Origin: Peristeroidobacter soli
GTDB taxonomy: Bacteria; Pseudomonadota; Gammaproteobacteria; Steroidobacterales; Steroidobacteraceae
Length of the DNA: 64,000 bases
Assembly (NCBI RefSeq): GCF_004138485.1
Contig: NZ_RYEV01000003.1
Location: 1,240,001 to 1,304,000 of the forward strand
Direction: 5' to 3'
Under the pieces are notes generated by a model. That model worked only from the letters and a program-made list of their open reading frames with translations, searched no databases and was not told where the DNA came from. Made by a program: the position numbers and the translations under genes. Below, in pieces: positions 1 to 64,000 of the stretch; the stretch's first letter is position 1; each line of letters starts with the position of its first letter.

Positions 1-1
1 G

Positions 2-457
2 CTCTGGAAAGAAATCAACGAAGGCGGCGCGCTCGCGCACGGCTACACCTACTCGGGTCACCCGGCGTCGTGTGCCGTGGCGATTGCGAACATTCAGCTG
101 ATGAGTTCGGAAGGCCTGGTCGAGCGCGTACGGGAAGAGATCGCGCCGTACTTCCGCAAGAGCCTGCAGGAGCTGGCGGCGTCGCATCCCATCGTCGGCG
201 AGATTCGTGGCGTCGGTCTGATCGCGGCGATGCAGCTGGTGAAGAACAAGCAGACTCGCGAGATTTTCACGGCGCAGGACGATGCGGCCAATTTTTGCCG
301 CGACGTGGCTGCGAACCACGGTCTGATCATGCGAGCGGTGTATCAGTCGATGGTGCTGAGTCCGCCGCTGATCATCACCAAGGCTCAGGTCGATGAGCTG
401 ATCGAGAAGGCGCGCAAGGCGCTGGATGAGACCGCGAAAAAGTTTGGGTTAGGGTAA
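2..457 (+). CDS. Class III (omega) aminotransferase, C-terminal part
   Basis: This is the last 151 residues of a PLP-dependent class III aminotransferase whose start lies left of the window. The segment HGYTYSGHPASCAVA is the family's conserved block just after the PLP lysine, and the remainder is the small C-terminal domain (GEIRGVGLIAAMQLV, then the LSPPLIIT strand). Family members transfer an amino group from putrescine, beta-alanine or similar amines to pyruvate or 2-oxoglutarate. The catalytic lysine is outside the window, so substrate cannot be judged. The gene converges on the LysR regulator just downstream. Confidence 0.88.
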   Translation, partial: LWKEINEGGALAHGYTYSGHPASCAVAIANIQLMSSEGLVERVREEIAPYFRKSLQELAASHPIVGEIRGVGLIAAMQLVKNKQTREIFTAQDDAANFCRDVAANHGLIMRAVYQSMVLSPPLIITKAQVDELIEKARKALDETAKKFGLG

Positions 458-476
458 CGCCCACTACGGGCGCGGC

Positions 477-1466
477 TCAGGCCGTGCCCGCTTTTAGCTG
501 CGGGTGCTGTTTCTTGATGGTCGCGATCATCCATTGCCGGAACTTGCGGATCACCGGCGAATCCCAGCGCTTCTCGCGCGCGATGAAGTAATAGATACCG
601 ACCGCCAGCGGCTGAAACGCAGGCTTGCCCTCGCCGACATCGACCAGCCGGCCGCTGGCCAGGTCCTCCGCCACGATCAGATAGTTCGTCAACGAAATGC
701 CGCGGCCGTGCCGGGCCGCGTCCAATGTGAGATGGCCCTGCCACAGGCGCGTGCCGCTGAGCTCCACATCCTCGTGGATGCCGTGAAAGCTCAGCCAGTT
801 GCGCCAGCGATTGAAGTTCTCTTCATGCAGCAGCTGGTGGGTCAGCAGATCGCGCGGCTCGTTGATCGGGGCCGAGCGCGCCAGATAGTCGCGATTCGCG
901 ACGGCCAGCACCGGTGTGTGCACGATCTCCGAGCTGCGCAGCTCCGCTGCCAGTTCGACTCGATCCGCATAGGGCGCGACCAGCCGGATCTCGACGTCGG
1001 TGTGATGGGCCAGCACATCGGGCAGGCGGTCGAGCGGGCGGACTTCGATATCGATGCCCGGGTTGGCCTTCTCGAATTCGCCGAGGCGGCTCGACAGCCA
1101 GTGCAAAGCGAAACCGGGCATGCAGCGGATGTGCAGACGATGATCGTCGCCGCGCTTCATCAGATCGACGGTGGCACCGGCGATCATGTCGATCGCGCTG
1201 GCGATCTGCTTGTGATATCGGATGCCGTCCTCGGTCAGCACCGCGCCGCCGGGCGTTCGCTGAATGAGCTTGGTGCCGGTCCAATCTTCGATGGCGCGCA
1301 GGTGCCGGCTCACCACGGCATGGTCACGGCACAAATATTGGGCGGCCTTGCGGACACCGCCGAGGCGCGCGACGGCGTCGAATGCCCGCAACGCTTCGAA
1401 TGGCGGCAGCGCCTTGCGCGAGGGCAGGCTGGCCGCGGGCTGGTGTGCGATTTTTTCCTCGCTCAT
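477..1466 (-). CDS. LysR-family transcriptional regulator (GcvA-like)
   Basis: A 329-residue LysR-type regulator. An N-terminal winged helix-turn-helix (LPPFEALRAFDAVARLGGV, then SRHLRAIEDWTGTKLIQRT) is followed by a periplasmic-binding-like effector domain with the usual two lobes. The pattern of the first 90 residues is closest to the GcvA/AmpR branch. The ATG at 1466 is chosen; in-frame GTG (1475) and TTG (1478) codons lie just upstream. It is divergent from the POT transporter at 1650, with about 180 bp between them, the usual LysR arrangement, so it may control that transporter. Effector unknown. Confidence 0.88.
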   Translation of the reverse strand: MSEEKIAHQPAASLPSRKALPPFEALRAFDAVARLGGVRKAAQYLCRDHAVVSRHLRAIEDWTGTKLIQRTPGGAVLTEDGIRYHKQIASAIDMIAGATVDLMKRGDDHRLHIRCMPGFALHWLSSRLGEFEKANPGIDIEVRPLDRLPDVLAHHTDVEIRLVAPYADRVELAAELRSSEIVHTPVLAVANRDYLARSAPINEPRDLLTHQLLHEENFNRWRNWLSFHGIHEDVELSGTRLWQGHLTLDAARHGRGISLTNYLIVAEDLASGRLVDVGEGKPAFQPLAVGIYYFIAREKRWDSPVIRKFRQWMIATIKKQHPQLKAGTA

Positions 1467-1649
1467 CGATATCACCAATACTCGCTTGCTCCCCGCAGGG
1501 GAGGAAGCATTACAAATGACGGCATTCTGTACTTAAATCCGCCGGGATTGTGTCATGGCCGGTGCGAAAACGGCACCAAGGGGGGTGGCTTTGGCACTGC
1601 TAGCGCGGGCGGTTCCGCTGACACCATCGGTAAATTCTGCGAGTGAGGG

Positions 1650-3044
1650 GTGCCGTTGAACACTATCGCCGAAGCCGGTCAGCCCGTCGCGGCACCGGCG
1701 TCCAGTGCCGAATTTTTCGGCCATCCGCGCGGGCTGGCGTATATCGCCTTCACCGAAGCCTGGGAGCGATTTTCCTTTTACGGCATGCAGGCCCTGCTGG
1801 TGCTGTACATGTCGGGATATCTGTTGCAACCCGGCGTGATCGAGCAGGTGGCCGGGTTCGCCGGCCTGCGCGCCGCCATCGAGTCGGTATTCGGCACGTT
1901 GTCCACTCAAGCGCTCGCGGCCCAGATTTTCGGGCTGTATATCGGCCTGGTTTATTTCGTGCCCATTTTTGGTGGTCTGCTCGGCGACCACGTCATGGGA
2001 AGACGCCGGGCGGTGTTGCTCGGCGCGGCAGCCATGGCGGTCGGTCACTTCCTGATGGCGTTCGAAGCGGCGTTCCTGCCGGCGCTCGGTGCGCTCATCG
2101 TCGGCTCGGGTCTGCTGAAAGGAAATCTCGCGGCCCAGGTGGGTGCGTTATATGCGAAGGACGATCGCCGCCGTGACAGTGCCTATACCGCCTACTGCAC
2201 TGCTATCAACGTAGGCGCGTTCATTGCGCCGCTCGTGTGCGGCACGCTGGGTGAGTTCTACGGCTGGCACTATGGTTTCGGTGCCGCCGGCATCGGCATG
2301 CTGGTCGGCATCGTCATTTATCTTTCCGGTGCGAAATATTTGCCCGCCGACCGGCCACGTGGCGAGAAAGTTCACGAGCGCCCGCGCATGCAACCTGGCG
2401 ATCTGCGCAAGGTCATCGTGATATTGGTGCTGCTCGCGATCACCGCGCTGTTCTGGACGGTGCAGACGCAGGTGTGGAACACCTATCCGGTGTGGTTGCG
2501 CGATCATGTCGATCGCTCGCTGCCGTTCGGCTGGACGTTACCGGTCACCTGGTTCCAGGCGCTTGATTCCCTCACCGTGCTGTTGTTCGCGCCGCTGGTG
2601 ATGTTGGTGTGGCGTCGTCAGGCGCAACGCTCGGCCGAGCCCAGTGACCTGGGAAAAATCGCGCTCGGCTGCGGCTTCTTCGCCATCGCCTGTTTCCTGC
2701 TGGGCGCGGGACAATGGCTGGCCGGGGCCGATCGCGTGCCGGTGTGGTGGCCCATCGTGTTCCATTTCATCTGTGCCGCTTCGTACTTGTATGTGGCGCC
2801 GATTGCGCTGGCGTTGGTGTCGCGCGCGGCGCCGCCCGCCGTGAACGCCATGATGGTCGGCTCCTATTATCTCGGCTTGTTCGTCGGCGGCATCGCGAGC
2901 GGCTGGCTGGCACGCTTCTATGAGCCGCTGGGTCCGTCGCTGTTCTGGATGCTTCATGTGTCGATCGCGATCGCGGGCTCGCTCTGTATCCTGGCGCTGC
3001 GGCCCATGTTCGTCCGCGTCCTGGAGCTCGAAGCCCGAAGCTAG
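1650..3044 (+). CDS. POT/PTR2-family proton-coupled oligopeptide transporter
   Basis: A 464-residue inner-membrane carrier of the proton-dependent oligopeptide transporter family. The N-terminal block EAWERFSFYGMQALLVLYM is the family's ExxERFxYYG signature in helix 1, and GGLLGDHVMGRRRAVLLG is the loop after helix 2-3. Many hydrophobic segments follow, consistent with 12-14 helices. The start is GTG at 1650 preceded by GTGAGGG as ribosome-binding site. Expected to import di- and tripeptides with protons. Its stop overlaps the convergent gene that follows by four bases. Confidence 0.9.
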   Translation: MPLNTIAEAGQPVAAPASSAEFFGHPRGLAYIAFTEAWERFSFYGMQALLVLYMSGYLLQPGVIEQVAGFAGLRAAIESVFGTLSTQALAAQIFGLYIGLVYFVPIFGGLLGDHVMGRRRAVLLGAAAMAVGHFLMAFEAAFLPALGALIVGSGLLKGNLAAQVGALYAKDDRRRDSAYTAYCTAINVGAFIAPLVCGTLGEFYGWHYGFGAAGIGMLVGIVIYLSGAKYLPADRPRGEKVHERPRMQPGDLRKVIVILVLLAITALFWTVQTQVWNTYPVWLRDHVDRSLPFGWTLPVTWFQALDSLTVLLFAPLVMLVWRRQAQRSAEPSDLGKIALGCGFFAIACFLLGAGQWLAGADRVPVWWPIVFHFICAASYLYVAPIALALVSRAAPPAVNAMMVGSYYLGLFVGGIASGWLARFYEPLGPSLFWMLHVSIAIAGSLCILALRPMFVRVLELEARS

Positions 3045-3469
3045 AACGGCAACGGCTTGAGATCGGGATCGATCCACGCACGCCGCGCCATCACCGAGAA
3101 CAGCACCGGCTTCGACCAGTATTCGAACAGCCAGTCGGAGCGCCCGTAACGACTCGTCAGCAGCTCGTTCAGCGCCGTGTGCAACGGCGTTTCCGGCCGC
3201 TTTTCCAGCCAATCCCGCGCCGCCCGCAGTGAAGCGAGCGTGATGGTTTCGTGATAGCCGCTAGAATCGCTGTTCGCCACGCCGGTCGAGAGGTTGTAGG
3301 CACGGATCAATTTCGGCATGTCGGCTTCCGCGTTCATGCCGGGCCGGCGCAATACCCAGAAGGCCGCGGCGAAATGCGCCGCGTGCGTCCATTCCGGTTT
3401 GGGCAGGGTCCGTTCGATGACGCCCAGCGCGATGCGCTCGATGTCGGTGTCGCTCGAAAAAGAAGTCAT
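3041..3469 (-). CDS. Conserved-looking hypothetical protein, 142 aa
   Basis: Start ATG at 3469 is favoured by AGGAG eight bases upstream; a longer reading to 3604 has no such site. The protein is soluble and mostly helical, with an early block THAAHFAAAFWVLRRPG and the segment IRAYNLSTGVANSDSSGYHET. The histidines and the YHET motif suggest a small helical bundle, but I do not recognise the family and assign no function. It converges with the peptide transporter and shares its stop region. Confidence 0.6.
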   Translation of the reverse strand: MTSFSSDTDIERIALGVIERTLPKPEWTHAAHFAAAFWVLRRPGMNAEADMPKLIRAYNLSTGVANSDSSGYHETITLASLRAARDWLEKRPETPLHTALNELLTSRYGRSDWLFEYWSKPVLFSVMARRAWIDPDLKPLPF

Positions 3470-3796
3470 GGTCAAGCTCCTGACGGTGGGGTGGCCGGCG
3501 AAGCTCGACGCCCCGCCGGATGGCGGGGTTGCGGATGTTTGGTTGGAGGTTGGGCTAGATCTGGCCCGAGGAAGTCCGAACGCACGCACGCGCAACCGCC
3601 GCAATGAAGCGCGTTTGTTGCTGGAGGCGTTTGCTGATTCGGATCATGGCCGCGACTATAGGCGCGACCGCGGCAGCGGTCAAACGACCGGCCGGCGGCA
3701 CCGGGAATGTGCCGGCAGAAGCATTAAAGGTTTGTAATCATGCGACCGCCAGCGTGGCAAGCCAGCGCTGGCAGTGCATGAAAAACCCGAAGCGGA
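3470..3796. other. Intergenic region with one strong hairpin
   Basis: No convincing gene. The only clear structure is a perfect 7-bp hairpin at 3511-3528 (CCCCGCC-GGAT-GGCGGGG), which would sit in the 5' leader of the minus-strand gene that starts at 3469. It has no T tract in either direction, so it is not a normal intrinsic terminator. Confidence 0.4.
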
Positions 3797-4030
3797 TTAC
3801 TTGCGGGCTTTCTTCTTCGACGAGCGCAGCGACAGGCCGAGCTTGTGGATGCGCTGGCGGACGGCCGCTTCGGTGCGCTTCAGCTTGGTCGCGATGGCGC
3901 GAGCCGGGGTCTGTTCCTTGATCAGCGCCTTCATTTCACGGTCATTCTGACTCGTCCAACGAACGCGCGAGGTGGCCTTGGAGCTCTTCTTCTTAGCAGG
4001 AGTCTTCGAACGTTTTGCTTTAGTTGCCAT
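3797..4030 (-). CDS. Small basic helix-turn-helix protein
   Basis: A 77-residue lysine-rich protein. The start at 4030 is preceded by AGAGGA; upstream in-frame residues (to 4114) are less likely to be translated. The first about 25 residues are a basic tail (KRSKTPAKKKSSK); the rest resembles a SANT/Myb-like or resolvase-type HTH, with RWTSQNDREMKALIKEQTPARAIATKLKRTEAAVRQRIHKLG split over two helices and a recognition helix. Many proteobacteria have such small DNA-binding proteins of unknown regulon. A basic C-terminus (RSSKKKARK) ends it. Confidence 0.7.
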   Translation of the reverse strand: MATKAKRSKTPAKKKSSKATSRVRWTSQNDREMKALIKEQTPARAIATKLKRTEAAVRQRIHKLGLSLRSSKKKARK

Positions 4031-4113
4031 GGTTAGTCCTCTGGGTAACGCCGCTTGAATCCGCGGCCGCCACGACGAGTTCCGCGGTCGTGAGCTCGTC
4101 TGAATCAGTCGCA

Positions 4114-4131
4114 CCGATACATTTGTATCGG
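4114..4131. promoter_or_regulatory. 8-bp inverted repeat, TetR-type operator candidate
   Basis: CCGATACA-TT-TGTATCGG is a perfect inverted repeat with 8-bp arms and a two-base centre, about 85 bp upstream of the small HTH gene at 4030. Its size and shape match operators bound by TetR/AcrR-type dimers. No TetR gene is present in the window, so the regulator is either elsewhere or the small HTH protein. Confidence 0.45.
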
Positions 4132-4783
4132 CTTGACATTGGCGGTCGCTTATGAATCTTGGGTCCGTTCTCTACTACAGGGTCAGTTACAAAAAGTCAC
4201 AATCTGGGCGAGGGGCACGGATCGTGAGCTCGGGGAGTGCGATGACAATGTTCGATATGACCATGTTTGGAACGGAACGGCGCTATCGTACCAAATAAAC
4301 GTCGATGATTTATATGGTTCTGCGTGCAGAGCGCCGACAAATGACTCTGTCACTTTCGGTTACTACCGAAATATTCCCTGTAGGGCAAGCATCTAAACGA
4401 ATTTATATCGACCGGAATTGAGCGCCGATCCGGTAAAAATGCAAAAGGAATGTCGTGGCGCGCGCCGGATCAGATGTTTGGCGGGTGTTTCATGCGCTCG
4501 CCACGTGGATGATGGGACGCTGAACGAGCGCTGTCCCCATCCAAAACGGCCGGGCTCTCGAAAATTACAGAATGGCTACGCAGTCATGCGGAATTGGTGC
4601 GTAGCGTGCGCGATGGTCTGGCGGGGCGGCGGGGTGTAAGTAGATCACGCGCACTCGCCGCGTTCGCGTCGCCGCGCCCGATACGCAGATGGTGAAGCAA
4701 CGGGCGGCTGTCGTCCGCCGGAACCTTCCCGCATGCGCGCGATTGAGAATCGCAGGGTCGCGGTTTTCCAGCGGGAGCGGCGC
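4132..4783. other. Intergenic stretch, AT-richer than its surroundings
   Basis: About 650 bases without a confident gene. The part from roughly 4135 to 4450 is visibly AT-richer than the flanks. A plus-strand frame (4133-4396) reads cleanly and has a cysteine-containing C-terminus (GECDDNVRYDHVWNG, then SACRAP and IPCRAS), like the end of a small secreted protein, but no ribosome-binding site or signal peptide is seen. It may be a gene remnant. 4500-4783 shows nothing beyond the leader of the next operon. Confidence 0.3.
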
Positions 4784-5140
4784 ATGAGCCAGGACTTCAC
4801 ACAGCGGCTGAAACGAGGCGGCAGAGACCGGATGGAGCGTGGCAAACGCGCCGCGGCCGAACAGATTTCCGATATCGCCGAAGCCATCGATCGCGCCGGC
4901 GCACAGCTCGATGAAACACAGCCGATGCTGGCCAGTTATGCGGCAAAAATAGCCGATGGCGTCGGTGACCTCGCGATGCATCTGCGCGAGGAAAGCTTCG
5001 AGGATCTGTATCGACGCACCCGGGTGCTGGCGCTTCGTCATCCCGGAATGTTTCTACTCGGCAGCGTCGCGCTCGGCGTCGCGGTCGCGCGCTTCATGAA
5101 GGCCACCGCGATGCCCGATATCGAGGGTCGCCGATTATGA
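4784..5140 (+). CDS. Small YqjD/DUF883-like membrane-anchored protein
   Basis: First gene of a tight three-gene operon (ATGA overlaps at both junctions). The 118-residue product has an amphipathic, charged helical N-terminal part (AAAEQISDIAEAIDRAGAQL) and one C-terminal hydrophobic helix (HPGMFLLGSVALGVAVARF). This is the layout of small stress-induced inner-membrane proteins related to ElaB/YqjD, which tether ribosomes or stress factors to the membrane. Start ATG at 4784 is preceded by GGGAG. Exact function unknown. Confidence 0.65.
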   Translation: MSQDFTQRLKRGGRDRMERGKRAAAEQISDIAEAIDRAGAQLDETQPMLASYAAKIADGVGDLAMHLREESFEDLYRRTRVLALRHPGMFLLGSVALGVAVARFMKATAMPDIEGRRL

Positions 5141-5529
5141 CATCGCTATCGGAGACGGGCTCGCTGGCGGGCTTGCTCTCACGATTGCTGGACGAGGCGC
5201 GGGCCCTGGCAAGAAACGAGATCGCGCTGGCCCGCGCCGAAGCTCACAACGCCATGCGCGATGTGAAGCTGAGTATCGCGCCGTTCGCTATCGCCGCCGG
5301 CGTGCTGTTCGCCGGGGCGCTCACGCTGGTGGCCACGCTGGTGCTGGCGCTTTGCGAAGTGATGCGGCCGTGGGTCGCGGCGATGATCGTCAGCATCGTG
5401 CTGCTGGCGGCCGGCTGGATGCTGTTGAAGGCGGGCCGGCGCAAATGGGCCCACCTCGGCGAAGACTTCAATCGAACGCAGGAATCGTTACACAAAGATG
5501 CGACGGTGGTCGCGCGGAGGACCTCATGA
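5137..5529 (+). CDS. Phage holin-like superfamily III membrane protein (DUF1469)
   Basis: A 130-residue protein with two adjacent membrane helices (APFAIAAGVLFAGALTLVATL and AAMIVSIVLLAAGWMLL) between charged ends, matching the putative Actinobacterial holin-X / DUF1469 family. In non-phage contexts these are stress-related membrane proteins, always next to YqjD-like and DUF3618 partners as here. It overlaps the upstream and the downstream gene by four bases each, implying translational coupling. Real holin activity is unlikely because no endolysin is present. Confidence 0.75.
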   Translation: MTSLSETGSLAGLLSRLLDEARALARNEIALARAEAHNAMRDVKLSIAPFAIAAGVLFAGALTLVATLVLALCEVMRPWVAAMIVSIVLLAAGWMLLKAGRRKWAHLGEDFNRTQESLHKDATVVARRTS

Positions 5530-6116
5530 ACGCCACGACCGACAAGCGCAGCGCCGACGATCTGGAGCGCCGGGGCGAGCAGATCCGCGCCGATCTGGAT
5601 CGCACCCTGGATGAGATCGGACGCAGATTCTCGTCCGGGGAGCTGGTCGACCGTTCAGTGGATTTCGTGCGCGATCGCGGTCCGGAACTGTTGCGCGAGG
5701 CGGGAGAGTCGCTGCGTCGAAATCCCGGGCCGGTGTTGTTGACCGCGGCGGGTTTGATCTGGTGGGCCGGTTCGGCGCTGCGTTCGCGTTCCGAGCGCCG
5801 ATGGTTTGCTGGTGATTACAAGCCGGTGCGCGTCATCCGCAGGCGCACCCGATACGCCCGCTCACGATTGGATCGCGCGATGCACGAGCAACCCTTCACG
5901 CTCGGCGCACTGGCGCTCGCGGCGGGCGCGCTGATCGGTGCGGTGTTACCGATGAGCCGATATGAGAATAAATGGGTGGGGCCGGTTCATGACGAGGCCA
6001 TCGCTCGCGCGAAACAGGCGAGTCGCCGCGAATATGACGACCTGCGCCAGGCGGTAGCCGCGTCGTTGGAGCGTCGCGCCAACGAACTGCGCGGCTCCGC
6101 GCCCGTGCATCACTAG
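5526..6116 (+). CDS. DUF3618-family membrane protein
   Basis: Third gene of the operon, 196 residues, starting at an ATG that overlaps the previous stop. The N-terminus (ADDLERRGEQIRADLDRTLDEI) is the typical DUF3618 helical signature. Two hydrophobic segments follow (PGPVLLTAAGLIWWAGSAL; FTLGALALAAGALIGAVLP), then a charged helical tail. The three products probably form one envelope-stress module. The gene converges with the SDR downstream and shares its stop region. Confidence 0.75.
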   Translation: MNATTDKRSADDLERRGEQIRADLDRTLDEIGRRFSSGELVDRSVDFVRDRGPELLREAGESLRRNPGPVLLTAAGLIWWAGSALRSRSERRWFAGDYKPVRVIRRRTRYARSRLDRAMHEQPFTLGALALAAGALIGAVLPMSRYENKWVGPVHDEAIARAKQASRREYDDLRQAVAASLERRANELRGSAPVHH

Positions 6117-6979
6117 AGCAGCGGCTTGCCGCCGGTGACGGCGACGGTCGCGCCAGAAACATAGCTGCTTTCGTCGCTGGCGAGCATCACATACACGGGC
6201 GCCAGCTCGCAGGGCTGGGCCGGCCGTTTCATCGGATAATTCGCGCCAAACTCCCGCACTTTGTCGGCTGCCATGGAGGCCGGAATCAGCGGGGTCCACA
6301 CCGGGCCGGGAGCGACGGTGTTGGCTCGAATGCCTTTGTCGGCGAGCAGCTCCGCGAGGCCGGCGGTGAAGTTCTGGATCGCGCCCTTGGTGGTCGCGTA
6401 GGCCAGCAAGGTTGGGTTCGGCACATCGGCGTTGATCGATGCAGTATTGATGATACTGGCGCCGTCCTGCATGTGGGGCACCGCGGCCTTGGTGATATAG
6501 AACATGGCCGAGAGATTGGTTGCGATGGTCTTGTTCCATTCCTCGTCGGGGATCTTTTCCAACGAATCGAAGGTCATCTGGTGCGCGGCGTTGTTGACCA
6601 GAATGTCGACGCGTCCCAGTGCTTCGACCGTTTTCTTTACCAGCGCGCGGCAATGTTCGGCCGCCGCGATGTCACCCGGCACGAGCACGCATTTGCGGCC
6701 CGCCGCTTCGACCAGACGCTGAGTTTCACGCGCGTCTTCGTGCTCGTTGAGATAACTCACGACGACGTCGGCGCCCTCACGTGCGAACGCGAGCGCGACG
6801 GCGCGACCGATGCCTGAATCGGCGCCGGTGATCAGCGCCTTCTTATCCGTCAGCCGGTTCGCACCCTGGTAACTGTCCTCGCCATAGTCGGGCTCGGGAT
6901 CCATCGCCTTGCTCGAACCGGGCAAGGACTGTGTCTGTTTGGGGAAGGGCGGTTTGGGAAACTTTTTGCGCGTGCTCAT
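6113..6979 (-). CDS. SDR-family oxidoreductase (YghA / GS39 type)
   Basis: A 288-residue short-chain dehydrogenase with the extended N-terminus (FPKQTQSLPGSSKAMDP, then DSYQGANRL) typical of the YghA/general-stress-protein-39 group. Visible motifs: NAD(P)-binding TGADSGIGRAVALAFA, the NNAA strand, and the catalytic YATTKGA with Tyr and Lys three apart. Family members reduce aldehydes or oxidise sugars during stress; substrate unknown. It follows the envelope-stress operon convergently. Confidence 0.85.
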   Translation of the reverse strand: MSTRKKFPKPPFPKQTQSLPGSSKAMDPEPDYGEDSYQGANRLTDKKALITGADSGIGRAVALAFAREGADVVVSYLNEHEDARETQRLVEAAGRKCVLVPGDIAAAEHCRALVKKTVEALGRVDILVNNAAHQMTFDSLEKIPDEEWNKTIATNLSAMFYITKAAVPHMQDGASIINTASINADVPNPTLLAYATTKGAIQNFTAGLAELLADKGIRANTVAPGPVWTPLIPASMAADKVREFGANYPMKRPAQPCELAPVYVMLASDESSYVSGATVAVTGGKPLL

Positions 6980-7019
6980 GCCCGAAACAAGGGAGCAGCG
7001 GAATATAAAGTTCCTTGGG

Positions 7020-8042
7020 TCAGCGCTCGGTGACGATCAGAAGTACGACGCTTTCGTAATTGAGCTCATGTAAGAAACGCAACTCGGGGCGCGACGCGAC
7101 GCGCAGCAGGCCGGCGAGGCCGGTCGCGCCGGATTCGGTGGTCGCAGGTCCGCCGGCGCTTTGCAACTCAGCGGCGGCGGCGTGCAGCTGAGCATCCGAG
7201 ACAACGACGGAAGCCACCGCGTGCCTCTGCAGAATTCGCAGCGCCGGTGCCGAGGCCATGCCACACGCGAGCATCGAAGCAGAGCTGTGAAGATTGCCTC
7301 TGATGAGTGTGGGCTTGCCGGCGCGCAATGCCTGCGCGACACAGGGTGCGGTGTCCGGCTCGACGACAAGAGATTTGCCGGGCCCGCGAAGCAGCGGTTG
7401 CAGGCCCTCGACCATGGCTGCGGCGAGACCGCCGACACCGGCCTGCACGAACAAATGTGTCGGTCGTTCGAACGACGATTCGTGAAACTGAGTGATGAGC
7501 TCGTCCGCCAGCAGTCCGTAACCGGCCATCACTTCATTGACGATCGGATTGTCCGCGTCGCTCGAGGTGTCGGAGATCAACAATCCGTCGCCCCGTGCCG
7601 CAGCCGCTGCGGCGGCGAGCACGGCGTCATCGTAGGTCCCGTTGACGTGAACGAGTTCGGCTCCGAGCGCTTTGATGCGAGCCGCGCGGGCGATGCTGAC
7701 GTCTCGGGGCAGGAAAACAGTAGCTTTGGTGCCGGCCTTGTTTGCAGCCGCCGCGACGGACAAACCGTGGTTGCCTTCGCTGGCGCAAATCAATCGAGGC
7801 AGGGCTCGGGGCGACGTGCCGGAGATGAGATCACGCGGATCGGTGCCAGTAGCCGCTGCCAGCGCGCGAATGCCGGCAATCATTCCGCCGAGCGATTTGA
7901 AACTGCCGAGCGGCCGTTCGCCCTCGACTTTGACGAACACCCGGGCGACGCCCGCCAGCTGAGCGAGCGCCGGCAGTTCGAGTAACGGGGTGGGTCGGGC
8001 GTCTGGCCAAAGCTGCGCCCAGAGATCTTTGAGTGCTGGCAT
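7020..8042 (-). CDS. PLP-dependent beta-family lyase (diaminopropionate ammonia-lyase-like)
   Basis: A 340-residue fold-type II PLP enzyme. The PLP lysine lies in PLGSFKSLGG, the substrate/phosphate region in CASEGNHGLSVAAAA, and the glycine-rich phosphate loop in VQAGVGGLAAAM. The order and spacing match diaminopropionate ammonia-lyases and threonine-dehydratase-like enzymes, which eliminate ammonia to give 2-keto acids. Slightly shorter than typical DpaL (about 400), so exact substrate is uncertain. Stands alone on the minus strand. Confidence 0.75.
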   Translation of the reverse strand: MPALKDLWAQLWPDARPTPLLELPALAQLAGVARVFVKVEGERPLGSFKSLGGMIAGIRALAAATGTDPRDLISGTSPRALPRLICASEGNHGLSVAAAANKAGTKATVFLPRDVSIARAARIKALGAELVHVNGTYDDAVLAAAAAAARGDGLLISDTSSDADNPIVNEVMAGYGLLADELITQFHESSFERPTHLFVQAGVGGLAAAMVEGLQPLLRGPGKSLVVEPDTAPCVAQALRAGKPTLIRGNLHSSASMLACGMASAPALRILQRHAVASVVVSDAQLHAAAAELQSAGGPATTESGATGLAGLLRVASRPELRFLHELNYESVVLLIVTER

Positions 8043-8257
8043 GTCGCGAAGTATGGACGAGGCTTCGCGGCGGGCCGCCGCAATAAGGACGGCGACTTTG
8101 CAGTTAAACCGCTATTCGTCGTCCAGCGGCACCGGAATGGCCAGGCTTTGTTTGACCAGGTTCAGCACCGCCCGGGAAAAAATGTGACCGGCGCTGTCGG
8201 AACCGCGCCGGGTCGCTCGTCCTTCGGTCAACAGTGGCAGCGGATGAGGAGACGTTC

Positions 8258-8977
8258 ATGGCCCAGACGAAGACATCGACTCCCCTGGTTCCGGCCGTCG
8301 AGCTCGCGGCCCGGAGCAAGATCAGCTTTCCGAATGAGAGTGCCGAGTATCGTCGGGCGCGCACCGCCCTGCTGGCCGAGGAGATCGAGCTGCGCCGTCA
8401 CATCGAGCGCGTGGCGGAAATGCGTCGCGCGCTGCCGCCGGGCGGCGAGGTGAAAAAGAACTATCAGTTCCAGAGCGAGCGCGGCCCGGTCTCATTCGCC
8501 GACTTGTTTGGCGATAAGCAGACGCTATTCGTCTACAGTTATATGTATGGACCGGAGCGTGCGCGGCCGTGCCCGATGTGCACGTCATTGCTCAGCTCGT
8601 GGGATGGCGAGGCGCAGGACATGGAGCAGAACATCGCGCTAGCAGTCGTTGCGCAGTCTCCCATCGAGCGCTTGGTCGCATTCAAGAAAGAGCGCGGCTG
8701 GCGCAACCTCAAGCTCTACTCGGACACGAGCCGCGAGTACAGCATCGACTATCTGGCCAACACGCCCGAGTTCGCCGACACCGCCGCGGTCAACGTGTTC
8801 ACCAGGCGCGACGGCGTCATTCGTCATTTCTGGGCGGGCGAAATGGGCTTCGATCAAGCCGATCCCGGCCAGGATCCGCGCGGCGCGCCGGATCTGATGC
8901 CAATCTGGACCGTGCTCGATTGCACGCCCGAAGGTCGCAAGGCCGACTGGTATCCGAGCCTCGAGTATCCTCGTTAA
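8258..8977 (+). CDS. DUF899 thioredoxin-like protein
   Basis: A 239-residue protein of the DUF899 family, a thioredoxin-fold group with a CPMC pair (residues PCPMCTSLLSSWDG) in place of the usual active site. The start at 8258 has GAGGAGA upstream; an in-frame GTG start 24 bases earlier is less likely. The C-terminal half has the conserved WYPSLEYPR end. Role unknown; family members often lie near aldehyde or redox genes. Its end overlaps the convergent FAH-family gene by four bases. Confidence 0.8.
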   Translation: MAQTKTSTPLVPAVELAARSKISFPNESAEYRRARTALLAEEIELRRHIERVAEMRRALPPGGEVKKNYQFQSERGPVSFADLFGDKQTLFVYSYMYGPERARPCPMCTSLLSSWDGEAQDMEQNIALAVVAQSPIERLVAFKKERGWRNLKLYSDTSREYSIDYLANTPEFADTAAVNVFTRRDGVIRHFWAGEMGFDQADPGQDPRGAPDLMPIWTVLDCTPEGRKADWYPSLEYPR

Positions 8978-10122
8978 CTCAGCAACCGACGCGACGCGAG
9001 GTTGCGCATCAGGTCGGTGACTCCAAAGGTCCAGGGAGGGACCTGGTCGCAGGTCGTGACTTTGTTGATCAGCGTGCCCAGTTTGTCCGACGTCACGCGT
9101 ACAACGTCGCCCACTTTGTGAGTAAAGCCGCGGCCCTCGGTGTCGCGGTCCTGCGTCGGCGCGAACATCGTGCCGAGGAATAGCGCAAGGCCGTCCGGAT
9201 AATCGTGATAGCTGAGCGTCTGTCGCACCAGTTCCAGCGGATCGCGACTGATCAACGACATGGAGCTGTCGCCGTACAGCTGGAAGTTGTCCTCGCCCCG
9301 CACTTCGAGCGAAACGACCGCCTGGCGCACGTCGTCGATGCTGAACGTGTCATCGAACATTCGAATGAACGGCCCGATGGCGCACGAGCCGGTGTTGTCC
9401 TTCGCCTTGCCGAGCAGCAGCGCGCTGCGACCTTCGATGTCCCGCAAGTTCACATCGTTGCCGAGTGTCGCGCCCAAGGTCCGGCCGCGGCGATCGCAGG
9501 CGAGCACGATTTCCGGCTCGGGATTGTTCCAATGCGAATCCGGGCGGATGCCGATCCAATCGCCCCAGCCCATGGACGAGAGCAGCGGCGATTTGGTGAA
9601 CACCTCGGCGTCGGGGCCGATGGCGACTTCCAGATATTGGGACCACAGGCCGTCGGCGATCAGCGCGGCTTTCAAACGAGCGGCGGCGTCGGTGCCGGGT
9701 TGCACCGAGCGAATATCCGCGCCGACACGTTGACTCAACGCCGAGCGAATGGAATGAGCCTGCTCCGCATTGCCCCGCGCCCGCTCCTCGATCACGCGTT
9801 CGACCGCCGAGATCGCGAAGGTCACGCCACAGGCCTTGATACATTGCAGATCGAAGGGGGCAAGCAGGCGAACCGCCGCGGTCCTTTCGTAAGCCCGGTC
9901 GATCAACAATTCTTCCAAGGGACCGAGGTCTTTGCCGGCAGGTGGGCTGCCTTGCCATTGGCTCAACAGTTCTGCGACGGTAGCGGCGTGACGAGACACG
10001 TCGCGGACCCGGCCGCCGGCGATCACGACGGGGGTGGGGCCGTGCTCGAGGTGCAGCCGGCCGACCAGGGTGGCCGAGCGCCAGTCGCGGGGCAGATCGG
10101 AAATCAAGGCGGGGGCGGTCAT
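8974..10122 (-). CDS. FAH-fold sugar-acid enzyme (2-keto-3-deoxy-acid dehydratase type)
   Basis: A 382-residue fumarylacetoacetate-hydrolase-superfamily protein. Its length and the blocks GDWIGIRPDSHWNNPEPE, GNDVNLRDIEG and GTMFAPTQDRD match the XylX/AraD1 branch, in which the FAH fold dehydrates 2-keto-3-deoxypentonates to a semialdehyde. The carboxylates in the NNPEPE region are the expected metal ligands. It is divergent from the aldose dehydrogenase operon across a 70-bp promoter with two TCTGATATA repeats, so it is probably co-regulated with the sugar-acid locus. Substrate inferred only. Confidence 0.75.
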   Translation of the reverse strand: MTAPALISDLPRDWRSATLVGRLHLEHGPTPVVIAGGRVRDVSRHAATVAELLSQWQGSPPAGKDLGPLEELLIDRAYERTAAVRLLAPFDLQCIKACGVTFAISAVERVIEERARGNAEQAHSIRSALSQRVGADIRSVQPGTDAAARLKAALIADGLWSQYLEVAIGPDAEVFTKSPLLSSMGWGDWIGIRPDSHWNNPEPEIVLACDRRGRTLGATLGNDVNLRDIEGRSALLLGKAKDNTGSCAIGPFIRMFDDTFSIDDVRQAVVSLEVRGEDNFQLYGDSSMSLISRDPLELVRQTLSYHDYPDGLALFLGTMFAPTQDRDTEGRGFTHKVGDVVRVTSDKLGTLINKVTTCDQVPPWTFGVTDLMRNLASRRLLS

Positions 10123-10149
10123 GCGACCTCCGTTAGCGCGGCCATAGGG

Positions 10150-10180
10150 TCTGATATATTATAAACACAATCTGATATAC
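10150..10180. promoter_or_regulatory. Tandem operator candidate for the GntR regulator
   Basis: TCTGATATA occurs at 10150-10158 and again at 10171-10179, 21 bp apart (two helical turns), in the divergent promoter between the FAH gene and the aldose dehydrogenase. The first copy continues as CTGATATATTA, identical over 11 bases to the reverse complement of 15015-15025 in front of the TonB receptor. A related palindrome covers the start region of the GntR gene. Confidence 0.6.
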
Positions 10181-10191
10181 GAAGTGACACC

Positions 10192-11217
10192 ATGCCGGCC
10201 CGTGTTCAAGACCGCATCAGCCTGTTGGGCTTTGGCAGTGCCGCCATCGGCAACCTGTACCGTCCGGTGACCGACCAACAAGCCTTCGCCACCGTCCAGG
10301 CCGCCCTGACCGAAGGCGTTCTCTATATGGACACGGCGCCTCACTACGGTTTCGGGCTGAGCGAAAAGCGGCTCGGTGCCGCGCTCGCCGAGCTCGATCC
10401 GCGCCGGCGCGTAGTGATTTCGACCAAGGTCGGCCGACGCCTCGATCCCCGCCCGGACGCCGATTTGAGCCAGGTGCGTCAGGGCTTTGTCTCGCCCGAG
10501 CCCTTCGAAAGCGTGTTCGATTATAGCTACGACGCGGTGATGCGCTCTTATGAAGAGAGTCGCGCACGCCTGCGCCGGGACATCGATGTTCTCTATGTGC
10601 ATGACCTCGGGCGCTACGCCCATGGGGAGCGGCATCCGAAATTGTTTGCCGAATTCATGGCGGGTGGCTATCGCGCGCTTCGGAAACTTCGCGATGGCGG
10701 GGCGGTGAAGGCCATCGGGCTCGGCGTCAACGAGTGGCAGGTGTGTGAAGAAGCGTTGGCGCACGGTGACTTTGACATCATGTTGCTCGCCGGCCGTTAC
10801 ACGCTGCTGGAACAAGGGGCGCTCGACACTTTTCTACCGCTCTGTAAGCAGCGAAAAGTCTCCATCGTGGTCGGAGGCCCGTACAATTCCGGAATTCTTG
10901 CCCATGACGGGCGCAACGGAATGGGGAGGACGGGCCCTTTGATGTACGAATATCAGCCAGCGCCACCGGACATCGTCGCCCGGGTGTCGGCCATCGAAGC
11001 GGTTTGCAATCGTCACGATGTGCCGCTGGCCGCGGCCGCCCTGCAGTTTCCGCTGGCTCATCCGCAAGTGATTTCTGTGATTCCCGGCATGGGCAATCCG
11101 GATGAGGTGCGTGGTGCGAAGGAGTGGCTGACGCTGCCGATTCCCGGCGCCTTCTGGGCCGAGTTGCGCGCGCAAGGACTGGTTCGACCCGATGCTCCGC
11201 TGCCGGTGATCGCATGA
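10192..11217 (+). CDS. Aldo/keto reductase, probable L-fucose / D-threo-aldose 1-dehydrogenase
   Basis: First gene of the sugar-acid operon, 341 residues. The AKR catalytic set is visible: Asp in [10 protein letters not shown], Tyr in the same block, Lys in [10 protein letters not shown], and a His in VLYVHDLGR. Full-length similarity pattern is to D-threo-aldose 1-dehydrogenases, which oxidise L-fucose, L-galactose or D-arabinose at C1 to the lactone with NAD(P). The next gene starts inside its stop codon. The downstream mutarotase, lactonase, dehydratase and dehydrogenase fit this as step one of the pathway. Confidence 0.85.
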
Positions 11218-12344
11218 TTCTCGCCTCCTACAAGGACTTTCACCGGGCCGCCCGGGCTCGCCTGCCGCGCTTTCTGTTCGACTACATCGACGGTGGCGCT
11301 TACGACGAGCGCACCCTCGCCAGGAACGTCAGCGACCTCACCGAGATCGCGCTTCGGCAACGCGTGTTGCGCGATGTTTCCAAGACCGACCTGAGCACGA
11401 CGCTGTTCGGTCGCAAATTATCGATGCCGGTGGTGCTGGGGCCGATCGGCATCTCGGGCATGTCCGCCCGGCGTGGCGAGGTGCAAGCGGCGCAGGCCGC
11501 CTGCAACGCCGGTGTGCCGTTCACGCTCTCGACGGTTTCGATCTGCTCGATCGAAGAAGTCGCGAAGAATTGTCCGGCGCCGATCTGGTATCAGCTGTAT
11601 GTGATCAAGGATCGCGGCTTCATGCGCGAGATGCTGTCGCGTGCGAAAGCGGTGGGCGCGCAGGCACTCGTGTTCACCGTCGACATGCCGGTGCCGGGCG
11701 CGCGCTATCGCGACGCTCATTCGGGCATGTCGGGGCGCGGCGCGCCGTTGCGTCGAGTGTTGCAAGCGATGGGCCGGCCGGGCTGGTCGTGGGATGTGGG
11801 CCTGCATGGCCGGCCGCATTCACTGGGCAATCTCAAATCCGTGCTGGGTGATAAGAGCGGGCTCGGCGATTACATGGGCTGGCTCGGCGCCAACTTCGAT
11901 CCCACGATTCGCTGGGCCGATCTGGACTGGCTGCGACAGGAGTGGCAGGGGCCGCTCATCCTCAAAGGCATTCTGGATCCGGAGGATGCGATCGCGGCGG
12001 CGAAGATTGGCGCCGACGGCATCGTTGTTTCCAATCACGGCGGACGTCAGCTGGACGGCGTGCTGTCCTCGGCGCGTGCGTTGCCGGCGATTGCCGATGC
12101 AGTGAAAGGCAAACTGACCATTCTCGCGGACTCCGGTGTGAGATCCGGCCTCGACGTGGTTCGTCTGATGGCGTTGGGCGCCGAAGGCGTGATGTTGGGC
12201 CGTGCCTGGGTGTTCGCGCTGGCCGCGAATGGCGGCGCCGGTGTGAGTCAGTTGCTGGAGATTTTCGCGAAGGAAATGCGAGTCGCGATGGCGTTGACCG
12301 CCGTCTGCAACGTGGGCGAGATCGATCGCTCGATTCTGGCCTGA
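11214..12344 (+). CDS. FMN-dependent alpha-hydroxyacid dehydrogenase (LldD-like)
   Basis: A 376-residue FMN enzyme starting at an ATGA overlap with the aldose dehydrogenase. FMN and catalytic blocks are present: [20 protein letters not shown], and the catalytic His/Arg in [12 protein letters not shown], followed by LADSGVRSG and EGVMLGRAW. Family members oxidise L-lactate, glycolate or other L-2-hydroxyacids to 2-keto acids. In this operon it would oxidise the L-lactate formed from L-fucose, or L-glycerate from L-galactose. Likely membrane-associated, passing electrons to quinone. Confidence 0.85.
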
Positions 12345-12359
12345 CAAGGAAGATCAGCA

Positions 12360-13331
12360 ATGCCCCGTCCCAGTCTGCTCATTACGCGTCGTTTGCCCGC
12401 TGCGGTGCTGGAACGCTTGCGCGCCAGCTATGAAGTGACCGTGAACCCCGACGATCGCGCGCTCGGACGCGAAGCGCTGCTGATGGCGCTGCGAAGTTAC
12501 GATGCGCTGTCGCCGACGATCACGGACAAGCTGGATGCGGCCTTGTTGCTCAACTCCGGCCTGAAGACGCGGATCATCGCCAACTTCGGTGCGGGCTTCG
12601 AGCACATCGATCTGGAGGCTGCGAAACAAGCGCACCTGGTCGTGACCAACACGCCGGATGCGCTCACCGACGCGACCGCCGAGCTCACGATTCTTTTGAT
12701 CCTGATGGCGAGTCGTCGAGCCGGTGAGGGCGAGCGCTCGTTGCGTGAAGGCAAGTGGAGCGGTTGGGCGCCGACGCAATTGCTCGGCATGGATGTGAAA
12801 GGCAAGACGCTGGGCCTGATCGGCTTCGGTCGTATCGCCAAGGAAGCGGCGCGTCGTGCTCGCGCCGGGCTCGGCATGCGCATCGCATATCACTCACGCA
12901 GTCGGGCCAGTGCCGAAGAAGAAAGCGCGCTCGGCGCCGAGCATCATCCGACACTGGATGGTTTGCTCGCCGCCTCCGACGTCGTGTCGTTGCACTGTCC
13001 GGGGGGCGCGGCCACGCGTCACTTGATCAACGCGAGCACGCTGTCGCGAATGAAGTCGACGGCGATTCTGATCAACACGGCGCGGGGCAGTGTGGTCGAC
13101 GAGGACGCGCTGGCGACGGCGCTCGCGCAACGACAGATCGCCGCGGCCGGTCTCGATGTGTATGAGCGTGAGCCGGCGGTGTCGCCGGCATTGCGAGAGC
13201 TGGAAAATGTCGTCCTGCTGCCGCATTTGGGAAGTGCAACGCTGGAAGCGCGTACTGCCATGGGCATGCAAATGGCCGACAATCTGGACAGCTTTTTCGC
13301 CGGCCGAACCCCACCGAACCGTGTTGCCTGA
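12360..13331 (+). CDS. D-isomer-specific 2-hydroxyacid dehydrogenase (glyoxylate/hydroxypyruvate reductase)
   Basis: A 323-residue NAD(P)-dependent dehydrogenase. Rossmann loop GLIGFGRIAKEAARR, then the catalytic trio Arg (INTARGSVVDE), Glu (GLDVYEREP) and His (LLPHLGSAT). This is the GyaR/GhrB pattern: reduction of glyoxylate or hydroxypyruvate to glycolate or D-glycerate. The next gene is a D-glycerate kinase that overlaps its end, so hydroxypyruvate to D-glycerate is the likely reaction here. Confidence 0.85.
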   Translation: MPRPSLLITRRLPAAVLERLRASYEVTVNPDDRALGREALLMALRSYDALSPTITDKLDAALLLNSGLKTRIIANFGAGFEHIDLEAAKQAHLVVTNTPDALTDATAELTILLILMASRRAGEGERSLREGKWSGWAPTQLLGMDVKGKTLGLIGFGRIAKEAARRARAGLGMRIAYHSRSRASAEEESALGAEHHPTLDGLLAASDVVSLHCPGGAATRHLINASTLSRMKSTAILINTARGSVVDEDALATALAQRQIAAAGLDVYEREPAVSPALRELENVVLLPHLGSATLEARTAMGMQMADNLDSFFAGRTPPNRVA

Positions 13332-14160
13332 ACCGCAGTCCGCCGCCGACATCATCGCGCACGCCATCGACGAGCGTTCCCCCTCACGATCGCGGCGGCC
13401 GCTGGTCGTCGGCGTGTGCGGCAGTCAGGGCAGCGGCAAGAGCACGGTCTGCAAGACGCTGACGACCCGCTTCACGCAGGCGGGCCTGAAGGTCGCGAAT
13501 CTTTCTCTCGATGATTTGTATTTGCCACTGGCGGAGCGGGTCACGCTCGCGAGACACGTGCATCCCTTGCTCCGGACGCGCGGCGTGCCTGGTACGCATG
13601 ATACGAAGTTGGGGGTTCACACGTTGAATGCGCTCGCGCACGGCGGAGACGTGCCGCTGCCTCGCTTCGATAAGTCCATCGACGATCGCCGGCCCAAGGC
13701 CCAGTGGGATTCGGTCGAAGGGCCGGCGCAGCTGGTGTTCTTCGAAGGCTGGTGCGTGGGCGCTCGGCCGCAAGCGCTCGGGCCGTTGGATCAACCCGTC
13801 AATGAGCTCGAAGCCAATGAGGATGTCGATGGCCGGTGGCGTCGCTATGTGAACGACGCGCTTGGCGGCGAGTATCAGCGGCTGTTCGCGAAAATCGATT
13901 TGCTGGTGCTGCTCGCGGCGCCATCGTTCGACGTGGTGTTGAAGTGGCGCACTCAGCAGGAACACGAGCTGCGCCAGCAATCGGGAAACAAAGCCGGCGT
14001 GATGACGGACGCGGCGCTGGTGCGTTTCATCCAGCACTACGAGCGCCTGACTCGTCACATCTTGATCGAGATGCCGGGACGCGCCGACCTGGTGATTCGT
14101 CTGTCGCCTGAGCGCGCCGTGCTCAGCCGGCACTCAAACCATGCCGAGAATCCGCTGTAG
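13321..14160 (+). CDS. D-glycerate kinase (GLYK-type P-loop kinase)
   Basis: A 279-residue kinase beginning at GTG 13321 inside the end of the dehydrogenase gene. Walker A is GVCGSQGSGKST near residue 37, followed by LSLDDLYLP and FFEGWCVGARP, which are signatures of the plant/yeast-type D-glycerate 3-kinase family related to uridine kinases. It would phosphorylate D-glycerate into glycolysis. The overlap with the reductase gene supports a two-step hydroxypyruvate salvage. It ends convergently with the GntR gene, overlapping by 27 bases. Confidence 0.82.
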   Translation: MLPEPQSAADIIAHAIDERSPSRSRRPLVVGVCGSQGSGKSTVCKTLTTRFTQAGLKVANLSLDDLYLPLAERVTLARHVHPLLRTRGVPGTHDTKLGVHTLNALAHGGDVPLPRFDKSIDDRRPKAQWDSVEGPAQLVFFEGWCVGARPQALGPLDQPVNELEANEDVDGRWRRYVNDALGGEYQRLFAKIDLLVLLAAPSFDVVLKWRTQQEHELRQQSGNKAGVMTDAALVRFIQHYERLTRHILIEMPGRADLVIRLSPERAVLSRHSNHAENPL

Positions 14161-14859
14161 CGCCGCCTGGAAGTGACGGCCCAGCGCCGCCTCGGCCAGA
14201 TCGGCGTCGCGCTTCTTACACGCTTCGAGAATTTCCATGTGCTCGCGTAGCGTACGCAATGCCAGCGGCGCGGTGATGCGCCGATCCAGCTTGATCAGAA
14301 TCAGATAGTTCTTCAGTCGCCGCGCGGTCGTTTCGATCAACGGATTGCGCAGGCTCGCGACCATTTCGCCGTGTAGGCGATCTTCCAGGGATTGCAACGG
14401 CGCCAGATGATCTGGCAACAATCCTTGCGCGCCGATTTGCTCGATCAACGACTGATGGTCCTGGATCAGCGAGGAGATCGCGGCGGCATCGCCGTTCTCC
14501 GCATAAGTGCGAGCCGCGGCGCGCTCGATGATGGAGCGGAACTGATAGGTGCTGCGCGCAAGCTCCAGATCGGGCTTCAAGAACTCGATGCCGGCGCGCG
14601 GATGAATGGTCAACACGCCTTCCGCTTCCAGGATGCGCAGCGCATCCCGCAGGGGTTGCACCGGCACGCCGAGCATCCGGACCAGATCGCTCTGGGACAG
14701 GAACGCGCCCGTGGGGACCTTGCGATTGAACAGGCCTTCGAGAATGGCTTGATAGGCCACCTCGCTCAGGCGGCGGCCATCGGCAGTGGCGCTTTCGGCC
14801 TCTGGTGAAGTGGCTGGCGCGGGGCGCAGTTCCGCTTGCGGGGTTCGTCGGCTCGGCAT
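14134..14859 (-). CDS. GntR-family regulator with FCD domain
   Basis: A 241-residue regulator. Winged-helix DNA-binding part: LSEVAYQAILEGLFNRKV, then LSQSDLVRMLGVPVQPLRDALRIL in two helices; the C-terminal FCD domain (FRSIIERAAARTY, LEDRLHGEMV, LREHMEILEACKK, LGRHFQAAL) carries the metal/effector histidines. ATG 14859 is chosen; a GTG at 14877 inside a TGATATATCA palindrome is an alternative. Divergent from the TonB receptor and convergent with the glycerate-kinase operon. Probable repressor of the locus, sensing a sugar acid; effector inferred. Confidence 0.87.
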   Translation of the reverse strand: MPSRRTPQAELRPAPATSPEAESATADGRRLSEVAYQAILEGLFNRKVPTGAFLSQSDLVRMLGVPVQPLRDALRILEAEGVLTIHPRAGIEFLKPDLELARSTYQFRSIIERAAARTYAENGDAAAISSLIQDHQSLIEQIGAQGLLPDHLAPLQSLEDRLHGEMVASLRNPLIETTARRLKNYLILIKLDRRITAPLALRTLREHMEILEACKKRDADLAEAALGRHFQAALQRILGMV

Positions 14860-14866
14860 GGGTGGA

Positions 14867-14876
14867 TGATATATCA
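14867..14876. promoter_or_regulatory. TGATATATCA palindrome at the GntR gene start
   Basis: A perfect 10-bp palindrome directly in front of (or over) the start of the GntR/FCD gene. It matches the shared TGATATATTA element of the other two promoters in eight leading bases, so it is a likely autoregulatory operator. Confidence 0.55.
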
Positions 14877-15014
14877 CTGAGTTACGGGTTTTTCGCGCCG
14901 GCTGGCAACACGGCCCGCCGGTGCAAATTTCCTGGCGCGGCCAGGACTTGGAATGACCGCTCCCCTCGCGGTTGACTGCGCAGATGATGCTATTGAAATC
15001 TTATTTCGTCTATG

Positions 15015-15024
15015 TAATATATCA
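15015..15024. promoter_or_regulatory. TAATATATCA operator candidate before the TonB receptor
   Basis: Located about 60 bp upstream of the TonB receptor start. Its reverse complement, with one flanking base, is the same 11-mer (CTGATATATTA) found before the aldose dehydrogenase. A second imperfect palindrome follows at 15036-15052 (CGCGATATTAATACGCG). Confidence 0.55.
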
Positions 15025-15081
15025 GTCAGTGAGTTCGCGATATTAATACGCGACAACCGTATCGCAGTCTGGGGGATGGCA

Positions 15082-17835
15082 ATGGCACACGCGCACAAAC
15101 GACGCTTTCGTCCGTACTTCTCTTCGTTGATCCCGGCGGCTTCGCTGGCCCTGGCCCATGGAGCGTTCGCCCAAGAGGCAGCGCCCGCGGCCGAACCTGC
15201 CGCCCAGAACACCGGCGGCTCCGAAGGCGGGCTCGAGGAAGTCGTGGTCACCGGTCTGCGCAGCAGCTTGCAGCAGTCGGTGGAGATCAAGCGCACGGCT
15301 ATCGGCTCGGTCGATGCCATCGCCACCGAAGATCTGGGCAAGCTGCCGGATCAGAACGTCGCCGAGTCCCTGCAACGTATCAACGGCGTGACCATCGAGC
15401 GCAATCGCGGCGACGGTCAGTTCATCTCCGTGCGCGGCCTCGGTCCGCAGTTCAACGTCGTCACGTTGAACGGTCGCACGCTCGCCACGGAAAACGTCGG
15501 TCGCGAATTCAGCTTCGACGTGTTGCCCTCCGAGCTGATCTCCGGCGCCAATGTTTATAAGAGCCCGCAGGCCAACTTGAACGGCGCCAGCATCGGCGCG
15601 ACCGTGGACATCAGGACGGTGCGGCCGCTGGAAGGCGATGGCTTCTCGGCCGGCGGTCAGCTGCGCACGATTTATAACGACCTCGCCGACGACTTCGGTC
15701 CGTCCGCGTCGGGTCTGCTGAGTTTCCACAACGACGCCGGCGACTTCGGCGTGGCACTGGTCGCCTCTTACGAGAAGCGCGATCTGCGTGACGACGAGTT
15801 CACCATCGGCGCCGGCCACGTGAAGCGCGGCAGCGTGCTGCCGACCGATTACTTCTACAACCGCACCGGCCCGAACGTCGCGCCGTTCAGCAACGTCGAC
15901 ATGCCCTCGAACCTGTCGCCGTTCTTCGTGCTCAGCGAGCGCGAGCGCACCGGCGTGAATCTGACGGTTCAATACAAGCCCGCCGACGAAGTGACCATGA
16001 GCCTGGACGGTTTCTATTCCAAGCTCGATCAGATGGATCACAGCACGGGCCTGGCGTATGACTTCAGCGGCGGCACGCTGGTGGAGCAGGTGGTCGAAGG
16101 CAACAAGGCCGTGTATCAGAAGATCGAGAACGGCTTCGTCGATCAGATCGTGACCCGCGCGCCGCGCCTCACCGAGACCAAGCTCATCGGTTACAACATC
16201 GAGTGGACGCCTGGCGACTTCCGACTCGCGTTCGACGCGTCCGCCTCCGAAGCCACGCGCGAAGGTAAAGAAGACAACTATTTCTCCACCATCCGCCGCA
16301 CCGGCATGACGATGGAATTCGATCGTCGCAACGGCAGCCCGATCTACGACTACACGTTCTCCAATCCGAACTACCCCAACGCCGCGACCGATGTGAATAA
16401 CATCGGTGCGCACTACGAGAACGACGGCGGCTCGGACTACAAGGACGAGACCAAGGAATTCCGTCTGGATGGTTCGTGGGATGCCGGCACCGGCATCGCG
16501 CTGTACGGCGGCATCGGCCGCGAAGAGCGCGACAAGACCATCGAGACCATCAGCATGCCGTTCTCCTCGCAGTGTGCGTTCTGCGGTGGCGGCGTGTACG
16601 TGCCCATGCCCTCGAACATCTTCCGCCCGACCAACATGAATTTCTTCTCCTCGCACAGTGGCAACGCCATTCGCGATTGGGTGGACTACGATCCGCGCGC
16701 ACTCGTGAGTGCGTTGCGTAACTACGTTCCGACGCCGGCGCAGGTCGCTGCAGGTTGGGTGGGTTACGTCGATCCGACGTTCGACCCGGCGCAGAGCTCG
16801 GTGGTCAGCGAAGACGTGAACCTCGCGTACTTCATGGTGGAGTTCAAAGGCGAGCTCGGCAGCATGCCTTACTCGATCAACGCCGGCCTTCGTTACGAGG
16901 GCACCGAGTTCACGTCCTCCGGCGCCGCGCAGACCCTGATCAGCGCCGTGCCGAACGGCCTGGGCCAGAACATCATCACCCTGTCGCCGGTGGTGCCGAT
17001 CAGCTTCGACGGCAAGTACCATGATTTCCTGCCGTCGCTGAACGTCAAGCTCGATCTGACCGACGATCTCGTGGCGCGCTTCTCGGCGTCCAAAGTGATG
17101 ACGCGTCCGACGCTGTCGGATCTGTCGCCGGCACAGACCATTCTCAGCAACCCCGGTAACGAGACCATCAACCGCGGCAATCCGGATCTCGATCCGTTCC
17201 GCGCCAAGCAGTTCGAAGTGGGCCTCGAGTGGTACTTCGCCGACCTGAGCGTGTTGTCGGGCGCGGCGTTCTACAAGGACATCGAGTCGTTCGTCGCCGA
17301 TGCGACCACGCCGCAGCTGGTCGATCAGGTGGTGTTCCAGGTCACGCAGCCGGCCAACGGCAAGGGCGCCAAGGTGAAGGGCCTGGAGTTCGGTTATCAG
17401 CAGGTGTTCGACATGCTGCCGGCGCCGTTCGATGGCTTCGGCGTGCAGGCGAACTACACCTATGTGGAGAGCGATGCTTCGTACACCAACGTGGTGTCGG
17501 GTGCGTCGTTCGGCCTGCAGGGCCTGTCGCGCAACTCCTATAACTTCGTCGGCTTCTACGAGAAGGATCGGATCCAGGCGCGACTCGCTTATACCTATCG
17601 CGAGAACTTCCTGCAGGTGGCGAGCGGTCGCAACGGCGATCCGGAATATTTCGACGACTACGGCCAGCTCGACGCCAGCTTCGGCTTCAAGGTCACGGAT
17701 GCCATCACCGTGTCCCTGGAAGGCATCAATCTGAACGACGAGAAAGAGTTCATCTACTCGACCACCGCGGATCGCACCAAGGAATACCGCACCACCGGCC
17801 GCCGCTACATCCTCGGCGTGCGGACCACGTTCTGA
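15082..17835 (+). CDS. TonB-dependent outer-membrane receptor (Xanthomonas/Caulobacter type)
   Basis: A 917-residue receptor. ATG 15082 is six bases after GGGGG and opens a signal peptide (KRRFRPYFSSLIPAASLALA, cleavage near AHGAFA-QE). A TonB box LEEVVVTG follows, then the plug domain (IGSVDAIATEDLGKLPDQN, ESLQRINGVTIER, FISVRGLGPQFN) and a beta-barrel ending in Phe (YILGVRTTF). This subfamily imports oligosaccharides in Xanthomonads and Caulobacter. Its promoter carries the GntR operator, tying it to uptake of the sugar degraded by the adjacent operon. Confidence 0.92.
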   Translation: MAHAHKRRFRPYFSSLIPAASLALAHGAFAQEAAPAAEPAAQNTGGSEGGLEEVVVTGLRSSLQQSVEIKRTAIGSVDAIATEDLGKLPDQNVAESLQRINGVTIERNRGDGQFISVRGLGPQFNVVTLNGRTLATENVGREFSFDVLPSELISGANVYKSPQANLNGASIGATVDIRTVRPLEGDGFSAGGQLRTIYNDLADDFGPSASGLLSFHNDAGDFGVALVASYEKRDLRDDEFTIGAGHVKRGSVLPTDYFYNRTGPNVAPFSNVDMPSNLSPFFVLSERERTGVNLTVQYKPADEVTMSLDGFYSKLDQMDHSTGLAYDFSGGTLVEQVVEGNKAVYQKIENGFVDQIVTRAPRLTETKLIGYNIEWTPGDFRLAFDASASEATREGKEDNYFSTIRRTGMTMEFDRRNGSPIYDYTFSNPNYPNAATDVNNIGAHYENDGGSDYKDETKEFRLDGSWDAGTGIALYGGIGREERDKTIETISMPFSSQCAFCGGGVYVPMPSNIFRPTNMNFFSSHSGNAIRDWVDYDPRALVSALRNYVPTPAQVAAGWVGYVDPTFDPAQSSVVSEDVNLAYFMVEFKGELGSMPYSINAGLRYEGTEFTSSGAAQTLISAVPNGLGQNIITLSPVVPISFDGKYHDFLPSLNVKLDLTDDLVARFSASKVMTRPTLSDLSPAQTILSNPGNETINRGNPDLDPFRAKQFEVGLEWYFADLSVLSGAAFYKDIESFVADATTPQLVDQVVFQVTQPANGKGAKVKGLEFGYQQVFDMLPAPFDGFGVQANYTYVESDASYTNVVSGASFGLQGLSRNSYNFVGFYEKDRIQARLAYTYRENFLQVASGRNGDPEYFDDYGQLDASFGFKVTDAITVSLEGINLNDEKEFIYSTTADRTKEYRTTGRRYILGVRTTF

Positions 17836-17949
17836 TGCCGGGCGCCATCGAAAGGGCCTCGGCCGCTTTCGATCATAGATGAGCCCGGCAAGAGTCACGC
17901 CTCTTGCCGGGCGCCATCGAAAGGGCCTCGGCCGCTTTCGATCATAGAT
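17836..17949. repeat. Two exact 45-bp direct repeats with internal hairpins
   Basis: 17836-17880 and 17905-17949 are identical over 45 bases, spaced 69 bp apart. Each copy folds as ATCGAAAG ... CTTTCGAT (17847-17854 with 17866-17873 in copy one), with an inner GGCC/GGCC pairing. The copies fill the gap between the receptor stop and the dehydratase start. This is like a REP-type or attenuator element; only these two copies were seen in the window. Confidence 0.8.
17883..17912. terminator. 12-bp hairpin between receptor and dehydratase
   Basis: GCCCGGCAAGAG - TCACGC - CTCTTGCCGGGC is a perfect 12-bp stem that spans the spacer and the start of the second 45-bp repeat. There is no T tract, so it may act as a partial terminator or an RNA-stability element that sets receptor mRNA above operon mRNA. 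Confidence 0.55.
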
Positions 17950-17959
17950 AGGACAAGAG

Positions 17960-19102
17960 ATGAATATTGTCGACTTCCGTATCACCCGCTTTCAGTTCGC
18001 CCGGGATCGCGTCATCGGCGACAGTCAGGTGCGCGCCGACGACGTGCACCTGGCGACGCTGGAGCTGATCGGCGAGCGCGGCGAGACCGGTCTTGGCTTC
18101 GTGCAGTCGTTGTTTCATCCGCTGCCGGCCGAAGCCGAGATCGATCGGGTGTTTCGCGAGGAAGTCTGGCCGAAGCTGCAGGGTCGAAAAGTCGAGGGCG
18201 TCGCGCACGCTGTGCGTCGCCCGCGCGGCGGCAACATTCGCAAGCTGACCCTGCCTTTCGAGGAAGCGCTTCAGCACGCGGTGTGGGATCTCTTTGCGAA
18301 GTCCGTGAAGCTGCCGTTGTGGGAGCTGCTCGGCGCCGAGCGGCGCGACGTGCAGGCTTACGCGAGCGGCCTCGACTTTCATCTGTCCGATGACGAGTTC
18401 CAGAAGCTGTTTGCGCAGGCGGACGCGCAAGGCTTCAAGGCATTCAAGATCAAGGTCGGCCATCCGGACTTCGAGCGCGACCTGCATCGGCTCGCGTTGC
18501 TGAAGAAGGTCGTGCGCAAGGACGCGTTGATCATGATCGACGCCAACGAGGCCTGGCAGCCGAAGCAGGCGATTTGCAACCTGCTCACGATGCAGAAAGC
18601 CGGGCACGACATCTACTGGGTGGAAGATCCCATCCTGCGCGACGACTTCGCCGGCCTGAAGCTCATTCAGGACCAGTGCGGTCCGACGCTGTTGAACGCC
18701 GGCGAATATCTCGACGTGTCCAGCAAGCGCAAGCTGCTCGAGGCGCGGGTGTCCGATCTGCTCAACGTGCACGGCCATGTGACCGACGTGATGCGCATCG
18801 GCTGGCTTGCGGCCGACATGGGCGCGCGCATCACCATGGGCAATACATTCCTGGAGTTGGGTGTGAACATGGCGCTGGCGTTGCCGGGCGTGGAGTGGGT
18901 TGAGTATTCGTTCCAGAACTTCGAACATCTGGTCGAGCAGCCGTACGAGATTCGCGATGGCCGGATCTGGGGCTCGACACAGCCCGGCCATGGACTGGTC
19001 CTCAGCGAGCTGGCCCGTCGCACCTGGCGTCGGCCGGACGTGTTGGCCCGCGCCGAACTGGGGCATGTGCCGCCCCAGCAGCGTCTGCAACACGTGGGGT
19101 GA
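17960..19102 (+). CDS. Enolase-superfamily sugar-acid dehydratase (probable L-fuconate dehydratase)
   Basis: A 380-residue mandelate-racemase/muconate-lactonizing-type enzyme; start at 17960 after AGGACAAGAG. Catalytic KxK is in AFKIKVGHP, metal ligands are Asp in MIDANEAW, Glu in WVEDPI and Glu in NAGEYLD, and a conserved His lies in NVHGHVTD. These enzymes abstract the C2 proton of an aldonate and expel the C3 hydroxyl. The operon (lactonase, keto-deoxy-acid dehydrogenase, mutarotase) points to L-fuconate or the related L-galactonate / D-arabinonate. It is shorter than the Xanthomonas L-fuconate dehydratase, so the exact acid remains inferred. Confidence 0.8.
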   Translation: MNIVDFRITRFQFARDRVIGDSQVRADDVHLATLELIGERGETGLGFVQSLFHPLPAEAEIDRVFREEVWPKLQGRKVEGVAHAVRRPRGGNIRKLTLPFEEALQHAVWDLFAKSVKLPLWELLGAERRDVQAYASGLDFHLSDDEFQKLFAQADAQGFKAFKIKVGHPDFERDLHRLALLKKVVRKDALIMIDANEAWQPKQAICNLLTMQKAGHDIYWVEDPILRDDFAGLKLIQDQCGPTLLNAGEYLDVSSKRKLLEARVSDLLNVHGHVTDVMRIGWLAADMGARITMGNTFLELGVNMALALPGVEWVEYSFQNFEHLVEQPYEIRDGRIWGSTQPGHGLVLSELARRTWRRPDVLARAELGHVPPQQRLQHVG

Positions 19103-19148
19103 GCGTCGCGCGTTTGTAACTGGAAGCATTCATAACCAGCCAGCTAAG

Positions 19149-20447
19149 ATGAGCTCCGTGTTGTCAGGTCGCCTTTCCGATGCCACCCATCCGGCGGACG
19201 CTGCCCATGTCAGCGGCTCGCGCCGCTGGTTGTTGCTGGGCTCGCTGACGACGGTGTTCTTCATCCTGCTGGCGCTGTACTGCGCCGTGCTTTCGGTGCT
19301 GCTGCCGAATCAGATCCAGGCCATCGATCCCGCGAACAAGGCGCGCGATCTGGCGATCGTGTTCGCGGTCACGTCCATCTTCAGCACGTTGACGACGCCG
19401 ATTGCCGGCGCTCTGTCCGATCGGACGCGCAGTCGCTGGGGGCGACGCACTCCCTGGATCGCGATCGGCGCGGTGGCCGGCGCGCTATGTTTGTTCGCGG
19501 CTTCGCAGATGCGGCAGCTGTGGTCCATCACGTTCTTCTGGGTGGGCGCGACGGTCGCGCTGAATTCAATGCAAGCCGCGCTGACCACCATCGTCGCCGA
19601 TCGATTTCCTGAAAAGGAACGCGGTACGGTGTCGGGCTTCGTCGGCGCGGGCATGACGGCGGGTGGCACGATCGGCATCGTGGTCGCGGGCTACATGGCA
19701 TCGACGCTGACGCTCGCGTATCTGATATTTGCCGTCGCCATCGCGGTGAGCTGCGTGGCGTTCGTGCTCTTGAATCCCGAGCCGCGCTACCACGGCGCGG
19801 CACCGAGCTCGATGCAGCTCGGCGCGTTCTTCAAGAGCTTCTGGATCAGCCCGCGTCAGCATCCCGATTTCGCCTGGGCGTTCTGCGGGCGCTTCGCCAT
19901 CTACATGGGCTACCAGGGCATCGTCACGTATCTGCTTTATATCTTGCAGGACTACATCGGCCTGTCCCTCGACAACGCGAATCGCATGATTGCGACCTTG
20001 TCGACGGTCACGTTCATCGCGCTGGTGATCGCGGGACTCGGGTCCGGTTTGTTGTCCGACGCCATCGGCCGTCGCAAGCCGCTGGTCTTTCTTTCCAGTC
20101 TGATCATGGGGGTCGCGCTCACCGTGCCGCTGGTGTTAGACACCGTGCCCGGCATGCTGTGGTACGCGGCGCTGATGGGCATCGGCTACGGCGCGTTCAT
20201 GTCGGTGGACATGGCGCTGATGACGCAGGTGTTGCCAAAGTCGCTGAGCGGCGGGGGCAGCGAGTCCACCGGCAAGGACCTCGGCATTCTCACCAGCGCG
20301 GTCAACGTGCCGCAGATTCTGAGCCCGGTCTGGTGTGCGTGGTTGCTGAACCTGTCCGGCAACAATTATCAGTGGCTGTTCATCTCGGCGATGCTGTTCG
20401 TGTTCGCCGGCTCATTCTTCGTGCTGCCCATCAAGTCCGTGCGCTGA
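19149..20447 (+). CDS. MFS sugar transporter
   Basis: A 432-residue inner-membrane carrier starting at ATG 19149, 46 bp after the dehydratase. About twelve hydrophobic segments; the loop DRTRSRWGRRTPWI after helix 2 is the major-facilitator / glycoside-pentoside signature. It sits inside the operon and is the obvious route of the free monosaccharide through the inner membrane. A much longer upstream reading overlaps the dehydratase and is discounted. Confidence 0.85.
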   Translation: MSSVLSGRLSDATHPADAAHVSGSRRWLLLGSLTTVFFILLALYCAVLSVLLPNQIQAIDPANKARDLAIVFAVTSIFSTLTTPIAGALSDRTRSRWGRRTPWIAIGAVAGALCLFAASQMRQLWSITFFWVGATVALNSMQAALTTIVADRFPEKERGTVSGFVGAGMTAGGTIGIVVAGYMASTLTLAYLIFAVAIAVSCVAFVLLNPEPRYHGAAPSSMQLGAFFKSFWISPRQHPDFAWAFCGRFAIYMGYQGIVTYLLYILQDYIGLSLDNANRMIATLSTVTFIALVIAGLGSGLLSDAIGRRKPLVFLSSLIMGVALTVPLVLDTVPGMLWYAALMGIGYGAFMSVDMALMTQVLPKSLSGGGSESTGKDLGILTSAVNVPQILSPVWCAWLLNLSGNNYQWLFISAMLFVFAGSFFVLPIKSVR

Positions 20448-20472
20448 GCGCAGCCCGTTCGGAGATCGTTTC

Positions 20473-21198
20473 ATGTCGAGGCTCGCAAACAAAACCGCTC
20501 TCGTGACCGCCGCCGCTCAAGGCATCGGTCGCGCCACCGCCGAGCTGTTCGCTCGCGAAGGCGCTCGCGTCATCGCCACCGATATCGATGCGGGCAAGTT
20601 GTCCGAGCTGAAAGGCGTCGAGACGCGTCGGCTCGACGTGCGGTCCGCGGATGCCATCAATGCGCTTGCGGCCGAGCTCGGCGCGATCGATGTGATCTTC
20701 AATTGCGCGGGCATCGTGCACGCCGGCACCATTCTCGAGTGCGATGACAGCGCGTGGAACACGTCCGTCGATCTGAACGTGACGTCGATGTATCGAATCA
20801 TTCGCGCGTTTCTGCCGAAGATGCTGGACGCCGGCGGTGGCTCCATCATCAACATGTCCTCGATCGCGGGCTACAAGGCGGTACCGAATCGTTTTGCATA
20901 CAGCGCGACGAAGGCGGCGATCATCGGCCTCACCAAGTCCGTCGCGGTGGATTACATCTCGCGCGGCATTCGCTGTAACGCCATTTGCCCGGGCACGGTC
21001 GATACGCCGTCTCTGCATCAGCGCATGCAGGCAACCGGTGATTACGAAGCCGCGCACAAGGCGTTCATCGCCCGTCAGCCCATGGGCCGGTTGGGCACGG
21101 CCGAAGAGATCGCGATGTTTGCGCTGTACCTGGCCAGCGACGAATCCAAGTTCGTCACCGGTCAGACGCATACCATCGACGGTGGCTGGACCGCATGA
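20473..21198 (+). CDS. SDR, probable 2-keto-3-deoxy-L-fuconate dehydrogenase
   Basis: A 241-residue classical SDR. Cofactor loop VTAAAQGIGRATAELFA, NCAG strand, catalytic YSATKAA, and C-terminal GQTHTIDGGWTA. The short NAD-binding region with an acidic ATDID pair suggests NAD. It has the length and motif details of the Xanthomonas enzyme that oxidises 2-keto-3-deoxy-L-fuconate at C4 to the 2,4-diketo acid. The mutarotase gene starts inside its end and a diketo-acid hydrolase candidate follows. Confidence 0.82.
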   Translation: MSRLANKTALVTAAAQGIGRATAELFAREGARVIATDIDAGKLSELKGVETRRLDVRSADAINALAAELGAIDVIFNCAGIVHAGTILECDDSAWNTSVDLNVTSMYRIIRAFLPKMLDAGGGSIINMSSIAGYKAVPNRFAYSATKAAIIGLTKSVAVDYISRGIRCNAICPGTVDTPSLHQRMQATGDYEAAHKAFIARQPMGRLGTAEEIAMFALYLASDESKFVTGQTHTIDGGWTA

Positions 21199-21560
21199 CC
21201 ACGACGCGGCGAACGTGCTTCGCGGTCGACCTTCGGGACGATCCCGAGGTCATCGCCAGTTACAAGCGTTGGCACGCGCCGGGCGGACCGCCAGCGGGGG
21301 TGACGCGTTCGCTGCGTGACGCCGGCATCGCCGTGCTCGAGATTTATCTGATCGGCAATCGGCTGTTCATGATCATGGATGTCGATGCGCGCTATTCGCC
21401 GGAAGCGAAGGAACGCGCGGATGCGGCCAATGCCGACGTCCAGGCGTGGAATCAATTGATGGACACGCTTCAGCAAGCGTTGCCTTTTGCGAAACCCGGC
21501 GTGAACGCGGGCAAATGGCAGCAGCTGGAGCGTATCTACTCCCTCGCCACCCAGCCCTGA
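21195..21560 (+). CDS. L-rhamnose/L-fucose mutarotase family protein
   Basis: A 121-residue protein overlapping the SDR stop by four bases. The fold signature is visible: FAVDLRDDPEVIASYKRWH, then VLEIYLIGNRLFMIMDVD; the His and Trp of YKRWH belong to the active site of RhaM-type mutarotases (DUF718). It would interconvert alpha and beta anomers of L-fucose so that the C1 dehydrogenase gets its preferred form. This gene type belongs to the Xanthomonas L-fucose pathway. Confidence 0.85.
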   Translation: MTTTRRTCFAVDLRDDPEVIASYKRWHAPGGPPAGVTRSLRDAGIAVLEIYLIGNRLFMIMDVDARYSPEAKERADAANADVQAWNQLMDTLQQALPFAKPGVNAGKWQQLERIYSLATQP

Positions 21561-21594
21561 GCGAGCCCGTTTTGTTTTTATATCGAGGAAGCCT

Positions 21595-22443
21595 ATGAAA
21601 TTGCTTCGCTATGGCCTGCCGGGCCAGGAAAAACCAGGACTGCTGGATGCCACGGGCAAGATCCGCGACTTGAGCGGAGTCGTCGCCGATATCGCCGGCG
21701 ACACATTGACGCCCGCCGGCCTCGACAAGCTCGCATCGCTCGACACCTCGAAGCTGCCTGTCGTCGACGGCAACGTGCGGCTCGGTGCATGCGTGGGCCG
21801 CATCGGCAAGTTCATCTGCATCGGCTTGAATTTCTCCGATCATGCCGCCGAATCGAATCTGCCGATCCCGGGCGAGCCTGTAGTGTTTGGCAAGTGGACC
21901 AGCGCCGTCGTCGGCCCGAACGATGACATCGAAATCCCGCGCGGCTCGCAGAAGACCGACTGGGAGGTCGAGTTGGGCGTCGTCATCGGCAAGGGCGGTC
22001 GCTACATCGAGGAAGCCGACGCGCTCTCGCATGTCGCCGGCTACTGCGTGATCAACGATGTCTCCGAGCGTGAGTATCAGCTGGAGCGCGGCGGCACGTG
22101 GGACAAGGGCAAAGGCTGCGATACGTTCGGCCCGACCGGTCCGTGGCTGGTCACCAAAGACGAAGTGCCCGATCCGCACACGCTCGGCATGTGGCTGGAA
22201 GTGGACGGCAAGCGTTATCAGAACGGCAACAGCTCGAACATGATCTTCCGCATCCCGCGCATCATCAGCTATCTCAGCAACATGATGAGCCTGCAGTCCG
22301 GCGACGTGATTTCCACCGGCACGCCCGCGGGCGTTGGCCTGGGCTTCAAGCCGCCGGTGTATCTGCGTCCCGGCAATGTCGTGCGACTCGGCATCGACAA
22401 GCTCGGCGAGCAGCGCCAGCTCGTGAAGGCTTACGGTGCCTGA
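21595..22443 (+). CDS. FAH-family 2,4-diketo-3-deoxy-L-fuconate hydrolase
   Basis: A 282-residue FAH-superfamily protein with start ATG 21595 after CGAGGAAG. Metal-binding acidic residues lie in WEVELGVVIGKG and nearby; other signatures are FICIGLNFSDHA, YCVINDVSERE and GDVISTGTPAGVG. Such proteins are often labelled ureidoglycolate lyase, but in this gene order the role is hydrolysis of the 2,4-diketo acid to pyruvate plus L-lactate (or the equivalent acid from other substrates). The lactonase gene overlaps its stop. Confidence 0.85.
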   Translation: MKLLRYGLPGQEKPGLLDATGKIRDLSGVVADIAGDTLTPAGLDKLASLDTSKLPVVDGNVRLGACVGRIGKFICIGLNFSDHAAESNLPIPGEPVVFGKWTSAVVGPNDDIEIPRGSQKTDWEVELGVVIGKGGRYIEEADALSHVAGYCVINDVSEREYQLERGGTWDKGKGCDTFGPTGPWLVTKDEVPDPHTLGMWLEVDGKRYQNGNSSNMIFRIPRIISYLSNMMSLQSGDVISTGTPAGVGLGFKPPVYLRPGNVVRLGIDKLGEQRQLVKAYGA

Positions 22444-23300
22444 TGCGCGTTGATTCGCACATTCATTTCTGGCGCTTCGATCCCCGGGAGTATCCGTGGA
22501 TGAGCGCCGATATGCAGGTGCTGAAACGCGACCGCCTGCCGGACGACGTGCGTCCGCTGCTGGATCGGGCGCGCATCGACAGCTGTGTCGCCGTGCAGGC
22601 ACGCATGAGCGAGCCGGAGACGGATTTCCTGCTGGACCTCGCGGTTCGCTATCCCTGGATCGCGGGTGTCATCGGTTGGGTGGATCTGTGCGATGAACAG
22701 CTGGCGCGACGGCTGGAGCGCTGGGCCTCGCAGAGGAAGCTCATCGGCTTCCGTCACGTGCTTCAAGGCGATCCCAATGCCGGCGCGCTGGTGTCGAGCG
22801 CGGAGTTTCAGCGGGGCGTCGCGCTGATTCAAAGCCGCAAGATGATTTACGAGCTGCTGATTTCCGCGGATCAGTTTCCTGCGATTACATCGTTTACGCG
22901 CCAGAGCGATAAGCATTGGCTGGTGCTGGATCATCTCGGCAAACCGGATGTTCGCCATCGCCAGATCGATTCGTGGCTGCGGGATCTCGCGCCGGTCGCT
23001 TCGCTTCCGCATGTCGTGTGCAAATTGTCGGGGCTCGTGACCGAAGCGAATGATGCCGCCGGCAAGTTCGACGCGGCTCATCTGCGCGACTATCTGGATG
23101 TCGCGCTGGAGATGTTCGGGCCACAGCGACTGATGTTTGGTTCCGACTGGCCGGTGTGTCTGCTGGTCTCCGAGTACGCCGAGGTGGTCGACATCATCGA
23201 GCGCTGGGCGTCGCGATTGTCGGCGGCGGATCGGGAATGGATCTGGGGCAAGACCGCAGCCCGGGTTTACGGCCTGCCGGCGAGGGGCAATCATGGTTGA
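22443..23300 (+). CDS. Amidohydrolase-family L-fucono-lactonase
   Basis: A 285-residue metal-dependent hydrolase whose ATG overlaps the previous stop. HxH metal motif in VDSHIHFWRFDPREY at the N-terminus, then LDHLGKPDVR and GSDWPVCLL, which hold the later His and Asp ligands. This is the L-fuconolactonase / 2-pyrone-dicarboxylate lactonase-like branch. It would open the L-fucono-lactone produced by the aldose dehydrogenase. Confidence 0.87.
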   Translation: MRVDSHIHFWRFDPREYPWMSADMQVLKRDRLPDDVRPLLDRARIDSCVAVQARMSEPETDFLLDLAVRYPWIAGVIGWVDLCDEQLARRLERWASQRKLIGFRHVLQGDPNAGALVSSAEFQRGVALIQSRKMIYELLISADQFPAITSFTRQSDKHWLVLDHLGKPDVRHRQIDSWLRDLAPVASLPHVVCKLSGLVTEANDAAGKFDAAHLRDYLDVALEMFGPQRLMFGSDWPVCLLVSEYAEVVDIIERWASRLSAADREWIWGKTAARVYGLPARGNHG

Positions 23301-24477
23301 ACTCTACGGACGTTCCAGCTCTCGACGCGACGTGTCCGCGCATGCCGGCACGCTGTCGCAGTTCGCTGGCGTGCGGTTGATGGAGCTGTCGGATGGCGTC
23401 GAGCGCGGCATTCGCATGCTCGAGTTCCGCACCGGCACCGGCCTGCGTTTCACCGTGCTCGTCGATCGCGCACTCGATATCGCCGAGTGCGAGCACAAAG
23501 GCCGCGCCATCGGCTGGCATTCGCCGACGGGCTTCCGTCATCCCGGCTTGCATGAATATGAAGGCGAGGGCGGACTGTCGTGGCTGCGCTCGTTCTCGGG
23601 ATTGATCGTGACGTGCGGTCTGGATCACATCCTGTTCATGGATGACGACGATGCGAGTCAGTACATCTATGGCCCGCGCACGTCGGTGAAGTCATCGCTG
23701 CACGGTCGCATCGGCACGATCCCGGCCCGGCTCACGGGCTACGGTGAGCGTTGGGATGGCGATGAATGCACGTTGTGGTGTGAAGGCGTCGTGCAGCAGT
23801 CCGCGGTGTTCGGCGAGGATCTGCATCTGATTCGTCGCATCGAGGCCAAGGTCGGATCGGATGAGATCCGTCTGATCGATCGCGTCGTGAATCATGGCTT
23901 CTATCGCACGCCGCACATGTTTTGCTACCACATCAATGTGGGTCATCCGGTGCTCGCCGAAGGCTCGCGGTATCTCGCGCCGATCCGCGATGTCGTGTGG
24001 GCAGCGCATGCGGGTGAGAAATATCTCACGCAGGGCGTTGGTTATCGACAGCTGCCGAAGCCGCAGTTGGGCTTTCACGAGCAGGTGTGGCAGCACGAGA
24101 TGGCCGCGGATGCCGCGGGCAATGTGCCGGTCGCGCTCGTGAACGATGCAATCGGATTTGGATTCCAGGTCGAGACGCGCAAGGATCAGTTTCCTTGTCA
24201 ATACGAGTGGCAGAACCTGCAGGCGGGGCAGTACGCGCTCGGCATCGAGCCCTCGACGCATCATGTGCTCGGCAAGCAGTTCGCGCGTCAACGTGAAGAG
24301 ATGATCTGGCTGGAGCATGGCGATGAGCGTCGCTATGACACGGAATTCAAGGTGCTCGATGGCGCGGCTGCCATTGGCGCCGCGGAAAAGCGCATTCGCG
24401 CGATTGCTGAGCAGCCGAGCGAGGACTATCCGCAGCCGTCGGGTGAGTATCGGAAGATCGCGGGGCGGACGGCATGA
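23293..24477 (+). CDS. DUF4432 aldose-1-epimerase-like protein
   Basis: A 394-residue beta-sandwich protein of the galactose-mutarotase superfamily (DUF4432), starting eight bases before the lactonase stop. Characteristic blocks are FTVLVDRALDIAECEHKG, SFSGLIVTCGLDHI and HMFCYHINVGHPVL with the paired histidines. Family members are carbohydrate-binding epimerase-like enzymes in sugar-acid operons, with few assigned reactions. It probably handles a second anomeric or epimeric step. Confidence 0.78.
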   Translation: MVELYGRSSSRRDVSAHAGTLSQFAGVRLMELSDGVERGIRMLEFRTGTGLRFTVLVDRALDIAECEHKGRAIGWHSPTGFRHPGLHEYEGEGGLSWLRSFSGLIVTCGLDHILFMDDDDASQYIYGPRTSVKSSLHGRIGTIPARLTGYGERWDGDECTLWCEGVVQQSAVFGEDLHLIRRIEAKVGSDEIRLIDRVVNHGFYRTPHMFCYHINVGHPVLAEGSRYLAPIRDVVWAAHAGEKYLTQGVGYRQLPKPQLGFHEQVWQHEMAADAAGNVPVALVNDAIGFGFQVETRKDQFPCQYEWQNLQAGQYALGIEPSTHHVLGKQFARQREEMIWLEHGDERRYDTEFKVLDGAAAIGAAEKRIRAIAEQPSEDYPQPSGEYRKIAGRTA

Positions 24478-25226
24478 GCATCTCCGGCAAGACCATTCTC
24501 TATACCGGTGCGGCCGGCGGCCTGGGCCTGGCGACGACGGTCGCGTTTCTCGATCGCGGCGCCACGGTCGTGGCCGTCGACAACAACGCCGAGAAAATCG
24601 CGGCGCTCGAAGCAGCGGTTTCGCCTGCGTCGCGCTCGCGCTTGAAAGTGCTGCGCTCGAATCTCGGCAACCTTGCGGCGTTTCGTTCCGATATCGAAGC
24701 GATGGCGAAGAGCGTCGGTGGCTATGACGTTGTCATCAACAACGCCGCCATCTATCCCGCCAAGCCGTTCGAGCAATTCACCGTCGAGGAACATCAGGCG
24801 GTTCAGCGCGTGAACGTCGATGCCGGCATCGTCGCGGTGCAAGTCGCGCTGCCTGGCATGCGCGCGAAGCAATGGGGCCGCATCATCAATGTCAGCAGCG
24901 TCACGTTCTACGGCGGCTGGGCGCTGCTCTCGCCGTACGTTGCATCGAAGGCCGCATTGGTCGGTCTCACCCGCGCATGGGCGCGCGAGTTTGGCGAGTA
25001 CGGCGTGACCGTGAACGCAATCGCCCCCGGCGCCTTCCCAACCGACGCGGAAAAGATCCATCCGGATCCGGAAGGCTATACGCGCTTCGTGCTGGAGCGA
25101 CAGGCCGTCAAGCGTCGTGGCACGGCGCTCGATATCGCAAATGCATTGGCTTTTCTCGCCTCCGACGAGGCGGGCTTCATCACCGGCCAGACGTTGAACG
25201 TCGACGGCGGCTGGGTGATGCACTAA
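24474..25226 (+). CDS. SDR-family oxidoreductase in the sugar-acid operon
   Basis: A 250-residue classical SDR beginning at an ATGA overlap. Cofactor loop YTGAAGGLGLATTVAF, NNAA strand, and catalytic YVASKAALVGL; C-terminus ITGQTLNVDGGWVMH. It is distinct from the other SDR of the cluster (20473), so it may oxidise a different keto-deoxy acid or an alternative aldose. Substrate not assigned. Confidence 0.8.
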   Translation: MSISGKTILYTGAAGGLGLATTVAFLDRGATVVAVDNNAEKIAALEAAVSPASRSRLKVLRSNLGNLAAFRSDIEAMAKSVGGYDVVINNAAIYPAKPFEQFTVEEHQAVQRVNVDAGIVAVQVALPGMRAKQWGRIINVSSVTFYGGWALLSPYVASKAALVGLTRAWAREFGEYGVTVNAIAPGAFPTDAEKIHPDPEGYTRFVLERQAVKRRGTALDIANALAFLASDEAGFITGQTLNVDGGWVMH

Positions 25227-25236
25227 GGAACTACAG

Positions 25237-26427
25237 ATGAGCGTGCTCAAAGGGTATCGGGTGCTGGATTGTTCGATCGCCATGGCGGGACCGTTCGCCG
25301 CGCAACGGCTCGGCGATCTCGGCGCCGATGTGATCAAGGTCGAGCCGGTCGCCGGTGAGTGGCAGCGCTTCCGCGCGGCCGGCGGTGCAACCGGCAATCG
25401 CATCAATGTTTCCTTTCTTTCGCTGAATCGGAACAAACGCTCGCTGGCGGTCGATTTGAAGGCGGCGGAAGGCAAGCAGGTGTTGCTGGAGCTGGTGAAG
25501 ACGGCGGATGTGTTCATTCAGAACTATCGTCCCGGCGTCGCCAAGCGATTGGGCGTGGATTACGAGACGCTGAGCAAGATCAATCCGCGGCTCATCTATG
25601 TGTCGATTTCGGGCTACGGCGAGACCGGTCCTTACGTCGACCGCCCGGGCCAGGACCTGCTGCTGCAAGGCATGTCGGGCGCGATGCTGTCCGCCGGCCG
25701 TGCCGGCGAGCCGCCGACGCCAGCCGGCCAATATCTTGCCGACGCCGTCACGGCTTATACCGCTTTCGAAGGAACATTGGCCGCGCTGTTACATCGTGAG
25801 CGCACCGGCGAAGGCCAGCTCGTGCAGGTCAACATGCTGGATGCCATCGTCGCCATCCAGATGCAGGAGATGTCCGTGTTCACGGTCGGCAAGAAGCCGC
25901 AAGTGCGCTCCGCTGAGCCGCATGCTCACAGCTATATCCGCGCGCCGTACGGCGTGTTCGCGACCGCCGATGGTTACATCGTCATGGCGTTCGCGAATCT
26001 GAAGAAGCTGGGTGAGTTGATCGGCGAGCCGAGCTTCGCGGACATGGTCGATGAAGAGAAAGACAGCTGGACCTATCGCGACCAGATCTTCGCTCGCACG
26101 CGTGAACGACTGGTGGCGCGCAAGTCGCAGGAGTGGATCGAGCTGTTCCTGAAGAACGATATCTGGGCGGGTCCCGTGTATGGCTACGAGGATGTGGTGA
26201 AGGATCCGCAGATCGCGCACAACGGCACGTTCGTCGAGTACGACCATCCCACTGAGGGCCACGTCAAAGTGCCGGGCTTTCCGATCAAGTTCAGCAAGAC
26301 CCCGTCGAGCATCTCGCGCGGCGCGCCGCAGACTGGTGAGCATACGAGTGCGATCTTGAAGGAGGCGGGCTTCGCGCCGGAGAAGATCAGCAGCTTGATC
26401 AGTGCCGGTGTCGTGAAGCAGGACTGA
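25237..26427 (+). CDS. CaiB/BaiF-type CoA-transferase
   Basis: A 396-residue class III CoA-transferase. N-terminal block GYRVLDCSIAMAGPFAAQRLGDLGADVIKVEP has the typical nucleotide-like fold signature; the catalytic Asp is expected in RPGQDLLLQGMSG. These enzymes move CoA between carboxylic acids. It sits ten bases after the SDR and is directly followed by the solute-binding-like protein and an enoyl-CoA hydratase. A sugar-derived acid may therefore be activated as a CoA thioester. Confidence 0.87.
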   Translation: MSVLKGYRVLDCSIAMAGPFAAQRLGDLGADVIKVEPVAGEWQRFRAAGGATGNRINVSFLSLNRNKRSLAVDLKAAEGKQVLLELVKTADVFIQNYRPGVAKRLGVDYETLSKINPRLIYVSISGYGETGPYVDRPGQDLLLQGMSGAMLSAGRAGEPPTPAGQYLADAVTAYTAFEGTLAALLHRERTGEGQLVQVNMLDAIVAIQMQEMSVFTVGKKPQVRSAEPHAHSYIRAPYGVFATADGYIVMAFANLKKLGELIGEPSFADMVDEEKDSWTYRDQIFARTRERLVARKSQEWIELFLKNDIWAGPVYGYEDVVKDPQIAHNGTFVEYDHPTEGHVKVPGFPIKFSKTPSSISRGAPQTGEHTSAILKEAGFAPEKISSLISAGVVKQD

Positions 26428-26429
26428 GC

Positions 26430-27575
26430 ATGCAGTATCTCGGTCTGACTTGGGATCACCCTCGCGGTTATAACGCGCTGGCGGCCGCTGCCGCCCGACT
26501 CGATGCGAGTCGGGACCGGTTCACGCTGGCCTGGCAGAAGCAGCCGCTGGAGGGTTTCGAGGCCCATCCGATCGCGGATCTGTGTGCTCGATATGATCTG
26601 GTGGTGCTGGATCATCCGCATGTCGGTGAGGCGGTGGCGTCGGAATGTCTGCAGCCGCTGGAATCGCTGTTTACCGCCGAGGAGATTGCGGCGCTGGAGG
26701 CGGACACGATCGGGCCGTGTCTGAGCAGCTATAAATATGAAGGGCAGCACTGGGCGCTGCCTTTGGATGCCGCCACCCAGGTGATGGCGTACCGCGCCGA
26801 TCTGATTGGTGGTGAGGTGCCGGTGACGTGGGATGAGGTCATCGCGTTGTCGGCGCGCGTGCCGGTCGCCTTGTCGATCGCCGGGCCGCATGCCGCGTTG
26901 AGTTTTCAGTCCATCGCGACGGCGTTTGGTGAGTCGCCGGCCCATCGCGATCCGGCGGTGTTTGTTTCGGAGACGACGGGTCTGGCGGTGCTGGATGTGA
27001 TGGCCCGGCTGGCGAGTCGCAGTCCATCGATCGTGTGGGCGCTGAATCCCATCGGCATCCTGGCGCACATGGCGCAGTCGCAAGACGTAGGGTTGTGTCC
27101 GCTGATCTATGGGTACGTGAACTACGCGAGCACGACCGTGCCCGACGCGTCTTCGATCTCGTTTACCAACGCGCCACGGTGGGCGGCGGGCGGCCGGCCA
27201 GGCTCGACACTCGGCGGCACCGGCATTGGCATCTCCACCCGCTGCAAACCCTCGCCCGAACTGTTGAACCACTTGCGATGGTTGCTTTCGGAAGTCGCGC
27301 AGAGTGAGTTCATTCCGTCGCACGACGGTCAGCCGAGCCGTCGCTCGTCGTGGCACAACGCCGCCGTGAACGAGCGTTGGAATAACTTCTACGAGCACAC
27401 CGCCGAGACGCTGGAAAAAGCATACGTACGGCCTCGCTTCAATGGGGCCATTGCGTTCCAGACTCGCTGCTCGCAGTTGCTTCGCGACGGTCTGGTGGAG
27501 CGACGGTCGCATCGTGCGGTGCTGAGCGACATTCAAGACGCATACGGCGCCTCGTTCCGCGCGGCCGCTGCTTGA
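26430..27575 (+). CDS. Solute-binding-protein-fold protein without signal peptide
   Basis: A 381-residue protein starting two bases after the transferase stop. The pattern (YDLVVLDHPHVGEAVAS, GQHWALPLDAATQVMAYR, VPVTWDEVIALSA, and a late LGGTGIGIS) is that of family 1 extracellular solute-binding proteins, with the hinge segment ALPLDAATQVMAYR. However, the N-terminus MQYLGLTWDHPRGYNALAAAA has no signal peptide or lipobox, and no ABC permease is nearby. So it appears cytosolic, perhaps a CoA-ester or sugar-acid binding partner of the flanking enzymes. Function unknown. Confidence 0.7.
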   Translation: MQYLGLTWDHPRGYNALAAAAARLDASRDRFTLAWQKQPLEGFEAHPIADLCARYDLVVLDHPHVGEAVASECLQPLESLFTAEEIAALEADTIGPCLSSYKYEGQHWALPLDAATQVMAYRADLIGGEVPVTWDEVIALSARVPVALSIAGPHAALSFQSIATAFGESPAHRDPAVFVSETTGLAVLDVMARLASRSPSIVWALNPIGILAHMAQSQDVGLCPLIYGYVNYASTTVPDASSISFTNAPRWAAGGRPGSTLGGTGIGISTRCKPSPELLNHLRWLLSEVAQSEFIPSHDGQPSRRSSWHNAAVNERWNNFYEHTAETLEKAYVRPRFNGAIAFQTRCSQLLRDGLVERRSHRAVLSDIQDAYGASFRAAAA

Positions 27576-27585
27576 GGACATGGTC

Positions 27586-28356
27586 ATGACCGATAAGATT
27601 CTGTTCGATGTGCAGGGCCACGTTGCAACGATTACGCTGAATCGACCCGAGAAGCTCAACGCCGCCACGCCGGAAATGTCCAAGGCCATCGTGGCTGCGG
27701 CGGAAGAGTGCAATCGTAACGATCAGATCCGCTGCGTCATCGTGACCGGCGCGGGGCCGAAGTCCTTTTGCGCGGGCTCCGATATCGCGGAGCTCGACAC
27801 CTACGCGACGCCTTGGGATTTCCGCAATCGTGCGGACTACTGCGACGCCATTCATCGCCTGCTGAAGCCGAGCATCGCGGCAGTCAACGGCTATGCATTC
27901 GGCGGCGGTCTCGAAACCGCGCTGTCTTGTGATATTCGCATCGCTTCGAAGAATGCGCGATTCGCAGCGCCGGAGATCAAGCTGGGATGGATTGGCGGTG
28001 GCGGTATGGCTGCGTTTCTTTCGAAGAGCATCGGCCTGTCGAACACGGCGCTGATGCTGATGACGGGCGATCCTATCGATGCCGAGAAGGCGCTGGCGTG
28101 GGGATTGATCAGCGAGCTGGTCGAGCAGGAAGAGTTGATGCCACGTGCCCGCGCGATTGCCGAGACGATCGCCAGCCGCGCGCCCATCGCGGCCGAGACC
28201 GCCAAGTTGAATCTGCGCGCTGCGTGCTCGATGCCGCTGGAGAAGGCGATGGAGTACGAGCGCGACTTGCAGACGATTTGTTTCGCCACGGCGGATGCCG
28301 CCGAGGGGCGAGCGGCGTTCAAAGAAAAGCGGGCGCCGGTGTTTCAGCGGCGCTGA
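27586..28356 (+). CDS. Enoyl-CoA hydratase/isomerase (crotonase) family protein
   Basis: A 256-residue crotonase. The start at 27586 sits seven bases after GAGGA; an ATG at 27580 is too close. Oxyanion-hole blocks: CAGSDIAEL and NGYAFGGGLETALSCD; APEIKLGWIGGGG holds the position of the catalytic Glu. It would hydrate, isomerise or cleave a CoA thioester, presumably the product of the CoA-transferase two genes upstream. It is the last gene of the operon before a 156-bp gap. Confidence 0.85.
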   Translation: MTDKILFDVQGHVATITLNRPEKLNAATPEMSKAIVAAAEECNRNDQIRCVIVTGAGPKSFCAGSDIAELDTYATPWDFRNRADYCDAIHRLLKPSIAAVNGYAFGGGLETALSCDIRIASKNARFAAPEIKLGWIGGGGMAAFLSKSIGLSNTALMLMTGDPIDAEKALAWGLISELVEQEELMPRARAIAETIASRAPIAAETAKLNLRAACSMPLEKAMEYERDLQTICFATADAAEGRAAFKEKRAPVFQRR

Positions 28357-28512
28357 GTGGCAGATATCCAATGAGTTGCCGCGTTTGTCGCGACCATCCG
28401 GCGTAGCAGAGGCATCGTGCGACGGATGCTCCGACAGCACGGTTATCGCATGCCGCGTTTGAATCCGTACGCGGCGTGCACCGTGGGTCAGGTTTTGTTT
28501 CGGGGGACGAGT

Positions 28513-30561
28513 ATGACTTTGTTCGAAATGGCGCGCGGCACGGCCGTGGCTTTGTGCCTTTGGCCGATCGCAGGCTTCAGCGTCTCCGTTCCCGACAATC
28601 AGCGAGATGTCGAGACAGTCACGTTCTCCGTCTCGCCGCAAGGCGATGACGCCGCCGACGGCTCCGCGAATCGTCCGTTCAAAACGCTGACGCGAGCTCA
28701 GCTGGCCGTTCGCTCGGTCAACTCGAATGCAAATGTCGTCGTGTTGCTCGCCGACGGCATCTATCGAATCAGCGATCCATTGCACTTCGCGCCGGCCGAC
28801 GGCGGACAGGATGGCAACAACGTCACCTGGCAGGCGGCACCGAACGCGTCGCCAGTGATCGCAGGCTCCTTCCCCGTGACGGGATGGAAAATCTCCGATG
28901 CCGCTCGTCAGATCTACGTCGCCGACGTGCCGGCCGGTACGGACACGCGCCAGCTGTGGGTGAACAATCGACTCGCCAAGCCTGCGTCCATCGAGGTCCC
29001 GCGCTCGGTCATCGAGTTCGATGCCGAGGGCATGACGATCAACGATCCGCAGTACGACTACCTCGCGAGCCTGCCGGCTCAGCATCGCATCGAGGTGCAG
29101 GCGACGGGTTTCTTCACCAGCCGGCTCTCGCCAGTGAAGAGCATCGCCGGTCGGAAGCTCCTCATGCAGCAGCCGGCGTGGGACAACAACACGTGGGGCT
29201 ATGACACGCTCAATGCTCCGGTCGGTGCCGAGTCGGCGCATCTGTATCTCAACAACTCGCTGGCATTTCTGACGCAGCCGAATCAGTTCTATGTCGATCC
29301 CGAGGGCGGCAAGCTGTACTACCGGCCCGCGACGGGCGTCACGCCCGAGCAGATGACGGCTGAGTTGCCGAGACTGCCGTATCTCGTCTCCATTGGCGGC
29401 AGCTACGAGCGTCCGATTCGAGATCTCACGTTCAAGGGCATCCGGTTCTCCTACAGCAGCTGGATGGGGCCGTCATCTCCCGACGGCTATGCCGATCAGC
29501 AGAGCGGCGCGTATCTCACGGGCGTGACACCGGGGCGTCCTAAGGATGCGTTCAAGAGCTGCGTGTGGGGTTGCCGCGCGTTCGAAACTCGTCGCAACGA
29601 TTGGTCACAGATTCCGGCCGCCGTGCAGGTCTCGGCCGCCGAGCGGGTCGTGTTCGATCAAGTGGTGTTCGCTCACCTCGGACAGATCGGCCTGGGCATC
29701 GGCAACAACGACAACGCCCACGCCACCGGTGTCGGCCTGGGCGCGCGCGGTATCGAGGTGAAGCGCAGCGTGTTCAACGATCTCGCCGGCGGCGCGATCC
29801 TGGCGGGCGGCATCAGTCGCGACGCGCATCACCCGTCCAACCCGCGCATGGCGAATCGAAACATCGTCATCACCAACAATCGGATCAAGACGGTGAGCCA
29901 GGTGTACATGGACAACAGCGCCATCCTGAGCACCTATGTCGATAGCGCCATCATCCTTCACAACGACATCTCGGATGCACCTTACGACGGCATCGATATC
30001 GGCTGGGGATGGGGCATCAACGATGTCGGCGGCAATGGGGTGTATCGGGTCGCCGAGCGCGGGCACTACGATCATCCCGAGAATCTGATCTACGACACGC
30101 CGACGTTACATCGGCGCGTGATGGTGGCGTACAACCGTCTCTATAACATCAAGACGCGCTTCCACGACGGCGGGGCGATCTACAACCTGTCGGCCAGCCC
30201 GGATACGTTCATCGCCGAGAACTATCTCTACAACATTCCCGACCGGATCGCGCTGTATCTCGACGAGGGCTCGCGCTACATCACTGTGCGTAACAACGTC
30301 GTCGATGGCGCGGGTACGTGGTTGAACATCAACACGGTGGGAAGTTATCAGCCGCTGCGCACGTCGACGGATAACAAGGCGGTGGGTAACTGGCACACCG
30401 AGGGTAAGGTCGGCGGGTTGTGGGATGCGTATAACAACAACGTGATGGAAGGCAACCAGCTGATCAAAGGTGGCAAGTGGCCCGCTGAGGCGCGACGCGT
30501 GATGGAGAACGCGGGGATTCAGAAGGAAGCGGGCGTCGTTGCGTACGGCGATGCGCGCTGA
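28513..30561 (+). CDS. Exported right-handed beta-helix carbohydrate-active protein (GH141-like)
   Basis: A 682-residue protein; start ATG 28513 after GGGGGACGAG, followed by a hydrophobic segment (GTAVALCLWPIAGFSVSV) acting as signal peptide. N-terminal block FSVSPQGDDAADGSANRPFKTL and the PVIAGSFPVTGW segment match the beta-helix glycosidase family that includes GH141 fucosidases/xylanases; the region 380-640 has parallel-helix repeats (NIVITNNRIK, SAIILHNDIS, NRLYNIK). Likely releases L-fucose or a related sugar from a plant or algal polysaccharide. Family call is moderate; catalytic residues not identified. Confidence 0.7.
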   Translation: MTLFEMARGTAVALCLWPIAGFSVSVPDNQRDVETVTFSVSPQGDDAADGSANRPFKTLTRAQLAVRSVNSNANVVVLLADGIYRISDPLHFAPADGGQDGNNVTWQAAPNASPVIAGSFPVTGWKISDAARQIYVADVPAGTDTRQLWVNNRLAKPASIEVPRSVIEFDAEGMTINDPQYDYLASLPAQHRIEVQATGFFTSRLSPVKSIAGRKLLMQQPAWDNNTWGYDTLNAPVGAESAHLYLNNSLAFLTQPNQFYVDPEGGKLYYRPATGVTPEQMTAELPRLPYLVSIGGSYERPIRDLTFKGIRFSYSSWMGPSSPDGYADQQSGAYLTGVTPGRPKDAFKSCVWGCRAFETRRNDWSQIPAAVQVSAAERVVFDQVVFAHLGQIGLGIGNNDNAHATGVGLGARGIEVKRSVFNDLAGGAILAGGISRDAHHPSNPRMANRNIVITNNRIKTVSQVYMDNSAILSTYVDSAIILHNDISDAPYDGIDIGWGWGINDVGGNGVYRVAERGHYDHPENLIYDTPTLHRRVMVAYNRLYNIKTRFHDGGAIYNLSASPDTFIAENYLYNIPDRIALYLDEGSRYITVRNNVVDGAGTWLNINTVGSYQPLRTSTDNKAVGNWHTEGKVGGLWDAYNNNVMEGNQLIKGGKWPAEARRVMENAGIQKEAGVVAYGDAR

Positions 30562-30581
30562 CGCGCGCCGCCACCTCACGA

Positions 30582-30601
30582 CAGCTCGCGTATGCGAGCT
30601 G
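30582..30601 (+). terminator. Hairpin after the beta-helix gene
   Basis: CAGCTCGC-GTAT-GCGAGCTG is a perfect 8-bp stem 20 bases after the stop codon. No T tract follows, so it is terminator-like rather than a canonical intrinsic terminator. Confidence 0.5.
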
Positions 30602-30731
30602 GTTCAACGATCACTCGACGCCAAACGCCGCCTGATCAGTTCGAGACAGTAGTCGCAACTCTTCTGCGCTGGCGTTGCCGGATACTTTAAAGCAGCAGAC
30701 CCAATCTTTCAGGCTGGCGCTACCTGTCAGT

Positions 30732-33700
30732 TCAAGGCAGCTGTTGCAACCCCTCTGCACGTACACGCCAGCCGTCCTTCGGAAAGCCGGGAAGGTAGGT
30801 GAGATCACCCTCCCACCCCGCAGCCATCAACCCGACGGCGAGTAACAGTCCGCCGTTAGAGGGGAAGTAGGTTTCGGCGAGGCGGCGATAGCCGGCATCG
30901 GCGCCGGCGGCGCCGGTAGAGGTCGGCACGAGATCTGCGGCATGCTCATTCAGATGCACGCGCGGTGTCATGCCGCTCACGCCGAACTGAAAATTTCGGG
31001 AGCTGGACAGCAGGAAGTCCACCGCCTTGCCCGGTTCGTGCAGGCGCGCCGCGGTCATGGCCAGCAATGGAAAGTCCCATCCCCACGTCTGACGCAGATC
31101 CCAACTGGATTCCACCGCGCGCAGCGTGCGACGCATGGTTTCCCGATCCACGCTCAGTCCGGGCAGCAGGCCCAGTGCGCCGACAAACGAAGGATGGTCG
31201 CGATTCCAACATTCATCCGCCGTATTTCCGTTCGAGCACTGCGCACTGCGCGCCTGTTCCCACTGCTGAGGAAACGATTCGACGGCGAGATACAAGCCGT
31301 CTCGTTGGGGCAACGGCGAGAGTTTCTGTAGCACGCGATCCCACTCGGGCTTGCGCGGTAGCTTCAGTCGCTCGCGCCAGCTCTGCGCGGTCGCCAGGCC
31401 GAAGCGAAAATATTCCAGCTCGAACGTCGGATTGAACGTCGAAAGCGGCGGAAACACCTCCTGCGCCGGAATGAGTGGCGGGCCGAGCACGTAGCGGTCG
31501 CTCTTCTCGTCATAGTGAGCAAAGGACGCGAGCAGATCGGCCGTCTCGAACACGAGCTCTTGATACTGCGCCAGGGTGAGTGCGTTGGGCCGATCGCGGT
31601 AAATCAGTTCCGCGAGAAAGATCGGATGCGGCTGCTGCCACATCAGGAACGGCGTGATGGTGCTCGGGCTTTCGCGACCCTCGGGTCCGACCATCTTCGG
31701 CCACCACGCGCCATTCAGGCCATGCGAGGCGGCGCGCGCCTTCGCCTGGGGCAGGTGTTGTTGGTACCAAGGCATGCTGCGTTCGAGCAGCTCAGAGCGC
31801 CCCCATTGCGCGAAGTGAGCAGCATGCCAAGGATGCATTTCCAGGTGGAACTTACCGTTCCAGCTGTTGGAGAACAGACCTTCCTCTTGCGGCGGCAAGG
31901 TTCCCGCGGCGTTCAGCGCCATCATATATTGAGACAACACCACGCGTCGCTCGAGTTCCCGGGCACGCGAGTCGGTGCTGCCGGAGAAGTCGATCACGCC
32001 GCCGTTGTTCCAATAGGCGTCCCAGTGCGTCGCCACCGCCTCACGTGTTACTGACGCGGACGGCAGCGGCTGCTGATACTGCTCGGAAGAGAACAGCACG
32101 CTGACATTGAAAACGCCGGTCTTGGGCTGGATTCGAATCGTATGCGGGCCGACGGAATCGAAACTCACCTCTTCGTCGCAGGCGGCCTGAACAAAGTATT
32201 GAGTGTCATCGAGGCGACGCTGCAGCGATATCGCGCGGGCATTCTTGCTCAGCACCTGTGTCGAATGTCGCTCCGGATGCGCCCAATCCGCCGGGTTCGG
32301 GTTGAGCTGAGCCGCGACGCCCGGGAACTTCAACTCCACCCCAAGCTGTGATGCTTTGAGCGTGGGCGCCTTGATGCTCACCTGAAGCATATCCAGCCGC
32401 GGATGAACGCTCGTCTCGAGCTCGACGGGCTGGCCGTCGAGCTCGAAGTGACTGTGCAAGAGGCCGCGCCACAAGTCGAGCGTCTGGCGTGTTGCTTTCA
32501 GATCCGAGAACTGAACCAGCTTGCCGTCCTTGGACAGAAGGCGCAGTGACACGCGCCCGAGCGAGAAACGATGCGGATTCTCCCGCAACCACTGAATCTC
32601 CGGCCGCTTAGCCTCCGACCAATCGCGCAGCCAGGGATATTGCTGAGGCTGACCGCGAACATCGATGGTCTTCAGGCTGTCCTCATACTCAACCTGCTTT
32701 GGATTGGGAAAGCTGTGCCATGCCCACTGCGCCTGGGTCAACAAAGGCGACAGCGGCGAGTACTGCTCATCGAACGTTTGCAGCCCCGTGATGTCGGCGG
32801 TGAACGCGATGTTGCCGTTGCCGACCATCAACGCAGAGGACGGATCGACGCTCGTCAGCGTGGGATTGTGCCGGGTGACCAGCGCCTTCCGATCGATGCT
32901 CGTGTCCTCGACGCGCACCCAATCGAAGTCCGCGATACCGCCACCAGCCTGGTTCGAGGTGAACGTGAACAGCGCCGGCCGCGCGCCTTTCCACCAGCTG
33001 AACATCAATTTCGCGCGCGTGCCGAACGGCGTGAACGTCTTGCCTTCGTCGGTGCTGTACGAATAGCGGGCGAACTCGTCGTCGACGTTGACGCGCAGAA
33101 GCAGTGAGTCGGTCGCGATCGCATCGCCCAGCGTGTCCGTGCCCGCGTAAGAGAAGGTGAGATGGCGCTTGCCGGACTGTTGCGTCAGTCCGATCCAGCT
33201 CGGTCGTTTACCAAACATCGCGAGCCCGGCTTTCTGACCCTCCCGCATTTCCCCGACCAGCACACGCGTGGTGATCTGCGACGACCGGCCGTGCAGCACC
33301 TGAGTCAGCGTGTTGCGCGCACTGACGAAGTTCGTCGCGGGCATGGCCCTCAATCGCAAGTGGCCACGGCGCTGCTTCAAGCTCCAGTGCGCGTCGGACG
33401 GGTTGTGATTCCATTCCCATTGCACGCCGAGCTTCGTATCCGAAAACTCATCGGACGTTTGAATCCGGACCGGCTCGAACGAGCCGCCGGCGTCCGGCAC
33501 GCGATGTGACATCACGGGCTGACCGTGGTCGCCCATCACCGGCCAGCCGTCTTCCCAGCGCACCGGCTGCATGTGAACGATGCGCCCATACGCGCCGGTG
33601 CTGTTGAAATGCAGGAACCAGCCTTCGCCCGACGGCGTCTCGACGTAGCCGCCCTGATGGGGCGCCTGCACATGCGTCGTTCCCTTGGAGAGCACGGTGC

Positions 33701-34493
33701 GAATGTCGTAAGGACCATAGATGTTCTTCGAGCGAAGCACCGCCTGCGGCCCTTCGCCGACACCGCCATACGGCGCGAAGATATAGTAGTAACCGTCGCG
33801 CTTGAGCAGTTTCGGTCCTTCGAGCACCGGCAATCGCACTTTGTCCTCGACGATCACCTTGCCGGCATCGAGCACCGTGGTGCCGTCGGCCGATATCCGT
33901 CGCAGGATCAGTGGGCCCGCGCCGACGCGCGAATGAACCAGATAGGCGTTGCCGTCGTCGTCCCACAGCGGGCACGGATCTTCGAGGTTGGGTTCATCGA
34001 TGACTTTGACCGGCGCGCTCCACGGCCCTTCGGCTCGTGCGGCGCTGGCCATGAACACGCCTTCGGTGGGCGTTGCGAAGTACACATAGAAGCGCCCCTC
34101 GTGGAAACGGATGGAGGGCGCCCACACGCCGGCGGCGTAGCGATGGCCCATCCTGGTGTTGAAAGGAATGCGCTCGGCGGCATCGTCGAATTCCACCGGC
34201 CCGGGCAGATCGTAGTTGGGATCGAAAGCGAGTCGAGGCAGCACGTGACCGAGCAGCGTCCAGTGCACCAGATCCCTGGATTTCAGCACCGGCAGACCCG
34301 GCGAGAAATGAAACGACGACGCCACCATGTAGTAGCTGTCGTCGACGCGAATGACATCCGGATCCGAGTAGTCCGAATGCAGAACGGGATTGCGATAGAG
34401 GGCCGGGGAATCGGCGGCTGCGACGCTCGTCGGAGTGACGAGCGCCGCGCCCAGAAAGAAACCAAAGCCCAACGCGAGCGCAACCGACTTCAT
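30732..34493 (-). CDS. Exported GH43 glycosidase fused to a six-hairpin glycosidase domain
   Basis: A 1253-residue protein; start ATG 34493 opens a signal peptide (MKSVALALGFGFFLGAALV, cleavage near VAAA-DS). Residues about 30-330 are a GH43 five-bladed propeller: base Asp in YSDPDVIRV (D44), second Asp in NLEDPCPLWDDDG and acid Glu in VLEGPKLLKRDG. About 335-510 is a GH43 C-terminal beta-sandwich. From about 540 to the end is a different enzyme: an N-terminal sandwich (LMVGNGNIAFTADITG) and an alpha/alpha toroid (WNGKFHLEMHPWHAAHF, GPEGRESPS) like GH65/GH95 enzymes. Such fusion should cut two different linkages of one side chain. It lies downstream of the TonB receptor. Confidence 0.78.
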   Translation of the reverse strand: MKSVALALGFGFFLGAALVTPTSVAAADSPALYRNPVLHSDYSDPDVIRVDDSYYMVASSFHFSPGLPVLKSRDLVHWTLLGHVLPRLAFDPNYDLPGPVEFDDAAERIPFNTRMGHRYAAGVWAPSIRFHEGRFYVYFATPTEGVFMASAARAEGPWSAPVKVIDEPNLEDPCPLWDDDGNAYLVHSRVGAGPLILRRISADGTTVLDAGKVIVEDKVRLPVLEGPKLLKRDGYYYIFAPYGGVGEGPQAVLRSKNIYGPYDIRTVLSKGTTHVQAPHQGGYVETPSGEGWFLHFNSTGAYGRIVHMQPVRWEDGWPVMGDHGQPVMSHRVPDAGGSFEPVRIQTSDEFSDTKLGVQWEWNHNPSDAHWSLKQRRGHLRLRAMPATNFVSARNTLTQVLHGRSSQITTRVLVGEMREGQKAGLAMFGKRPSWIGLTQQSGKRHLTFSYAGTDTLGDAIATDSLLLRVNVDDEFARYSYSTDEGKTFTPFGTRAKLMFSWWKGARPALFTFTSNQAGGGIADFDWVRVEDTSIDRKALVTRHNPTLTSVDPSSALMVGNGNIAFTADITGLQTFDEQYSPLSPLLTQAQWAWHSFPNPKQVEYEDSLKTIDVRGQPQQYPWLRDWSEAKRPEIQWLRENPHRFSLGRVSLRLLSKDGKLVQFSDLKATRQTLDLWRGLLHSHFELDGQPVELETSVHPRLDMLQVSIKAPTLKASQLGVELKFPGVAAQLNPNPADWAHPERHSTQVLSKNARAISLQRRLDDTQYFVQAACDEEVSFDSVGPHTIRIQPKTGVFNVSVLFSSEQYQQPLPSASVTREAVATHWDAYWNNGGVIDFSGSTDSRARELERRVVLSQYMMALNAAGTLPPQEEGLFSNSWNGKFHLEMHPWHAAHFAQWGRSELLERSMPWYQQHLPQAKARAASHGLNGAWWPKMVGPEGRESPSTITPFLMWQQPHPIFLAELIYRDRPNALTLAQYQELVFETADLLASFAHYDEKSDRYVLGPPLIPAQEVFPPLSTFNPTFELEYFRFGLATAQSWRERLKLPRKPEWDRVLQKLSPLPQRDGLYLAVESFPQQWEQARSAQCSNGNTADECWNRDHPSFVGALGLLPGLSVDRETMRRTLRAVESSWDLRQTWGWDFPLLAMTAARLHEPGKAVDFLLSSSRNFQFGVSGMTPRVHLNEHAADLVPTSTGAAGADAGYRRLAETYFPSNGGLLLAVGLMAAGWEGDLTYLPGFPKDGWRVRAEGLQQLP

Positions 34494-34561
34494 TGGTGTT
34501 CTCGGAAATCCCTGTGACGGTGTGACAGCATGGGGGTGACTGCCACACCGCCACGCTTCGA

Positions 34562-37500
34562 TCATAGCGTGCGGACTGTCATGCCAACGAACATGGTGCG
34601 ACCGTTGTAGTCGTAGGTCGCCGGCCAGGTGTTGGCTCGAATCTGCGCGCTGCCGACCACCGGCGGATCGTCGTCGGCGAGATTGTTCACGCCGCCGAAG
34701 AATTCCACCTTGTCGCCCCAGTCGTAGGAGAACGAGAAGTCGAGATAGTTCTGTGATTTCAGGCGAGGATTGACCAGGTCGGCGTAGGCCGGCGGTGTCG
34801 CTCCCGAGCGTAGCGGCAGCAGATAACGATCGACGGTCACGTCGTCGATGTATCGATGCCGCAGACTCAGGCTCAACGGGCCGGTGGTCCAGGTGAAGCG
34901 AGTCACGCCCTTGTACTCCGGAATGGGCTCGCCGCACGTGGTGCCGTAGGAGCCGACGCAGCGGTTCTTCACATTCGGAAACGCCTGCACCGGCGTCGAG
35001 GTGAATTCGTTTGTCTTGGTCCACGCCGTGCTGACGTTCAGCGTGCTGCCGTTGCCGAACAGGCCGAAGCCGAAATCGAAACCGTAGCGCGCCGAGAAGT
35101 CATAGCCGGAGGTTTCGAGCCCGCCGGTATTCGCCTGCCGGATCTCGGCGTAGTACGGAATGCTGATCTCGCCCGTCACCGGGTTGCGGTTGATGGCCTG
35201 GCAGAACTCGCTGTTGGCGTTCTGAATGATGTTGTAGCAGAGGTTCAACGTGTTGTTGAGGCCGCCGCCGAGCTGCGCGATCGCGCCGTCGAGCGTGATG
35301 TCGAAGTAGTCCAGCGTCACCGCCAGTTTCGGCAGGATGCGAGGTGTGACGACCACACCGAAGGTGCGCGTGTCGGACTCTTCTTCGCCGACGTTCGGAT
35401 TGCCACCAAACAACGCCGGAATGATGGTGTTCGGCTGCACACCCGCCGTGAACACCGACGACGCCGGGACACCGCTCGCGATACACAGCTGGCGCACGGC
35501 ATCGGTTTGGCCGGATGCGGGCTGTTTGTCGGAGCAGGGATCGGTTGCGGGTTCGACGCTCTGACGCAGACCGCCGTACAGATCGGCGACATTCGGTGCA
35601 CGAATGGCGTGCTGGAATTGGCCGCGGAACGCGACGTCTTCATTCAATCGCCAGTCGAGACCATAGAGATACGTCGACACCTTGCCCACGCCTTCCAGAT
35701 CGTAGTCGGACTGGCGGAAGCCGCCGTTGGCGGTGAGGCTGTCGACGAATGGCAGGCCACTGAGGATGGGCACGCGCAACTCGCCGAAGACTTCTTTCGC
35801 GGTGACATCGCCTTCGGTGGGCAGGCCGGGATTGAAACCGACCACGTCGCCCGAGCGCAGGAACTCATCCGGCACGAACTTCGACGACGCATAGCGCCAC
35901 TCGGCGCCCAACGAGAACGCCAGAGCTCCGGCCGGCAGATCGATGATCTGACCCGACAGCGTGGCGGCCGCGACCTGCAACTCCGCTTCGGTCGAGTTCG
36001 TCGCGCCGATGGCGATGGCGTTCACGGCGGCATCGGAAATGTTCTGGCCGAAGACGTTGAGCACGGGTGCCGCGCCACCGCTGGAGAGCAGAGCCGTGGC
36101 GAAGCGGCTGCGAGAGACGTTGCCGGACTGGCGGCTCGTCTCTTCGGTGCGCGCGAAGGTGTAATAAACATCGTAGGCGAGATTGCGCAGGAACTTATCG
36201 GAGACGTCGCCGATATCCCCACGCATGCCGAGTGCCATGCGCCAGACGTTGCGATCCGACACGTTCTCGCGCAGTCCGACTTCGACCAGACGCCGGCCGA
36301 CGTTGATCACGGCGAAGCCGTCGTTCGGATTGTTGACGCGCGAGCTGGAGCCGGTGGTCACCGTGGTCGGTCCCGTTTCGGCGAGGTCCAACTGGCGCAG
36401 CACCTCGTTCATGCCCGGAATGTTCGCGAGATAGGGATTGTTGATGTTGAACAGGAACGGACCGCTGATGTTGGTCGGTGCCAGCTGCTGGTCGACGCGG
36501 TTGTTACTGAAGTGGAACTCCAGATAGCCGGTGGCTTTGTCGGTGAAGTCGTAATGACTGAACGCATTCACCATCCAGCGCTCTTGAGGCACTTGCAGAT
36601 AGTTGTCGGGGCCAAGGTTGAAGTCGTCCTGCGGCGTGAGGGCGGGGCGCACCGCCGTGCCATCGTCGTTGAATGTGAAGCCACGCGAGCCCATGCCGGT
36701 CAGGCCCGCCGCGGCCAATGCTGCATTCAAGCCTGGATTCGACGTGGCCGAACCCGCGAGTGGCACGCCAGTAAAGCGGCCGTTCGGAATATCGCCGCTG
36801 CCGCCGGCGATCAGGCCGGGCACGCCGCCGGCGGCACGGCAGGTCGAGCCCGAGGGCACGGACACAGGAACGCCCGCATGATCTCTGCTGGCGGAGGCGG
36901 GTGTTACGCAGCCGTCGGATAAGGAATCGAACGCCCACTCGCCGCGCTCGCCACGAGTGATGGAGCCGCGATTCAGATAGTTCACCGACACGACCGCGTT
37001 ACCACGACCCTCGGCGAAGTTGCCGCCGACGGTGAGATCGATGTTGTAAGTCGGCGTGGTGGTCGGGCTGTCGTAACTCGTCTGCGCGGTCGCTTCGACG
37101 CCTTCGAAGTCATCGCGCATGATGAAGTTGACGACGCCGGTGATGGCGTCGGAGCCGTACACGGCGGATGAGCCGCCAGTGACGACTTCAGTACGCGCGA
37201 TCAGCGCCGTCGGAATCGTGTTGAGGTCGGTGACTTGCTCGGGACCGTAGATCGCGAATCGCCGTCCGTTCACCAGGACCAGATTGCGGGAGGCGCCGAA
37301 GCCGCGAAGATTCACGTCGGCGGTGCCGCCGGGCACCGTGTTTGCCGTCGCGCCGCCGTTGGTGGAGGCCACGAATTGAGGCGCGTCGCTCAGGATCTTT
37401 TCGACGTTGGGCGCGCCGGACAGTTTTATTTCCTCCGTACTGATGACGCTCACCGGCGTCGAGGTGTCGATGCCCTCGCGCGCGATTCTCGAACCCGTCA

Positions 37501-37630
37501 CCAGCACCTCTTCCACTTCCGTGCGCTGCGCGTCCTGTGCCAGTGCCGCCGCGCCAAAAGTGGAACCCGCGAATACCACGCCGAAGCCGAGCGCAGCCGC
37601 TCGCCGGCGATGTTTGCCTCTGCCGATCAT
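34562..37630 (-). CDS. TonB-dependent receptor (SusC-like outer-membrane transporter)
   Basis: A 1022-residue receptor. Start ATG 37630 is preceded by AGGGGGC; signal peptide GKHRRRAAALGFGVVFAGST with cleavage after AALA. TonB box VEEVLVTGSRI, plug motifs TPVSVISTEEIKLSGAPN, NLRGFGASRNLVLVNGRR and GGSSAVYGSDAITGVVNF, and a barrel ending MFVGMTVRTL. It precedes the GH43 fusion gene on the same strand (69 bp gap with a hairpin at 34518-34550), forming a two-gene polysaccharide-uptake unit. Confidence 0.92.
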   Translation of the reverse strand: MIGRGKHRRRAAALGFGVVFAGSTFGAAALAQDAQRTEVEEVLVTGSRIAREGIDTSTPVSVISTEEIKLSGAPNVEKILSDAPQFVASTNGGATANTVPGGTADVNLRGFGASRNLVLVNGRRFAIYGPEQVTDLNTIPTALIARTEVVTGGSSAVYGSDAITGVVNFIMRDDFEGVEATAQTSYDSPTTTPTYNIDLTVGGNFAEGRGNAVVSVNYLNRGSITRGERGEWAFDSLSDGCVTPASASRDHAGVPVSVPSGSTCRAAGGVPGLIAGGSGDIPNGRFTGVPLAGSATSNPGLNAALAAAGLTGMGSRGFTFNDDGTAVRPALTPQDDFNLGPDNYLQVPQERWMVNAFSHYDFTDKATGYLEFHFSNNRVDQQLAPTNISGPFLFNINNPYLANIPGMNEVLRQLDLAETGPTTVTTGSSSRVNNPNDGFAVINVGRRLVEVGLRENVSDRNVWRMALGMRGDIGDVSDKFLRNLAYDVYYTFARTEETSRQSGNVSRSRFATALLSSGGAAPVLNVFGQNISDAAVNAIAIGATNSTEAELQVAAATLSGQIIDLPAGALAFSLGAEWRYASSKFVPDEFLRSGDVVGFNPGLPTEGDVTAKEVFGELRVPILSGLPFVDSLTANGGFRQSDYDLEGVGKVSTYLYGLDWRLNEDVAFRGQFQHAIRAPNVADLYGGLRQSVEPATDPCSDKQPASGQTDAVRQLCIASGVPASSVFTAGVQPNTIIPALFGGNPNVGEEESDTRTFGVVVTPRILPKLAVTLDYFDITLDGAIAQLGGGLNNTLNLCYNIIQNANSEFCQAINRNPVTGEISIPYYAEIRQANTGGLETSGYDFSARYGFDFGFGLFGNGSTLNVSTAWTKTNEFTSTPVQAFPNVKNRCVGSYGTTCGEPIPEYKGVTRFTWTTGPLSLSLRHRYIDDVTVDRYLLPLRSGATPPAYADLVNPRLKSQNYLDFSFSYDWGDKVEFFGGVNNLADDDPPVVGSAQIRANTWPATYDYNGRTMFVGMTVRTL

Positions 37631-37747
37631 TTCATAGCCCCCTATGAAGAAAATTTGTTGTTGCCCGCACGCCCTGGGCGTGAGCGGTTTTGAATCGTTT
37701 TGATAGTGCCGGCGCATGCCGACCGTGGTTCAGCTCTCCCTTCCTGC

Positions 37748-37783
37748 GATACCGCTACCATTTGTTGGCATCGTGACTGCCAA
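37748..37783. promoter_or_regulatory. Operator-like inverted repeats before the TonB receptor
   Basis: Upstream of the receptor at 37630 lie GATACCGCTACCA (37748-37760), which resembles a LacI-type half-palindrome, and TTGGCA-N7-TGCCAA (37765-37783), a perfect 6-bp inverted repeat. They are 118-153 bp from the receptor start, within the 336-bp divergent promoter region shared with the oxidoreductase at 37967. Confidence 0.35.
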
Positions 37784-37966
37784 TGAGCGAGAATTATCAT
37801 AGTTGATCGAAGTTGGCTAGAGTCCAATCATGAGATTTCCAGCCGGCGGGCATCGACTCCAGTGCGCGCATAAAGCAGACAAATATCTCTGCGACAGCGC
37901 TCGCGATGGCTCCGTTGACGGATTCGTGGACCAGCACAAAATACTTATTTTTCAGGGGTTTCATGC

Positions 37967-39421
37967 ATGAGTGATCAAGATTCCGGCGGCCTCGATCGGC
38001 GCACCGTGCTCAAGTCCGCGGGTGCCGTGGCACTGGGGCTGGCAAGCACCGCCTATGCGGCCCCACCCAGAAAGCGTTTTGCCGTGGTCGGTGTGGGCTC
38101 GCGCTCACGCATGTACACCACCGCGATCACGGGCAAATTTCGCGACTCCAATGAAGTGGTTGGAGTGAGCGATAACAACGCCGGCCGGGCAGCGCTTGCT
38201 GTAAAGACCATTGCCGCGACCGGGGCGGGCAAGCCCAAGGCGTACAGCGCGGCCGATTTCGATCGGATGATCCGCGAGACCAAACCGCAGACGGTGATCG
38301 TCACTTCGCCGGATGCCACTCACAACGAATACATCGTTCGCGCGTTGGATGCCGGTTGCGATGTCATCACCGAGAAACCGATGACGACGACGGCCGAGAA
38401 AGCGCAGGCCATTCTCGATGCCTGCAAGCGCAACGGGAGGAGTCTGCGGGTGACTTTCAACTATCGATATTCACCGCCGCGCACCCAGGTGAAAGACATG
38501 CTGATGAACGGCGACATCGGCGAAGTGCTGTCGGTGGATTTTCACTGGTTGTTGAACACGGTGCACGGCGCGGATTATTTCCGGCGCTGGCACAGTAACA
38601 AGGCGATCTCCGGCGGCCTGATGATTCACAAGGCCACGCATCATTTCGATCTGGTGAACTGGTGGTTGGGGGCGCAGCCGGAGTCGGTCACCGCGATCGG
38701 CAAGCGGGAGTTCTACACGCCGACCATGGCCAGGCGCATGGGGCTGAAAAGTCATCACGAGCGCTGCCGGACCTGTCCCGAACAAAACGCCTGCACGTTC
38801 TATTTCGATCTCGCGGCCGACGCCGGCTTGAAGGCGCTGTACCTCGACAACGAGCAGCACGACGGTTACTTCCGCGATCAATGCGTGTGGCGACCGGAGA
38901 TCAGCATCGAGGACACCATGAACGTCGCGGTCCGCTACGACACCGGCACGACGCTCAGTTACTCACTCAACGCATTCAATGCCTGGGAGGGCTATCACAT
39001 CGCGTTCAACGGCACCAAGGGGCGTCTCGAGCATTCGATCGTCGAGCAGGCCGGTGTCGCGGGCGCCGATGAGACCCAAGGCAAGATCAAGGATGATGGC
39101 GTGACGACGCGAATCATTCCGTTGCGAGGCGAGCCGCGCGACATCGAGCCCTGGACCGGAACCGGCGGTCACGGCGGCGGCGACGATGTGATGCTGACGG
39201 AAATTTTCGGCGATGCGCCGGCCGACAAATACAAGCGGGCTTCGGATCAGCGCGGCGGCGCGTATTCGATTCTGATCGGCATCGCGGCCAATCAATGTTT
39301 CAAGACCGGCCAACCGGTGCGCATCGATGAGCTGGTGACGGGGCTGTCGCCGCCGGATCGGGCGCCGATGCCCAGTCGCACGGCATCCTTGCCGATGCCG
39401 ATGCGCGTGAAGATGCCTTAA
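37967..39421 (+). CDS. Tat-exported Gfo/Idh/MocA-family oxidoreductase
   Basis: A 484-residue protein with a twin-arginine signal (GGLDRRTVLKSAGAVALGLAS). Rossmann fold follows (RFAVVGVGSRSRMYTT), then VTSPDATHNEYIVRALDAGCDVITEKPM with the catalytic-lysine EKP motif. An insert at about residues 260-285 carries clustered cysteines (HHERCRTCPEQNACTFYFD). Such exported proteins act on sugars or glycosides in the periplasm with tightly bound NAD(P). Divergent from the TonB receptor, so likely part of the same polysaccharide system. Confidence 0.87.
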   Translation: MSDQDSGGLDRRTVLKSAGAVALGLASTAYAAPPRKRFAVVGVGSRSRMYTTAITGKFRDSNEVVGVSDNNAGRAALAVKTIAATGAGKPKAYSAADFDRMIRETKPQTVIVTSPDATHNEYIVRALDAGCDVITEKPMTTTAEKAQAILDACKRNGRSLRVTFNYRYSPPRTQVKDMLMNGDIGEVLSVDFHWLLNTVHGADYFRRWHSNKAISGGLMIHKATHHFDLVNWWLGAQPESVTAIGKREFYTPTMARRMGLKSHHERCRTCPEQNACTFYFDLAADAGLKALYLDNEQHDGYFRDQCVWRPEISIEDTMNVAVRYDTGTTLSYSLNAFNAWEGYHIAFNGTKGRLEHSIVEQAGVAGADETQGKIKDDGVTTRIIPLRGEPRDIEPWTGTGGHGGGDDVMLTEIFGDAPADKYKRASDQRGGAYSILIGIAANQCFKTGQPVRIDELVTGLSPPDRAPMPSRTASLPMPMRVKMP

Positions 39422-39435
39422 TGGGAAATGGGCGG

Positions 39436-39462
39436 GAGCGCTCGCGTCAGGTGCGAGCGCTC
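39436..39462. terminator. Bidirectional hairpin between convergent genes
   Basis: GAGCGCTCGC - GTCAGGT - GCGAGCGCTC is a perfect 10-bp stem located between the oxidoreductase stop (39421) and overlapping the last codons of the minus-strand PEP-CTERM gene. Confidence 0.6.
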
Positions 39463-40115
39463 TGTGTCGCCGAACGCCGACGCTTGGCGCCGAATGCGAT
39501 GGCCGCGGCTACAGCGAACAGTCCGATTGTTCCGGGTTCGGGAATGTTGTTGAGCGAGGAGACCGCGACCAGTCGCAGGTTCTCGCCGCAGGTGCCCAGG
39601 CAGATCATGTTCTGGCCGAGACCGATGTCGGCGATGAACGAGAAGGCATGGCCGATGGGCGCGTCGATGACCGAGGTGCGCACCAGCTGAATGAAATAAT
39701 CGCCGGATTCCCAGCGAATCACGTCTTCATAAAACGGCTGCGTCGGATCGGGACCCAGAAATTGCCGGAAGCTGGTGCTTTCATTCGGCAATGACAGATC
39801 CGCGGCGAGCGCTTCGCTCGTGCCGGCCAGACGGGCGTGGAAATAATCGAGTTGATAATGACCGAACCACGGATCGCTGGGATTGGTGTGCAGCCCCTGA
39901 TCCTGCTGCGTGACCAGCATGCCGCTGCCATCCAGATAGGTGGCCTGCTGGTCCACGTCGTATTCCATCGTGAACCTGAACGTCGGGTCGTCGCCGTTCT
40001 CGTAACTGCGACCGTCGCCGAAATAACCGTACGTGTAATAGACGGGAACGGCCGACGAGGTCGCCGACCAGATCAAGCCCACACACGCTGCCCAGAGACT
40101 CGCCTTGCGCATCAT
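39447..40115 (-). CDS. PEP-CTERM sorting-domain exported protein
   Basis: A 222-residue secreted protein: N-terminal signal peptide (KASLWAACVGLIWSATSSA), a middle beta-rich domain of unknown function, and a C-terminal sorting tag of IPEPGTIGLFAVAAAIAFGAKRRR form (PEP motif, one hydrophobic helix, basic end). PEP-CTERM proteins are processed by exosortase and anchored or released at the surface, usually with exopolysaccharide. No exosortase gene is in the window. Confidence 0.85.
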   Translation of the reverse strand: MMRKASLWAACVGLIWSATSSAVPVYYTYGYFGDGRSYENGDDPTFRFTMEYDVDQQATYLDGSGMLVTQQDQGLHTNPSDPWFGHYQLDYFHARLAGTSEALAADLSLPNESTSFRQFLGPDPTQPFYEDVIRWESGDYFIQLVRTSVIDAPIGHAFSFIADIGLGQNMICLGTCGENLRLVAVSSLNNIPEPGTIGLFAVAAAIAFGAKRRRSATQSART

Positions 40116-40302
40116 CCGGTCTCCCTGTCGTCAACTTGCTCTAGGGGGTCTGCTCGCGATCATAAGTGAAATCGCCGAACCCGGCTGCAGTGTACGCGTG
40201 CTGTCGCCGAGCGCTACTGTCGTGATTCGTGACAGCAGGAAATTTACCTGCACCTTGCGCCGATGCGTTCGTAAAACGGGCAGCCTCGGTATCATTGCGC
40301 GC

Positions 40303-41151
40303 ATGACAGGATCCATTGAACCAAAGGCGCAAGGGCCGTTGCTGACATTGAAAGTTCACGAGCAGTTTCAGAAAGCGCGACGTGCGGGCGCCGCCGAGCT
40401 GACGTGCTCGCTCGATCTGGATCGCACCATGACGAGCGTGACTCTCGATGAATCCGGCTGGACGTGGCAGGCGCAGCGATATCCGCATCTGCAGAAGTGC
40501 AAGGAGCGCACGGTTTATTACTGGAGTGACGGCGAGTTCGCGCCGGTGTCCCGGTTCAGTTCGTCGCTCATCAAGCTGGTGCCCACGCAGTGGGGGCCGC
40601 CGACGTTCGAGATCGACGGCATCAAGATGCTGGTGAGCGAGAAGATTTCGCCTTATCAAGATGCGCAAACCAAAGTCGCGTTGATCGAGCCGCGCGGCAA
40701 AGTGATCCTCGATACGTGTGGCGGTCTGGGTTACTTCGCCGTGTGGTGCCTGGCGGATGCAGCGGCGCGGATCATTTCATTCGAAAAGAATCCGGATGTG
40801 ATCTGGTTGCGTGGGCTCAATCCATGGTCGCCAGCAGTCGGTGGCGCGCTCAGTCTCACTCAGGGCGACGTCGCCGAGAAGATCGTCGAGCTGCCGGATG
40901 CGTCCGTCGACGCGATCCTCCACGACCCGCCGCGCTTCGGTATCGCCGGCGAGCTGTACTCGCAGGAGTTCTACGATCAGCTCGCGCGAGTGTTGAAGCG
41001 AGGCGGGCGAATGTTTCATTACACCGGCTCGCCCAACAAGCTCACGACCGGCCGCGATGTGCCCAATGAAGTCGCGGCCCGCCTCAAGCGCAGCGGACTG
41101 AAGGCCAGGCCACACGGCGACGGGGTGCTGGCGAGCAAGGGCGGTCGCTGA
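40303..41151 (+). CDS. Class I SAM-dependent methyltransferase-like protein
   Basis: A 282-residue protein starting at ATG 40303. After an N-terminal domain of about 120 residues comes a Rossmann methyltransferase core: VILDTCGGLGYFAVWCL (SAM loop), IISFEKNPDVIWL (acidic end of strand 2) and AILHDPPRFGIAGELYS with a DPPR motif, then LARVLKRGGRMFHYTG. The pattern is like archaeal-type predicted methyltransferases that act on small molecules or nucleic acids; DPPR at motif IV leaves nucleic acid or polyamine both possible. Confidence 0.72.
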   Translation: MTGSIEPKAQGPLLTLKVHEQFQKARRAGAAELTCSLDLDRTMTSVTLDESGWTWQAQRYPHLQKCKERTVYYWSDGEFAPVSRFSSSLIKLVPTQWGPPTFEIDGIKMLVSEKISPYQDAQTKVALIEPRGKVILDTCGGLGYFAVWCLADAAARIISFEKNPDVIWLRGLNPWSPAVGGALSLTQGDVAEKIVELPDASVDAILHDPPRFGIAGELYSQEFYDQLARVLKRGGRMFHYTGSPNKLTTGRDVPNEVAARLKRSGLKARPHGDGVLASKGGR

Positions 41152-41184
41152 TCGGCGGCCCGGCCGGGGGCTGTAGTTGAACCT

Positions 41185-41211
41185 CGGGCCCGGGCGCTGC
41201 GCCCTGGCCCG
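41185..41211 (+). terminator. Strong GC hairpin after the methyltransferase
   Basis: CGGGCC-C-GGGCG-CTG-CGCCC-T-GGCCCG forms an 11-bp stem with one symmetric C/T mismatch. It is followed by ATATCGATAAAAATAC, an AT-rich but not pure T tract. It separates the methyltransferase from the formate dehydrogenase operon. Confidence 0.6.
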
Positions 41212-41336
41212 ATATCGATAAAAATACGGCCGATCTCCACTATCCAGCCAGACCGCCCGGTCGAAATGACGCGCCCGCGGTGGTCGATTCCGCACTTCGG
41301 TGTCACACTCGGGGCAGGCTGGTGGGGGTGATTTAT

Positions 41337-41828
41337 ATGAGTGCAGATCGGGCATTGCGCGATCCGCTGGATGACTTGACTCGCGAACAGATCGAGGCCG
41401 CGCTGGCGGCTCAGCAAGGGCGGCCCGGGCCGCTGCTACAGGTGTTGCACGACGTTCAGAACCGGCTCGGCTACGTGCCGCCTGCCGCGATTCCCCTCAT
41501 TGCCGAGGTATTGAATCTGTCGCGCGCCGACGTGCACGGCGTCGTCACCTTTTATCATCACTTCCGGCAGGCGCCGGTCGGCCGTCACGTCATCCAGCTG
41601 TGTCAGGCGGAAGCGTGCCGCTCCATGCATTGTGAAAAGCTGACCGAGCACGTTCAGCGCAAGCTCGGCGTCGAGCTGCACGGGACCACCGCGGATGGTC
41701 GCTATACGCTGGAGCCGGTGTATTGCCTGGGTAACTGCGCTTGCAGCCCGGCTGTGATGATCGACGGCGAGTTGCACGGTCGCGTGACGCCGGATGCCTT
41801 TGACGCCTTGATCGCGCCGCTGTCATGA
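41337..41828 (+). CDS. fdsG: NAD-dependent formate dehydrogenase gamma subunit
   Basis: A 163-residue NuoE-like subunit; ATG 41337 lies seven bases after GGGGGTG. It holds a [2Fe-2S] cluster whose cysteines are in QAEACRSMHC and YCLGNCACSP. It passes electrons from the beta-subunit FMN side into the complex. First gene of the fds operon; the next gene overlaps by four bases (ATGA). Confidence 0.93.
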   Translation: MSADRALRDPLDDLTREQIEAALAAQQGRPGPLLQVLHDVQNRLGYVPPAAIPLIAEVLNLSRADVHGVVTFYHHFRQAPVGRHVIQLCQAEACRSMHCEKLTEHVQRKLGVELHGTTADGRYTLEPVYCLGNCACSPAVMIDGELHGRVTPDAFDALIAPLS

Positions 41829-43366
41829 ATATCAAAGTCTATGTACCTCGGGATGCAACCGCGCTGTCGTTGGGCGCGGGGCGAGTCGCCGCCGCGATCG
41901 AGCGCGAAGCGCAGCGTCGTGGGTTGCGGGCTCAGCTGGTCCGCAATGGCTCACGCGGTCTGTTCTGGCTGGAGCCGCTGGTCGAAGTCGCCACGGCCGA
42001 AGGCCGTCACGCGTACGGACCGGTGACCGTTCAAGACGTCCCCAGTCTGTTCGATGCGGGCTTCCTGGAGGGCAAGGCGCATCCGCTGCACCTTGGTCCG
42101 ACCGAAGAGATCAAGGAGCTGAAGAGTCAGCAGCGCCTCACCTTTGCACGCGTCGGCATCATCGATCCGGTTTCGGTCGACGACTATGTTGCTCACGGGG
42201 GGTATGCCGGGCTGAAGCGCGCGCTCGCCATGTCGCCGGGAGAAATTGTCGACGCCGTCACTCAGTCGGGCCTTCGTGGCCGCGGTGGCGCCGCTTTTCC
42301 AACCGGCATCAAGTGGAAGACGGTGCTCGATCAACCGCCCCAGCAGAAATATGTCACGTGCAATGCCGACGAAGGCGACTCGGGCACATTCGCGGATCGC
42401 ATGCTGATGGAAGGCGACCCGCTGATGCTCATCGAAGGCATGACGATCGCGGGCATCGCGGTCGGCGCCACTCAGGGCTACATCTATTTGCGGGCCGAGT
42501 ATCCGCATGCGCATCGCGCCTTGAACGAAGCCATCGCCGCGGCTCGCGCGAGTGGTTATCTGGGCAGCAACGTGCTTGGCAGTGGCAAGCAGTTCGAGCT
42601 CGAAGTGCGGCTGGGCGCGGGGGCCTATATTTGCGGCGAAGAAACCTCCATGCTCGAAAGCCTGGAAGGCAAGCGTGGCGAAGTTCGCGTGCGTCCGCCG
42701 CTGCCAGCGATCAAAGGCCTGTTCGGTCGGCCCACGATCGTGAACAACGTGATCTCGCTCGCCTCGGTGCCGGTGATTCTCGCGAAGGGCGCGGATTTCT
42801 ACAAAGATTTCGGTACCGGTAAGTCGCGCGGCACGATTCCGTTGCAGCTCGCGGGCAACATCAAACATGGCGGCCTGATCGAGCGCGCGTTCGGGCTCAC
42901 ACTGCGTGAGCTGATTTATGACTACGGTGTCGGCTCCGCCTCGGGGCGGGAGATCCGCGCCGTGCAGGTTGGTGGTCCGCTGGGCGCCTACATTCCGGCG
43001 TCGCAGTTCGACACGGCCATTGACTATGAAGCATTGAGCGCCATTGGTGCGTTATTGGGTCATGGCGGCGTCGTGGTGTTCGATGACACGGTCGATATGG
43101 CCGGCATGGCGCGCTACGCGATGGAATTCTGCGCGAAGGAATCCTGTGGCAAATGCACGCCGTGCCGGATCGGCTCGACGCGCGGTGTCGAGCTGATGGA
43201 TCGCGTGCTCGCCAACGTCGATCGCGAGCGCAATCTGCAGCTGGTCGAGGAGCTGTGCGACACCATGCTGCACGGATCGCTGTGCGGCCTGGGCGGCATG
43301 ACGCCGTTCCCGGTGCAAAGCGCGCTCAAATATTTCCCTGAAGATTTTCGCAAGACTGTGCAGTAG
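41825..43366 (+). CDS. fdsB: NAD-dependent formate dehydrogenase beta subunit
   Basis: A 513-residue NuoF-like subunit with an N-terminal thioredoxin-like extension of about 110 residues. FMN site GLRGRGGAAFPTGIKW, NAD site GAGAYICGEETSMLESLEG, and a [4Fe-4S] motif CGKCTPCRIGSTR near residue 440. It reduces NAD with electrons delivered from the alpha subunit. Overlaps fdsG; fifteen-base gap to fdsA. Confidence 0.94.
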   Translation: MNIKVYVPRDATALSLGAGRVAAAIEREAQRRGLRAQLVRNGSRGLFWLEPLVEVATAEGRHAYGPVTVQDVPSLFDAGFLEGKAHPLHLGPTEEIKELKSQQRLTFARVGIIDPVSVDDYVAHGGYAGLKRALAMSPGEIVDAVTQSGLRGRGGAAFPTGIKWKTVLDQPPQQKYVTCNADEGDSGTFADRMLMEGDPLMLIEGMTIAGIAVGATQGYIYLRAEYPHAHRALNEAIAAARASGYLGSNVLGSGKQFELEVRLGAGAYICGEETSMLESLEGKRGEVRVRPPLPAIKGLFGRPTIVNNVISLASVPVILAKGADFYKDFGTGKSRGTIPLQLAGNIKHGGLIERAFGLTLRELIYDYGVGSASGREIRAVQVGGPLGAYIPASQFDTAIDYEALSAIGALLGHGGVVVFDDTVDMAGMARYAMEFCAKESCGKCTPCRIGSTRGVELMDRVLANVDRERNLQLVEELCDTMLHGSLCGLGGMTPFPVQSALKYFPEDFRKTVQ

Positions 43367-43381
43367 CCGGAGTTTGTAGCC

Positions 43382-46264
43382 ATGCACGCACTCGATTTCA
43401 TCGATCCAGGCACACCGGCGGTGCCGGAGCCCGCCGCCGGCGCGGTCAAGCAAGTGACCGTCGAAATCGACGGCTTCAGCGTCACCGTGCCCGACGGCAC
43501 GTCCATCATGCGCGCGGCCTCGCAGCTGGGGAATCAAATTCCCAAGCTGTGTGCGACCAGTTCGCTAAAAGCGTTCGGCTCCTGCCGGCTGTGTCTGGTG
43601 GAGATCGAGGGGCGCAAAGGATATCCGGCGTCGTGCACGACGACCGTCGCCGATGGCATGAAGATCCGCACCCAGAGCGAGAAGCTCGGTCAGCTGCGCG
43701 GCAACGTGCTCGAGCTGTATCTCTCCGATCATCCGTCCGAAGCGGAATGCTGTTCCAGCAACAACCGCTGCGAGTTGCATGAAATGGCGGCGGCTGCGGG
43801 CGTGAGCGAATCACGTTACTCGTTGTCTGGAGTCGATGGGATCGCTGCCGGTCGCACGCATCAGCACTCGTCGAAGGACGAGAGCAATCCTTACTTCGTC
43901 TTCAATCAGGATGCCTGCATCGTCTGCTCCCGTTGTGTGCGAGCTTGCGACGAGGTTCAGGGAACGTTCGCGCTGACCATCGAGGGGCGCGGCTTCGATT
44001 CGAAAGTGTCGGCGAGTCAGGCCGAGTCGTTCCTGGATTCTGAATGCGTGTCCTGCGGCGCCTGTGTCGAGGCGTGCCCGACGACGGCGCTCACTGAAAA
44101 GTCCGTGCTGTCGCTCGGCAAGGCCGAGCAAGCAATCGCCACGACCTGCGCCTACTGCGGTGTCGGCTGCACATTCAAAGCGGAGATGAAGGGTGAGCAG
44201 GTCATCCGCATGGTGCCGTATCGCGAAGGCCATGCGAATCACGGTCATGCCTGCGTGAAAGGGCGGTTTGCCTACGGCTACGCCACGCACGCCGATCGCA
44301 TCACCAAGCCGATGATCCGGAGCAAGATCACCGATCCGTGGCGCGAAGTGAGCTGGGACGAAGCGATCAACTACGCGGCCGCCGAGTTCAAGCGCATCCA
44401 GGCGAAGTACGGCCGGGATTCGGTGGGCGGGATCACGTCCTCCCGCTGCACCAACGAGGAAACCTTCCTGGTGCAGAAGCTGGTGCGTGCCGCGTTCGGC
44501 AACAACAACGTCGATACCTGCGCCCGCGTGTGTCATTCGCCCACTGGCTACGGCCTGAAGAACACGATCGGCGAATCGGCGGGCACGCAGGAATTCGACT
44601 CGGTGATGCAAGCCGATGTGATCATGCTGATCGGCGCCAATCCCACCGAAGGCCATCCGGTGTTCGCCTCTCAGATGAAGCGCCGGCTGCGTCAGGGCGC
44701 GAAGCTGATCGTCATCGATCCGCGCCAGATCAAGCTGGTGCGCACGCCGCACATCGAGGCGGACTATCACCTGCAGCTGCGCCCGGGCACGAACGTCGCG
44801 CTGATGAATTCCATTGCGCATGTGATCGTGACCGAAGGCCTGGCGCACGATGAGTACATCACCGATCGTTGCGAGGCGCAGTCCTGGGAGAAATGGCAGG
44901 CGTTCGTCAGCGATCCGAAGAATTCGCCGGAGGCAATGGAAGCGATCACGGGTGTGCCGGCCATGGCCGTGCGCGCCGCCGCCAGGCTGTATGGGTCGGC
45001 TCCGAATGGCGCGATCTACTATGGTCTTGGCGTTACCGAGCACAGTCAGGGCACGACGATGGTCATGGCCATCGCGAACCTCGCCATGGCTACGGGAAAT
45101 CTGGGGCGTGTCGGCGTCGGTGTGAATCCGCTGCGCGGTCAGAACAACGTGCAGGGCTCGTGCGACATGGGCTCGTTCCCGCATGAGTTCAGCGGTTATC
45201 GCCACGTGTCCGACGACGCGGTTCGTGCGACGTTCGAGTCGGAGTGGGGCGTGGAGCTGGACTCCGAGCCGGGACTACGCATTCCGAACATGTTCGAAGC
45301 CGCCCTCGATGGCAGCTTCCGCGCACTTTATATCCAGGGCGAGGACATCGCGCAGTCCGATCCGAACACCAATCATGTGACCGCGGCGCTGACGGCGATG
45401 GAATGTGTCGTCGTGCAGGACTTGTTCTTGAACGAGAGCGCCAAGTTCGCGCACGTGTTCTTCCCGGGCTCTTCGTTCCTGGAGAAGAACGGCACGTTCA
45501 CCAATGCCGAGCGTCGTATCGGCCGGGTGCGCAAGGTCATGCAGCCGCTCGGCGGTCTGGAAGATTGGGAGGCCACCGTGCGTTTCTCGAATGCACTGGG
45601 CTATCCCATGAGCTACACGCATCCCTCGCAGATCATGGACGAGATCGCCGCGCTCACGCCGACGTTCACGGGTGTGAGCTACGAGAAGCTCGACAAGCTC
45701 GGCAGCATCCAGTGGCCGTGTAACGAGGCGGCGCCCGATGGCACGCCGACGATGCACATCGGTCAGTTCGTGCGCGGCAAGGGCAAGTTCTTCGTGACGG
45801 ACTATGTGCCGACGCGCGAGAAGACGACGAGCCGCTTCCCGCTGCTGCTGACGACCGGGCGTATTCTCACTCAATACAACGTGGGCGCGCAGACGCGCCG
45901 GACTCTCAACGTGGTGTGGCACGATGAGGATCGGTTGGAGATTCATCCGCACGACGCCGACGTGCGCGGCATTCTCGAGGGCGACTGGGTCGGCATCGCG
46001 AGCCGGGCTGGCGAGACGGTGTTGCGCGCGCAGGTGACGGATCGGGTGCAGCCCGGCGTCGTCTATACGACGTTCCACTTCCCGGAATCCGGCGCGAACG
46101 TCGTGACCACCGACAACTCGGATTGGGCGACGAACTGTCCCGAGTACAAGGTGACGGCGGTGCAGGTCGTGAAGGTCAATCAGCCCTCGGAGTGGCAGAA
46201 GCGATATCACGAGCTGACCGAGCGAAATACGCGCATTCGGCGCGACGCGGACGTGCATGTCTGA
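43382..46264 (+). CDS. fdsA: NAD-dependent formate dehydrogenase alpha (molybdenum) subunit
   Basis: A 960-residue catalytic subunit. N-terminal [2Fe-2S] domain (ATSSLKAFGSCRLCLVEI), His-ligated cluster region (SDHPSEAECCSS), two ferredoxin-type [4Fe-4S] clusters (CIVCSRCVRACDE; CVSCGACVEACP), then the molybdopterin domain with TCAYCGVGCTF. The residue that ligates molybdenum is a normal cysteine codon TGT in ARVCHSPTGYG, not selenocysteine. It oxidises formate to CO2 in the cytoplasm. The enzyme may also detoxify formate from C1 metabolism. Confidence 0.95.
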   Translation: MHALDFIDPGTPAVPEPAAGAVKQVTVEIDGFSVTVPDGTSIMRAASQLGNQIPKLCATSSLKAFGSCRLCLVEIEGRKGYPASCTTTVADGMKIRTQSEKLGQLRGNVLELYLSDHPSEAECCSSNNRCELHEMAAAAGVSESRYSLSGVDGIAAGRTHQHSSKDESNPYFVFNQDACIVCSRCVRACDEVQGTFALTIEGRGFDSKVSASQAESFLDSECVSCGACVEACPTTALTEKSVLSLGKAEQAIATTCAYCGVGCTFKAEMKGEQVIRMVPYREGHANHGHACVKGRFAYGYATHADRITKPMIRSKITDPWREVSWDEAINYAAAEFKRIQAKYGRDSVGGITSSRCTNEETFLVQKLVRAAFGNNNVDTCARVCHSPTGYGLKNTIGESAGTQEFDSVMQADVIMLIGANPTEGHPVFASQMKRRLRQGAKLIVIDPRQIKLVRTPHIEADYHLQLRPGTNVALMNSIAHVIVTEGLAHDEYITDRCEAQSWEKWQAFVSDPKNSPEAMEAITGVPAMAVRAAARLYGSAPNGAIYYGLGVTEHSQGTTMVMAIANLAMATGNLGRVGVGVNPLRGQNNVQGSCDMGSFPHEFSGYRHVSDDAVRATFESEWGVELDSEPGLRIPNMFEAALDGSFRALYIQGEDIAQSDPNTNHVTAALTAMECVVVQDLFLNESAKFAHVFFPGSSFLEKNGTFTNAERRIGRVRKVMQPLGGLEDWEATVRFSNALGYPMSYTHPSQIMDEIAALTPTFTGVSYEKLDKLGSIQWPCNEAAPDGTPTMHIGQFVRGKGKFFVTDYVPTREKTTSRFPLLLTTGRILTQYNVGAQTRRTLNVVWHDEDRLEIHPHDADVRGILEGDWVGIASRAGETVLRAQVTDRVQPGVVYTTFHFPESGANVVTTDNSDWATNCPEYKVTAVQVVKVNQPSEWQKRYHELTERNTRIRRDADVHV

Positions 46265-47087
46265 AGCCAGAGCCGTGCCGGCGACGAGTTGTGAGGTCAC
46301 GGTCCATCGCTGGCGCGATGGCGACATCGAGCGCGTCGCCGATCAGGTGGCCGAAGAGCTGCCGGTATCGCTGGTGTTCAACGGCGTGCCGCATGTGGTG
46401 ATGCTCGCGACGCCGGCGAACCTGGAAGATCTCGCCATCGGCTTCACGTTGAGCGAGGGCATCGTCGACTCGCCGAAAGAGATCGTGTCGGTCGAGTCGG
46501 CGACGCGTGACGACGGAACGCTCGAAGTGCGCATCGGCATCACCGCCTCGAAGCTGTCCGAGCTGCTACGGCGCCAGCGAAACATGACGGGTCGCACCGG
46601 TTGCGGTCTGTGTGGTGCGCAGACGGTGGAAGATGCGATCCGTTCGCCGGCGCCGGTGCAGGGCGGGGTGAGTGTCGATGTGACGTCGCTGCACGATGCG
46701 TTGAGAAACCTGCGTGACCGGCAGGAGATCAATCTGCGGACCGGCAGCGTTCACGCCGCTGCCTGGGTGATGCCGGAGTCCGGCATCAAGCTGGTGCGTG
46801 AAGATGTCGGCCGGCACAACGCACTGGATAAGGTCATCGGGGCGGTGGTTCGCGCCGGTGGCGATTTCAACTATGGATACTTCGTGGTGACCAGCCGCGC
46901 GAGTTATGAAATGGTTCAGAAGGCAGTCACGGTCGGTGGCACGTTGCTCGCCGCGGTGTCCGCTCCCACCGCGTTCGCCATTCGCATGGCGGAGTCGGCG
47001 GGCCTGACGTTGATCGGCTTCGCGCGTGAGCATCAACACGTGGTCTACGCTCATCCTTCGCGACTTCTATGCACATCGACTACTTAG
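46257..47087 (+). CDS. fdhD: Formate dehydrogenase accessory sulfurtransferase
   Basis: A 276-residue FdhD protein overlapping fdsA by eight bases. The conserved CxxC loop is in GRTGCGLCGAQTVEDA, and the cofactor-binding C-terminal block is in REDVGRHNALDKVIGA. FdhD transfers sulfur from IscS to the bis-MGD cofactor, required for formate dehydrogenase activity. Its presence in the operon supports a functional molybdenum enzyme. Confidence 0.94.
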   Translation: MSEARAVPATSCEVTVHRWRDGDIERVADQVAEELPVSLVFNGVPHVVMLATPANLEDLAIGFTLSEGIVDSPKEIVSVESATRDDGTLEVRIGITASKLSELLRRQRNMTGRTGCGLCGAQTVEDAIRSPAPVQGGVSVDVTSLHDALRNLRDRQEINLRTGSVHAAAWVMPESGIKLVREDVGRHNALDKVIGAVVRAGGDFNYGYFVVTSRASYEMVQKAVTVGGTLLAAVSAPTAFAIRMAESAGLTLIGFAREHQHVVYAHPSRLLCTSTT

Positions 47088-47302
47088 TTCGCATGGCCAA
47101 CGACATCGGCGCCTTCTTCGCCAACGAGGAAGACAAGAAAGTCGCGGCTGCGAGTATTCGTCAGCACATCCATAGGTACTGGGATCCCCGGATGCGCTCG
47201 CGGATCATCGCGTACTACAACGAAACCGGCGGGGGCGAGCTCGAAGGTCCGGTGCGGGCCGCGATTCAGCAGCTGGCCGAGGAAACCGCGGCCAAGGCTT
47301 GA
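47069..47302 (+). CDS. fdsD: NAD-dependent formate dehydrogenase delta subunit
   Basis: A 77-residue helical protein overlapping fdhD by 19 bases. The sequence pattern LVRMANDIGAFFANEED ... HIHRYWDPRMRSRI is the FdsD signature. It is needed for assembly or stability of the Fds complex. Its stop codon lies in an 18-bp perfect palindrome. Confidence 0.92.
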   Translation: MHIDYLVRMANDIGAFFANEEDKKVAAASIRQHIHRYWDPRMRSRIIAYYNETGGGELEGPVRAAIQQLAEETAAKA

Positions 47303-47317
47303 TCTAGATCTAGATCA
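47300..47317. terminator. 18-bp perfect palindrome over two convergent stops
   Basis: TGATCTAGATCTAGATCA is its own reverse complement. It begins with the fdsD TGA and contains the TAG of the minus-strand gene ending at 47310. It can form a cruciform or RNA stem in both transcripts; no T tract. Confidence 0.5.
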
Positions 47318-47774
47318 AACCGAACTCGCGCATCGCGGGTTCGAAGTTTTCGTTGGAATGACCGGGGCGGGTGAGCTTGAAAATCGCGAACCGTTGCAAC
47401 GGGCTCAGTGCGGCCCACTGCGCCGGCGTCGGCGGCGTGACGTCGCGCTCCATCGAATAATCCACCACGCGCTCTGGCACGCTGTTGGTGTCGTTCCATT
47501 CGGCGCCATCGTCTCTGTCCAGCAGCTGCGCCGGCTGGTGGGTCCGGTTCTCGATCACGCCCGCGACGTAGCGACCGTAATCGTCGATTTCGACCGGGGT
47601 GTCGCAGGCCTGCGCGACCAGCAGCTCGCGCTCGTCGAGCGAGAAATGATTCCATTGTTTCAACGACACCTTGACTCCGCACAGATCCAGCTTGCGGCGC
47701 ACGGCCATGGGAATGCAGTACAGGGCGCCGGCAAAATCCTTTTCGAACTGAAAGATCGTGGCGTTGGTGTTCAT
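47310..47774 (-). CDS. Nitrate reductase-associated protein family
   Basis: A 154-residue soluble protein with the family's early block FQFEKDFAGALYCIPMAVRRKLDLCGVK, here broken as FEKDFAGALYCIPM and RRKLDLCGVKVSLKQW. The family is named from its position next to assimilatory nitrate reductase in cyanobacteria; biochemical role unknown. Here it sits beside a formate dehydrogenase, another Mo-bisMGD enzyme, which suggests a role tied to molybdenum enzymes rather than nitrate as such. Confidence 0.78.
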   Translation of the reverse strand: MNTNATIFQFEKDFAGALYCIPMAVRRKLDLCGVKVSLKQWNHFSLDERELLVAQACDTPVEIDDYGRYVAGVIENRTHQPAQLLDRDDGAEWNDTNSVPERVVDYSMERDVTPPTPAQWAALSPLQRFAIFKLTRPGHSNENFEPAMREFGLI

Positions 47775-47792
47775 GCGGGCATTCTACACCCG

Positions 47793-47830
47793 TAAAAATA
47801 AACGGGCCCAGCGGTTGCCCGCCGGGCCCG
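47793..47830 (-). terminator. Intrinsic terminator of the HNH/tRNA-like unit
   Basis: On the minus strand CGGGCCCGGCGG-GCAA-CCGCTGGGCCCG forms a 12-bp stem (one G-U) with a GNRA-type GCAA loop, followed directly by TTTATTTTTA. This is the best intrinsic terminator in the window. It must end a minus-strand transcript coming from the right, i.e. from the HNH gene and the structured RNA, because no other minus-strand gene lies between. Confidence 0.8.
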
Positions 47831-48174
47831 GGTGCGTCCATGCCTCAGCTCCGTGTCGCGCGCCTCAGGTCGCGGGGACCTGGATGACAGATAATCGTCC
47901 AACGCGCGACCGTCACGAGTCGCGCCGCTTGTATAGGTCCGAGGCCACCCCACGCCTGTCGCGCGGTCGTCGCGGTCGATGCGGTCATCGCCGATGCAGG
48001 CGATTGTCGTCAGCGCTTGCGCCTCCCTGCGCGAGCGAATATTCGACAATCACGTTGCACCGGGCCCGGCCGCATCGAGCTGCGACGCTCAAGGCTTGGC
48101 ACGCGTTGCGGTTCATTGCTGACCGCAGGGGTACCTCGGGTGCGAAGCTTTCGCTTCGCGAGGTGATGCTTGAC
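47831..48174 (-). ncRNA. Structured non-coding stretch, 3' part of a probable RNA
   Basis: No convincing ORF. On the minus strand several perfect stems follow each other: GCGAAGC-GAAA-GCTTCGC (48142-48159, GNRA loop) closed by ACCTC/GAGGT; GATTGTCG/CGACAATC (48044-48051 with 48002-48009) around an inner GCGC stem; GCGCGAC/GTCGCGC near 47910; AGGTC/GACCT near 47875. With the terminator at 47793 they look like the 3' half of a structured RNA. Family unknown. Confidence 0.45.
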
Positions 48175-48237
48175 TGGCATCTACAGGGGGAGTCGAACCC
48201 CGGCCTTGCGGCCTTACCTGCGACTTTTTCAGAGTCG
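48175..48237 (-). ncRNA. Partial tRNA-like module (Phe-type anticodon arm)
   Basis: Minus strand: a perfect anticodon-type arm CGACT-CTGAAAA-AGTCG with the loop expected of a tRNA-Phe (GAA), then GGCC-GCAA-GGCC like a long variable arm, a T arm GGGG-TTCGACT-CCCC, and a TGTAGATGCCA end that mimics an acceptor with CCA. There is no D arm, and no standard 5' acceptor half; CATCTGC inside the neighbouring module could pair with GTAGATG. It is either a fused remnant or a purpose-built mimic. Confidence 0.45.
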
Positions 48238-48240
48238 TGA

Positions 48241-48311
48241 TTGCAATAGAGGGAATCGAACCCTCGACCGAGCAGATGAACTGCTTGCTCTACCCACTGA
48301 GCTACATTGCT
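48241..48311 (-). tRNA. tRNA-like gene, CAU-type anticodon, aberrant anticodon loop
   Basis: Minus strand 71 nt with canonical D arm (GCTC-AGTGGGTA-GAGC), variable loop CGGTC and T arm GAGGG-TTCGATT-CCCTC. The acceptor has six of seven pairs (GCAATG with TATTGC); the outermost pair is A-A. The anticodon stem AGCAG/CTGCT closes a five-base loop TTCAT instead of seven, so CAT sits in the loop but in a non-standard geometry; shifting the stem would put TCA in the anticodon. No encoded CCA. Probably not a normal translating tRNA. Confidence 0.5.
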
Positions 48312-48362
48312 GTCGGATCAGGCGAACTCCCGCGTCGGTACACACAGCAGCAGGGCTGCAGC

Positions 48363-48396
48363 GTGCCAGTGTGGTGGAACCCACAGCCGCTGACAC
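48363..48396 (-). ncRNA. Acceptor/T-arm-like minihelix
   Basis: On the minus strand GTGTCAG pairs with CTGGCAC (7 bp, one G-U), enclosing a CGGC bulge and TGTGG-GTTCCA-CCACA. The hairpin has the size of a tRNA acceptor plus T arm. It lies between the HNH gene and the tRNA-like modules. Confidence 0.35.
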
Positions 48397-48461
48397 TGAA
48401 GTTACGGGCCTGGACCGTTGGTATCGATGCACGCTCGCGCGCGCATCGAAATTCTTGTTGG

Positions 48462-48489
48462 CGGCGGACGGCAACAGTTCCGTCCGCCG
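48462..48489 (-). terminator. 10-bp hairpin directly after the HNH gene
   Basis: CGGCGGACGG - 8-base loop - CCGTCCGCCG is a perfect stem starting six bases after the HNH stop codon. No T tract follows (the next minus-strand bases are CCAACAAG), so read-through into the structured RNA is plausible. Another 7-bp stem (TCGATGC/GCATCGA) is at 48424-48449. Confidence 0.5.
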
Positions 48490-48494
48490 ATGTT

Positions 48495-49067
48495 TCATTC
48501 GTTCAAGTGCAGTCGCGAGCTTCGCGGCACGCCCAGGAGCAGGAACTCCATCTGGTCGGCCAGAATCTTGCGATTGCTCAGAATGAACGCCTCGTACCGG
48601 TTCGGCACGTACGGCACATAGTGCAGTTTCATGCCCGCCGCTTCGGGAGTGCGGTCCGCCTTGCGGTGGTTGCACGCCTTGCAGGCAGCGACCAGGTTCA
48701 TCCACGAGTCCGCGCCGCCCTTCGACTTCGGCACGATGTGCTCCAGATCGAGCTGGTCGGCGCGGAACCGCTGCGCGCAGTAGGCGCAGATGTAACGGTC
48801 GCGTGCCAGCAGCATGTCCTTGTTCAAGGTCGGTACCACATCGAAGTGCCGGATCATGAAATCCCGGCCCTTGATGGCGATGATCGAGCTGGCTCGAATC
48901 ATCGACTGCAACCCCGTCAGCCGCTGCGTACCCCCGTGCAGCACGAACTCGTGCTGACCGGCGGCCCACGCGATCATGTCGGTGGCGTAGTACTGCGCGG
49001 CCTGACGAACGTTGATCCACCGGTGCGGAGCGCCGGCGACGTCAAGCGCGAGAATGTGCGGACTCAT
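48495..49067 (-). CDS. HNH endonuclease
   Basis: A 190-residue protein with a very strong ribosome-binding site (AGGAGGAG) before ATG 49067. The HNH/Zn domain is at about residues 90-150: RDRYICAYCAQRF (CxxC), DLEHIVPKSKGG (catalytic His), and ACKACNHRKADRTP (second CxxC with Asn-His). The N-terminal 90 residues are a conserved helper region (RQAAQYYATDMIAWAAGQ). Stand-alone HNH nucleases of this size may be homing or repair/defence nucleases. Unusual: a 310-bp hairpin-rich leader and tRNA-like RNA downstream. Confidence 0.85.
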   Translation of the reverse strand: MSPHILALDVAGAPHRWINVRQAAQYYATDMIAWAAGQHEFVLHGGTQRLTGLQSMIRASSIIAIKGRDFMIRHFDVVPTLNKDMLLARDRYICAYCAQRFRADQLDLEHIVPKSKGGADSWMNLVAACKACNHRKADRTPEAAGMKLHYVPYVPNRYEAFILSNRKILADQMEFLLLGVPRSSRLHLNE

Positions 49068-49383
49068 CGTGGCTCCTCCTGTGTAGTGGTCGAACGAACC
49101 AACCCGTGAGCTGAGGGGCGGCCTCACGCGCACGCGTGCTTTGAAACAAATCTGGACCAGACACTTGAAGGGGGTGGCCGGCGGGGATTCCCGCGCGACC
49201 TGGCTCCTTCGATGCCCCGTCCGGCTTACGCCTCGGGGCAGGAGCCCTGGGCGTTAGCAGCGACCTGAATGCGACGGGCAGCCGAGCACGCCGCGAATGA
49301 ATTCGCGTGGCGTGTTCTCAGAGGCGTTGCCGTGTTTCAGGTGCATGTATTCGGTGGATTGACGAAAGTTCAAACCGGCGGCG
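49068..49383 (-). other. Hairpin-rich 5' leader of the HNH gene
   Basis: No ORF of note. Nested stems: GGCTCC (49202-49207) with GGAGCC (49241-49246), enclosing TGCCCCG/CGGGGCA and a GGC/GCC stem with a four-base loop; CACGCC-GCGAAT (49287-49298) with ATTCGC-GT-GGCGTG (49301-49314); CGTGAG/CTCACG near 49105-49130; and TCTGG-A-CCAGA near 49155. This density of perfect stems over 300 bases suggests a folded RNA leader, or the end of a separate RNA gene. Confidence 0.45.
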
Positions 49384-49412
49384 AGTCTAGCAATGGAATA
49401 TTTCAACCACAA
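49384..49412 (-). promoter_or_regulatory. Candidate sigma-70 promoter for the HNH unit
   Basis: On the minus strand TTGTGG (-35, 49407-49412), a 17-base spacer and TAGACT (-10, 49384-49389), in an AT-rich patch. Transcription would start near 49377 and run through the leader, the HNH gene and the structured RNA to the terminator at 47793. Motif match is moderate. Confidence 0.4.
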
Positions 49413-49432
49413 CTGTTTTTATATTTCCAATT

Positions 49433-50902
49433 TCAGACAGTCACGCAACGGTTGCGACCTTCCTGTTTGGCCCGATACAAGGCCTTGTCGGCGCGGTCGA
49501 ACGCGCTACCGGCGGAATCGTCGGGCAACAGGGCAGTGACGCCGCTGGAAACAGTGATGGAGACCGGTGAGCCACGAAAGTGGAAACCGATCTCGGCGAT
49601 GGCGGCGCGGATGCGTTCGCTGAATCGCGAGGCGTCTTCCAGGTGCGTGCCCGGCAGCAGCATCACAAACTCCTCGCCACCGTAGCGGGCGATGAAGTCG
49701 GTCGAGCGGATCCGGCTGGCGAAACATTCGGCGACCACTTGTAACACCCGATCGCCGGCGCGATGACCGTAGGTGTCGTTGATGCGTTTGAAATGATCCA
49801 CGTCCCACACGGCGAGGCAGGTCGCCTGTTTGAAACGACGCAGACGATGCAGCTCGTCGTCGACACGCTTGTCATACGCCTGACGATTGGGAATGCGGGT
49901 CAGCATGTCCATGGTCGAGGCACGCTGCTCGTCCTGCAACTGACTCTGCAGGCGCGTGGCTTCGGCTTCCAGCTCGAGGATACGCGAGCGCATCTGATCG
50001 CTGCGGGCACTGATGGCCGCGGCGAACGTCGCCTCACGCTGCCGGAATTCCTGCAGATGTTTGTCGATCGCGTCCATGCGATTGCGAACCTGCTGGCGGA
50101 TCTGTTGCAGGTCGTTGGCGCTGTCCACGGTTTCGCCCATGGCCTTGATCTCGCCGACCAGCTGTGTGTTCAGGGTCTGGGTGCTGGCGTGCGACTGCGC
50201 CTGGTTCTGATGTTGCTCGGCGACGAACTCACCGATCTCGTCCAGCTTGCCGACCATGTGGCCGAGCAGGTCCTCGATTTCCTGTTTGGCGCGTTCGATG
50301 TGCCGGATACGCTTGCCGACCAGGTCGGTCAGTGACGTGAGCACCTCGGGCAACTGATGTTGGGTCAGTGCGTTCGACAGCTTCTGATCGAGCGCGTCGA
50401 CCTGCGCGGCCAGCTCAGCATCCCGGCGCAGCTCGGCGATCACCGCGGCGAGAATGGCACGCACCCGGTCGTCGTTCACCAAGGCATCGCGCGACGGAGC
50501 CGGCGCCGCCGGGCTGACCGGAGCGCTCATGGCCGCAGGGGACGACGGCACGGGATGGTCGAGCGCTCCAATGGCTTCGGTGAGCGCGGGCGTGAGTTTT
50601 TCCAACTCGTCGGCCGGGCTCTCGCGACGAATCGCCGTCTGGAGTCTCCGGATCTGTTCATCGAGCGGTGGCGCCAGGCCCAGCGCGGCCGTGCACAGCC
50701 GCCCGACCAGCCGTTTGAGCACCGCTTCCATGGCACGAAACTGCAGTTGCTGCTCATCCAGCCGGTCCAGGCTGGCGAAGTACTTGGTCCGCCAAAGGTC
50801 AGTATCGGTGCCAGTCGTCACAACATTCTTCTCGAGAGTCCGCGCTGATTCTGTATGTCGTCTGTTTCGGCAACTGCGACGCAGGGCGTGATATGTAGTC
50901 AT
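49433..50902 (-). CDS. Diguanylate cyclase (GGDEF domain)
   Basis: A 489-residue soluble protein. The N-terminal about 320 residues are helical and coiled-coil-like (VGKLDEIGEFVAEQHQNQAQ; FRQREATFAAAISARSD), the rest is a GGDEF domain with the active site RYGGEEF (408-412) and an intact inhibitory site RSTD five residues before it. So it should make c-di-GMP and be feedback-inhibited. ATG 50902 has no ribosome-binding site; GTG at 50821 after GAGAAG is a good alternative start. No membrane helices. Confidence 0.9.
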   Translation of the reverse strand: MTTYHALRRSCRNRRHTESARTLEKNVVTTGTDTDLWRTKYFASLDRLDEQQLQFRAMEAVLKRLVGRLCTAALGLAPPLDEQIRRLQTAIRRESPADELEKLTPALTEAIGALDHPVPSSPAAMSAPVSPAAPAPSRDALVNDDRVRAILAAVIAELRRDAELAAQVDALDQKLSNALTQHQLPEVLTSLTDLVGKRIRHIERAKQEIEDLLGHMVGKLDEIGEFVAEQHQNQAQSHASTQTLNTQLVGEIKAMGETVDSANDLQQIRQQVRNRMDAIDKHLQEFRQREATFAAAISARSDQMRSRILELEAEATRLQSQLQDEQRASTMDMLTRIPNRQAYDKRVDDELHRLRRFKQATCLAVWDVDHFKRINDTYGHRAGDRVLQVVAECFASRIRSTDFIARYGGEEFVMLLPGTHLEDASRFSERIRAAIAEIGFHFRGSPVSITVSSGVTALLPDDSAGSAFDRADKALYRAKQEGRNRCVTV

Positions 50903-51078
50903 CGAAACGTGTGGTCGATTTCTTGAGTGAAATGGCTCTCAGAATGCGAAAAGAAGCCGCTGTCCGTGGCCGGTTCAGGGTTCCCCCGATGGCTGCGATC
51001 GCTGACAGGATCTGACAGCAGTGCCGACTACACTGCCGGCTCAGTCAACCATCGCGTACATCTGCAGGAGGCCGGCCA

Positions 51079-51483
51079 ATGTTGAAGACCTATCAGGGCA
51101 GCTGCCATTGCGGAGCCGTTCGCTACGAAGCGGACATCGATCTGAGCCAGGGCACGACCCGCTGCAATTGCTCGATCTGCAAGAAGACCCGTTATTGGGG
51201 CATCGTGATCAAGCCGGCCGCGTTCCGTCTGCAGACCGACGAAGCGCAACTCACCGATTATCAATTCGGCTCCCGGCAGGGGCACCAGCTGTTCTGTAAA
51301 AGCTGCGGGCTGCGTTCCTTCGGTCATGGCAACGTGCCCGAAATCGGCGGCGCTTTCGTGTCCATCAACATCGCGTGTCTGGACGGCGTGTCGGATGAGG
51401 AGTTGGCGGCGCTGCCGGTGCGCTATCTCAACGGTCGCGATTACGACTGGATGCACGAGCCGAAGGTCACCAGCTATCTTTAG
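51079..51483 (+). CDS. GFA / CENP-V-domain zinc protein
   Basis: A 134-residue protein with strong RBS (GCAGGAGGCC). Zinc-binding cysteines are arranged as in glutathione-dependent formaldehyde-activating enzyme: GSCHCGAVRYEA, CNCSICKKT and FCKSCGLRSF. The family binds glutathione or formaldehyde adducts; most members have no proven reaction. Divergent from the diguanylate cyclase. Confidence 0.85.
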   Translation: MLKTYQGSCHCGAVRYEADIDLSQGTTRCNCSICKKTRYWGIVIKPAAFRLQTDEAQLTDYQFGSRQGHQLFCKSCGLRSFGHGNVPEIGGAFVSINIACLDGVSDEELAALPVRYLNGRDYDWMHEPKVTSYL

Positions 51484-51594
51484 GTCGATGCCGACCTGAA
51501 TAAACTGCGCCCTACGTAGTTACACGTCGCTGTGAGTTCGTACGCAGCGACAGCATAGTCATTCCCTCAGGCGCTCTTCAGCTCACCGCCTTCG
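51484..51594. other. Short non-coding spacer
   Basis: No gene seen. The bases at 51559-51594 continue the plus-strand open frame that follows, without any start codon with a ribosome-binding site. Confidence 0.3.
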
Positions 51595-51870
51595 GTGACG
51601 GCTGTGCCTCGCCGGGGCAGCACCTGGACCACCGATGAGCCGGCGCGGCCCGCGACGGTCACGGCCGATACGACAGTCAACGTCAACACGGCGACCCAGA
51701 AGGTCGCGCAGCTCGAAGGCATCTCGATCCCGACGCCGTTCACCGGGCGCGAGAACTCCGCGTTCATCGCCGGCCTGGCGTACGACTCGGCCAAGGACCC
51801 CGATCATTGCGGCACCTTGACGCTGAATCAGGCGGGGACTCGCGGGGCCGCCAAGACCACGTGCTGGTGA
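51595..51870 (+). pseudogene. Coding-like remnant with a ComEA-like HhH start
   Basis: A 91-codon frame with high GC at third positions, so it reads like real coding sequence. The segment TTVNVNTATQKVAQLEGIS resembles the beginning of a ComEA-type helix-hairpin-helix DNA-binding domain, but the following residues (GRENSAFIAGLAYDSAKDP) do not continue it. No ribosome-binding site or signal peptide is present. Probably a truncated or chimeric gene fragment; a real small protein is possible. Confidence 0.3.
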
Positions 51871-51919
51871 GGCGAGGGCTCGTCTTGGATTGCCGCACAC
51901 GTTGAATCACAATGGCGGC

Positions 51920-52897
51920 ATGAAAATCATCGCCTCCGAGGCCGGCCGAGCGAAATCGTGGCGTGCCGCGCTCGTCGAACGTCAGGCCGAGCTCTGGCAG
52001 CGGGTGCGAGATCATGGCGAGCAGCGCCGCCATCATCTTTCCGAGCGCGCGACCGGAGTGCTGGCGGACGCCGTTCAATGGCTCGCTGAGTTGCCCGAGC
52101 ATTCCATTCACGCCGTCGTCACCGATCCGCCTTATGGCATGGTCGAGTTCGAGGAAAAGAATCATCGCAAGCTGCGCGCGGGCCGTGGCGGCGTGTGGCG
52201 CATTCCACCGTCCTTCGATGGCGCCAGGCGCAGCCCGCTGCCGCGATTCACGGTGCTGTCGCAGGAGGAAGTCAGCGCTCTTTATAACTTCTTCGGTGCG
52301 CTGGCTTACGGCCTGAATCGCGCGCTCGTGCCGGGTGGGCACGTGTTCCTCGCGTCCAATCCATTGCTCTCGACGATGACGTTTCATGCCTTTCAACGCG
52401 CCGGTTTTGAAAAACGCGGCGAGATCATCCGGCTGGTGCAAACCCTGCGTGGCGGCGATCGTCCCAAGGGCGCCGAAAAGGAATTCTCCGACGTTTCGAT
52501 GATGGCCCGCTCGTGCTGGGAACCCTGGGGCCTGTTCAGAAAGCCTTTCGAAGGCACCGCCGCCGACAACCTGCGCAAGTGGGGCACGGGCGGCCTGCGC
52601 CGCATCTCCGGTGAAGAGCCTTTCAAGGATGTGATCGCCTGTTCGCCGACGCGCGGTGTCGAGCGCGAGATCGCACCTCATCCTTCACTCAAGCCGCAAC
52701 GTTTCCTGCGCCAGGTCGTGCGGGCGGCCTTGCCGCTGGGCATCGGCATCGTTTACGACCCGTTCGCGGGCAGCACCTCCACGCTCGCCGCCGCCGATCA
52801 TCTGGGCTATCACTCCATCGGCACCGAGCGCGATGTGACTTACTTCGCGATGGGTTGCAAAGCTTTCCCAAAATTGAAGGCACTGACGCTCGACTGA
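51920..52897 (+). CDS. DNA adenine/cytosine-N4 methyltransferase (beta class), orphan
   Basis: A 325-residue site-specific methyltransferase. Catalytic motif IV is VVTDPPYGMVEF near residue 62-65, and the SAM-binding motif I comes later (VYDPFAGSTSTLAAADHLG), the order of beta-class N6-adenine or N4-cytosine enzymes. Start ATG 51920 is preferred over a TTG 30 bases upstream. No restriction endonuclease gene is adjacent, so it acts alone, in regulation or as an anti-restriction or residual RM enzyme. Target sequence unknown. Confidence 0.85.
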   Translation: MKIIASEAGRAKSWRAALVERQAELWQRVRDHGEQRRHHLSERATGVLADAVQWLAELPEHSIHAVVTDPPYGMVEFEEKNHRKLRAGRGGVWRIPPSFDGARRSPLPRFTVLSQEEVSALYNFFGALAYGLNRALVPGGHVFLASNPLLSTMTFHAFQRAGFEKRGEIIRLVQTLRGGDRPKGAEKEFSDVSMMARSCWEPWGLFRKPFEGTAADNLRKWGTGGLRRISGEEPFKDVIACSPTRGVEREIAPHPSLKPQRFLRQVVRAALPLGIGIVYDPFAGSTSTLAAADHLGYHSIGTERDVTYFAMGCKAFPKLKALTLD

Positions 52898-52936
52898 GCC
52901 GCACCGGCGGTCGCATGTCGTCAGTACGTTGTGACG

Positions 52937-53335
52937 TTATTTCTTCCGGCTCGGCGGCGTCTCCGTCGTCCGGTCGAATGCGGAGCAGGTCTTGGGCTCG
53001 ATCGGCCGGATTTCCAGACTCAGCCCACACGCCAGACACGGATTCTGCGCGGCCAGCGCCGCGGCCTCTTCCAGGCTGTTCGCGATGAAATGCCAGTAGC
53101 CGCCAATCACTTCCTTGGTTTCAGCAAACGGCCCGTCGGTGATGCCATGCTTGGAAACAACCATCTTCGCCGGCTGCAAGCGCTGCCCCGAAATCATCTT
53201 GCCCTGGGCCACCAGCACGTCGTGCCATTTATAAAATGCATCGATGGCCGCCTGAATCTGCTCGGGCGACTTGTCCTCATCCCAATAGCCCTTGGAAATC
53301 ACTAGAAACTGAGACTGACCTTCGGTGCTGCTCAT
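52937..53335 (-). CDS. YCII/DGPF-domain protein
   Basis: A 132-residue protein with the DGPF motif in GITDGPFAETKEVIGGYW, the diagnostic block of the YciI/DGPF family. A C-terminal extension holds two cysteines (NPCLACGLSLEIRP). Family members are ferredoxin-like dimers, often beside ECF sigma factors; reaction unknown. Start ATG 53335 after GGGGACGAGTG. Confidence 0.8.
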   Translation of the reverse strand: MSSTEGQSQFLVISKGYWDEDKSPEQIQAAIDAFYKWHDVLVAQGKMISGQRLQPAKMVVSKHGITDGPFAETKEVIGGYWHFIANSLEEAAALAAQNPCLACGLSLEIRPIEPKTCSAFDRTTETPPSRKK

Positions 53336-53421
53336 CACTCGTCCCCTGATTGAGTTACTGTACGGATAGACAGAATAACAAACCGGCAGGCCATTGTCCG
53401 GCGCGTCGTCGCGGGGCGCAA

Positions 53422-54915
53422 CTAATGAGACCGCAACTCATATTCTCCCGACACCCCACACCGCTCCAGAAATCTCCGATCGTGCGACACCACGATCAGG
53501 GCCCCTCTGAATTCACTGACCAGATTTTCAAGGAACTCGATGTTGGCCAGGTCCAGGTTGTTGGTGGGCTCGTCGAGCAGCAGGAGCTCGGGTTTGTCGG
53601 TGGACAGCAGGCCGCGAGCGAGGGTGGCGCGGAGGCGTTCGCCGCCGCTGAGGGAGCCGGCTTTCTGGAAGACGGTGTCGCGGCTGAAAAGAAAGCGGGC
53701 CAGGTGAGTGCGGATTTCGCTGTCGCTGCCGGGGGCGACGGAGCGGACGTTGTCGAGGATGCTCAGAGAGTCGTCGAGGACGCTGCAACGTTGGTCGATA
53801 TATAAAGTGACGAGGTGGCCTCGATTCAGTTCACCACGCGTGGTCAGAGGCGCTCCGGTCAGCGCTTTGAGCAGGGTGGATTTGCCGGAGCCGTTTGGGC
53901 CTTGCAAGGCAAGTCGAACATTGCCGCGCCAGCTGAAATCGAGGTCGTGCGCGTACAGCCAGTCCTGAAACCGAATATTGAAACCGTCCGCCTCGGCGAC
54001 GAGCTTCTGCGTGGGCAGCGCCTGGCCCATCAGATCCGCGTACATCACCGGATCGAGCTTCATGTTCTCGAACGCTTCGTGCGCCGATTTCACCGCGGCC
54101 TCGGCGCGCTCCACCTGGGCAGCATCCCGCTTGCCAGTTGTAACCTGAGCCGCACGCTTGCGACCGCCCGCGAGGATTCTGGGAATGCCACCGCGAGCCG
54201 CAGCCACCTCGCCGCGGCGATTGCGCTTTTCCTGTCGAGCCTGCTGTTCGAAGCGATGTGCGATGGCTGAGTCGCGTTCTCGCTTCGCTTGATCGAGGGC
54301 CGCGCCGAGGCGGGTGCGCTCGCGGTCCTTCTCGACGACATACTCCGACCACGAGCCTCCGAACTTCATCAAGCCGAGGTTGGATAGTTCCAATATCTCG
54401 TCGCACAGCTCGAGCGCCTCACGATCGTGAGAGATCAGCAATATGCCGCTCGCATGCGCGCGCAGAAATTGGAATACCGCCTCGCGCCCGTCACGATCCA
54501 GGTCGTTGCTCGGCTCGTCGAGAATCAGAAATCCATCATCCAGCGCGCGTGCCAGTCGCACCCGCATCCACTGACCGCCGCTCAGCGTCGTACACAGCGC
54601 CTGCCGATCGATATTCGCGAGCAGTCGATCTCTCGTCAGCGACCAGTGCTCGACGGACGCAAGATAGTCCGCCACAGCGATGGGCTCGGGCGGCTGACGC
54701 TGAGCAAAGAGCGTGACCGTGCTTTGACGCTGAATCGCTCCACTGCTCGGCTCGAGCTCACCGGCAAGCAGTCGTGCCAGACAAGTTTTACCGACGCCAT
54801 TGGGGCCCACCAACGCCGAGCGCTGGGCAGTCAGCGAAACGCTGAGGCCCTTGAACAGTTCGCGCCCATTGGAAAATTCAAACGCGACGTCGCGCGCCAC
54901 GATAACTGGAGACAT
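53422..54915 (-). CDS. ABC-F ATPase (translation factor / ribosome-protection type)
   Basis: A 497-residue protein with two ABC domains and no membrane part. First domain: Walker A VGPNGVGKT, signature LSGGQWMRVRLARAL, Walker B LILDEPSNDLD; second: QGPNGSGKST, LSGGERLRATLARGL, LLLDEPTNNLD. A charged helical linker (AKRERDSAIAHRFEQQARQEKRNRRGE) joins them, like the P-site tRNA-interaction motif of ABC-F proteins. Some family members rescue ribosomes from antibiotics. Start ATG 54915 has GGAGG six bases upstream, and this site is buried in a leader hairpin. Confidence 0.87.
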   Translation of the reverse strand: MSPVIVARDVAFEFSNGRELFKGLSVSLTAQRSALVGPNGVGKTCLARLLAGELEPSSGAIQRQSTVTLFAQRQPPEPIAVADYLASVEHWSLTRDRLLANIDRQALCTTLSGGQWMRVRLARALDDGFLILDEPSNDLDRDGREAVFQFLRAHASGILLISHDREALELCDEILELSNLGLMKFGGSWSEYVVEKDRERTRLGAALDQAKRERDSAIAHRFEQQARQEKRNRRGEVAAARGGIPRILAGGRKRAAQVTTGKRDAAQVERAEAAVKSAHEAFENMKLDPVMYADLMGQALPTQKLVAEADGFNIRFQDWLYAHDLDFSWRGNVRLALQGPNGSGKSTLLKALTGAPLTTRGELNRGHLVTLYIDQRCSVLDDSLSILDNVRSVAPGSDSEIRTHLARFLFSRDTVFQKAGSLSGGERLRATLARGLLSTDKPELLLLDEPTNNLDLANIEFLENLVSEFRGALIVVSHDRRFLERCGVSGEYELRSH

Positions 54916-54982
54916 AAACAACCTCCGCGCACAGGCGTGCGCGTCTGCAGGAGAGCAAATAGAAAATGCAGAGGTTGTTTAT
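54914..54982 (-). promoter_or_regulatory. Inverted repeat that can hide the ABC-F start site
   Basis: 12-bp perfect inverted repeat: ATAAACAACCTC at 54914-54925 and GAGGTTGTTTAT at 54971-54982. In the mRNA the second arm is the ribosome-binding site GGAGG and start of the ABC-F gene, so pairing closes initiation. The 45-base loop contains a 7-bp hairpin (CGCGCAC/GTGCGCG, 54926-54943). The stop codon of a 9-codon leader ORF lies in the first mRNA arm. This is the classic layout of ribosome-mediated translational attenuation. Confidence 0.75.
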
Positions 54983-55008
54983 TGGCGCATAGGACTCTGG
55001 ATTTGCAT
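54979..55008 (-). CDS. Leader peptide of the ABC-F gene (MQIQSPMRQ)
   Basis: A 9-codon ORF, ATG to TAA, ending in the first arm of the ABC-F attenuator. Its ATG lies in the stem-loop CTCTGGAT-GCAA-ATCCAGAG (54995-55014, 8-bp stem), which may limit its own initiation. An internal ATG gives an MRQ version. A ribosome stalled near its 3' end would block the first arm and free the ABC-F ribosome-binding site. No strong ribosome-binding site for the leader itself is visible. Confidence 0.45.
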   Translation of the reverse strand: MQIQSPMRQ

Positions 55009-55068
55009 CCAGAGGCGGGCAGTCTATGCGAAATCCAGCCGAATTGCAGCGACGACCCGCTCGACGAG

Positions 55069-55096
55069 GCTGGCTGGGAAATCGTTCCCAGCCAGC
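55069..55096 (-). terminator. 12-bp terminator-like hairpin after the CheW gene
   Basis: GCTGGCTGGGAA-tetraloop-TTCCCAGCCAGC is a perfect 12-bp stem 37 bases after the cheW stop. Only a weak T tract follows on the minus strand. It separates cheW-mcp from the ABC-F leader. Confidence 0.7.
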
Positions 55097-55132
55097 GACC
55101 CGCCGGCCTGGTCGAGGCGTCGAAGCAATGAA

Positions 55133-55663
55133 TCAGGCGGTCGGCACCGTGAGATGAGCGAGCTCATCGAATGCCAGCACGTGATTCACGTTCAGCACGA
55201 TGACGAACTTGCCGTGCACCTTGCCCATGCCGAGGATGAAGTCGGTACGGATGCCGGTGCCGAACGCCGGCGGCGGCTCGATATCCGCGGCCGGGATGTC
55301 GAGCACTTCGTTGACCGCGTCGACGACGATGCCGATCACCTGGCGTTCCTGACCCACCATGATTTCGATGATGACGATACAAGTGCGTTTGGTCACGGGC
55401 GCGGCCGCCCGGTTGAAGCGCACGGCCAGGTCGATCACCGGCACCACCGCACCCCGAAGATTGATGACCCCGCGCACGTAGGGCGGCATCATCGGCACGT
55501 CGGTGAGGCTGGAGTACTCGATGATCTCCTTGATCGAGAGGATGCCGATCGCGAACGTCTCGGCCCCCAGCACGAAAGTGAGATATTGATGGAACTGCGG
55601 ATCCGCGTCCGGCGGTGGCGGCACGTTGGCCACCACGACCTGAGATGAGCTGGTCTGAGTCAT
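55133..55663 (-). CDS. CheW-like chemotaxis coupling protein
   Basis: A 176-residue CheW-domain protein. Blocks QYLTFVLGAETFAIGILSIKEIIEY, PPYVRGVINLRGAVVPVIDL, and FILGMGKVHGKFVIVLNVN are typical; the last part of the receptor-binding groove is intact. It would link a receptor to CheA. Start ATG 55663 lies 13 bases after the MCP stop codon, in the same operon. No cheA is in the window. Confidence 0.92.
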   Translation of the reverse strand: MTQTSSSQVVVANVPPPPDADPQFHQYLTFVLGAETFAIGILSIKEIIEYSSLTDVPMMPPYVRGVINLRGAVVPVIDLAVRFNRAAAPVTKRTCIVIIEIMVGQERQVIGIVVDAVNEVLDIPAADIEPPPAFGTGIRTDFILGMGKVHGKFVIVLNVNHVLAFDELAHLTVPTA

Positions 55664-55676
55664 TCGGGTCGCTCGC

Positions 55677-57617
55677 TCAGTTGAACTTCGCGAACTGCGA
55701 CGCGTCCGGCTCATGGCCCGACACCGCGAGATTGCCCGTCACCGCCGGGGCCGCCGCTTTACGCGGCTGCTCTTTCACCGGTGTCGGCTTGCGAACCGCG
55801 CTCGTGGCGGGATTGTTCCTCGAGCCCGTCTTGAAGAACGACATGGTCTGCTGCAGCTGGCTGGCCTGGCTGCTCATCTCTTCGGCCGTCGCGGCCAGCT
55901 CTTCGGACGAAGCCGCGTTCTGCTGCGTCGTCTGGTTGAGCTGAGCGACCGCCGAGTTGATCTGGCCGACGCCGGAGGACTGTTCCTGCGAAGCCGCCGA
56001 GATTTCCTGCACCAGGTCCGAGGTCTTCTTGATGCTTGGAACGATTTCGCTCAGCAACGCACCGGCCTTTTCCGCCAGCTCCACGCTGCCCGTCGCGACG
56101 GTGCCGATTTCCTGCGCGGCGACCTGGCTGCGCTCGGCGAGCTTGCGCACTTCGGCGGCGACCACCGCGAAGCCCTTGCCGTGTTCGCCGGCGCGCGCCG
56201 CTTCGATCGCGGCATTGAGCGCGAGCAGGTTCGTCTGATAAGCGATGTCGTCGATGATGGTGATCTTCTGGGCGATCTGCTTCATCGCGGTGACGGTGGC
56301 CTTCACCGACTCGCCGCCCTCGGTCGCCTCCGAAGAGGCCTTCGACGCCATGGTGTCGGTGACCTTCGCATTCTCGGTGTTCTGAGCGATCGACGCGGTC
56401 ATCTGCTCGATGGCGGCGCTGGTCTCCTCGACGCCCGCGGCCTGCTCGGTCGCAGCCTGCGACAGCGACTGCGCGGTCGTGCTCACCTGCTCGGAGGCGC
56501 TCAGCAGCGAATCGGTCGCGCTGTTGACTTCGCTGATGATCATGCCGAGCTTCAGCACGGTGTTATTGGCGTATTCCTTCATCTCGCCGTACGCACCCTG
56601 ATAATCCTTGTCGATCGTCTTGGTGAGATCGCCTTCGGAGATCGCGCGCATGGTGCGGACCACGTCGTCGATGCTCGCGCCAGTGGTCGTGGCGAGCTGA
56701 TTCAAGCCTTCACCCATTTCTTTCTGGAAGCCGGCGAGACCGTTGAGGTCGACGCGTTCCTTGAACTCACCGCGATTGGCGGCTTCGACCACGCGCTGCT
56801 GGCCATTGATCACCTGCTTCAGGCGATCGATCATGTTGCGCACGGCGAACAGCATGCTGCTGGTGTCGCCGTTCTTGGTGATCACCTCGATATTGAGGTT
56901 GCCGTTGGCCACGGAGGTGAGCAGCTGCGCCGCATAGGACGGCTCGCCACCGAGCTGTTTGAGAATGCTACGCGTGACCATCAGAGCCGCGACGACCGCG
57001 AGCAGCACGGCGATGGCGCCCAGGGCGATCATCATGTTGCGGGCGGCTTCGTAAGTCTTCACGGCTTCCTCGGCGGCCTGATCGTTGAGCTCGCTCTCGA
57101 ACTTGACGAGGGCGTCGGCGGCATCGCGCACCAATGCGTTGGCCGGGGAGGCTTCGGCTCTCTGGAACTGAGTGGCTTCGGCATTCTTGTTGGCCATGGC
57201 CAGCTTCGCGACCTTTTCGACCAGCGCCGGCACCGGCTTGCTGATTTCCTCGAGCTTCGCGAACAGTTCTTTCTCACGCGGCGTGGTGCTTGCCAGCGTG
57301 CTGAACATCTCGCCGAGCGCCTTGCGCTCCGAGTCGGCCTTCTCGAGGGTATCTTTCAGCTTGGCGTATTCCGCCTTCAACTCCTCCTCGTCGGTGAGGA
57401 TGATCAAGCTGCGGATCGATGTACCCACCGCGTACGACGCCGCGCGAATCTCCTGCGCATGGGCAATCTGCACGACGTTTTCCTGCGTAATGGCACGCAG
57501 GCTCTCGTTGATGTTGGCCATGCGGCTGACGCCGATCAGAACGACGCCCACCAGCAGCACCAGAACCACACCGAAAGCAACCGCCAGGCGGGTGCCTACC
57601 TTCATATCGTTGAACAT
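55677..57617 (-). CDS. Methyl-accepting chemotaxis protein
   Basis: A 646-residue receptor. First membrane helix [21 protein letters not shown], a periplasmic four-helix sensor, second helix [18 protein letters not shown] near residue 190-215, HAMP-type region, then the signalling hairpin with the invariant tip [42 protein letters not shown]. Methylation-helix glutamine/glutamate-rich segments flank the tip. Ligand unknown; the C-terminus is not the NWETF type. Start ATG 57617 has AAGGTCG before it. Confidence 0.93.
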
Positions 57618-57850
57618 CGACCTTCGACTCCAAGAAAAGGAACTTTCTCCTGAAGCCGTGTAGCGGACGGCGGCCGAGGAAACTGAAGCGCCGTAATGCA
57701 CAACAATTTTTTATCTCGCACTCTTCAGGGAATGCCGCATCCCGGATGCGTACGATCTGCCGCGATGAACGCAGTGAGTGCCTGAGGATGGTAGAGCTGC
57801 GGCAGCCCGATCCGGTGCCTTTGCTGAGGCGTCGCTGAGGTATCGCCTTA

Positions 57851-57876
57851 GGCGGATGACGAGTGCGTCATCCGCC
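57851..57876 (-). terminator. Hairpin between UrcA and MCP genes
   Basis: GGCGGATGAC-GAGTGC-GTCATCCGCC is a perfect 10-bp stem 27 bases after the stop of the UrcA-type gene on the minus strand, without T tract. Confidence 0.6.
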
Positions 57877-57902
57877 GGTTTCGGGTCAATTCGACGAGGC
57901 GC

Positions 57903-58256
57903 TCAACCCGCGATCGTCCGGGCCTTGGTCTTGTGGAGCGCGGTCAGGGTCGGCTTGTTGACCTGTCTGATCGCATCGTCGACCGCCGCCTGATAGCAGG
58001 CCGCGGGCCGGCGTTGACGCGCCAACTCTTTGTGCAGCCGGTCGTAGTCGCAGAGGGTCATGGCGGCGGTTTCGATGCGGCTATAGAGCTCTTCGAGGCC
58101 CTTTGGATGGGAGATGTCGAGGTCGTCGTAGTTGACGACGATCTTCGGCGGGCCTTCCAGCTGGCCGACGCGATCGGCATGCGCCACGGCGAAACCTCCG
58201 AGGAGCGCCACGGTCAGAGTCGAGGTCACGGCTAATTTTTTAGAGGCAGTCTTCAT
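57903..58256 (-). CDS. UrcA-family exported protein
   Basis: A 117-residue protein; start ATG 58256 after GGGAGAAAGCA. Signal peptide KKLAVTSTLTVALLGGFAVA, cleaved near AHA-DR. The rest fits the UrcA family: KIVVNYDDLDISHPKGLEELYSRIE with following segment AAMTLC and a second Cys in RRPAACYQAA, consistent with one disulfide. Family is common in Xanthomonads/Caulobacterales; function unknown. Longer reading on the same strand is not coding. Confidence 0.85.
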   Translation of the reverse strand: MKTASKKLAVTSTLTVALLGGFAVAHADRVGQLEGPPKIVVNYDDLDISHPKGLEELYSRIETAAMTLCDYDRLHKELARQRRPAACYQAAVDDAIRQVNKPTLTALHKTKARTIAG

Positions 58257-58484
58257 TGCTTTCTCCCGAGTCGAGTGCCGGACGGAATCCGGGCGTAGCC
58301 TGCGAGCCGGGCCATGAATTGGCTTTGCAAAGCGTCTGAAGGTTTGTGATTTCCACGCGCGCGCCGATGGCTGGCCTGTAGGGGAATTCCGGTTGCCGGC
58401 GCATCGGCCGGCGCTAGAATTTCGCGCGGTACGGACGCCAGGCTTTGCGAGAGTTTCTGCAATCTCCGATATCCCGATCTCGCC

Positions 58485-60368
58485 ATGGCGCCCGGTCGCT
58501 TTACCTACGAATTTGGGGACTTTCGTCTCGATGTCGCGCGGCGACTGCTGCTGCCGAAGCGTGGCGATCGGGCCCTGCCTCTGACCGCCAGAGCGTTCGA
58601 CACACTGCTGTATCTGGTGGAGCATCCCGGCAAGCTGTTGAGCAAAGCCACGCTGCTGGGCGCGATCTGGCCCAACGTCGTGGTCGAGGAAAACAGTCTG
58701 AATCAGAACATTTCGCTGTTGCGACGAGTGCTCGGCGAACACCCCGGTGAATATCGCTTCATCGTCACTGTGCCGGGGCGCGGCTATCGCTTTGTGGCCG
58801 AAGTGCGCACGGTGTCCGAACCGGCGGATGAGCGGCGCCGCGCGCCAGTGTCGAATGTGAGCGAACCGGCGCACACCAGAGCCGCTCCTCATGCGCGGAT
58901 TCCGCTCGCGATCCTGCCGTTTGCGAACTTGAGCAGCGATCCCGCCACGGACTATTTCGGCGAAGGCATGGCGGAGGAATTGATCAACACGTTCGCGCGT
59001 GTGCGCTGGTTCGAAGTCGCCTCGCGGACGTCGACCTTTGCCTTCAAGGATCGGAATGTGGATGTGCGAAAGATCGCACGCGAGCTCGATGTGGAGGCGG
59101 TGTTGGAAGGCAGCATCCGTCGTGTCGGCGAGCGCATTCGGGTCACGGCACAACTGGTGGACGGTCGGAGCGGTCATCACTTGTGGTCCGAGAGCTACGA
59201 GCGCGGTTGCGATGATCTCACCCGGGTGCAGGACGAACTGACCGTCGCCATCGTCGATTCAACGGCCAGTCATTTCGTGATCGGTTCGGCGAGGCGCAAG
59301 ACGCCGACGCGGGATCTCGAGGCTTATCATCTCTACCTGCAGGCCATGACGCTGCGCGCGCAGCCCTCCGAGGACAATCTCGAAACGGCGGTGCAGATTC
59401 TCGATCGTGCATTGGCGCGTGATCCGGATTTTGCTCGTGCGTGGTATGCGATCGCCGAGGCGCGGGCCCATCGGGCGGCGAACGACGGCTGCGCACTGAC
59501 ACAGCTGAATCATGCAGAGCGCGATGCCCGTCATGCGCTTGCACTGGATCCATCGATCTCGCGGGCGCACGGCGTGTTGGGATTGATCAACGCCTGTTGC
59601 GGCCGCTGGATCGCGGCGGAGACCGAGCTGCGCAAAGCGCTGTCACTGGTGGCGAGAAATCCCGATGCGCTGGTGTTCCATGCGATCTACGTGGCCCGCC
59701 AGGCCGGACATCATCGCAAGGCGCTGGCGGAGATTCAGCTCGCATACCAATTCGCTCCGTCATCGCCGGCGCTGGCGTTGCACCTGGGCGCTCAGAAATT
59801 GCTCGACGGCGACCCGGCGGAAGCCTGCAAGTGGATCGACCTTGCGATCGCGAATGGCTATCCGCGCGATCTTGCGGAGGTTCGTGAGGCTCGCGCGCAA
59901 CTGGCAATGCGCGAAGGGCGCTTCGATGAAGCGGCACAGGAGCTGACCGAAACGCTGTCGCCGATCTCGCGCGAAGCCGGAGGCTTCGAAGCCATTCAAT
60001 CTTTCTATCGCGCCCAATCCGATCCGAGCCGCAACGATCGCGCGATCGCCGCGCTCCAGGCGTGGGAAACGAAACTGCCTGCCGAGGATCTGGAGCCGGG
60101 CGCTGCGCATCGATTGATGGTCTGGTACACGATGCTTCGGGCCATCGATGCCGCGCACGACGTGGCGCAGCGTTTGATCGATCGACTCGCCTCCCGCGGT
60201 ACGATCGGCAATGGCTGGGGCATTCTGTGGACCCGGGAGATGCAGACGTTTCGTGCTTCACCGCGCTTTCAACAACTACTCTCGCGCCTCGGCTTGTTGG
60301 GTTACTGGCGTCAGTATGGGCCGCCAGATAACTATGTGCTTCGGGGCGATCTGCTGCATGGGTCGTAG
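58485..60368 (+). CDS. Winged-helix regulator with TolB-like and TPR domains
   Basis: A 627-residue protein. Residues about 5-105 are an OmpR/CadC-type winged helix (FDTLLYLVEHPGKLLSKATL, VVEENSLNQNISLLRRVLGE, GRGYRFVAEV). About 140-265 is a TolB/FlgO-like N-terminal domain (AILPFANLSSDPATDYFGEG, EAVLEGSIRRVGERIRVTAQL). The rest is tetratricopeptide helices. No transmembrane helix is obvious, unlike CadC. Proteins of this layout are thought to read metabolic or stress ligands; nothing is known of this one. Confidence 0.85.
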   Translation: MAPGRFTYEFGDFRLDVARRLLLPKRGDRALPLTARAFDTLLYLVEHPGKLLSKATLLGAIWPNVVVEENSLNQNISLLRRVLGEHPGEYRFIVTVPGRGYRFVAEVRTVSEPADERRRAPVSNVSEPAHTRAAPHARIPLAILPFANLSSDPATDYFGEGMAEELINTFARVRWFEVASRTSTFAFKDRNVDVRKIARELDVEAVLEGSIRRVGERIRVTAQLVDGRSGHHLWSESYERGCDDLTRVQDELTVAIVDSTASHFVIGSARRKTPTRDLEAYHLYLQAMTLRAQPSEDNLETAVQILDRALARDPDFARAWYAIAEARAHRAANDGCALTQLNHAERDARHALALDPSISRAHGVLGLINACCGRWIAAETELRKALSLVARNPDALVFHAIYVARQAGHHRKALAEIQLAYQFAPSSPALALHLGAQKLLDGDPAEACKWIDLAIANGYPRDLAEVREARAQLAMREGRFDEAAQELTETLSPISREAGGFEAIQSFYRAQSDPSRNDRAIAALQAWETKLPAEDLEPGAAHRLMVWYTMLRAIDAAHDVAQRLIDRLASRGTIGNGWGILWTREMQTFRASPRFQQLLSRLGLLGYWRQYGPPDNYVLRGDLLHGS

Positions 60369-60519
60369 TCACTTGGCCGCTCGCGGTTCTGTTGTCGTGT
60401 CCGACACCCCTAATGGAAACTCCGCTGTCACCAGCGCGTCGGTTATGTCGCAAGTAACAGATGCCGCTTCGCACTCACTTCTACAGTCGCGCTCGGGTTG
60501 GTAACAACAAGGAGAGCGC

Positions 60520-60762
60520 GTGAATAAGGTGTTTAGTCGAGTCATGGCGGCCGCCGGATGCATGCTGCTCGCTGGAGCGAGCGTCGCTGAAGAATCCTAC
60601 GTACGGGGTCATATTAATAAGGATGGAAGATACGTTCCTCCGGAGGTGAGTGCGGCTCCACCTTCGTCGGAGGTTGATCGGCAGCCGGTGCCGAGAAGGG
60701 TGTATCCGGAGCCGGTGAAGGAGCGGACGAGGGAGGTGATGAGGGCGAAGAGGCCGAAGTGA
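60520..60762 (+). CDS. Small exported protein with an INKDGRYV motif
   Basis: An 80-residue protein starting at GTG 60520, ribosome-binding site AAGGAGAG. Signal peptide VFSRVMAAAGCMLLAGASVA, then YVRGHINKDGRYVPPE, a short motif found in many small exported proteins of this group, and a proline-rich basic C-terminus. Function unknown. Confidence 0.7.
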   Translation: MNKVFSRVMAAAGCMLLAGASVAEESYVRGHINKDGRYVPPEVSAAPPSSEVDRQPVPRRVYPEPVKERTREVMRAKRPK

Positions 60763-60901
60763 GGGGGCGGCGGCGGATGCCTCTCGATGCAGTGAATGCT
60801 TTTTCGCCGGAAGGTTCCCTGCAATAGCCCGTTCGGCTGATGCGACCGGGCATCGCCTTTTGCCACTCTCGCGCGCCAATACTCCACAGCGGACCGGCGA
60901 C

Positions 60902-61807
60902 GTGATTGCATCCCCCCATCGCGAAACAGCAGCGATTGCCCTCATTGGGATATTCCTTAGCGGTTGTGGCGGTGGAGGCGGCGGCACACCACCGCCCTCG
61001 GGGCCGACGATCAATCAGTTCACCTCCGATCGTGCTGCCTATCATGTTGGCGAGAACGCGCAGCTAACCGCCGTTTTCGCGAACGGTACCGGCGTCCTCC
61101 AGCCTGACGATATCCCCGTACGAAGCGGGCAACCTGTGACGATCAGCGGCCTGACTCAGAACATCCGTTACAAGCTGACCGTTACTAGTGGCGCGCAGTC
61201 GGAGATCTACGATCCGGCCAACGACACGTTCACGCTGCTGGCCGGGGCTTTGCAAGTTGGCCGCGCGGAACACACTTCGGTTCGCATCAACGAACGGCGG
61301 GTGCTGATCTACGGTGGCTATACGGCGGACAGGCAGCCGGCGCCGCCTGAGTTGTACGATCCGGTGGCTGCGACGTCTACTCTCCTGACCGCCCCAGAGC
61401 CTGGGGTGAGGGCGCGACACGTTGCTCATACGATGATTGACGGCGGCGTGCTCCTCCTCGGTGGTGTGGATGGGGATGATGAGCCGATCAGTTCGCCTTT
61501 TCGATTCGACCCGGCGTCCAGTGCGTTTTCCAGGTTCGCTTCGATGGCGACACCGCGGGCGTCGTTTGCGGTTGGGCGGCTGGTTGATTCGCGGTTGCTC
61601 CTCGTGGGGGGAATCCGCGCAGTTGTCGGAGGCGGTACTGATACGACAGAGATCGTGGCTGTGGATGGTGCTCGGCGGGACGGGCCGGTGATGGCGCGAG
61701 CAAGATTCCTGCATACGGTGACGCCGTTGCAGAGTGGGAAGTTGCTGGTGGTGGGGGGATTGGAGGCATCGAGGCAGGCGATGGCGGCGGCGGAGGTGTT
61801 TGAATGA
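60902..61807 (+). CDS. Kelch-repeat lipoprotein, apparently shortened
   Basis: A 301-residue protein with a lipobox LSGC followed by glycines, an Ig-like segment (INQFTSDRAAYHVGENAQLTA), and four to five kelch-type repeats (LIYGGYT, LLLGGVD, LLVGGIR, LVVGGLE). It ends at AAEVFE, in the middle of a repeat where such proteins normally continue, and the Ig-like part joins the first blade abruptly. Likely a truncated or internally deleted beta-propeller. GTG 60902 is chosen as start; a TTG lies upstream. Confidence 0.6.
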   Translation: MIASPHRETAAIALIGIFLSGCGGGGGGTPPPSGPTINQFTSDRAAYHVGENAQLTAVFANGTGVLQPDDIPVRSGQPVTISGLTQNIRYKLTVTSGAQSEIYDPANDTFTLLAGALQVGRAEHTSVRINERRVLIYGGYTADRQPAPPELYDPVAATSTLLTAPEPGVRARHVAHTMIDGGVLLLGGVDGDDEPISSPFRFDPASSAFSRFASMATPRASFAVGRLVDSRLLLVGGIRAVVGGGTDTTEIVAVDGARRDGPVMARARFLHTVTPLQSGKLLVVGGLEASRQAMAAAEVFE

Positions 61808-61926
61808 ACATGGGAGTACCATATATCCTTAAATCGGATGGCGACTGCCTCAAGCCGCCCTGACAACGCCGCGGGTTCATGGGGCCGGCGAGCTGCAAAG
61901 CTAGACAAAATAGGAACTTACCGGGC

Positions 61927-64000
61927 ATGAGCCGCTACTGTGGCAAAACAAATCCTAATGGGGTTCTGAATGCCGGACAGCACTGGAAGTCAGCGGCGCT
62001 GCTCGGTGCCGGTTCTGTATTGACCGAAAAGGCCCTCTGGAGTCGAGAAAATCTCGAGGCCATCAATCAGTACTACGTAAGTCCTTCGGACGAAGGAGAC
62101 GGACGCTTTCTGGAGAGGCTTCAGGAGAAGCTCACGCCCACTGGCACTGCGGTGAAGCAGCTCGCGGCAGAAATGCTATGGCTCATGTACCTGTGTCCGA
62201 GCAGTATCAATGCCCCACACAAGCGGAGCGCTATCGAGCGCATTTGGTCTTGGTCCGGCGAGGCCTTCCCATCAGAAAGCCAGTGGTTACGCGACGATGT
62301 GCTAGCCGGTATCGGCAGCGCGGGGCCGGGATTCAATCGAAACCAGTGGCGAGAGCTGGCTTTCTTGACCCGGCTGATGCTGCGGTTTCGTGAGCTACCG
62401 TCCGATCAACAGAGCAGCTTGCTTGCTGATCCTTGGCGGTTTGCTGAGTGGCTAGAGCTCATTGAAGATGCGAAGGCTCGGCAGCTTCGCCATATGCTGC
62501 TATTCCTGCTGTTCCCAGACAGCTTTGAGCGAATTTTTAGCCAGCCCGATCGACGAGCTGTTGCGGTCGCCTTTTCCGATTACAAGGCACGGCAGGTCAA
62601 TCGGTTGGGGCCGGCGGCGCTCGATAGGTTGTTATATGACACCCGCGCGAAGCTGGAGAAGAAATACGCTACCAAGGAACTCGACTACTACGTGCCGCCT
62701 CTCGCTGCCCTCTGGCAGCATTCAACCGCTCCGGTAGTAGCTAGCGAGCCCACAGCCGAACACGTGCTAAAGGCCATTGCTGACATCGATCGAGATGGCA
62801 TTCCCCCTGGCACGCAATCGAAATACGATCTTGTCTACGGTGACAAGCGATATCCGGCGGAGCTCGTTCTTTCTCTCGCCATCGGCCATGCGACCGGTAA
62901 GGTACCGAGTGCGTCATCTTTCAGCGCGGAGGCGGGCGCTGCATTTGATGTTCTGCGGAGGCTCGGTCTGTTTGTTGAGCCAACCGATGCAATCGAGACT
63001 CTGCTTAGGCGGTTTTTTGAGCAGGCAGGTCGAGGCGATCTGGGAGCCAGCGACTACCTCAAGAAATATCAGGGTCTAGCAGTCAAGGTTAGTTTTGGAC
63101 AGGGAAACTTGGCACAGATTCCCTGGATTGCCTTTCTTGCCGAAGGAGAGAAGGTTTCCGAAGGCATCTATCCGGTGTTGCTATTTTTTCGAGAGCAGCG
63201 CGCACTTGCTCTTTGTTATGGCGTTAGTGAAACAAACCGTCCGCATCGAGCCTGGTCGAACATTGAACGCCGCGAAACTGTCGATACTTGGTATAGGCGA
63301 GAGTTTGGACACAAGCCCAAGAGATACGGCAGCTCCTATGTACGAGCTGTTTACCGCACCGATCAAAGTCTTCCATTTAAAGAGATCAATACTGAATTGG
63401 ATCTCGTGATCGCCGAGTATCAGCGGCTAATCGGCATATCTACTCAAGATGTCATTGAGGCTGATGAGGTGCCAGTTGCCGATGTGGCTGTGCTTGAAGT
63501 CCAAGCCGATTTAGCTGCAGCCGCCGAATCGTTCGCCGCGGCGCTGCGCGAGGCCAATGTCCTTTTCGGGCGGCAACATGATGAACTTATTCGGATCGTC
63601 TTGGCGAGTCTGGTGACTAAGCCATTTCTGATCCTGACGGGGCTGTCAGGTTCGGGTAAGACACAGATTGCTGTGCGGCTCGGTGAATGGCTTGGCCGTC
63701 GAGCATTCGTGGCGGCCGTGCGCCCCGACTGGACCGGCGCAGAAGCTCTGTTTGGCTATGAGGACGCATTGCGGCCCGTCGCGGGCGGGCGCGCAGCTTG
63801 GTCCGTGCCGCCTCCGCTCGAGTTCATGCTCAAGGCACTGCGCGATCCTCATCATCCATACCTGCTAATCCTAGATGAGATGAACCTGGCGCATGTTGAG
63901 CGTTATTTCGCGGATGTCCTGTCCGGTATGGAGTCTCAACAGCTCTGCTTGCCAAACCTCACTAAGGAATCCGACGGTTGCTGGCGAGTCGCTGCCGGCG
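61927..64000 (+). CDS. McrB-family GTPase, incomplete at right edge
   Basis: Open to the window end, at least 691 residues. N-terminal about 270 residues are helical and unassigned. About 279-360 resembles a ScoMcrA-like head domain (KYDLVYGDKRYPAELVLSLA). About 375-500 matches MrcB-N/DUF3578 (SFGQGNLAQIPWIAFLAEGE, YPVLLFFREQRALALCYG). The GTPase core has Walker A GLSGSGKT (572-579), a FGYEDA block and Walker B LLILDEMNLAHVE (646-). The domain order is a modification-dependent restriction McrB; a partner McrC nuclease is expected downstream. Codon use is AT-richer than neighbours. ATG 61879 is an alternative start. Confidence 0.82.
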   Translation, partial: MSRYCGKTNPNGVLNAGQHWKSAALLGAGSVLTEKALWSRENLEAINQYYVSPSDEGDGRFLERLQEKLTPTGTAVKQLAAEMLWLMYLCPSSINAPHKRSAIERIWSWSGEAFPSESQWLRDDVLAGIGSAGPGFNRNQWRELAFLTRLMLRFRELPSDQQSSLLADPWRFAEWLELIEDAKARQLRHMLLFLLFPDSFERIFSQPDRRAVAVAFSDYKARQVNRLGPAALDRLLYDTRAKLEKKYATKELDYYVPPLAALWQHSTAPVVASEPTAEHVLKAIADIDRDGIPPGTQSKYDLVYGDKRYPAELVLSLAIGHATGKVPSASSFSAEAGAAFDVLRRLGLFVEPTDAIETLLRRFFEQAGRGDLGASDYLKKYQGLAVKVSFGQGNLAQIPWIAFLAEGEKVSEGIYPVLLFFREQRALALCYGVSETNRPHRAWSNIERRETVDTWYRREFGHKPKRYGSSYVRAVYRTDQSLPFKEINTELDLVIAEYQRLIGISTQDVIEADEVPVADVAVLEVQADLAAAAESFAAALREANVLFGRQHDELIRIVLASLVTKPFLILTGLSGSGKTQIAVRLGEWLGRRAFVAAVRPDWTGAEALFGYEDALRPVAGGRAAWSVPPPLEFMLKALRDPHHPYLLILDEMNLAHVERYFADVLSGMESQQLCLPNLTKESDGCWRVAAG

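What the first reader, a model, noticed from the sequence alone, without database searches (positions are those of the whole stretch)
47793..49412. HNH endonuclease embedded in a long structured RNA unit with tRNA-like modules
On the minus strand a promoter candidate (49384-49412), a 310-base leader full of perfect stems, an HNH gene with a very strong ribosome-binding site, a 10-bp hairpin, an acceptor-like minihelix, a nearly complete tRNA-like element and a partial Phe-like tRNA module, more stems with GNRA loops, and a textbook intrinsic terminator follow each other with no other gene. The tRNA-like modules deviate from working tRNAs in a systematic way (five-base anticodon loop; missing D arm). 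Known parallels are tRNA arrays with HNH genes on phages and plasmids, and large ornate RNAs found next to phage tRNAs. Possible roles: tRNA decoy against anticodon nucleases, a guide or target mimic for the HNH protein, or a mobile element. I know of no described system with this exact layout.
Basis: partly seen in the sequence, partly recalled or inferred. Interest (0 to 1): 0.82.

Follow-up and report, generated by a model that had tools for sequence, protein, structure and literature searches.

The report
tRNA-mimic RNA of RNA-repair operons
The stretch holds a conserved, apparently undescribed RNA built from tRNA look-alikes whose anticodon loops keep changing; relatives sit in front of a gene of bacterial RNA-repair operons, a compact form also in many E. 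coli, so it may be bait or a sensor for enzymes that cut tRNAs.

Summary
Minus strand 48174-48411 encodes a structured RNA of three modules: A, a three-way junction; C, a cloverleaf without encoded CCA or 1:72 pair, with a 5-nt anticodon loop; D, a second anticodon-type arm plus T arm, no D arm. Covariation supports them. Rfam covers only C, as 'tRNA'. A model of A finds relatives in Pseudomonadota, mostly just upstream of a slipin (SPFH) gene that often neighbours rtcB, rlaP or rtcR: E<=1e-4 in 14 of 19 slipin genomes (9 in training) and 4 of 350 others. A compact form precedes slipin in 1624 of 5426 complete E. coli genomes. In the window genome slipin was deleted, leaving its 3' end and terminator. 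In relatives the cloverleaf body is conserved while loops vary: 15 middle triplets among 25 seven-nt loops, 16 of 41 loops not 7 nt. Best reading: a tRNA mimic that presents variable anticodon arms to tRNA-cutting nucleases or repair proteins; decoy about 0.45, untested. HNH is a separable partner under purifying selection.

The parts
49068..49412 (-). Leader upstream of HNH (300 nt: 73% identical to S. agaridevorans G001, 53% to G008) and promoter-like block TTGTGG-N17-TAGACT (TTGTGA in G011, G001)
   Evidence: no sigma-70 site by scan; inference
48498..49067 (-). HNH endonuclease, 190 aa, strong ribosome-binding site; dN/dS 0.09-0.15 against four relatives
48462..48489 (-). 10-bp hairpin after HNH; stem kept with different letters in relatives (by eye, not counted)
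48318..48411 (-). Module A: three-way junction, long helix P1 (duplex with own partner -20.1 vs mean -7.8 kcal/mol with other species' partners), P2 (GG..UUC..CC), P3; core 48332-48397
48242..48311 (-). Module C: tRNA-like cloverleaf with 6-bp acceptor, no 1:72 pair, no encoded CCA, 5-nt anticodon loop
48276..48280 (-). Anticodon loop UUCAU of module C (CUCAUAA, CUCAGAA, CUCACAA, CUUCGA, CUCAUAA in five congeners)
48221..48237 (-). Module D, arm 1: anticodon-type arm CGACU-CUGAAAA-AGUCG
48174..48220 (-). Module D, rest: GGCC-GCAA-GGCC hairpin, T arm GGGG-UUCGACU-CCCC, then UGUAGAUGCCAG; no D arm and no 5' acceptor strand found
47937..48181 (-). 3' region up to where slipin would begin; 84% identical over 246 nt to G001 (overlaps the last 8 nt of module D)
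47851..47886 (-). Remnant of the slipin 3' end and what follows it (92% over 36 nt to G001): slipin was deleted here
47793..47830 (-). Intrinsic terminator; a GC hairpin with U-rich tail lies after slipin in G008 and G001 (by eye)

Best explanation
Modules A-C-D are one member of a conserved tRNA-mimic RNA family that lies upstream of slipin, in many genomes within slipin/RtcB RNA-repair gene clusters (shown by sequence comparison). The cloverleaf and the second arm present anticodon-like loops on a constant tRNA-like body; loop sequence and length change freely, and decoding features are missing (shown). Inferred: when tRNAs are being cut, the operon is switched on and the RNA is made as bait or competitive inhibitor, occupying anticodon-reading nucleases (or, after cleavage, the repair enzymes) while RtcB and RlaP repair real tRNAs and, in the tRNA-array versions, fresh tRNAs replace lost ones. 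In the window genome the tRNA array and slipin are gone, and RNA plus HNH remain as a short unit ended by the old operon terminator. HNH is a separable partner of unknown role.
For: Covariation: A, 37 double-change cells vs 10.9 shuffled; P1, 0 of 10000 permutations as good; C, 250 vs 73; D arm, 104 of 110 cells paired vs mean 63. ARAGORN hits within 700 nt upstream of slipin (window included) against the 146 other plus-strand hits in the same loci: CCA end 8 of 40 vs 137 of 146; 1:72 paired 20 of 40 vs 136 of 146; anticodon not 3 nt ('???') 12 of 40 vs 2 of 146. Within three clades loop identity is 0.60-0.66 against body 0.87-0.89, while the first tRNA after slipin is Arg(gcg) in 5 of 7 loci L173-L179 (a Leu in L175 and L176). 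One loop would read UAA (L215). RNA-repair context: slipin with rtcB (PF01139), rlaP (PF10127) and rtcR (PF06956). A sigma-54-like site (1 mismatch) starts 35-51 nt upstream of A in 6 of 33 loci (L222, L225, L259-L262), 4 of them among the 6 loci with rtcR in the stretch; the window has none. Precedent: the YrlA tRNA-like domain of rsr-yrlBA-rtcBA has been proposed to inhibit an anticodon nuclease competitively (PMC7790460, passages). The RNA persists where slipin was lost (window; E. coli TUM12355).
Against: No expression, binding or cleavage data. A 5' UTR position in front of slipin fits a cis-regulatory leader as well. In the E. coli strains compared the hairpin does not vary and C is reduced to its T arm, so variable bait is not universal. 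19 of 25 seven-nt loops keep U33 and 17 of 25 end UAA at 36-38 (vs 14 of 73 array loops), which looks more constrained than free bait. In C the window lineage has 4 private changes against 1 in G001 (in A 1 against 3), so C may be decaying here. Of the class genomes with slipin, 5 of 19 gave no model match at E<=1e-4. 8 of 40 elements do end in CCA. The precedent YrlA was reported not to be cut by the nuclease in question (PMC7790460, passage), so a mimic need not be a substrate.
Confidence: 0.48

Rival explanations
1. Cis-acting leader: the RNA is the structured 5' UTR of slipin (and rtcB/rlaP). Processing or nuclease cleavage of the tRNA-like parts and religation by RtcB tune expression, a damage-sensing switch in the message itself.
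For: The parsed cloverleaves start 279-699 nt upstream of slipin on the same strand (the 700-nt limit was mine); the RNA follows a sigma-54-like site directly in 6 of 33 loci.
Against: The window copy has no slipin and ends at a terminator, yet A and C stay 89-95% identical to two relatives that keep slipin, against 54-68% for the A-C spacer; E. coli TUM12355 also lost slipin, although rlaP still follows there; in L210 RNA and slipin are about 1.4 kb apart.
Confidence: 0.25
2. Scaffold or tether: like Y RNA with Ro60 and PNPase, the tRNA-like part docks tRNA-binding or repair proteins and module A docks slipin or RtcB.
For: YrlA in rtcBA operons is a modular RNA with a protein-binding stem plus tRNA-like domain (PMC8394870, passages); here slipin takes Rsr's place; A is kept where D is missing (L045, L184, L211, L225) or C is reduced (L217, E. 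coli).
Against: Does not explain variable anticodon loops; in the window genome slipin is lost and the RNA kept.
Confidence: 0.2
3. tRNA-array debris: modules C and D are decayed tRNAs left from a lost array.
For: Three of the congeners carry arrays (22, 3 and 6 ARAGORN hits, C module included); the window has none.
Against: Same modules with covariation in genomes with no array; A is no tRNA; body conserved across families; loops vary but stems compensate.
Confidence: 0.04
4. Guide or omega-type RNA for the HNH protein.
For: Adjacent in Steroidobacter and relatives, same strand; HNH under purifying selection.
Against: No HNH in the stretches around the RNA in 15 of 18 class loci; HNH without a module A match in G011 (L033) and in the 74 loci L047-L120.
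Confidence: 0.03

Closest known systems
YrlA / bacterial Y RNA in rsr-yrlBA-rtcBA operons (PMC7790460, PMC8394870: passages read)
   Same: Modular RNA with tRNA-like domain encoded in an RtcR/RtcB RNA-repair operon; proposed competitive inhibitor of an anticodon nuclease
   Different: No Ro60/TROVE in 14 of 14 genus genomes (other taxa not tested); slipin instead; the YrlA domain is described as like the D, T and acceptor arms, whereas here full anticodon arms with changing loops, one to three cloverleaves and a separate three-way junction; no Rfam hit other than tRNA
Stress-induced tRNA operon of Anabaena: trn operon, rtcB, slipin and HNH genes rise in the trcR mutant (PMC10272220, passages)
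   Same: The same partners (tRNA array, RtcB, slipin, HNH) appear together in one response; in Povalibacter, G040 and G210 they form one gene cluster
   Different: No tRNA-mimic RNA in the passages I read ('tRNA-like' occurs 0 times in that text); repressor TrcR rather than RtcR
tRNA array units with HNH genes (e.g. Mycobacterium, PMC5966550: search listing only)
   Same: tRNA arrays with an HNH gene inside, as in G007, G002, G010
   Different: The window has no array left; the conserved RNA is not an array tRNA
PaFlo8, SPFH gene in the P. aeruginosa rtc locus (PMC13086221, passages)
   Same: SPFH gene inside an rtcA/rtcB/rtcR locus
   Different: 'tRNA' does not occur in that paper's text; sequence of that locus not examined here
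GOLLD / ROOL ornate RNAs (PMC12286853: search listing only; link to phage tRNAs recalled)
   Same: Large structured RNAs found near phage tRNA genes
   Different: No such Rfam match in window or 18 relatives

Membership tests
Functional tRNA | 7-nt anticodon loop | tested here: not met
   Window 5 nt; 16 of 41 parsed C modules not 7 nt; ARAGORN anticodon not 3 nt in 12 of 40 vs 2 of 146 array hits
Functional tRNA | 7-bp acceptor stem and CCA end (encoded by the array tRNAs of the same loci) | tested here: not met
   Window A-A at 1:72, no CCA; CCA 8/40 vs 137/146, 1:72 paired 20/40 vs 136/146
Functional tRNA | Aminoacylated and used in decoding | not testable with these tools
   needs charging assay
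Bacterial Y RNA (YrlA) | Partner Ro60/Rsr (TROVE) encoded | tested here: not met
   0 of 14 genus genomes; other taxa not tested
Bacterial Y RNA (YrlA) | Matches a curated Rfam family | tested here: inconclusive
   only RF00005 at gathering; whether YrlA itself has an Rfam model was not checked
Bacterial Y RNA (YrlA) | tRNA-like domain in an RtcB operon | tested here: met
   rtcB and/or rtcR beside RNA-slipin in several relatives; not in the window itself
Slipin-associated RNA family (this report) | Module A model match | tested here: met
   window 60.2 bits, but it is in the training set; of 8 untrained slipin loci six score 33-61 bits, L222 18.4, truncated L209 17.2
Slipin-associated RNA family (this report) | Slipin downstream | tested here: not met
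   deleted in the window genome, remnant left
HNH-guided RNA (HEARO/omega-type; recalled) | RNA travels with the HNH gene | tested here: not met
GOLLD / ROOL | Rfam match | tested here: not met

The most novel reading that the evidence does not exclude
A widespread RNA family whose job is to display exchangeable anticodon stem-loops on a fixed tRNA-like chassis: an evolvable bait (or fuse) against tRNA-cutting toxins and defence nucleases, induced with the RNA-repair machinery, with loops that diversify in an arms race.
Probability: 0.35. Interest if true: 0.93.

Novelty: new variant of a known kind. Interest (0 to 1): 0.82.

Why it matters
RtcB and RtcR repair systems are widespread, yet their natural substrates, the role of slipin and the reason for tRNA-like RNAs beside them are open. 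A conserved RNA with a constant tRNA body and changing anticodon loops points at the attacker (anticodon nucleases) and offers a direct test. A compact form in 1624 of 5426 complete E. coli genomes makes it accessible. My searches of the held PMC library listed no paper naming such an RNA; that library is incomplete, two of the lists were capped (20 of 27 and 20 of 49 shown), and I judged most entries by title and start of abstract only.

Tried and rejected
Rfam with permissive thresholds: apart from tRNA only hits far below their gathering scores. HNH as anchor: the HNH homologues outside the genus showed few tRNAs and no strong module A match. Ro60/Y RNA: no TROVE in the genus. Phage origin: the phage HNH hits I saw are 32-53% identical (best 20 of 99 records); the one viral-contig slipin hit (L281) looks like the E. 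coli locus (rlaP of Citrobacter matches it at 88%), so probably bacterial DNA. Single-sequence fold energy: not significant. Model matches without slipin: G631 (7e-8) starts at the edge of a predicted ORF in a run of membrane-protein ORFs, no slipin or rtcB in 16 kb, no tRNA by ARAGORN, taken as chance; G339 lies at a contig end; G583 and G997 no slipin in the stretch; G057 and G170 not examined. MAFFT could not align P1, so it was tested by swapping arms between species. D identity was a script error, redone. The first array control parsed only 86 of 146 array tRNAs (60 dropped; one of the 86, in L210, is probably a C module), so it was repeated on all 146 with ARAGORN alone, where the 1:72 contrast is weaker (20 of 40 instead of 14 of 41). 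PtuB-type HNH similarity covers only the HNH core and is not used. rtcB lies elsewhere in the window genome.
Full report
WHAT IS THERE. On the minus strand, in order: leader, HNH gene 48498-49067, a 10-bp hairpin, module A (48318-48411), cloverleaf C (48242-48311), module D (48174-48237), a 3' region, and a terminator (47803-47830). The minimum-energy fold of 48170-48422 shows every module, but its energy alone is ordinary (13 of 200 shuffles as good).

COMPARISON WITHIN THE GENUS. The HNH protein has relatives in 56 of 60 related genomes, the window's own included, in two groups: a copy of 39-47% identity nearly everywhere and an 82-94% copy in six congeners besides the window. In Povalibacter (G007) the close copy lies in a cluster: 5 tRNAs - rtcB - 16 tRNA hits (one on the other strand) - HNH - RNA - slipin. 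In G008 the order at the same chromosomal place as the window is GGDEF gene - HNH - RNA - slipin - nitrate-reductase-associated gene - fdhD (the flanking names are by sight). The window genome lacks this slipin (best match only 5e-7), but 47851-47886 matches the slipin 3' end of G001 and the terminator is kept, so slipin was deleted in place. G011 kept HNH but shows neither slipin (2.1e-7) nor a module A match. HNH is under purifying selection: dN/dS 0.09 (G011), 0.10 (G001), 0.12 (G008), 0.15 (G010) against the window copy. A is 92 and 95% and C 91 and 89% identical to G001 and G008, whereas the A-C spacer is 54 and 68%; D is 86 and 88%.

THE RNA FAMILY. Slipin relatives were found in 16 of 296 genomes of the order (E<=1e-70) and, with its N-terminal part, in 19 of 369 of the class (E<=1e-6). 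I fetched 18 of the latter (all but G042, already held). ARAGORN sees one to three tRNA-like elements within 700 nt upstream of slipin in 13 of these 18, mostly without an array in the stretch; a parser adds L213 and L216. Over 37 loci, window included, the parser gave 41 cloverleaves in 34 loci (none in L210, L217, L219, although L210 and L219 hold one that it missed); two rows that were module D misread as C were dropped, as were 7 rows further than 700 nt upstream, and the loops of three (L038, L178, L179) were set by hand. Rfam gave nothing but tRNA on 18 relatives.

COVARIATION. Module A, 23 sequences: 98.2% of cells paired, 37 cells changed on both sides against 10.9 in shuffles, slid registers at most 62% paired. 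P1 arms pair better on average with their own partner than with other species' partners: -20.0 against -12.1 kcal/mol, 0 of 10000 permutations as good, the same for 15 divergent sequences; but in 10 of 23 at least one foreign partner pairs more strongly, and L179 is worse than average with its own. Module C, 41 sequences: 94.3% paired, 250 double-change cells against 73, slid registers at most 43.5% paired; the number of further pair types does not exceed shuffles (109 of 500 as high). D arm: 22 arms that I picked by eye; in the other 15 of 37 loci I recognised none with a 7-nt loop (L035 and L209 have 9-nt loops). 104 of 110 cells paired, shuffles 63 on average and 83 at most. Related sequences inflate such counts, but the slid controls, which keep relatedness, stay far below in A and C.

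NOT ORDINARY tRNAs. By ARAGORN alone, elements within 700 nt upstream of slipin plus the window copy against all 146 other plus-strand hits in the same loci: CCA end 8 of 40 vs 137 of 146; 1:72 paired 20 of 40 vs 136 of 146; anticodon not 3 nt 12 of 40 vs 2 of 146 (one of the 146, in L210, is probably a C module). In the 41 parsed C modules 16 loops are not 7 nt (five of 5 nt, nine of 6 nt, two of 8 nt); the 25 seven-nt loops carry 15 middle triplets, 19 keep U33, and 17 end in UAA at positions 36-38 against 14 of 73 in array tRNAs (only 86 of 146 array tRNAs could be parsed there). Within three clades bodies are 0.87-0.89 identical and loops 0.60-0.66. D-arm loops follow C-U-N-N-N-A-(C/A) (C32, U33 and A37 each in 21 of the 22 picked arms), most often CUGAAAC; 15 distinct loops among 22.

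ASSOCIATION TEST. Model R1 of module A was built from 26 sequences, window included. In the same 369 class genomes it matches at E<=1e-4 in 14 of 19 slipin genomes (9 of the 14 in training; 5 of the 10 untrained) and in 4 of 350 others: the window genome itself, G631 (no slipin or rtcB near, taken as chance), G339 (contig end, rtcB on the contig) and G583. In the order it matches all 16 slipin genomes at E<=1e-6 (14 in training) and, at that level, 1 of 280 others, the window genome; G057 (7e-5) and G170 (8e-4) are weaker. A phylum sample of 349 gave five new matches at E<=1e-4; four (G951, G936, G813, G777) have slipin starting within 1.5 kb downstream, two of them (G951, G813) outside the class; the fifth (G997) does not. 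E-values from this model are rough.

RNA-REPAIR CONTEXT AND E. COLI. In Citrobacter, Burkholderia and Photobacterium records the order is rtcR (divergent) - RNA - slipin, followed by rlaP (Citrobacter), rtcB and rlaP (Burkholderia) or rtcB (Photobacterium) (rlaP in Burkholderia by similarity to the Citrobacter protein). A sigma-54-like site starts 35-51 nt upstream of module A in 6 of 33 loci, not in the window. R1 scores 31.1 bits in Photobacterium and 21.4 in Burkholderia but only 14.3 in Citrobacter and 9.9 in E. coli, so membership of the compact enterobacterial forms rests on position and on shared motifs seen by eye (GGCAC...GUGUUCCG, a T arm, a hairpin). The E. coli region (RNA part plus slipin) is in 1624 of 5426 complete genomes, 1621 with at least 80% cover. 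One strain, TUM12355, lost slipin but kept the first 231 nt of that region and the rlaP-type gene. Between the five E. coli strains compared the hairpin is invariant, which speaks against fast diversification there.

MECHANISM. Shown: a conserved structured RNA, tied to slipin and in part to RtcB/RtcR/RlaP, with tRNA mimicry and freely changing anticodon loops. Inferred: it acts on, or is acted on by, something that reads anticodon arms. The closest printed idea is that the YrlA tRNA-like domain, itself not cut, inhibits an anticodon nuclease (PMC7790460, passages read); in Anabaena a tRNA operon, rtcB, a slipin gene and HNH genes rise together in a repressor mutant (PMC10272220, passages); an SPFH gene sits in the P. 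aeruginosa rtc locus (PMC13086221, passages). I give decoy/inhibitor about 0.45, cis leader 0.25, scaffold 0.2. The HNH protein is a companion in some lineages, of unknown role.

VERDICT. Observation confirmed; interpretation partly supported: real and probably undescribed as an RNA family, but HNH is not its centre, and the window copy is a reduced, slipin-less member.

Noticed in passing
window 43382-47302 (+) and 47310-47774 (-): NAD-dependent formate dehydrogenase genes (alpha subunit, FdhD, delta subunit; names by sight, not from a search) end next to the unit, followed by a nitrate-reductase-associated-type gene.
   Followed up: no
G000:C2:253927-254490 and copies in 56 of 60 genomes: An HNH paralogue of 39-47% identity is nearly universal in the sampled relatives, suggesting a housekeeping role for this HNH family.
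   Followed up: partly
L036:12397-19595: In Povalibacter the tRNA-array/rtcB/HNH/slipin cluster lies near type I restriction-modification and AbiU-like genes.
   Followed up: partly
L173 (oriented 12593-13516) and L175 (oriented 10190-11128): A ~310-aa protein without Pfam match (tested for L173) follows HNH/RtcB in L173 and HNH in L175; the starts look similar by eye (EIIDCLP..TPF.YF.DRYA).
   Followed up: no
C modules (L180, L218, L220, L222, L225) and L262, L276, L278: Where cloverleaves are in tandem, the first copies often have short or odd loops and the last a 7-nt loop, often ending UAA (a t6A-type motif, recalled). By eye, not counted.
   Followed up: partly
L259:6680-7003; L274:5285-6211: In E. 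coli the compact RNA lies 3' of a TGGCACGCTTCTCGCA site; a zeta-toxin-family gene is nearby in some strains.
   Followed up: no
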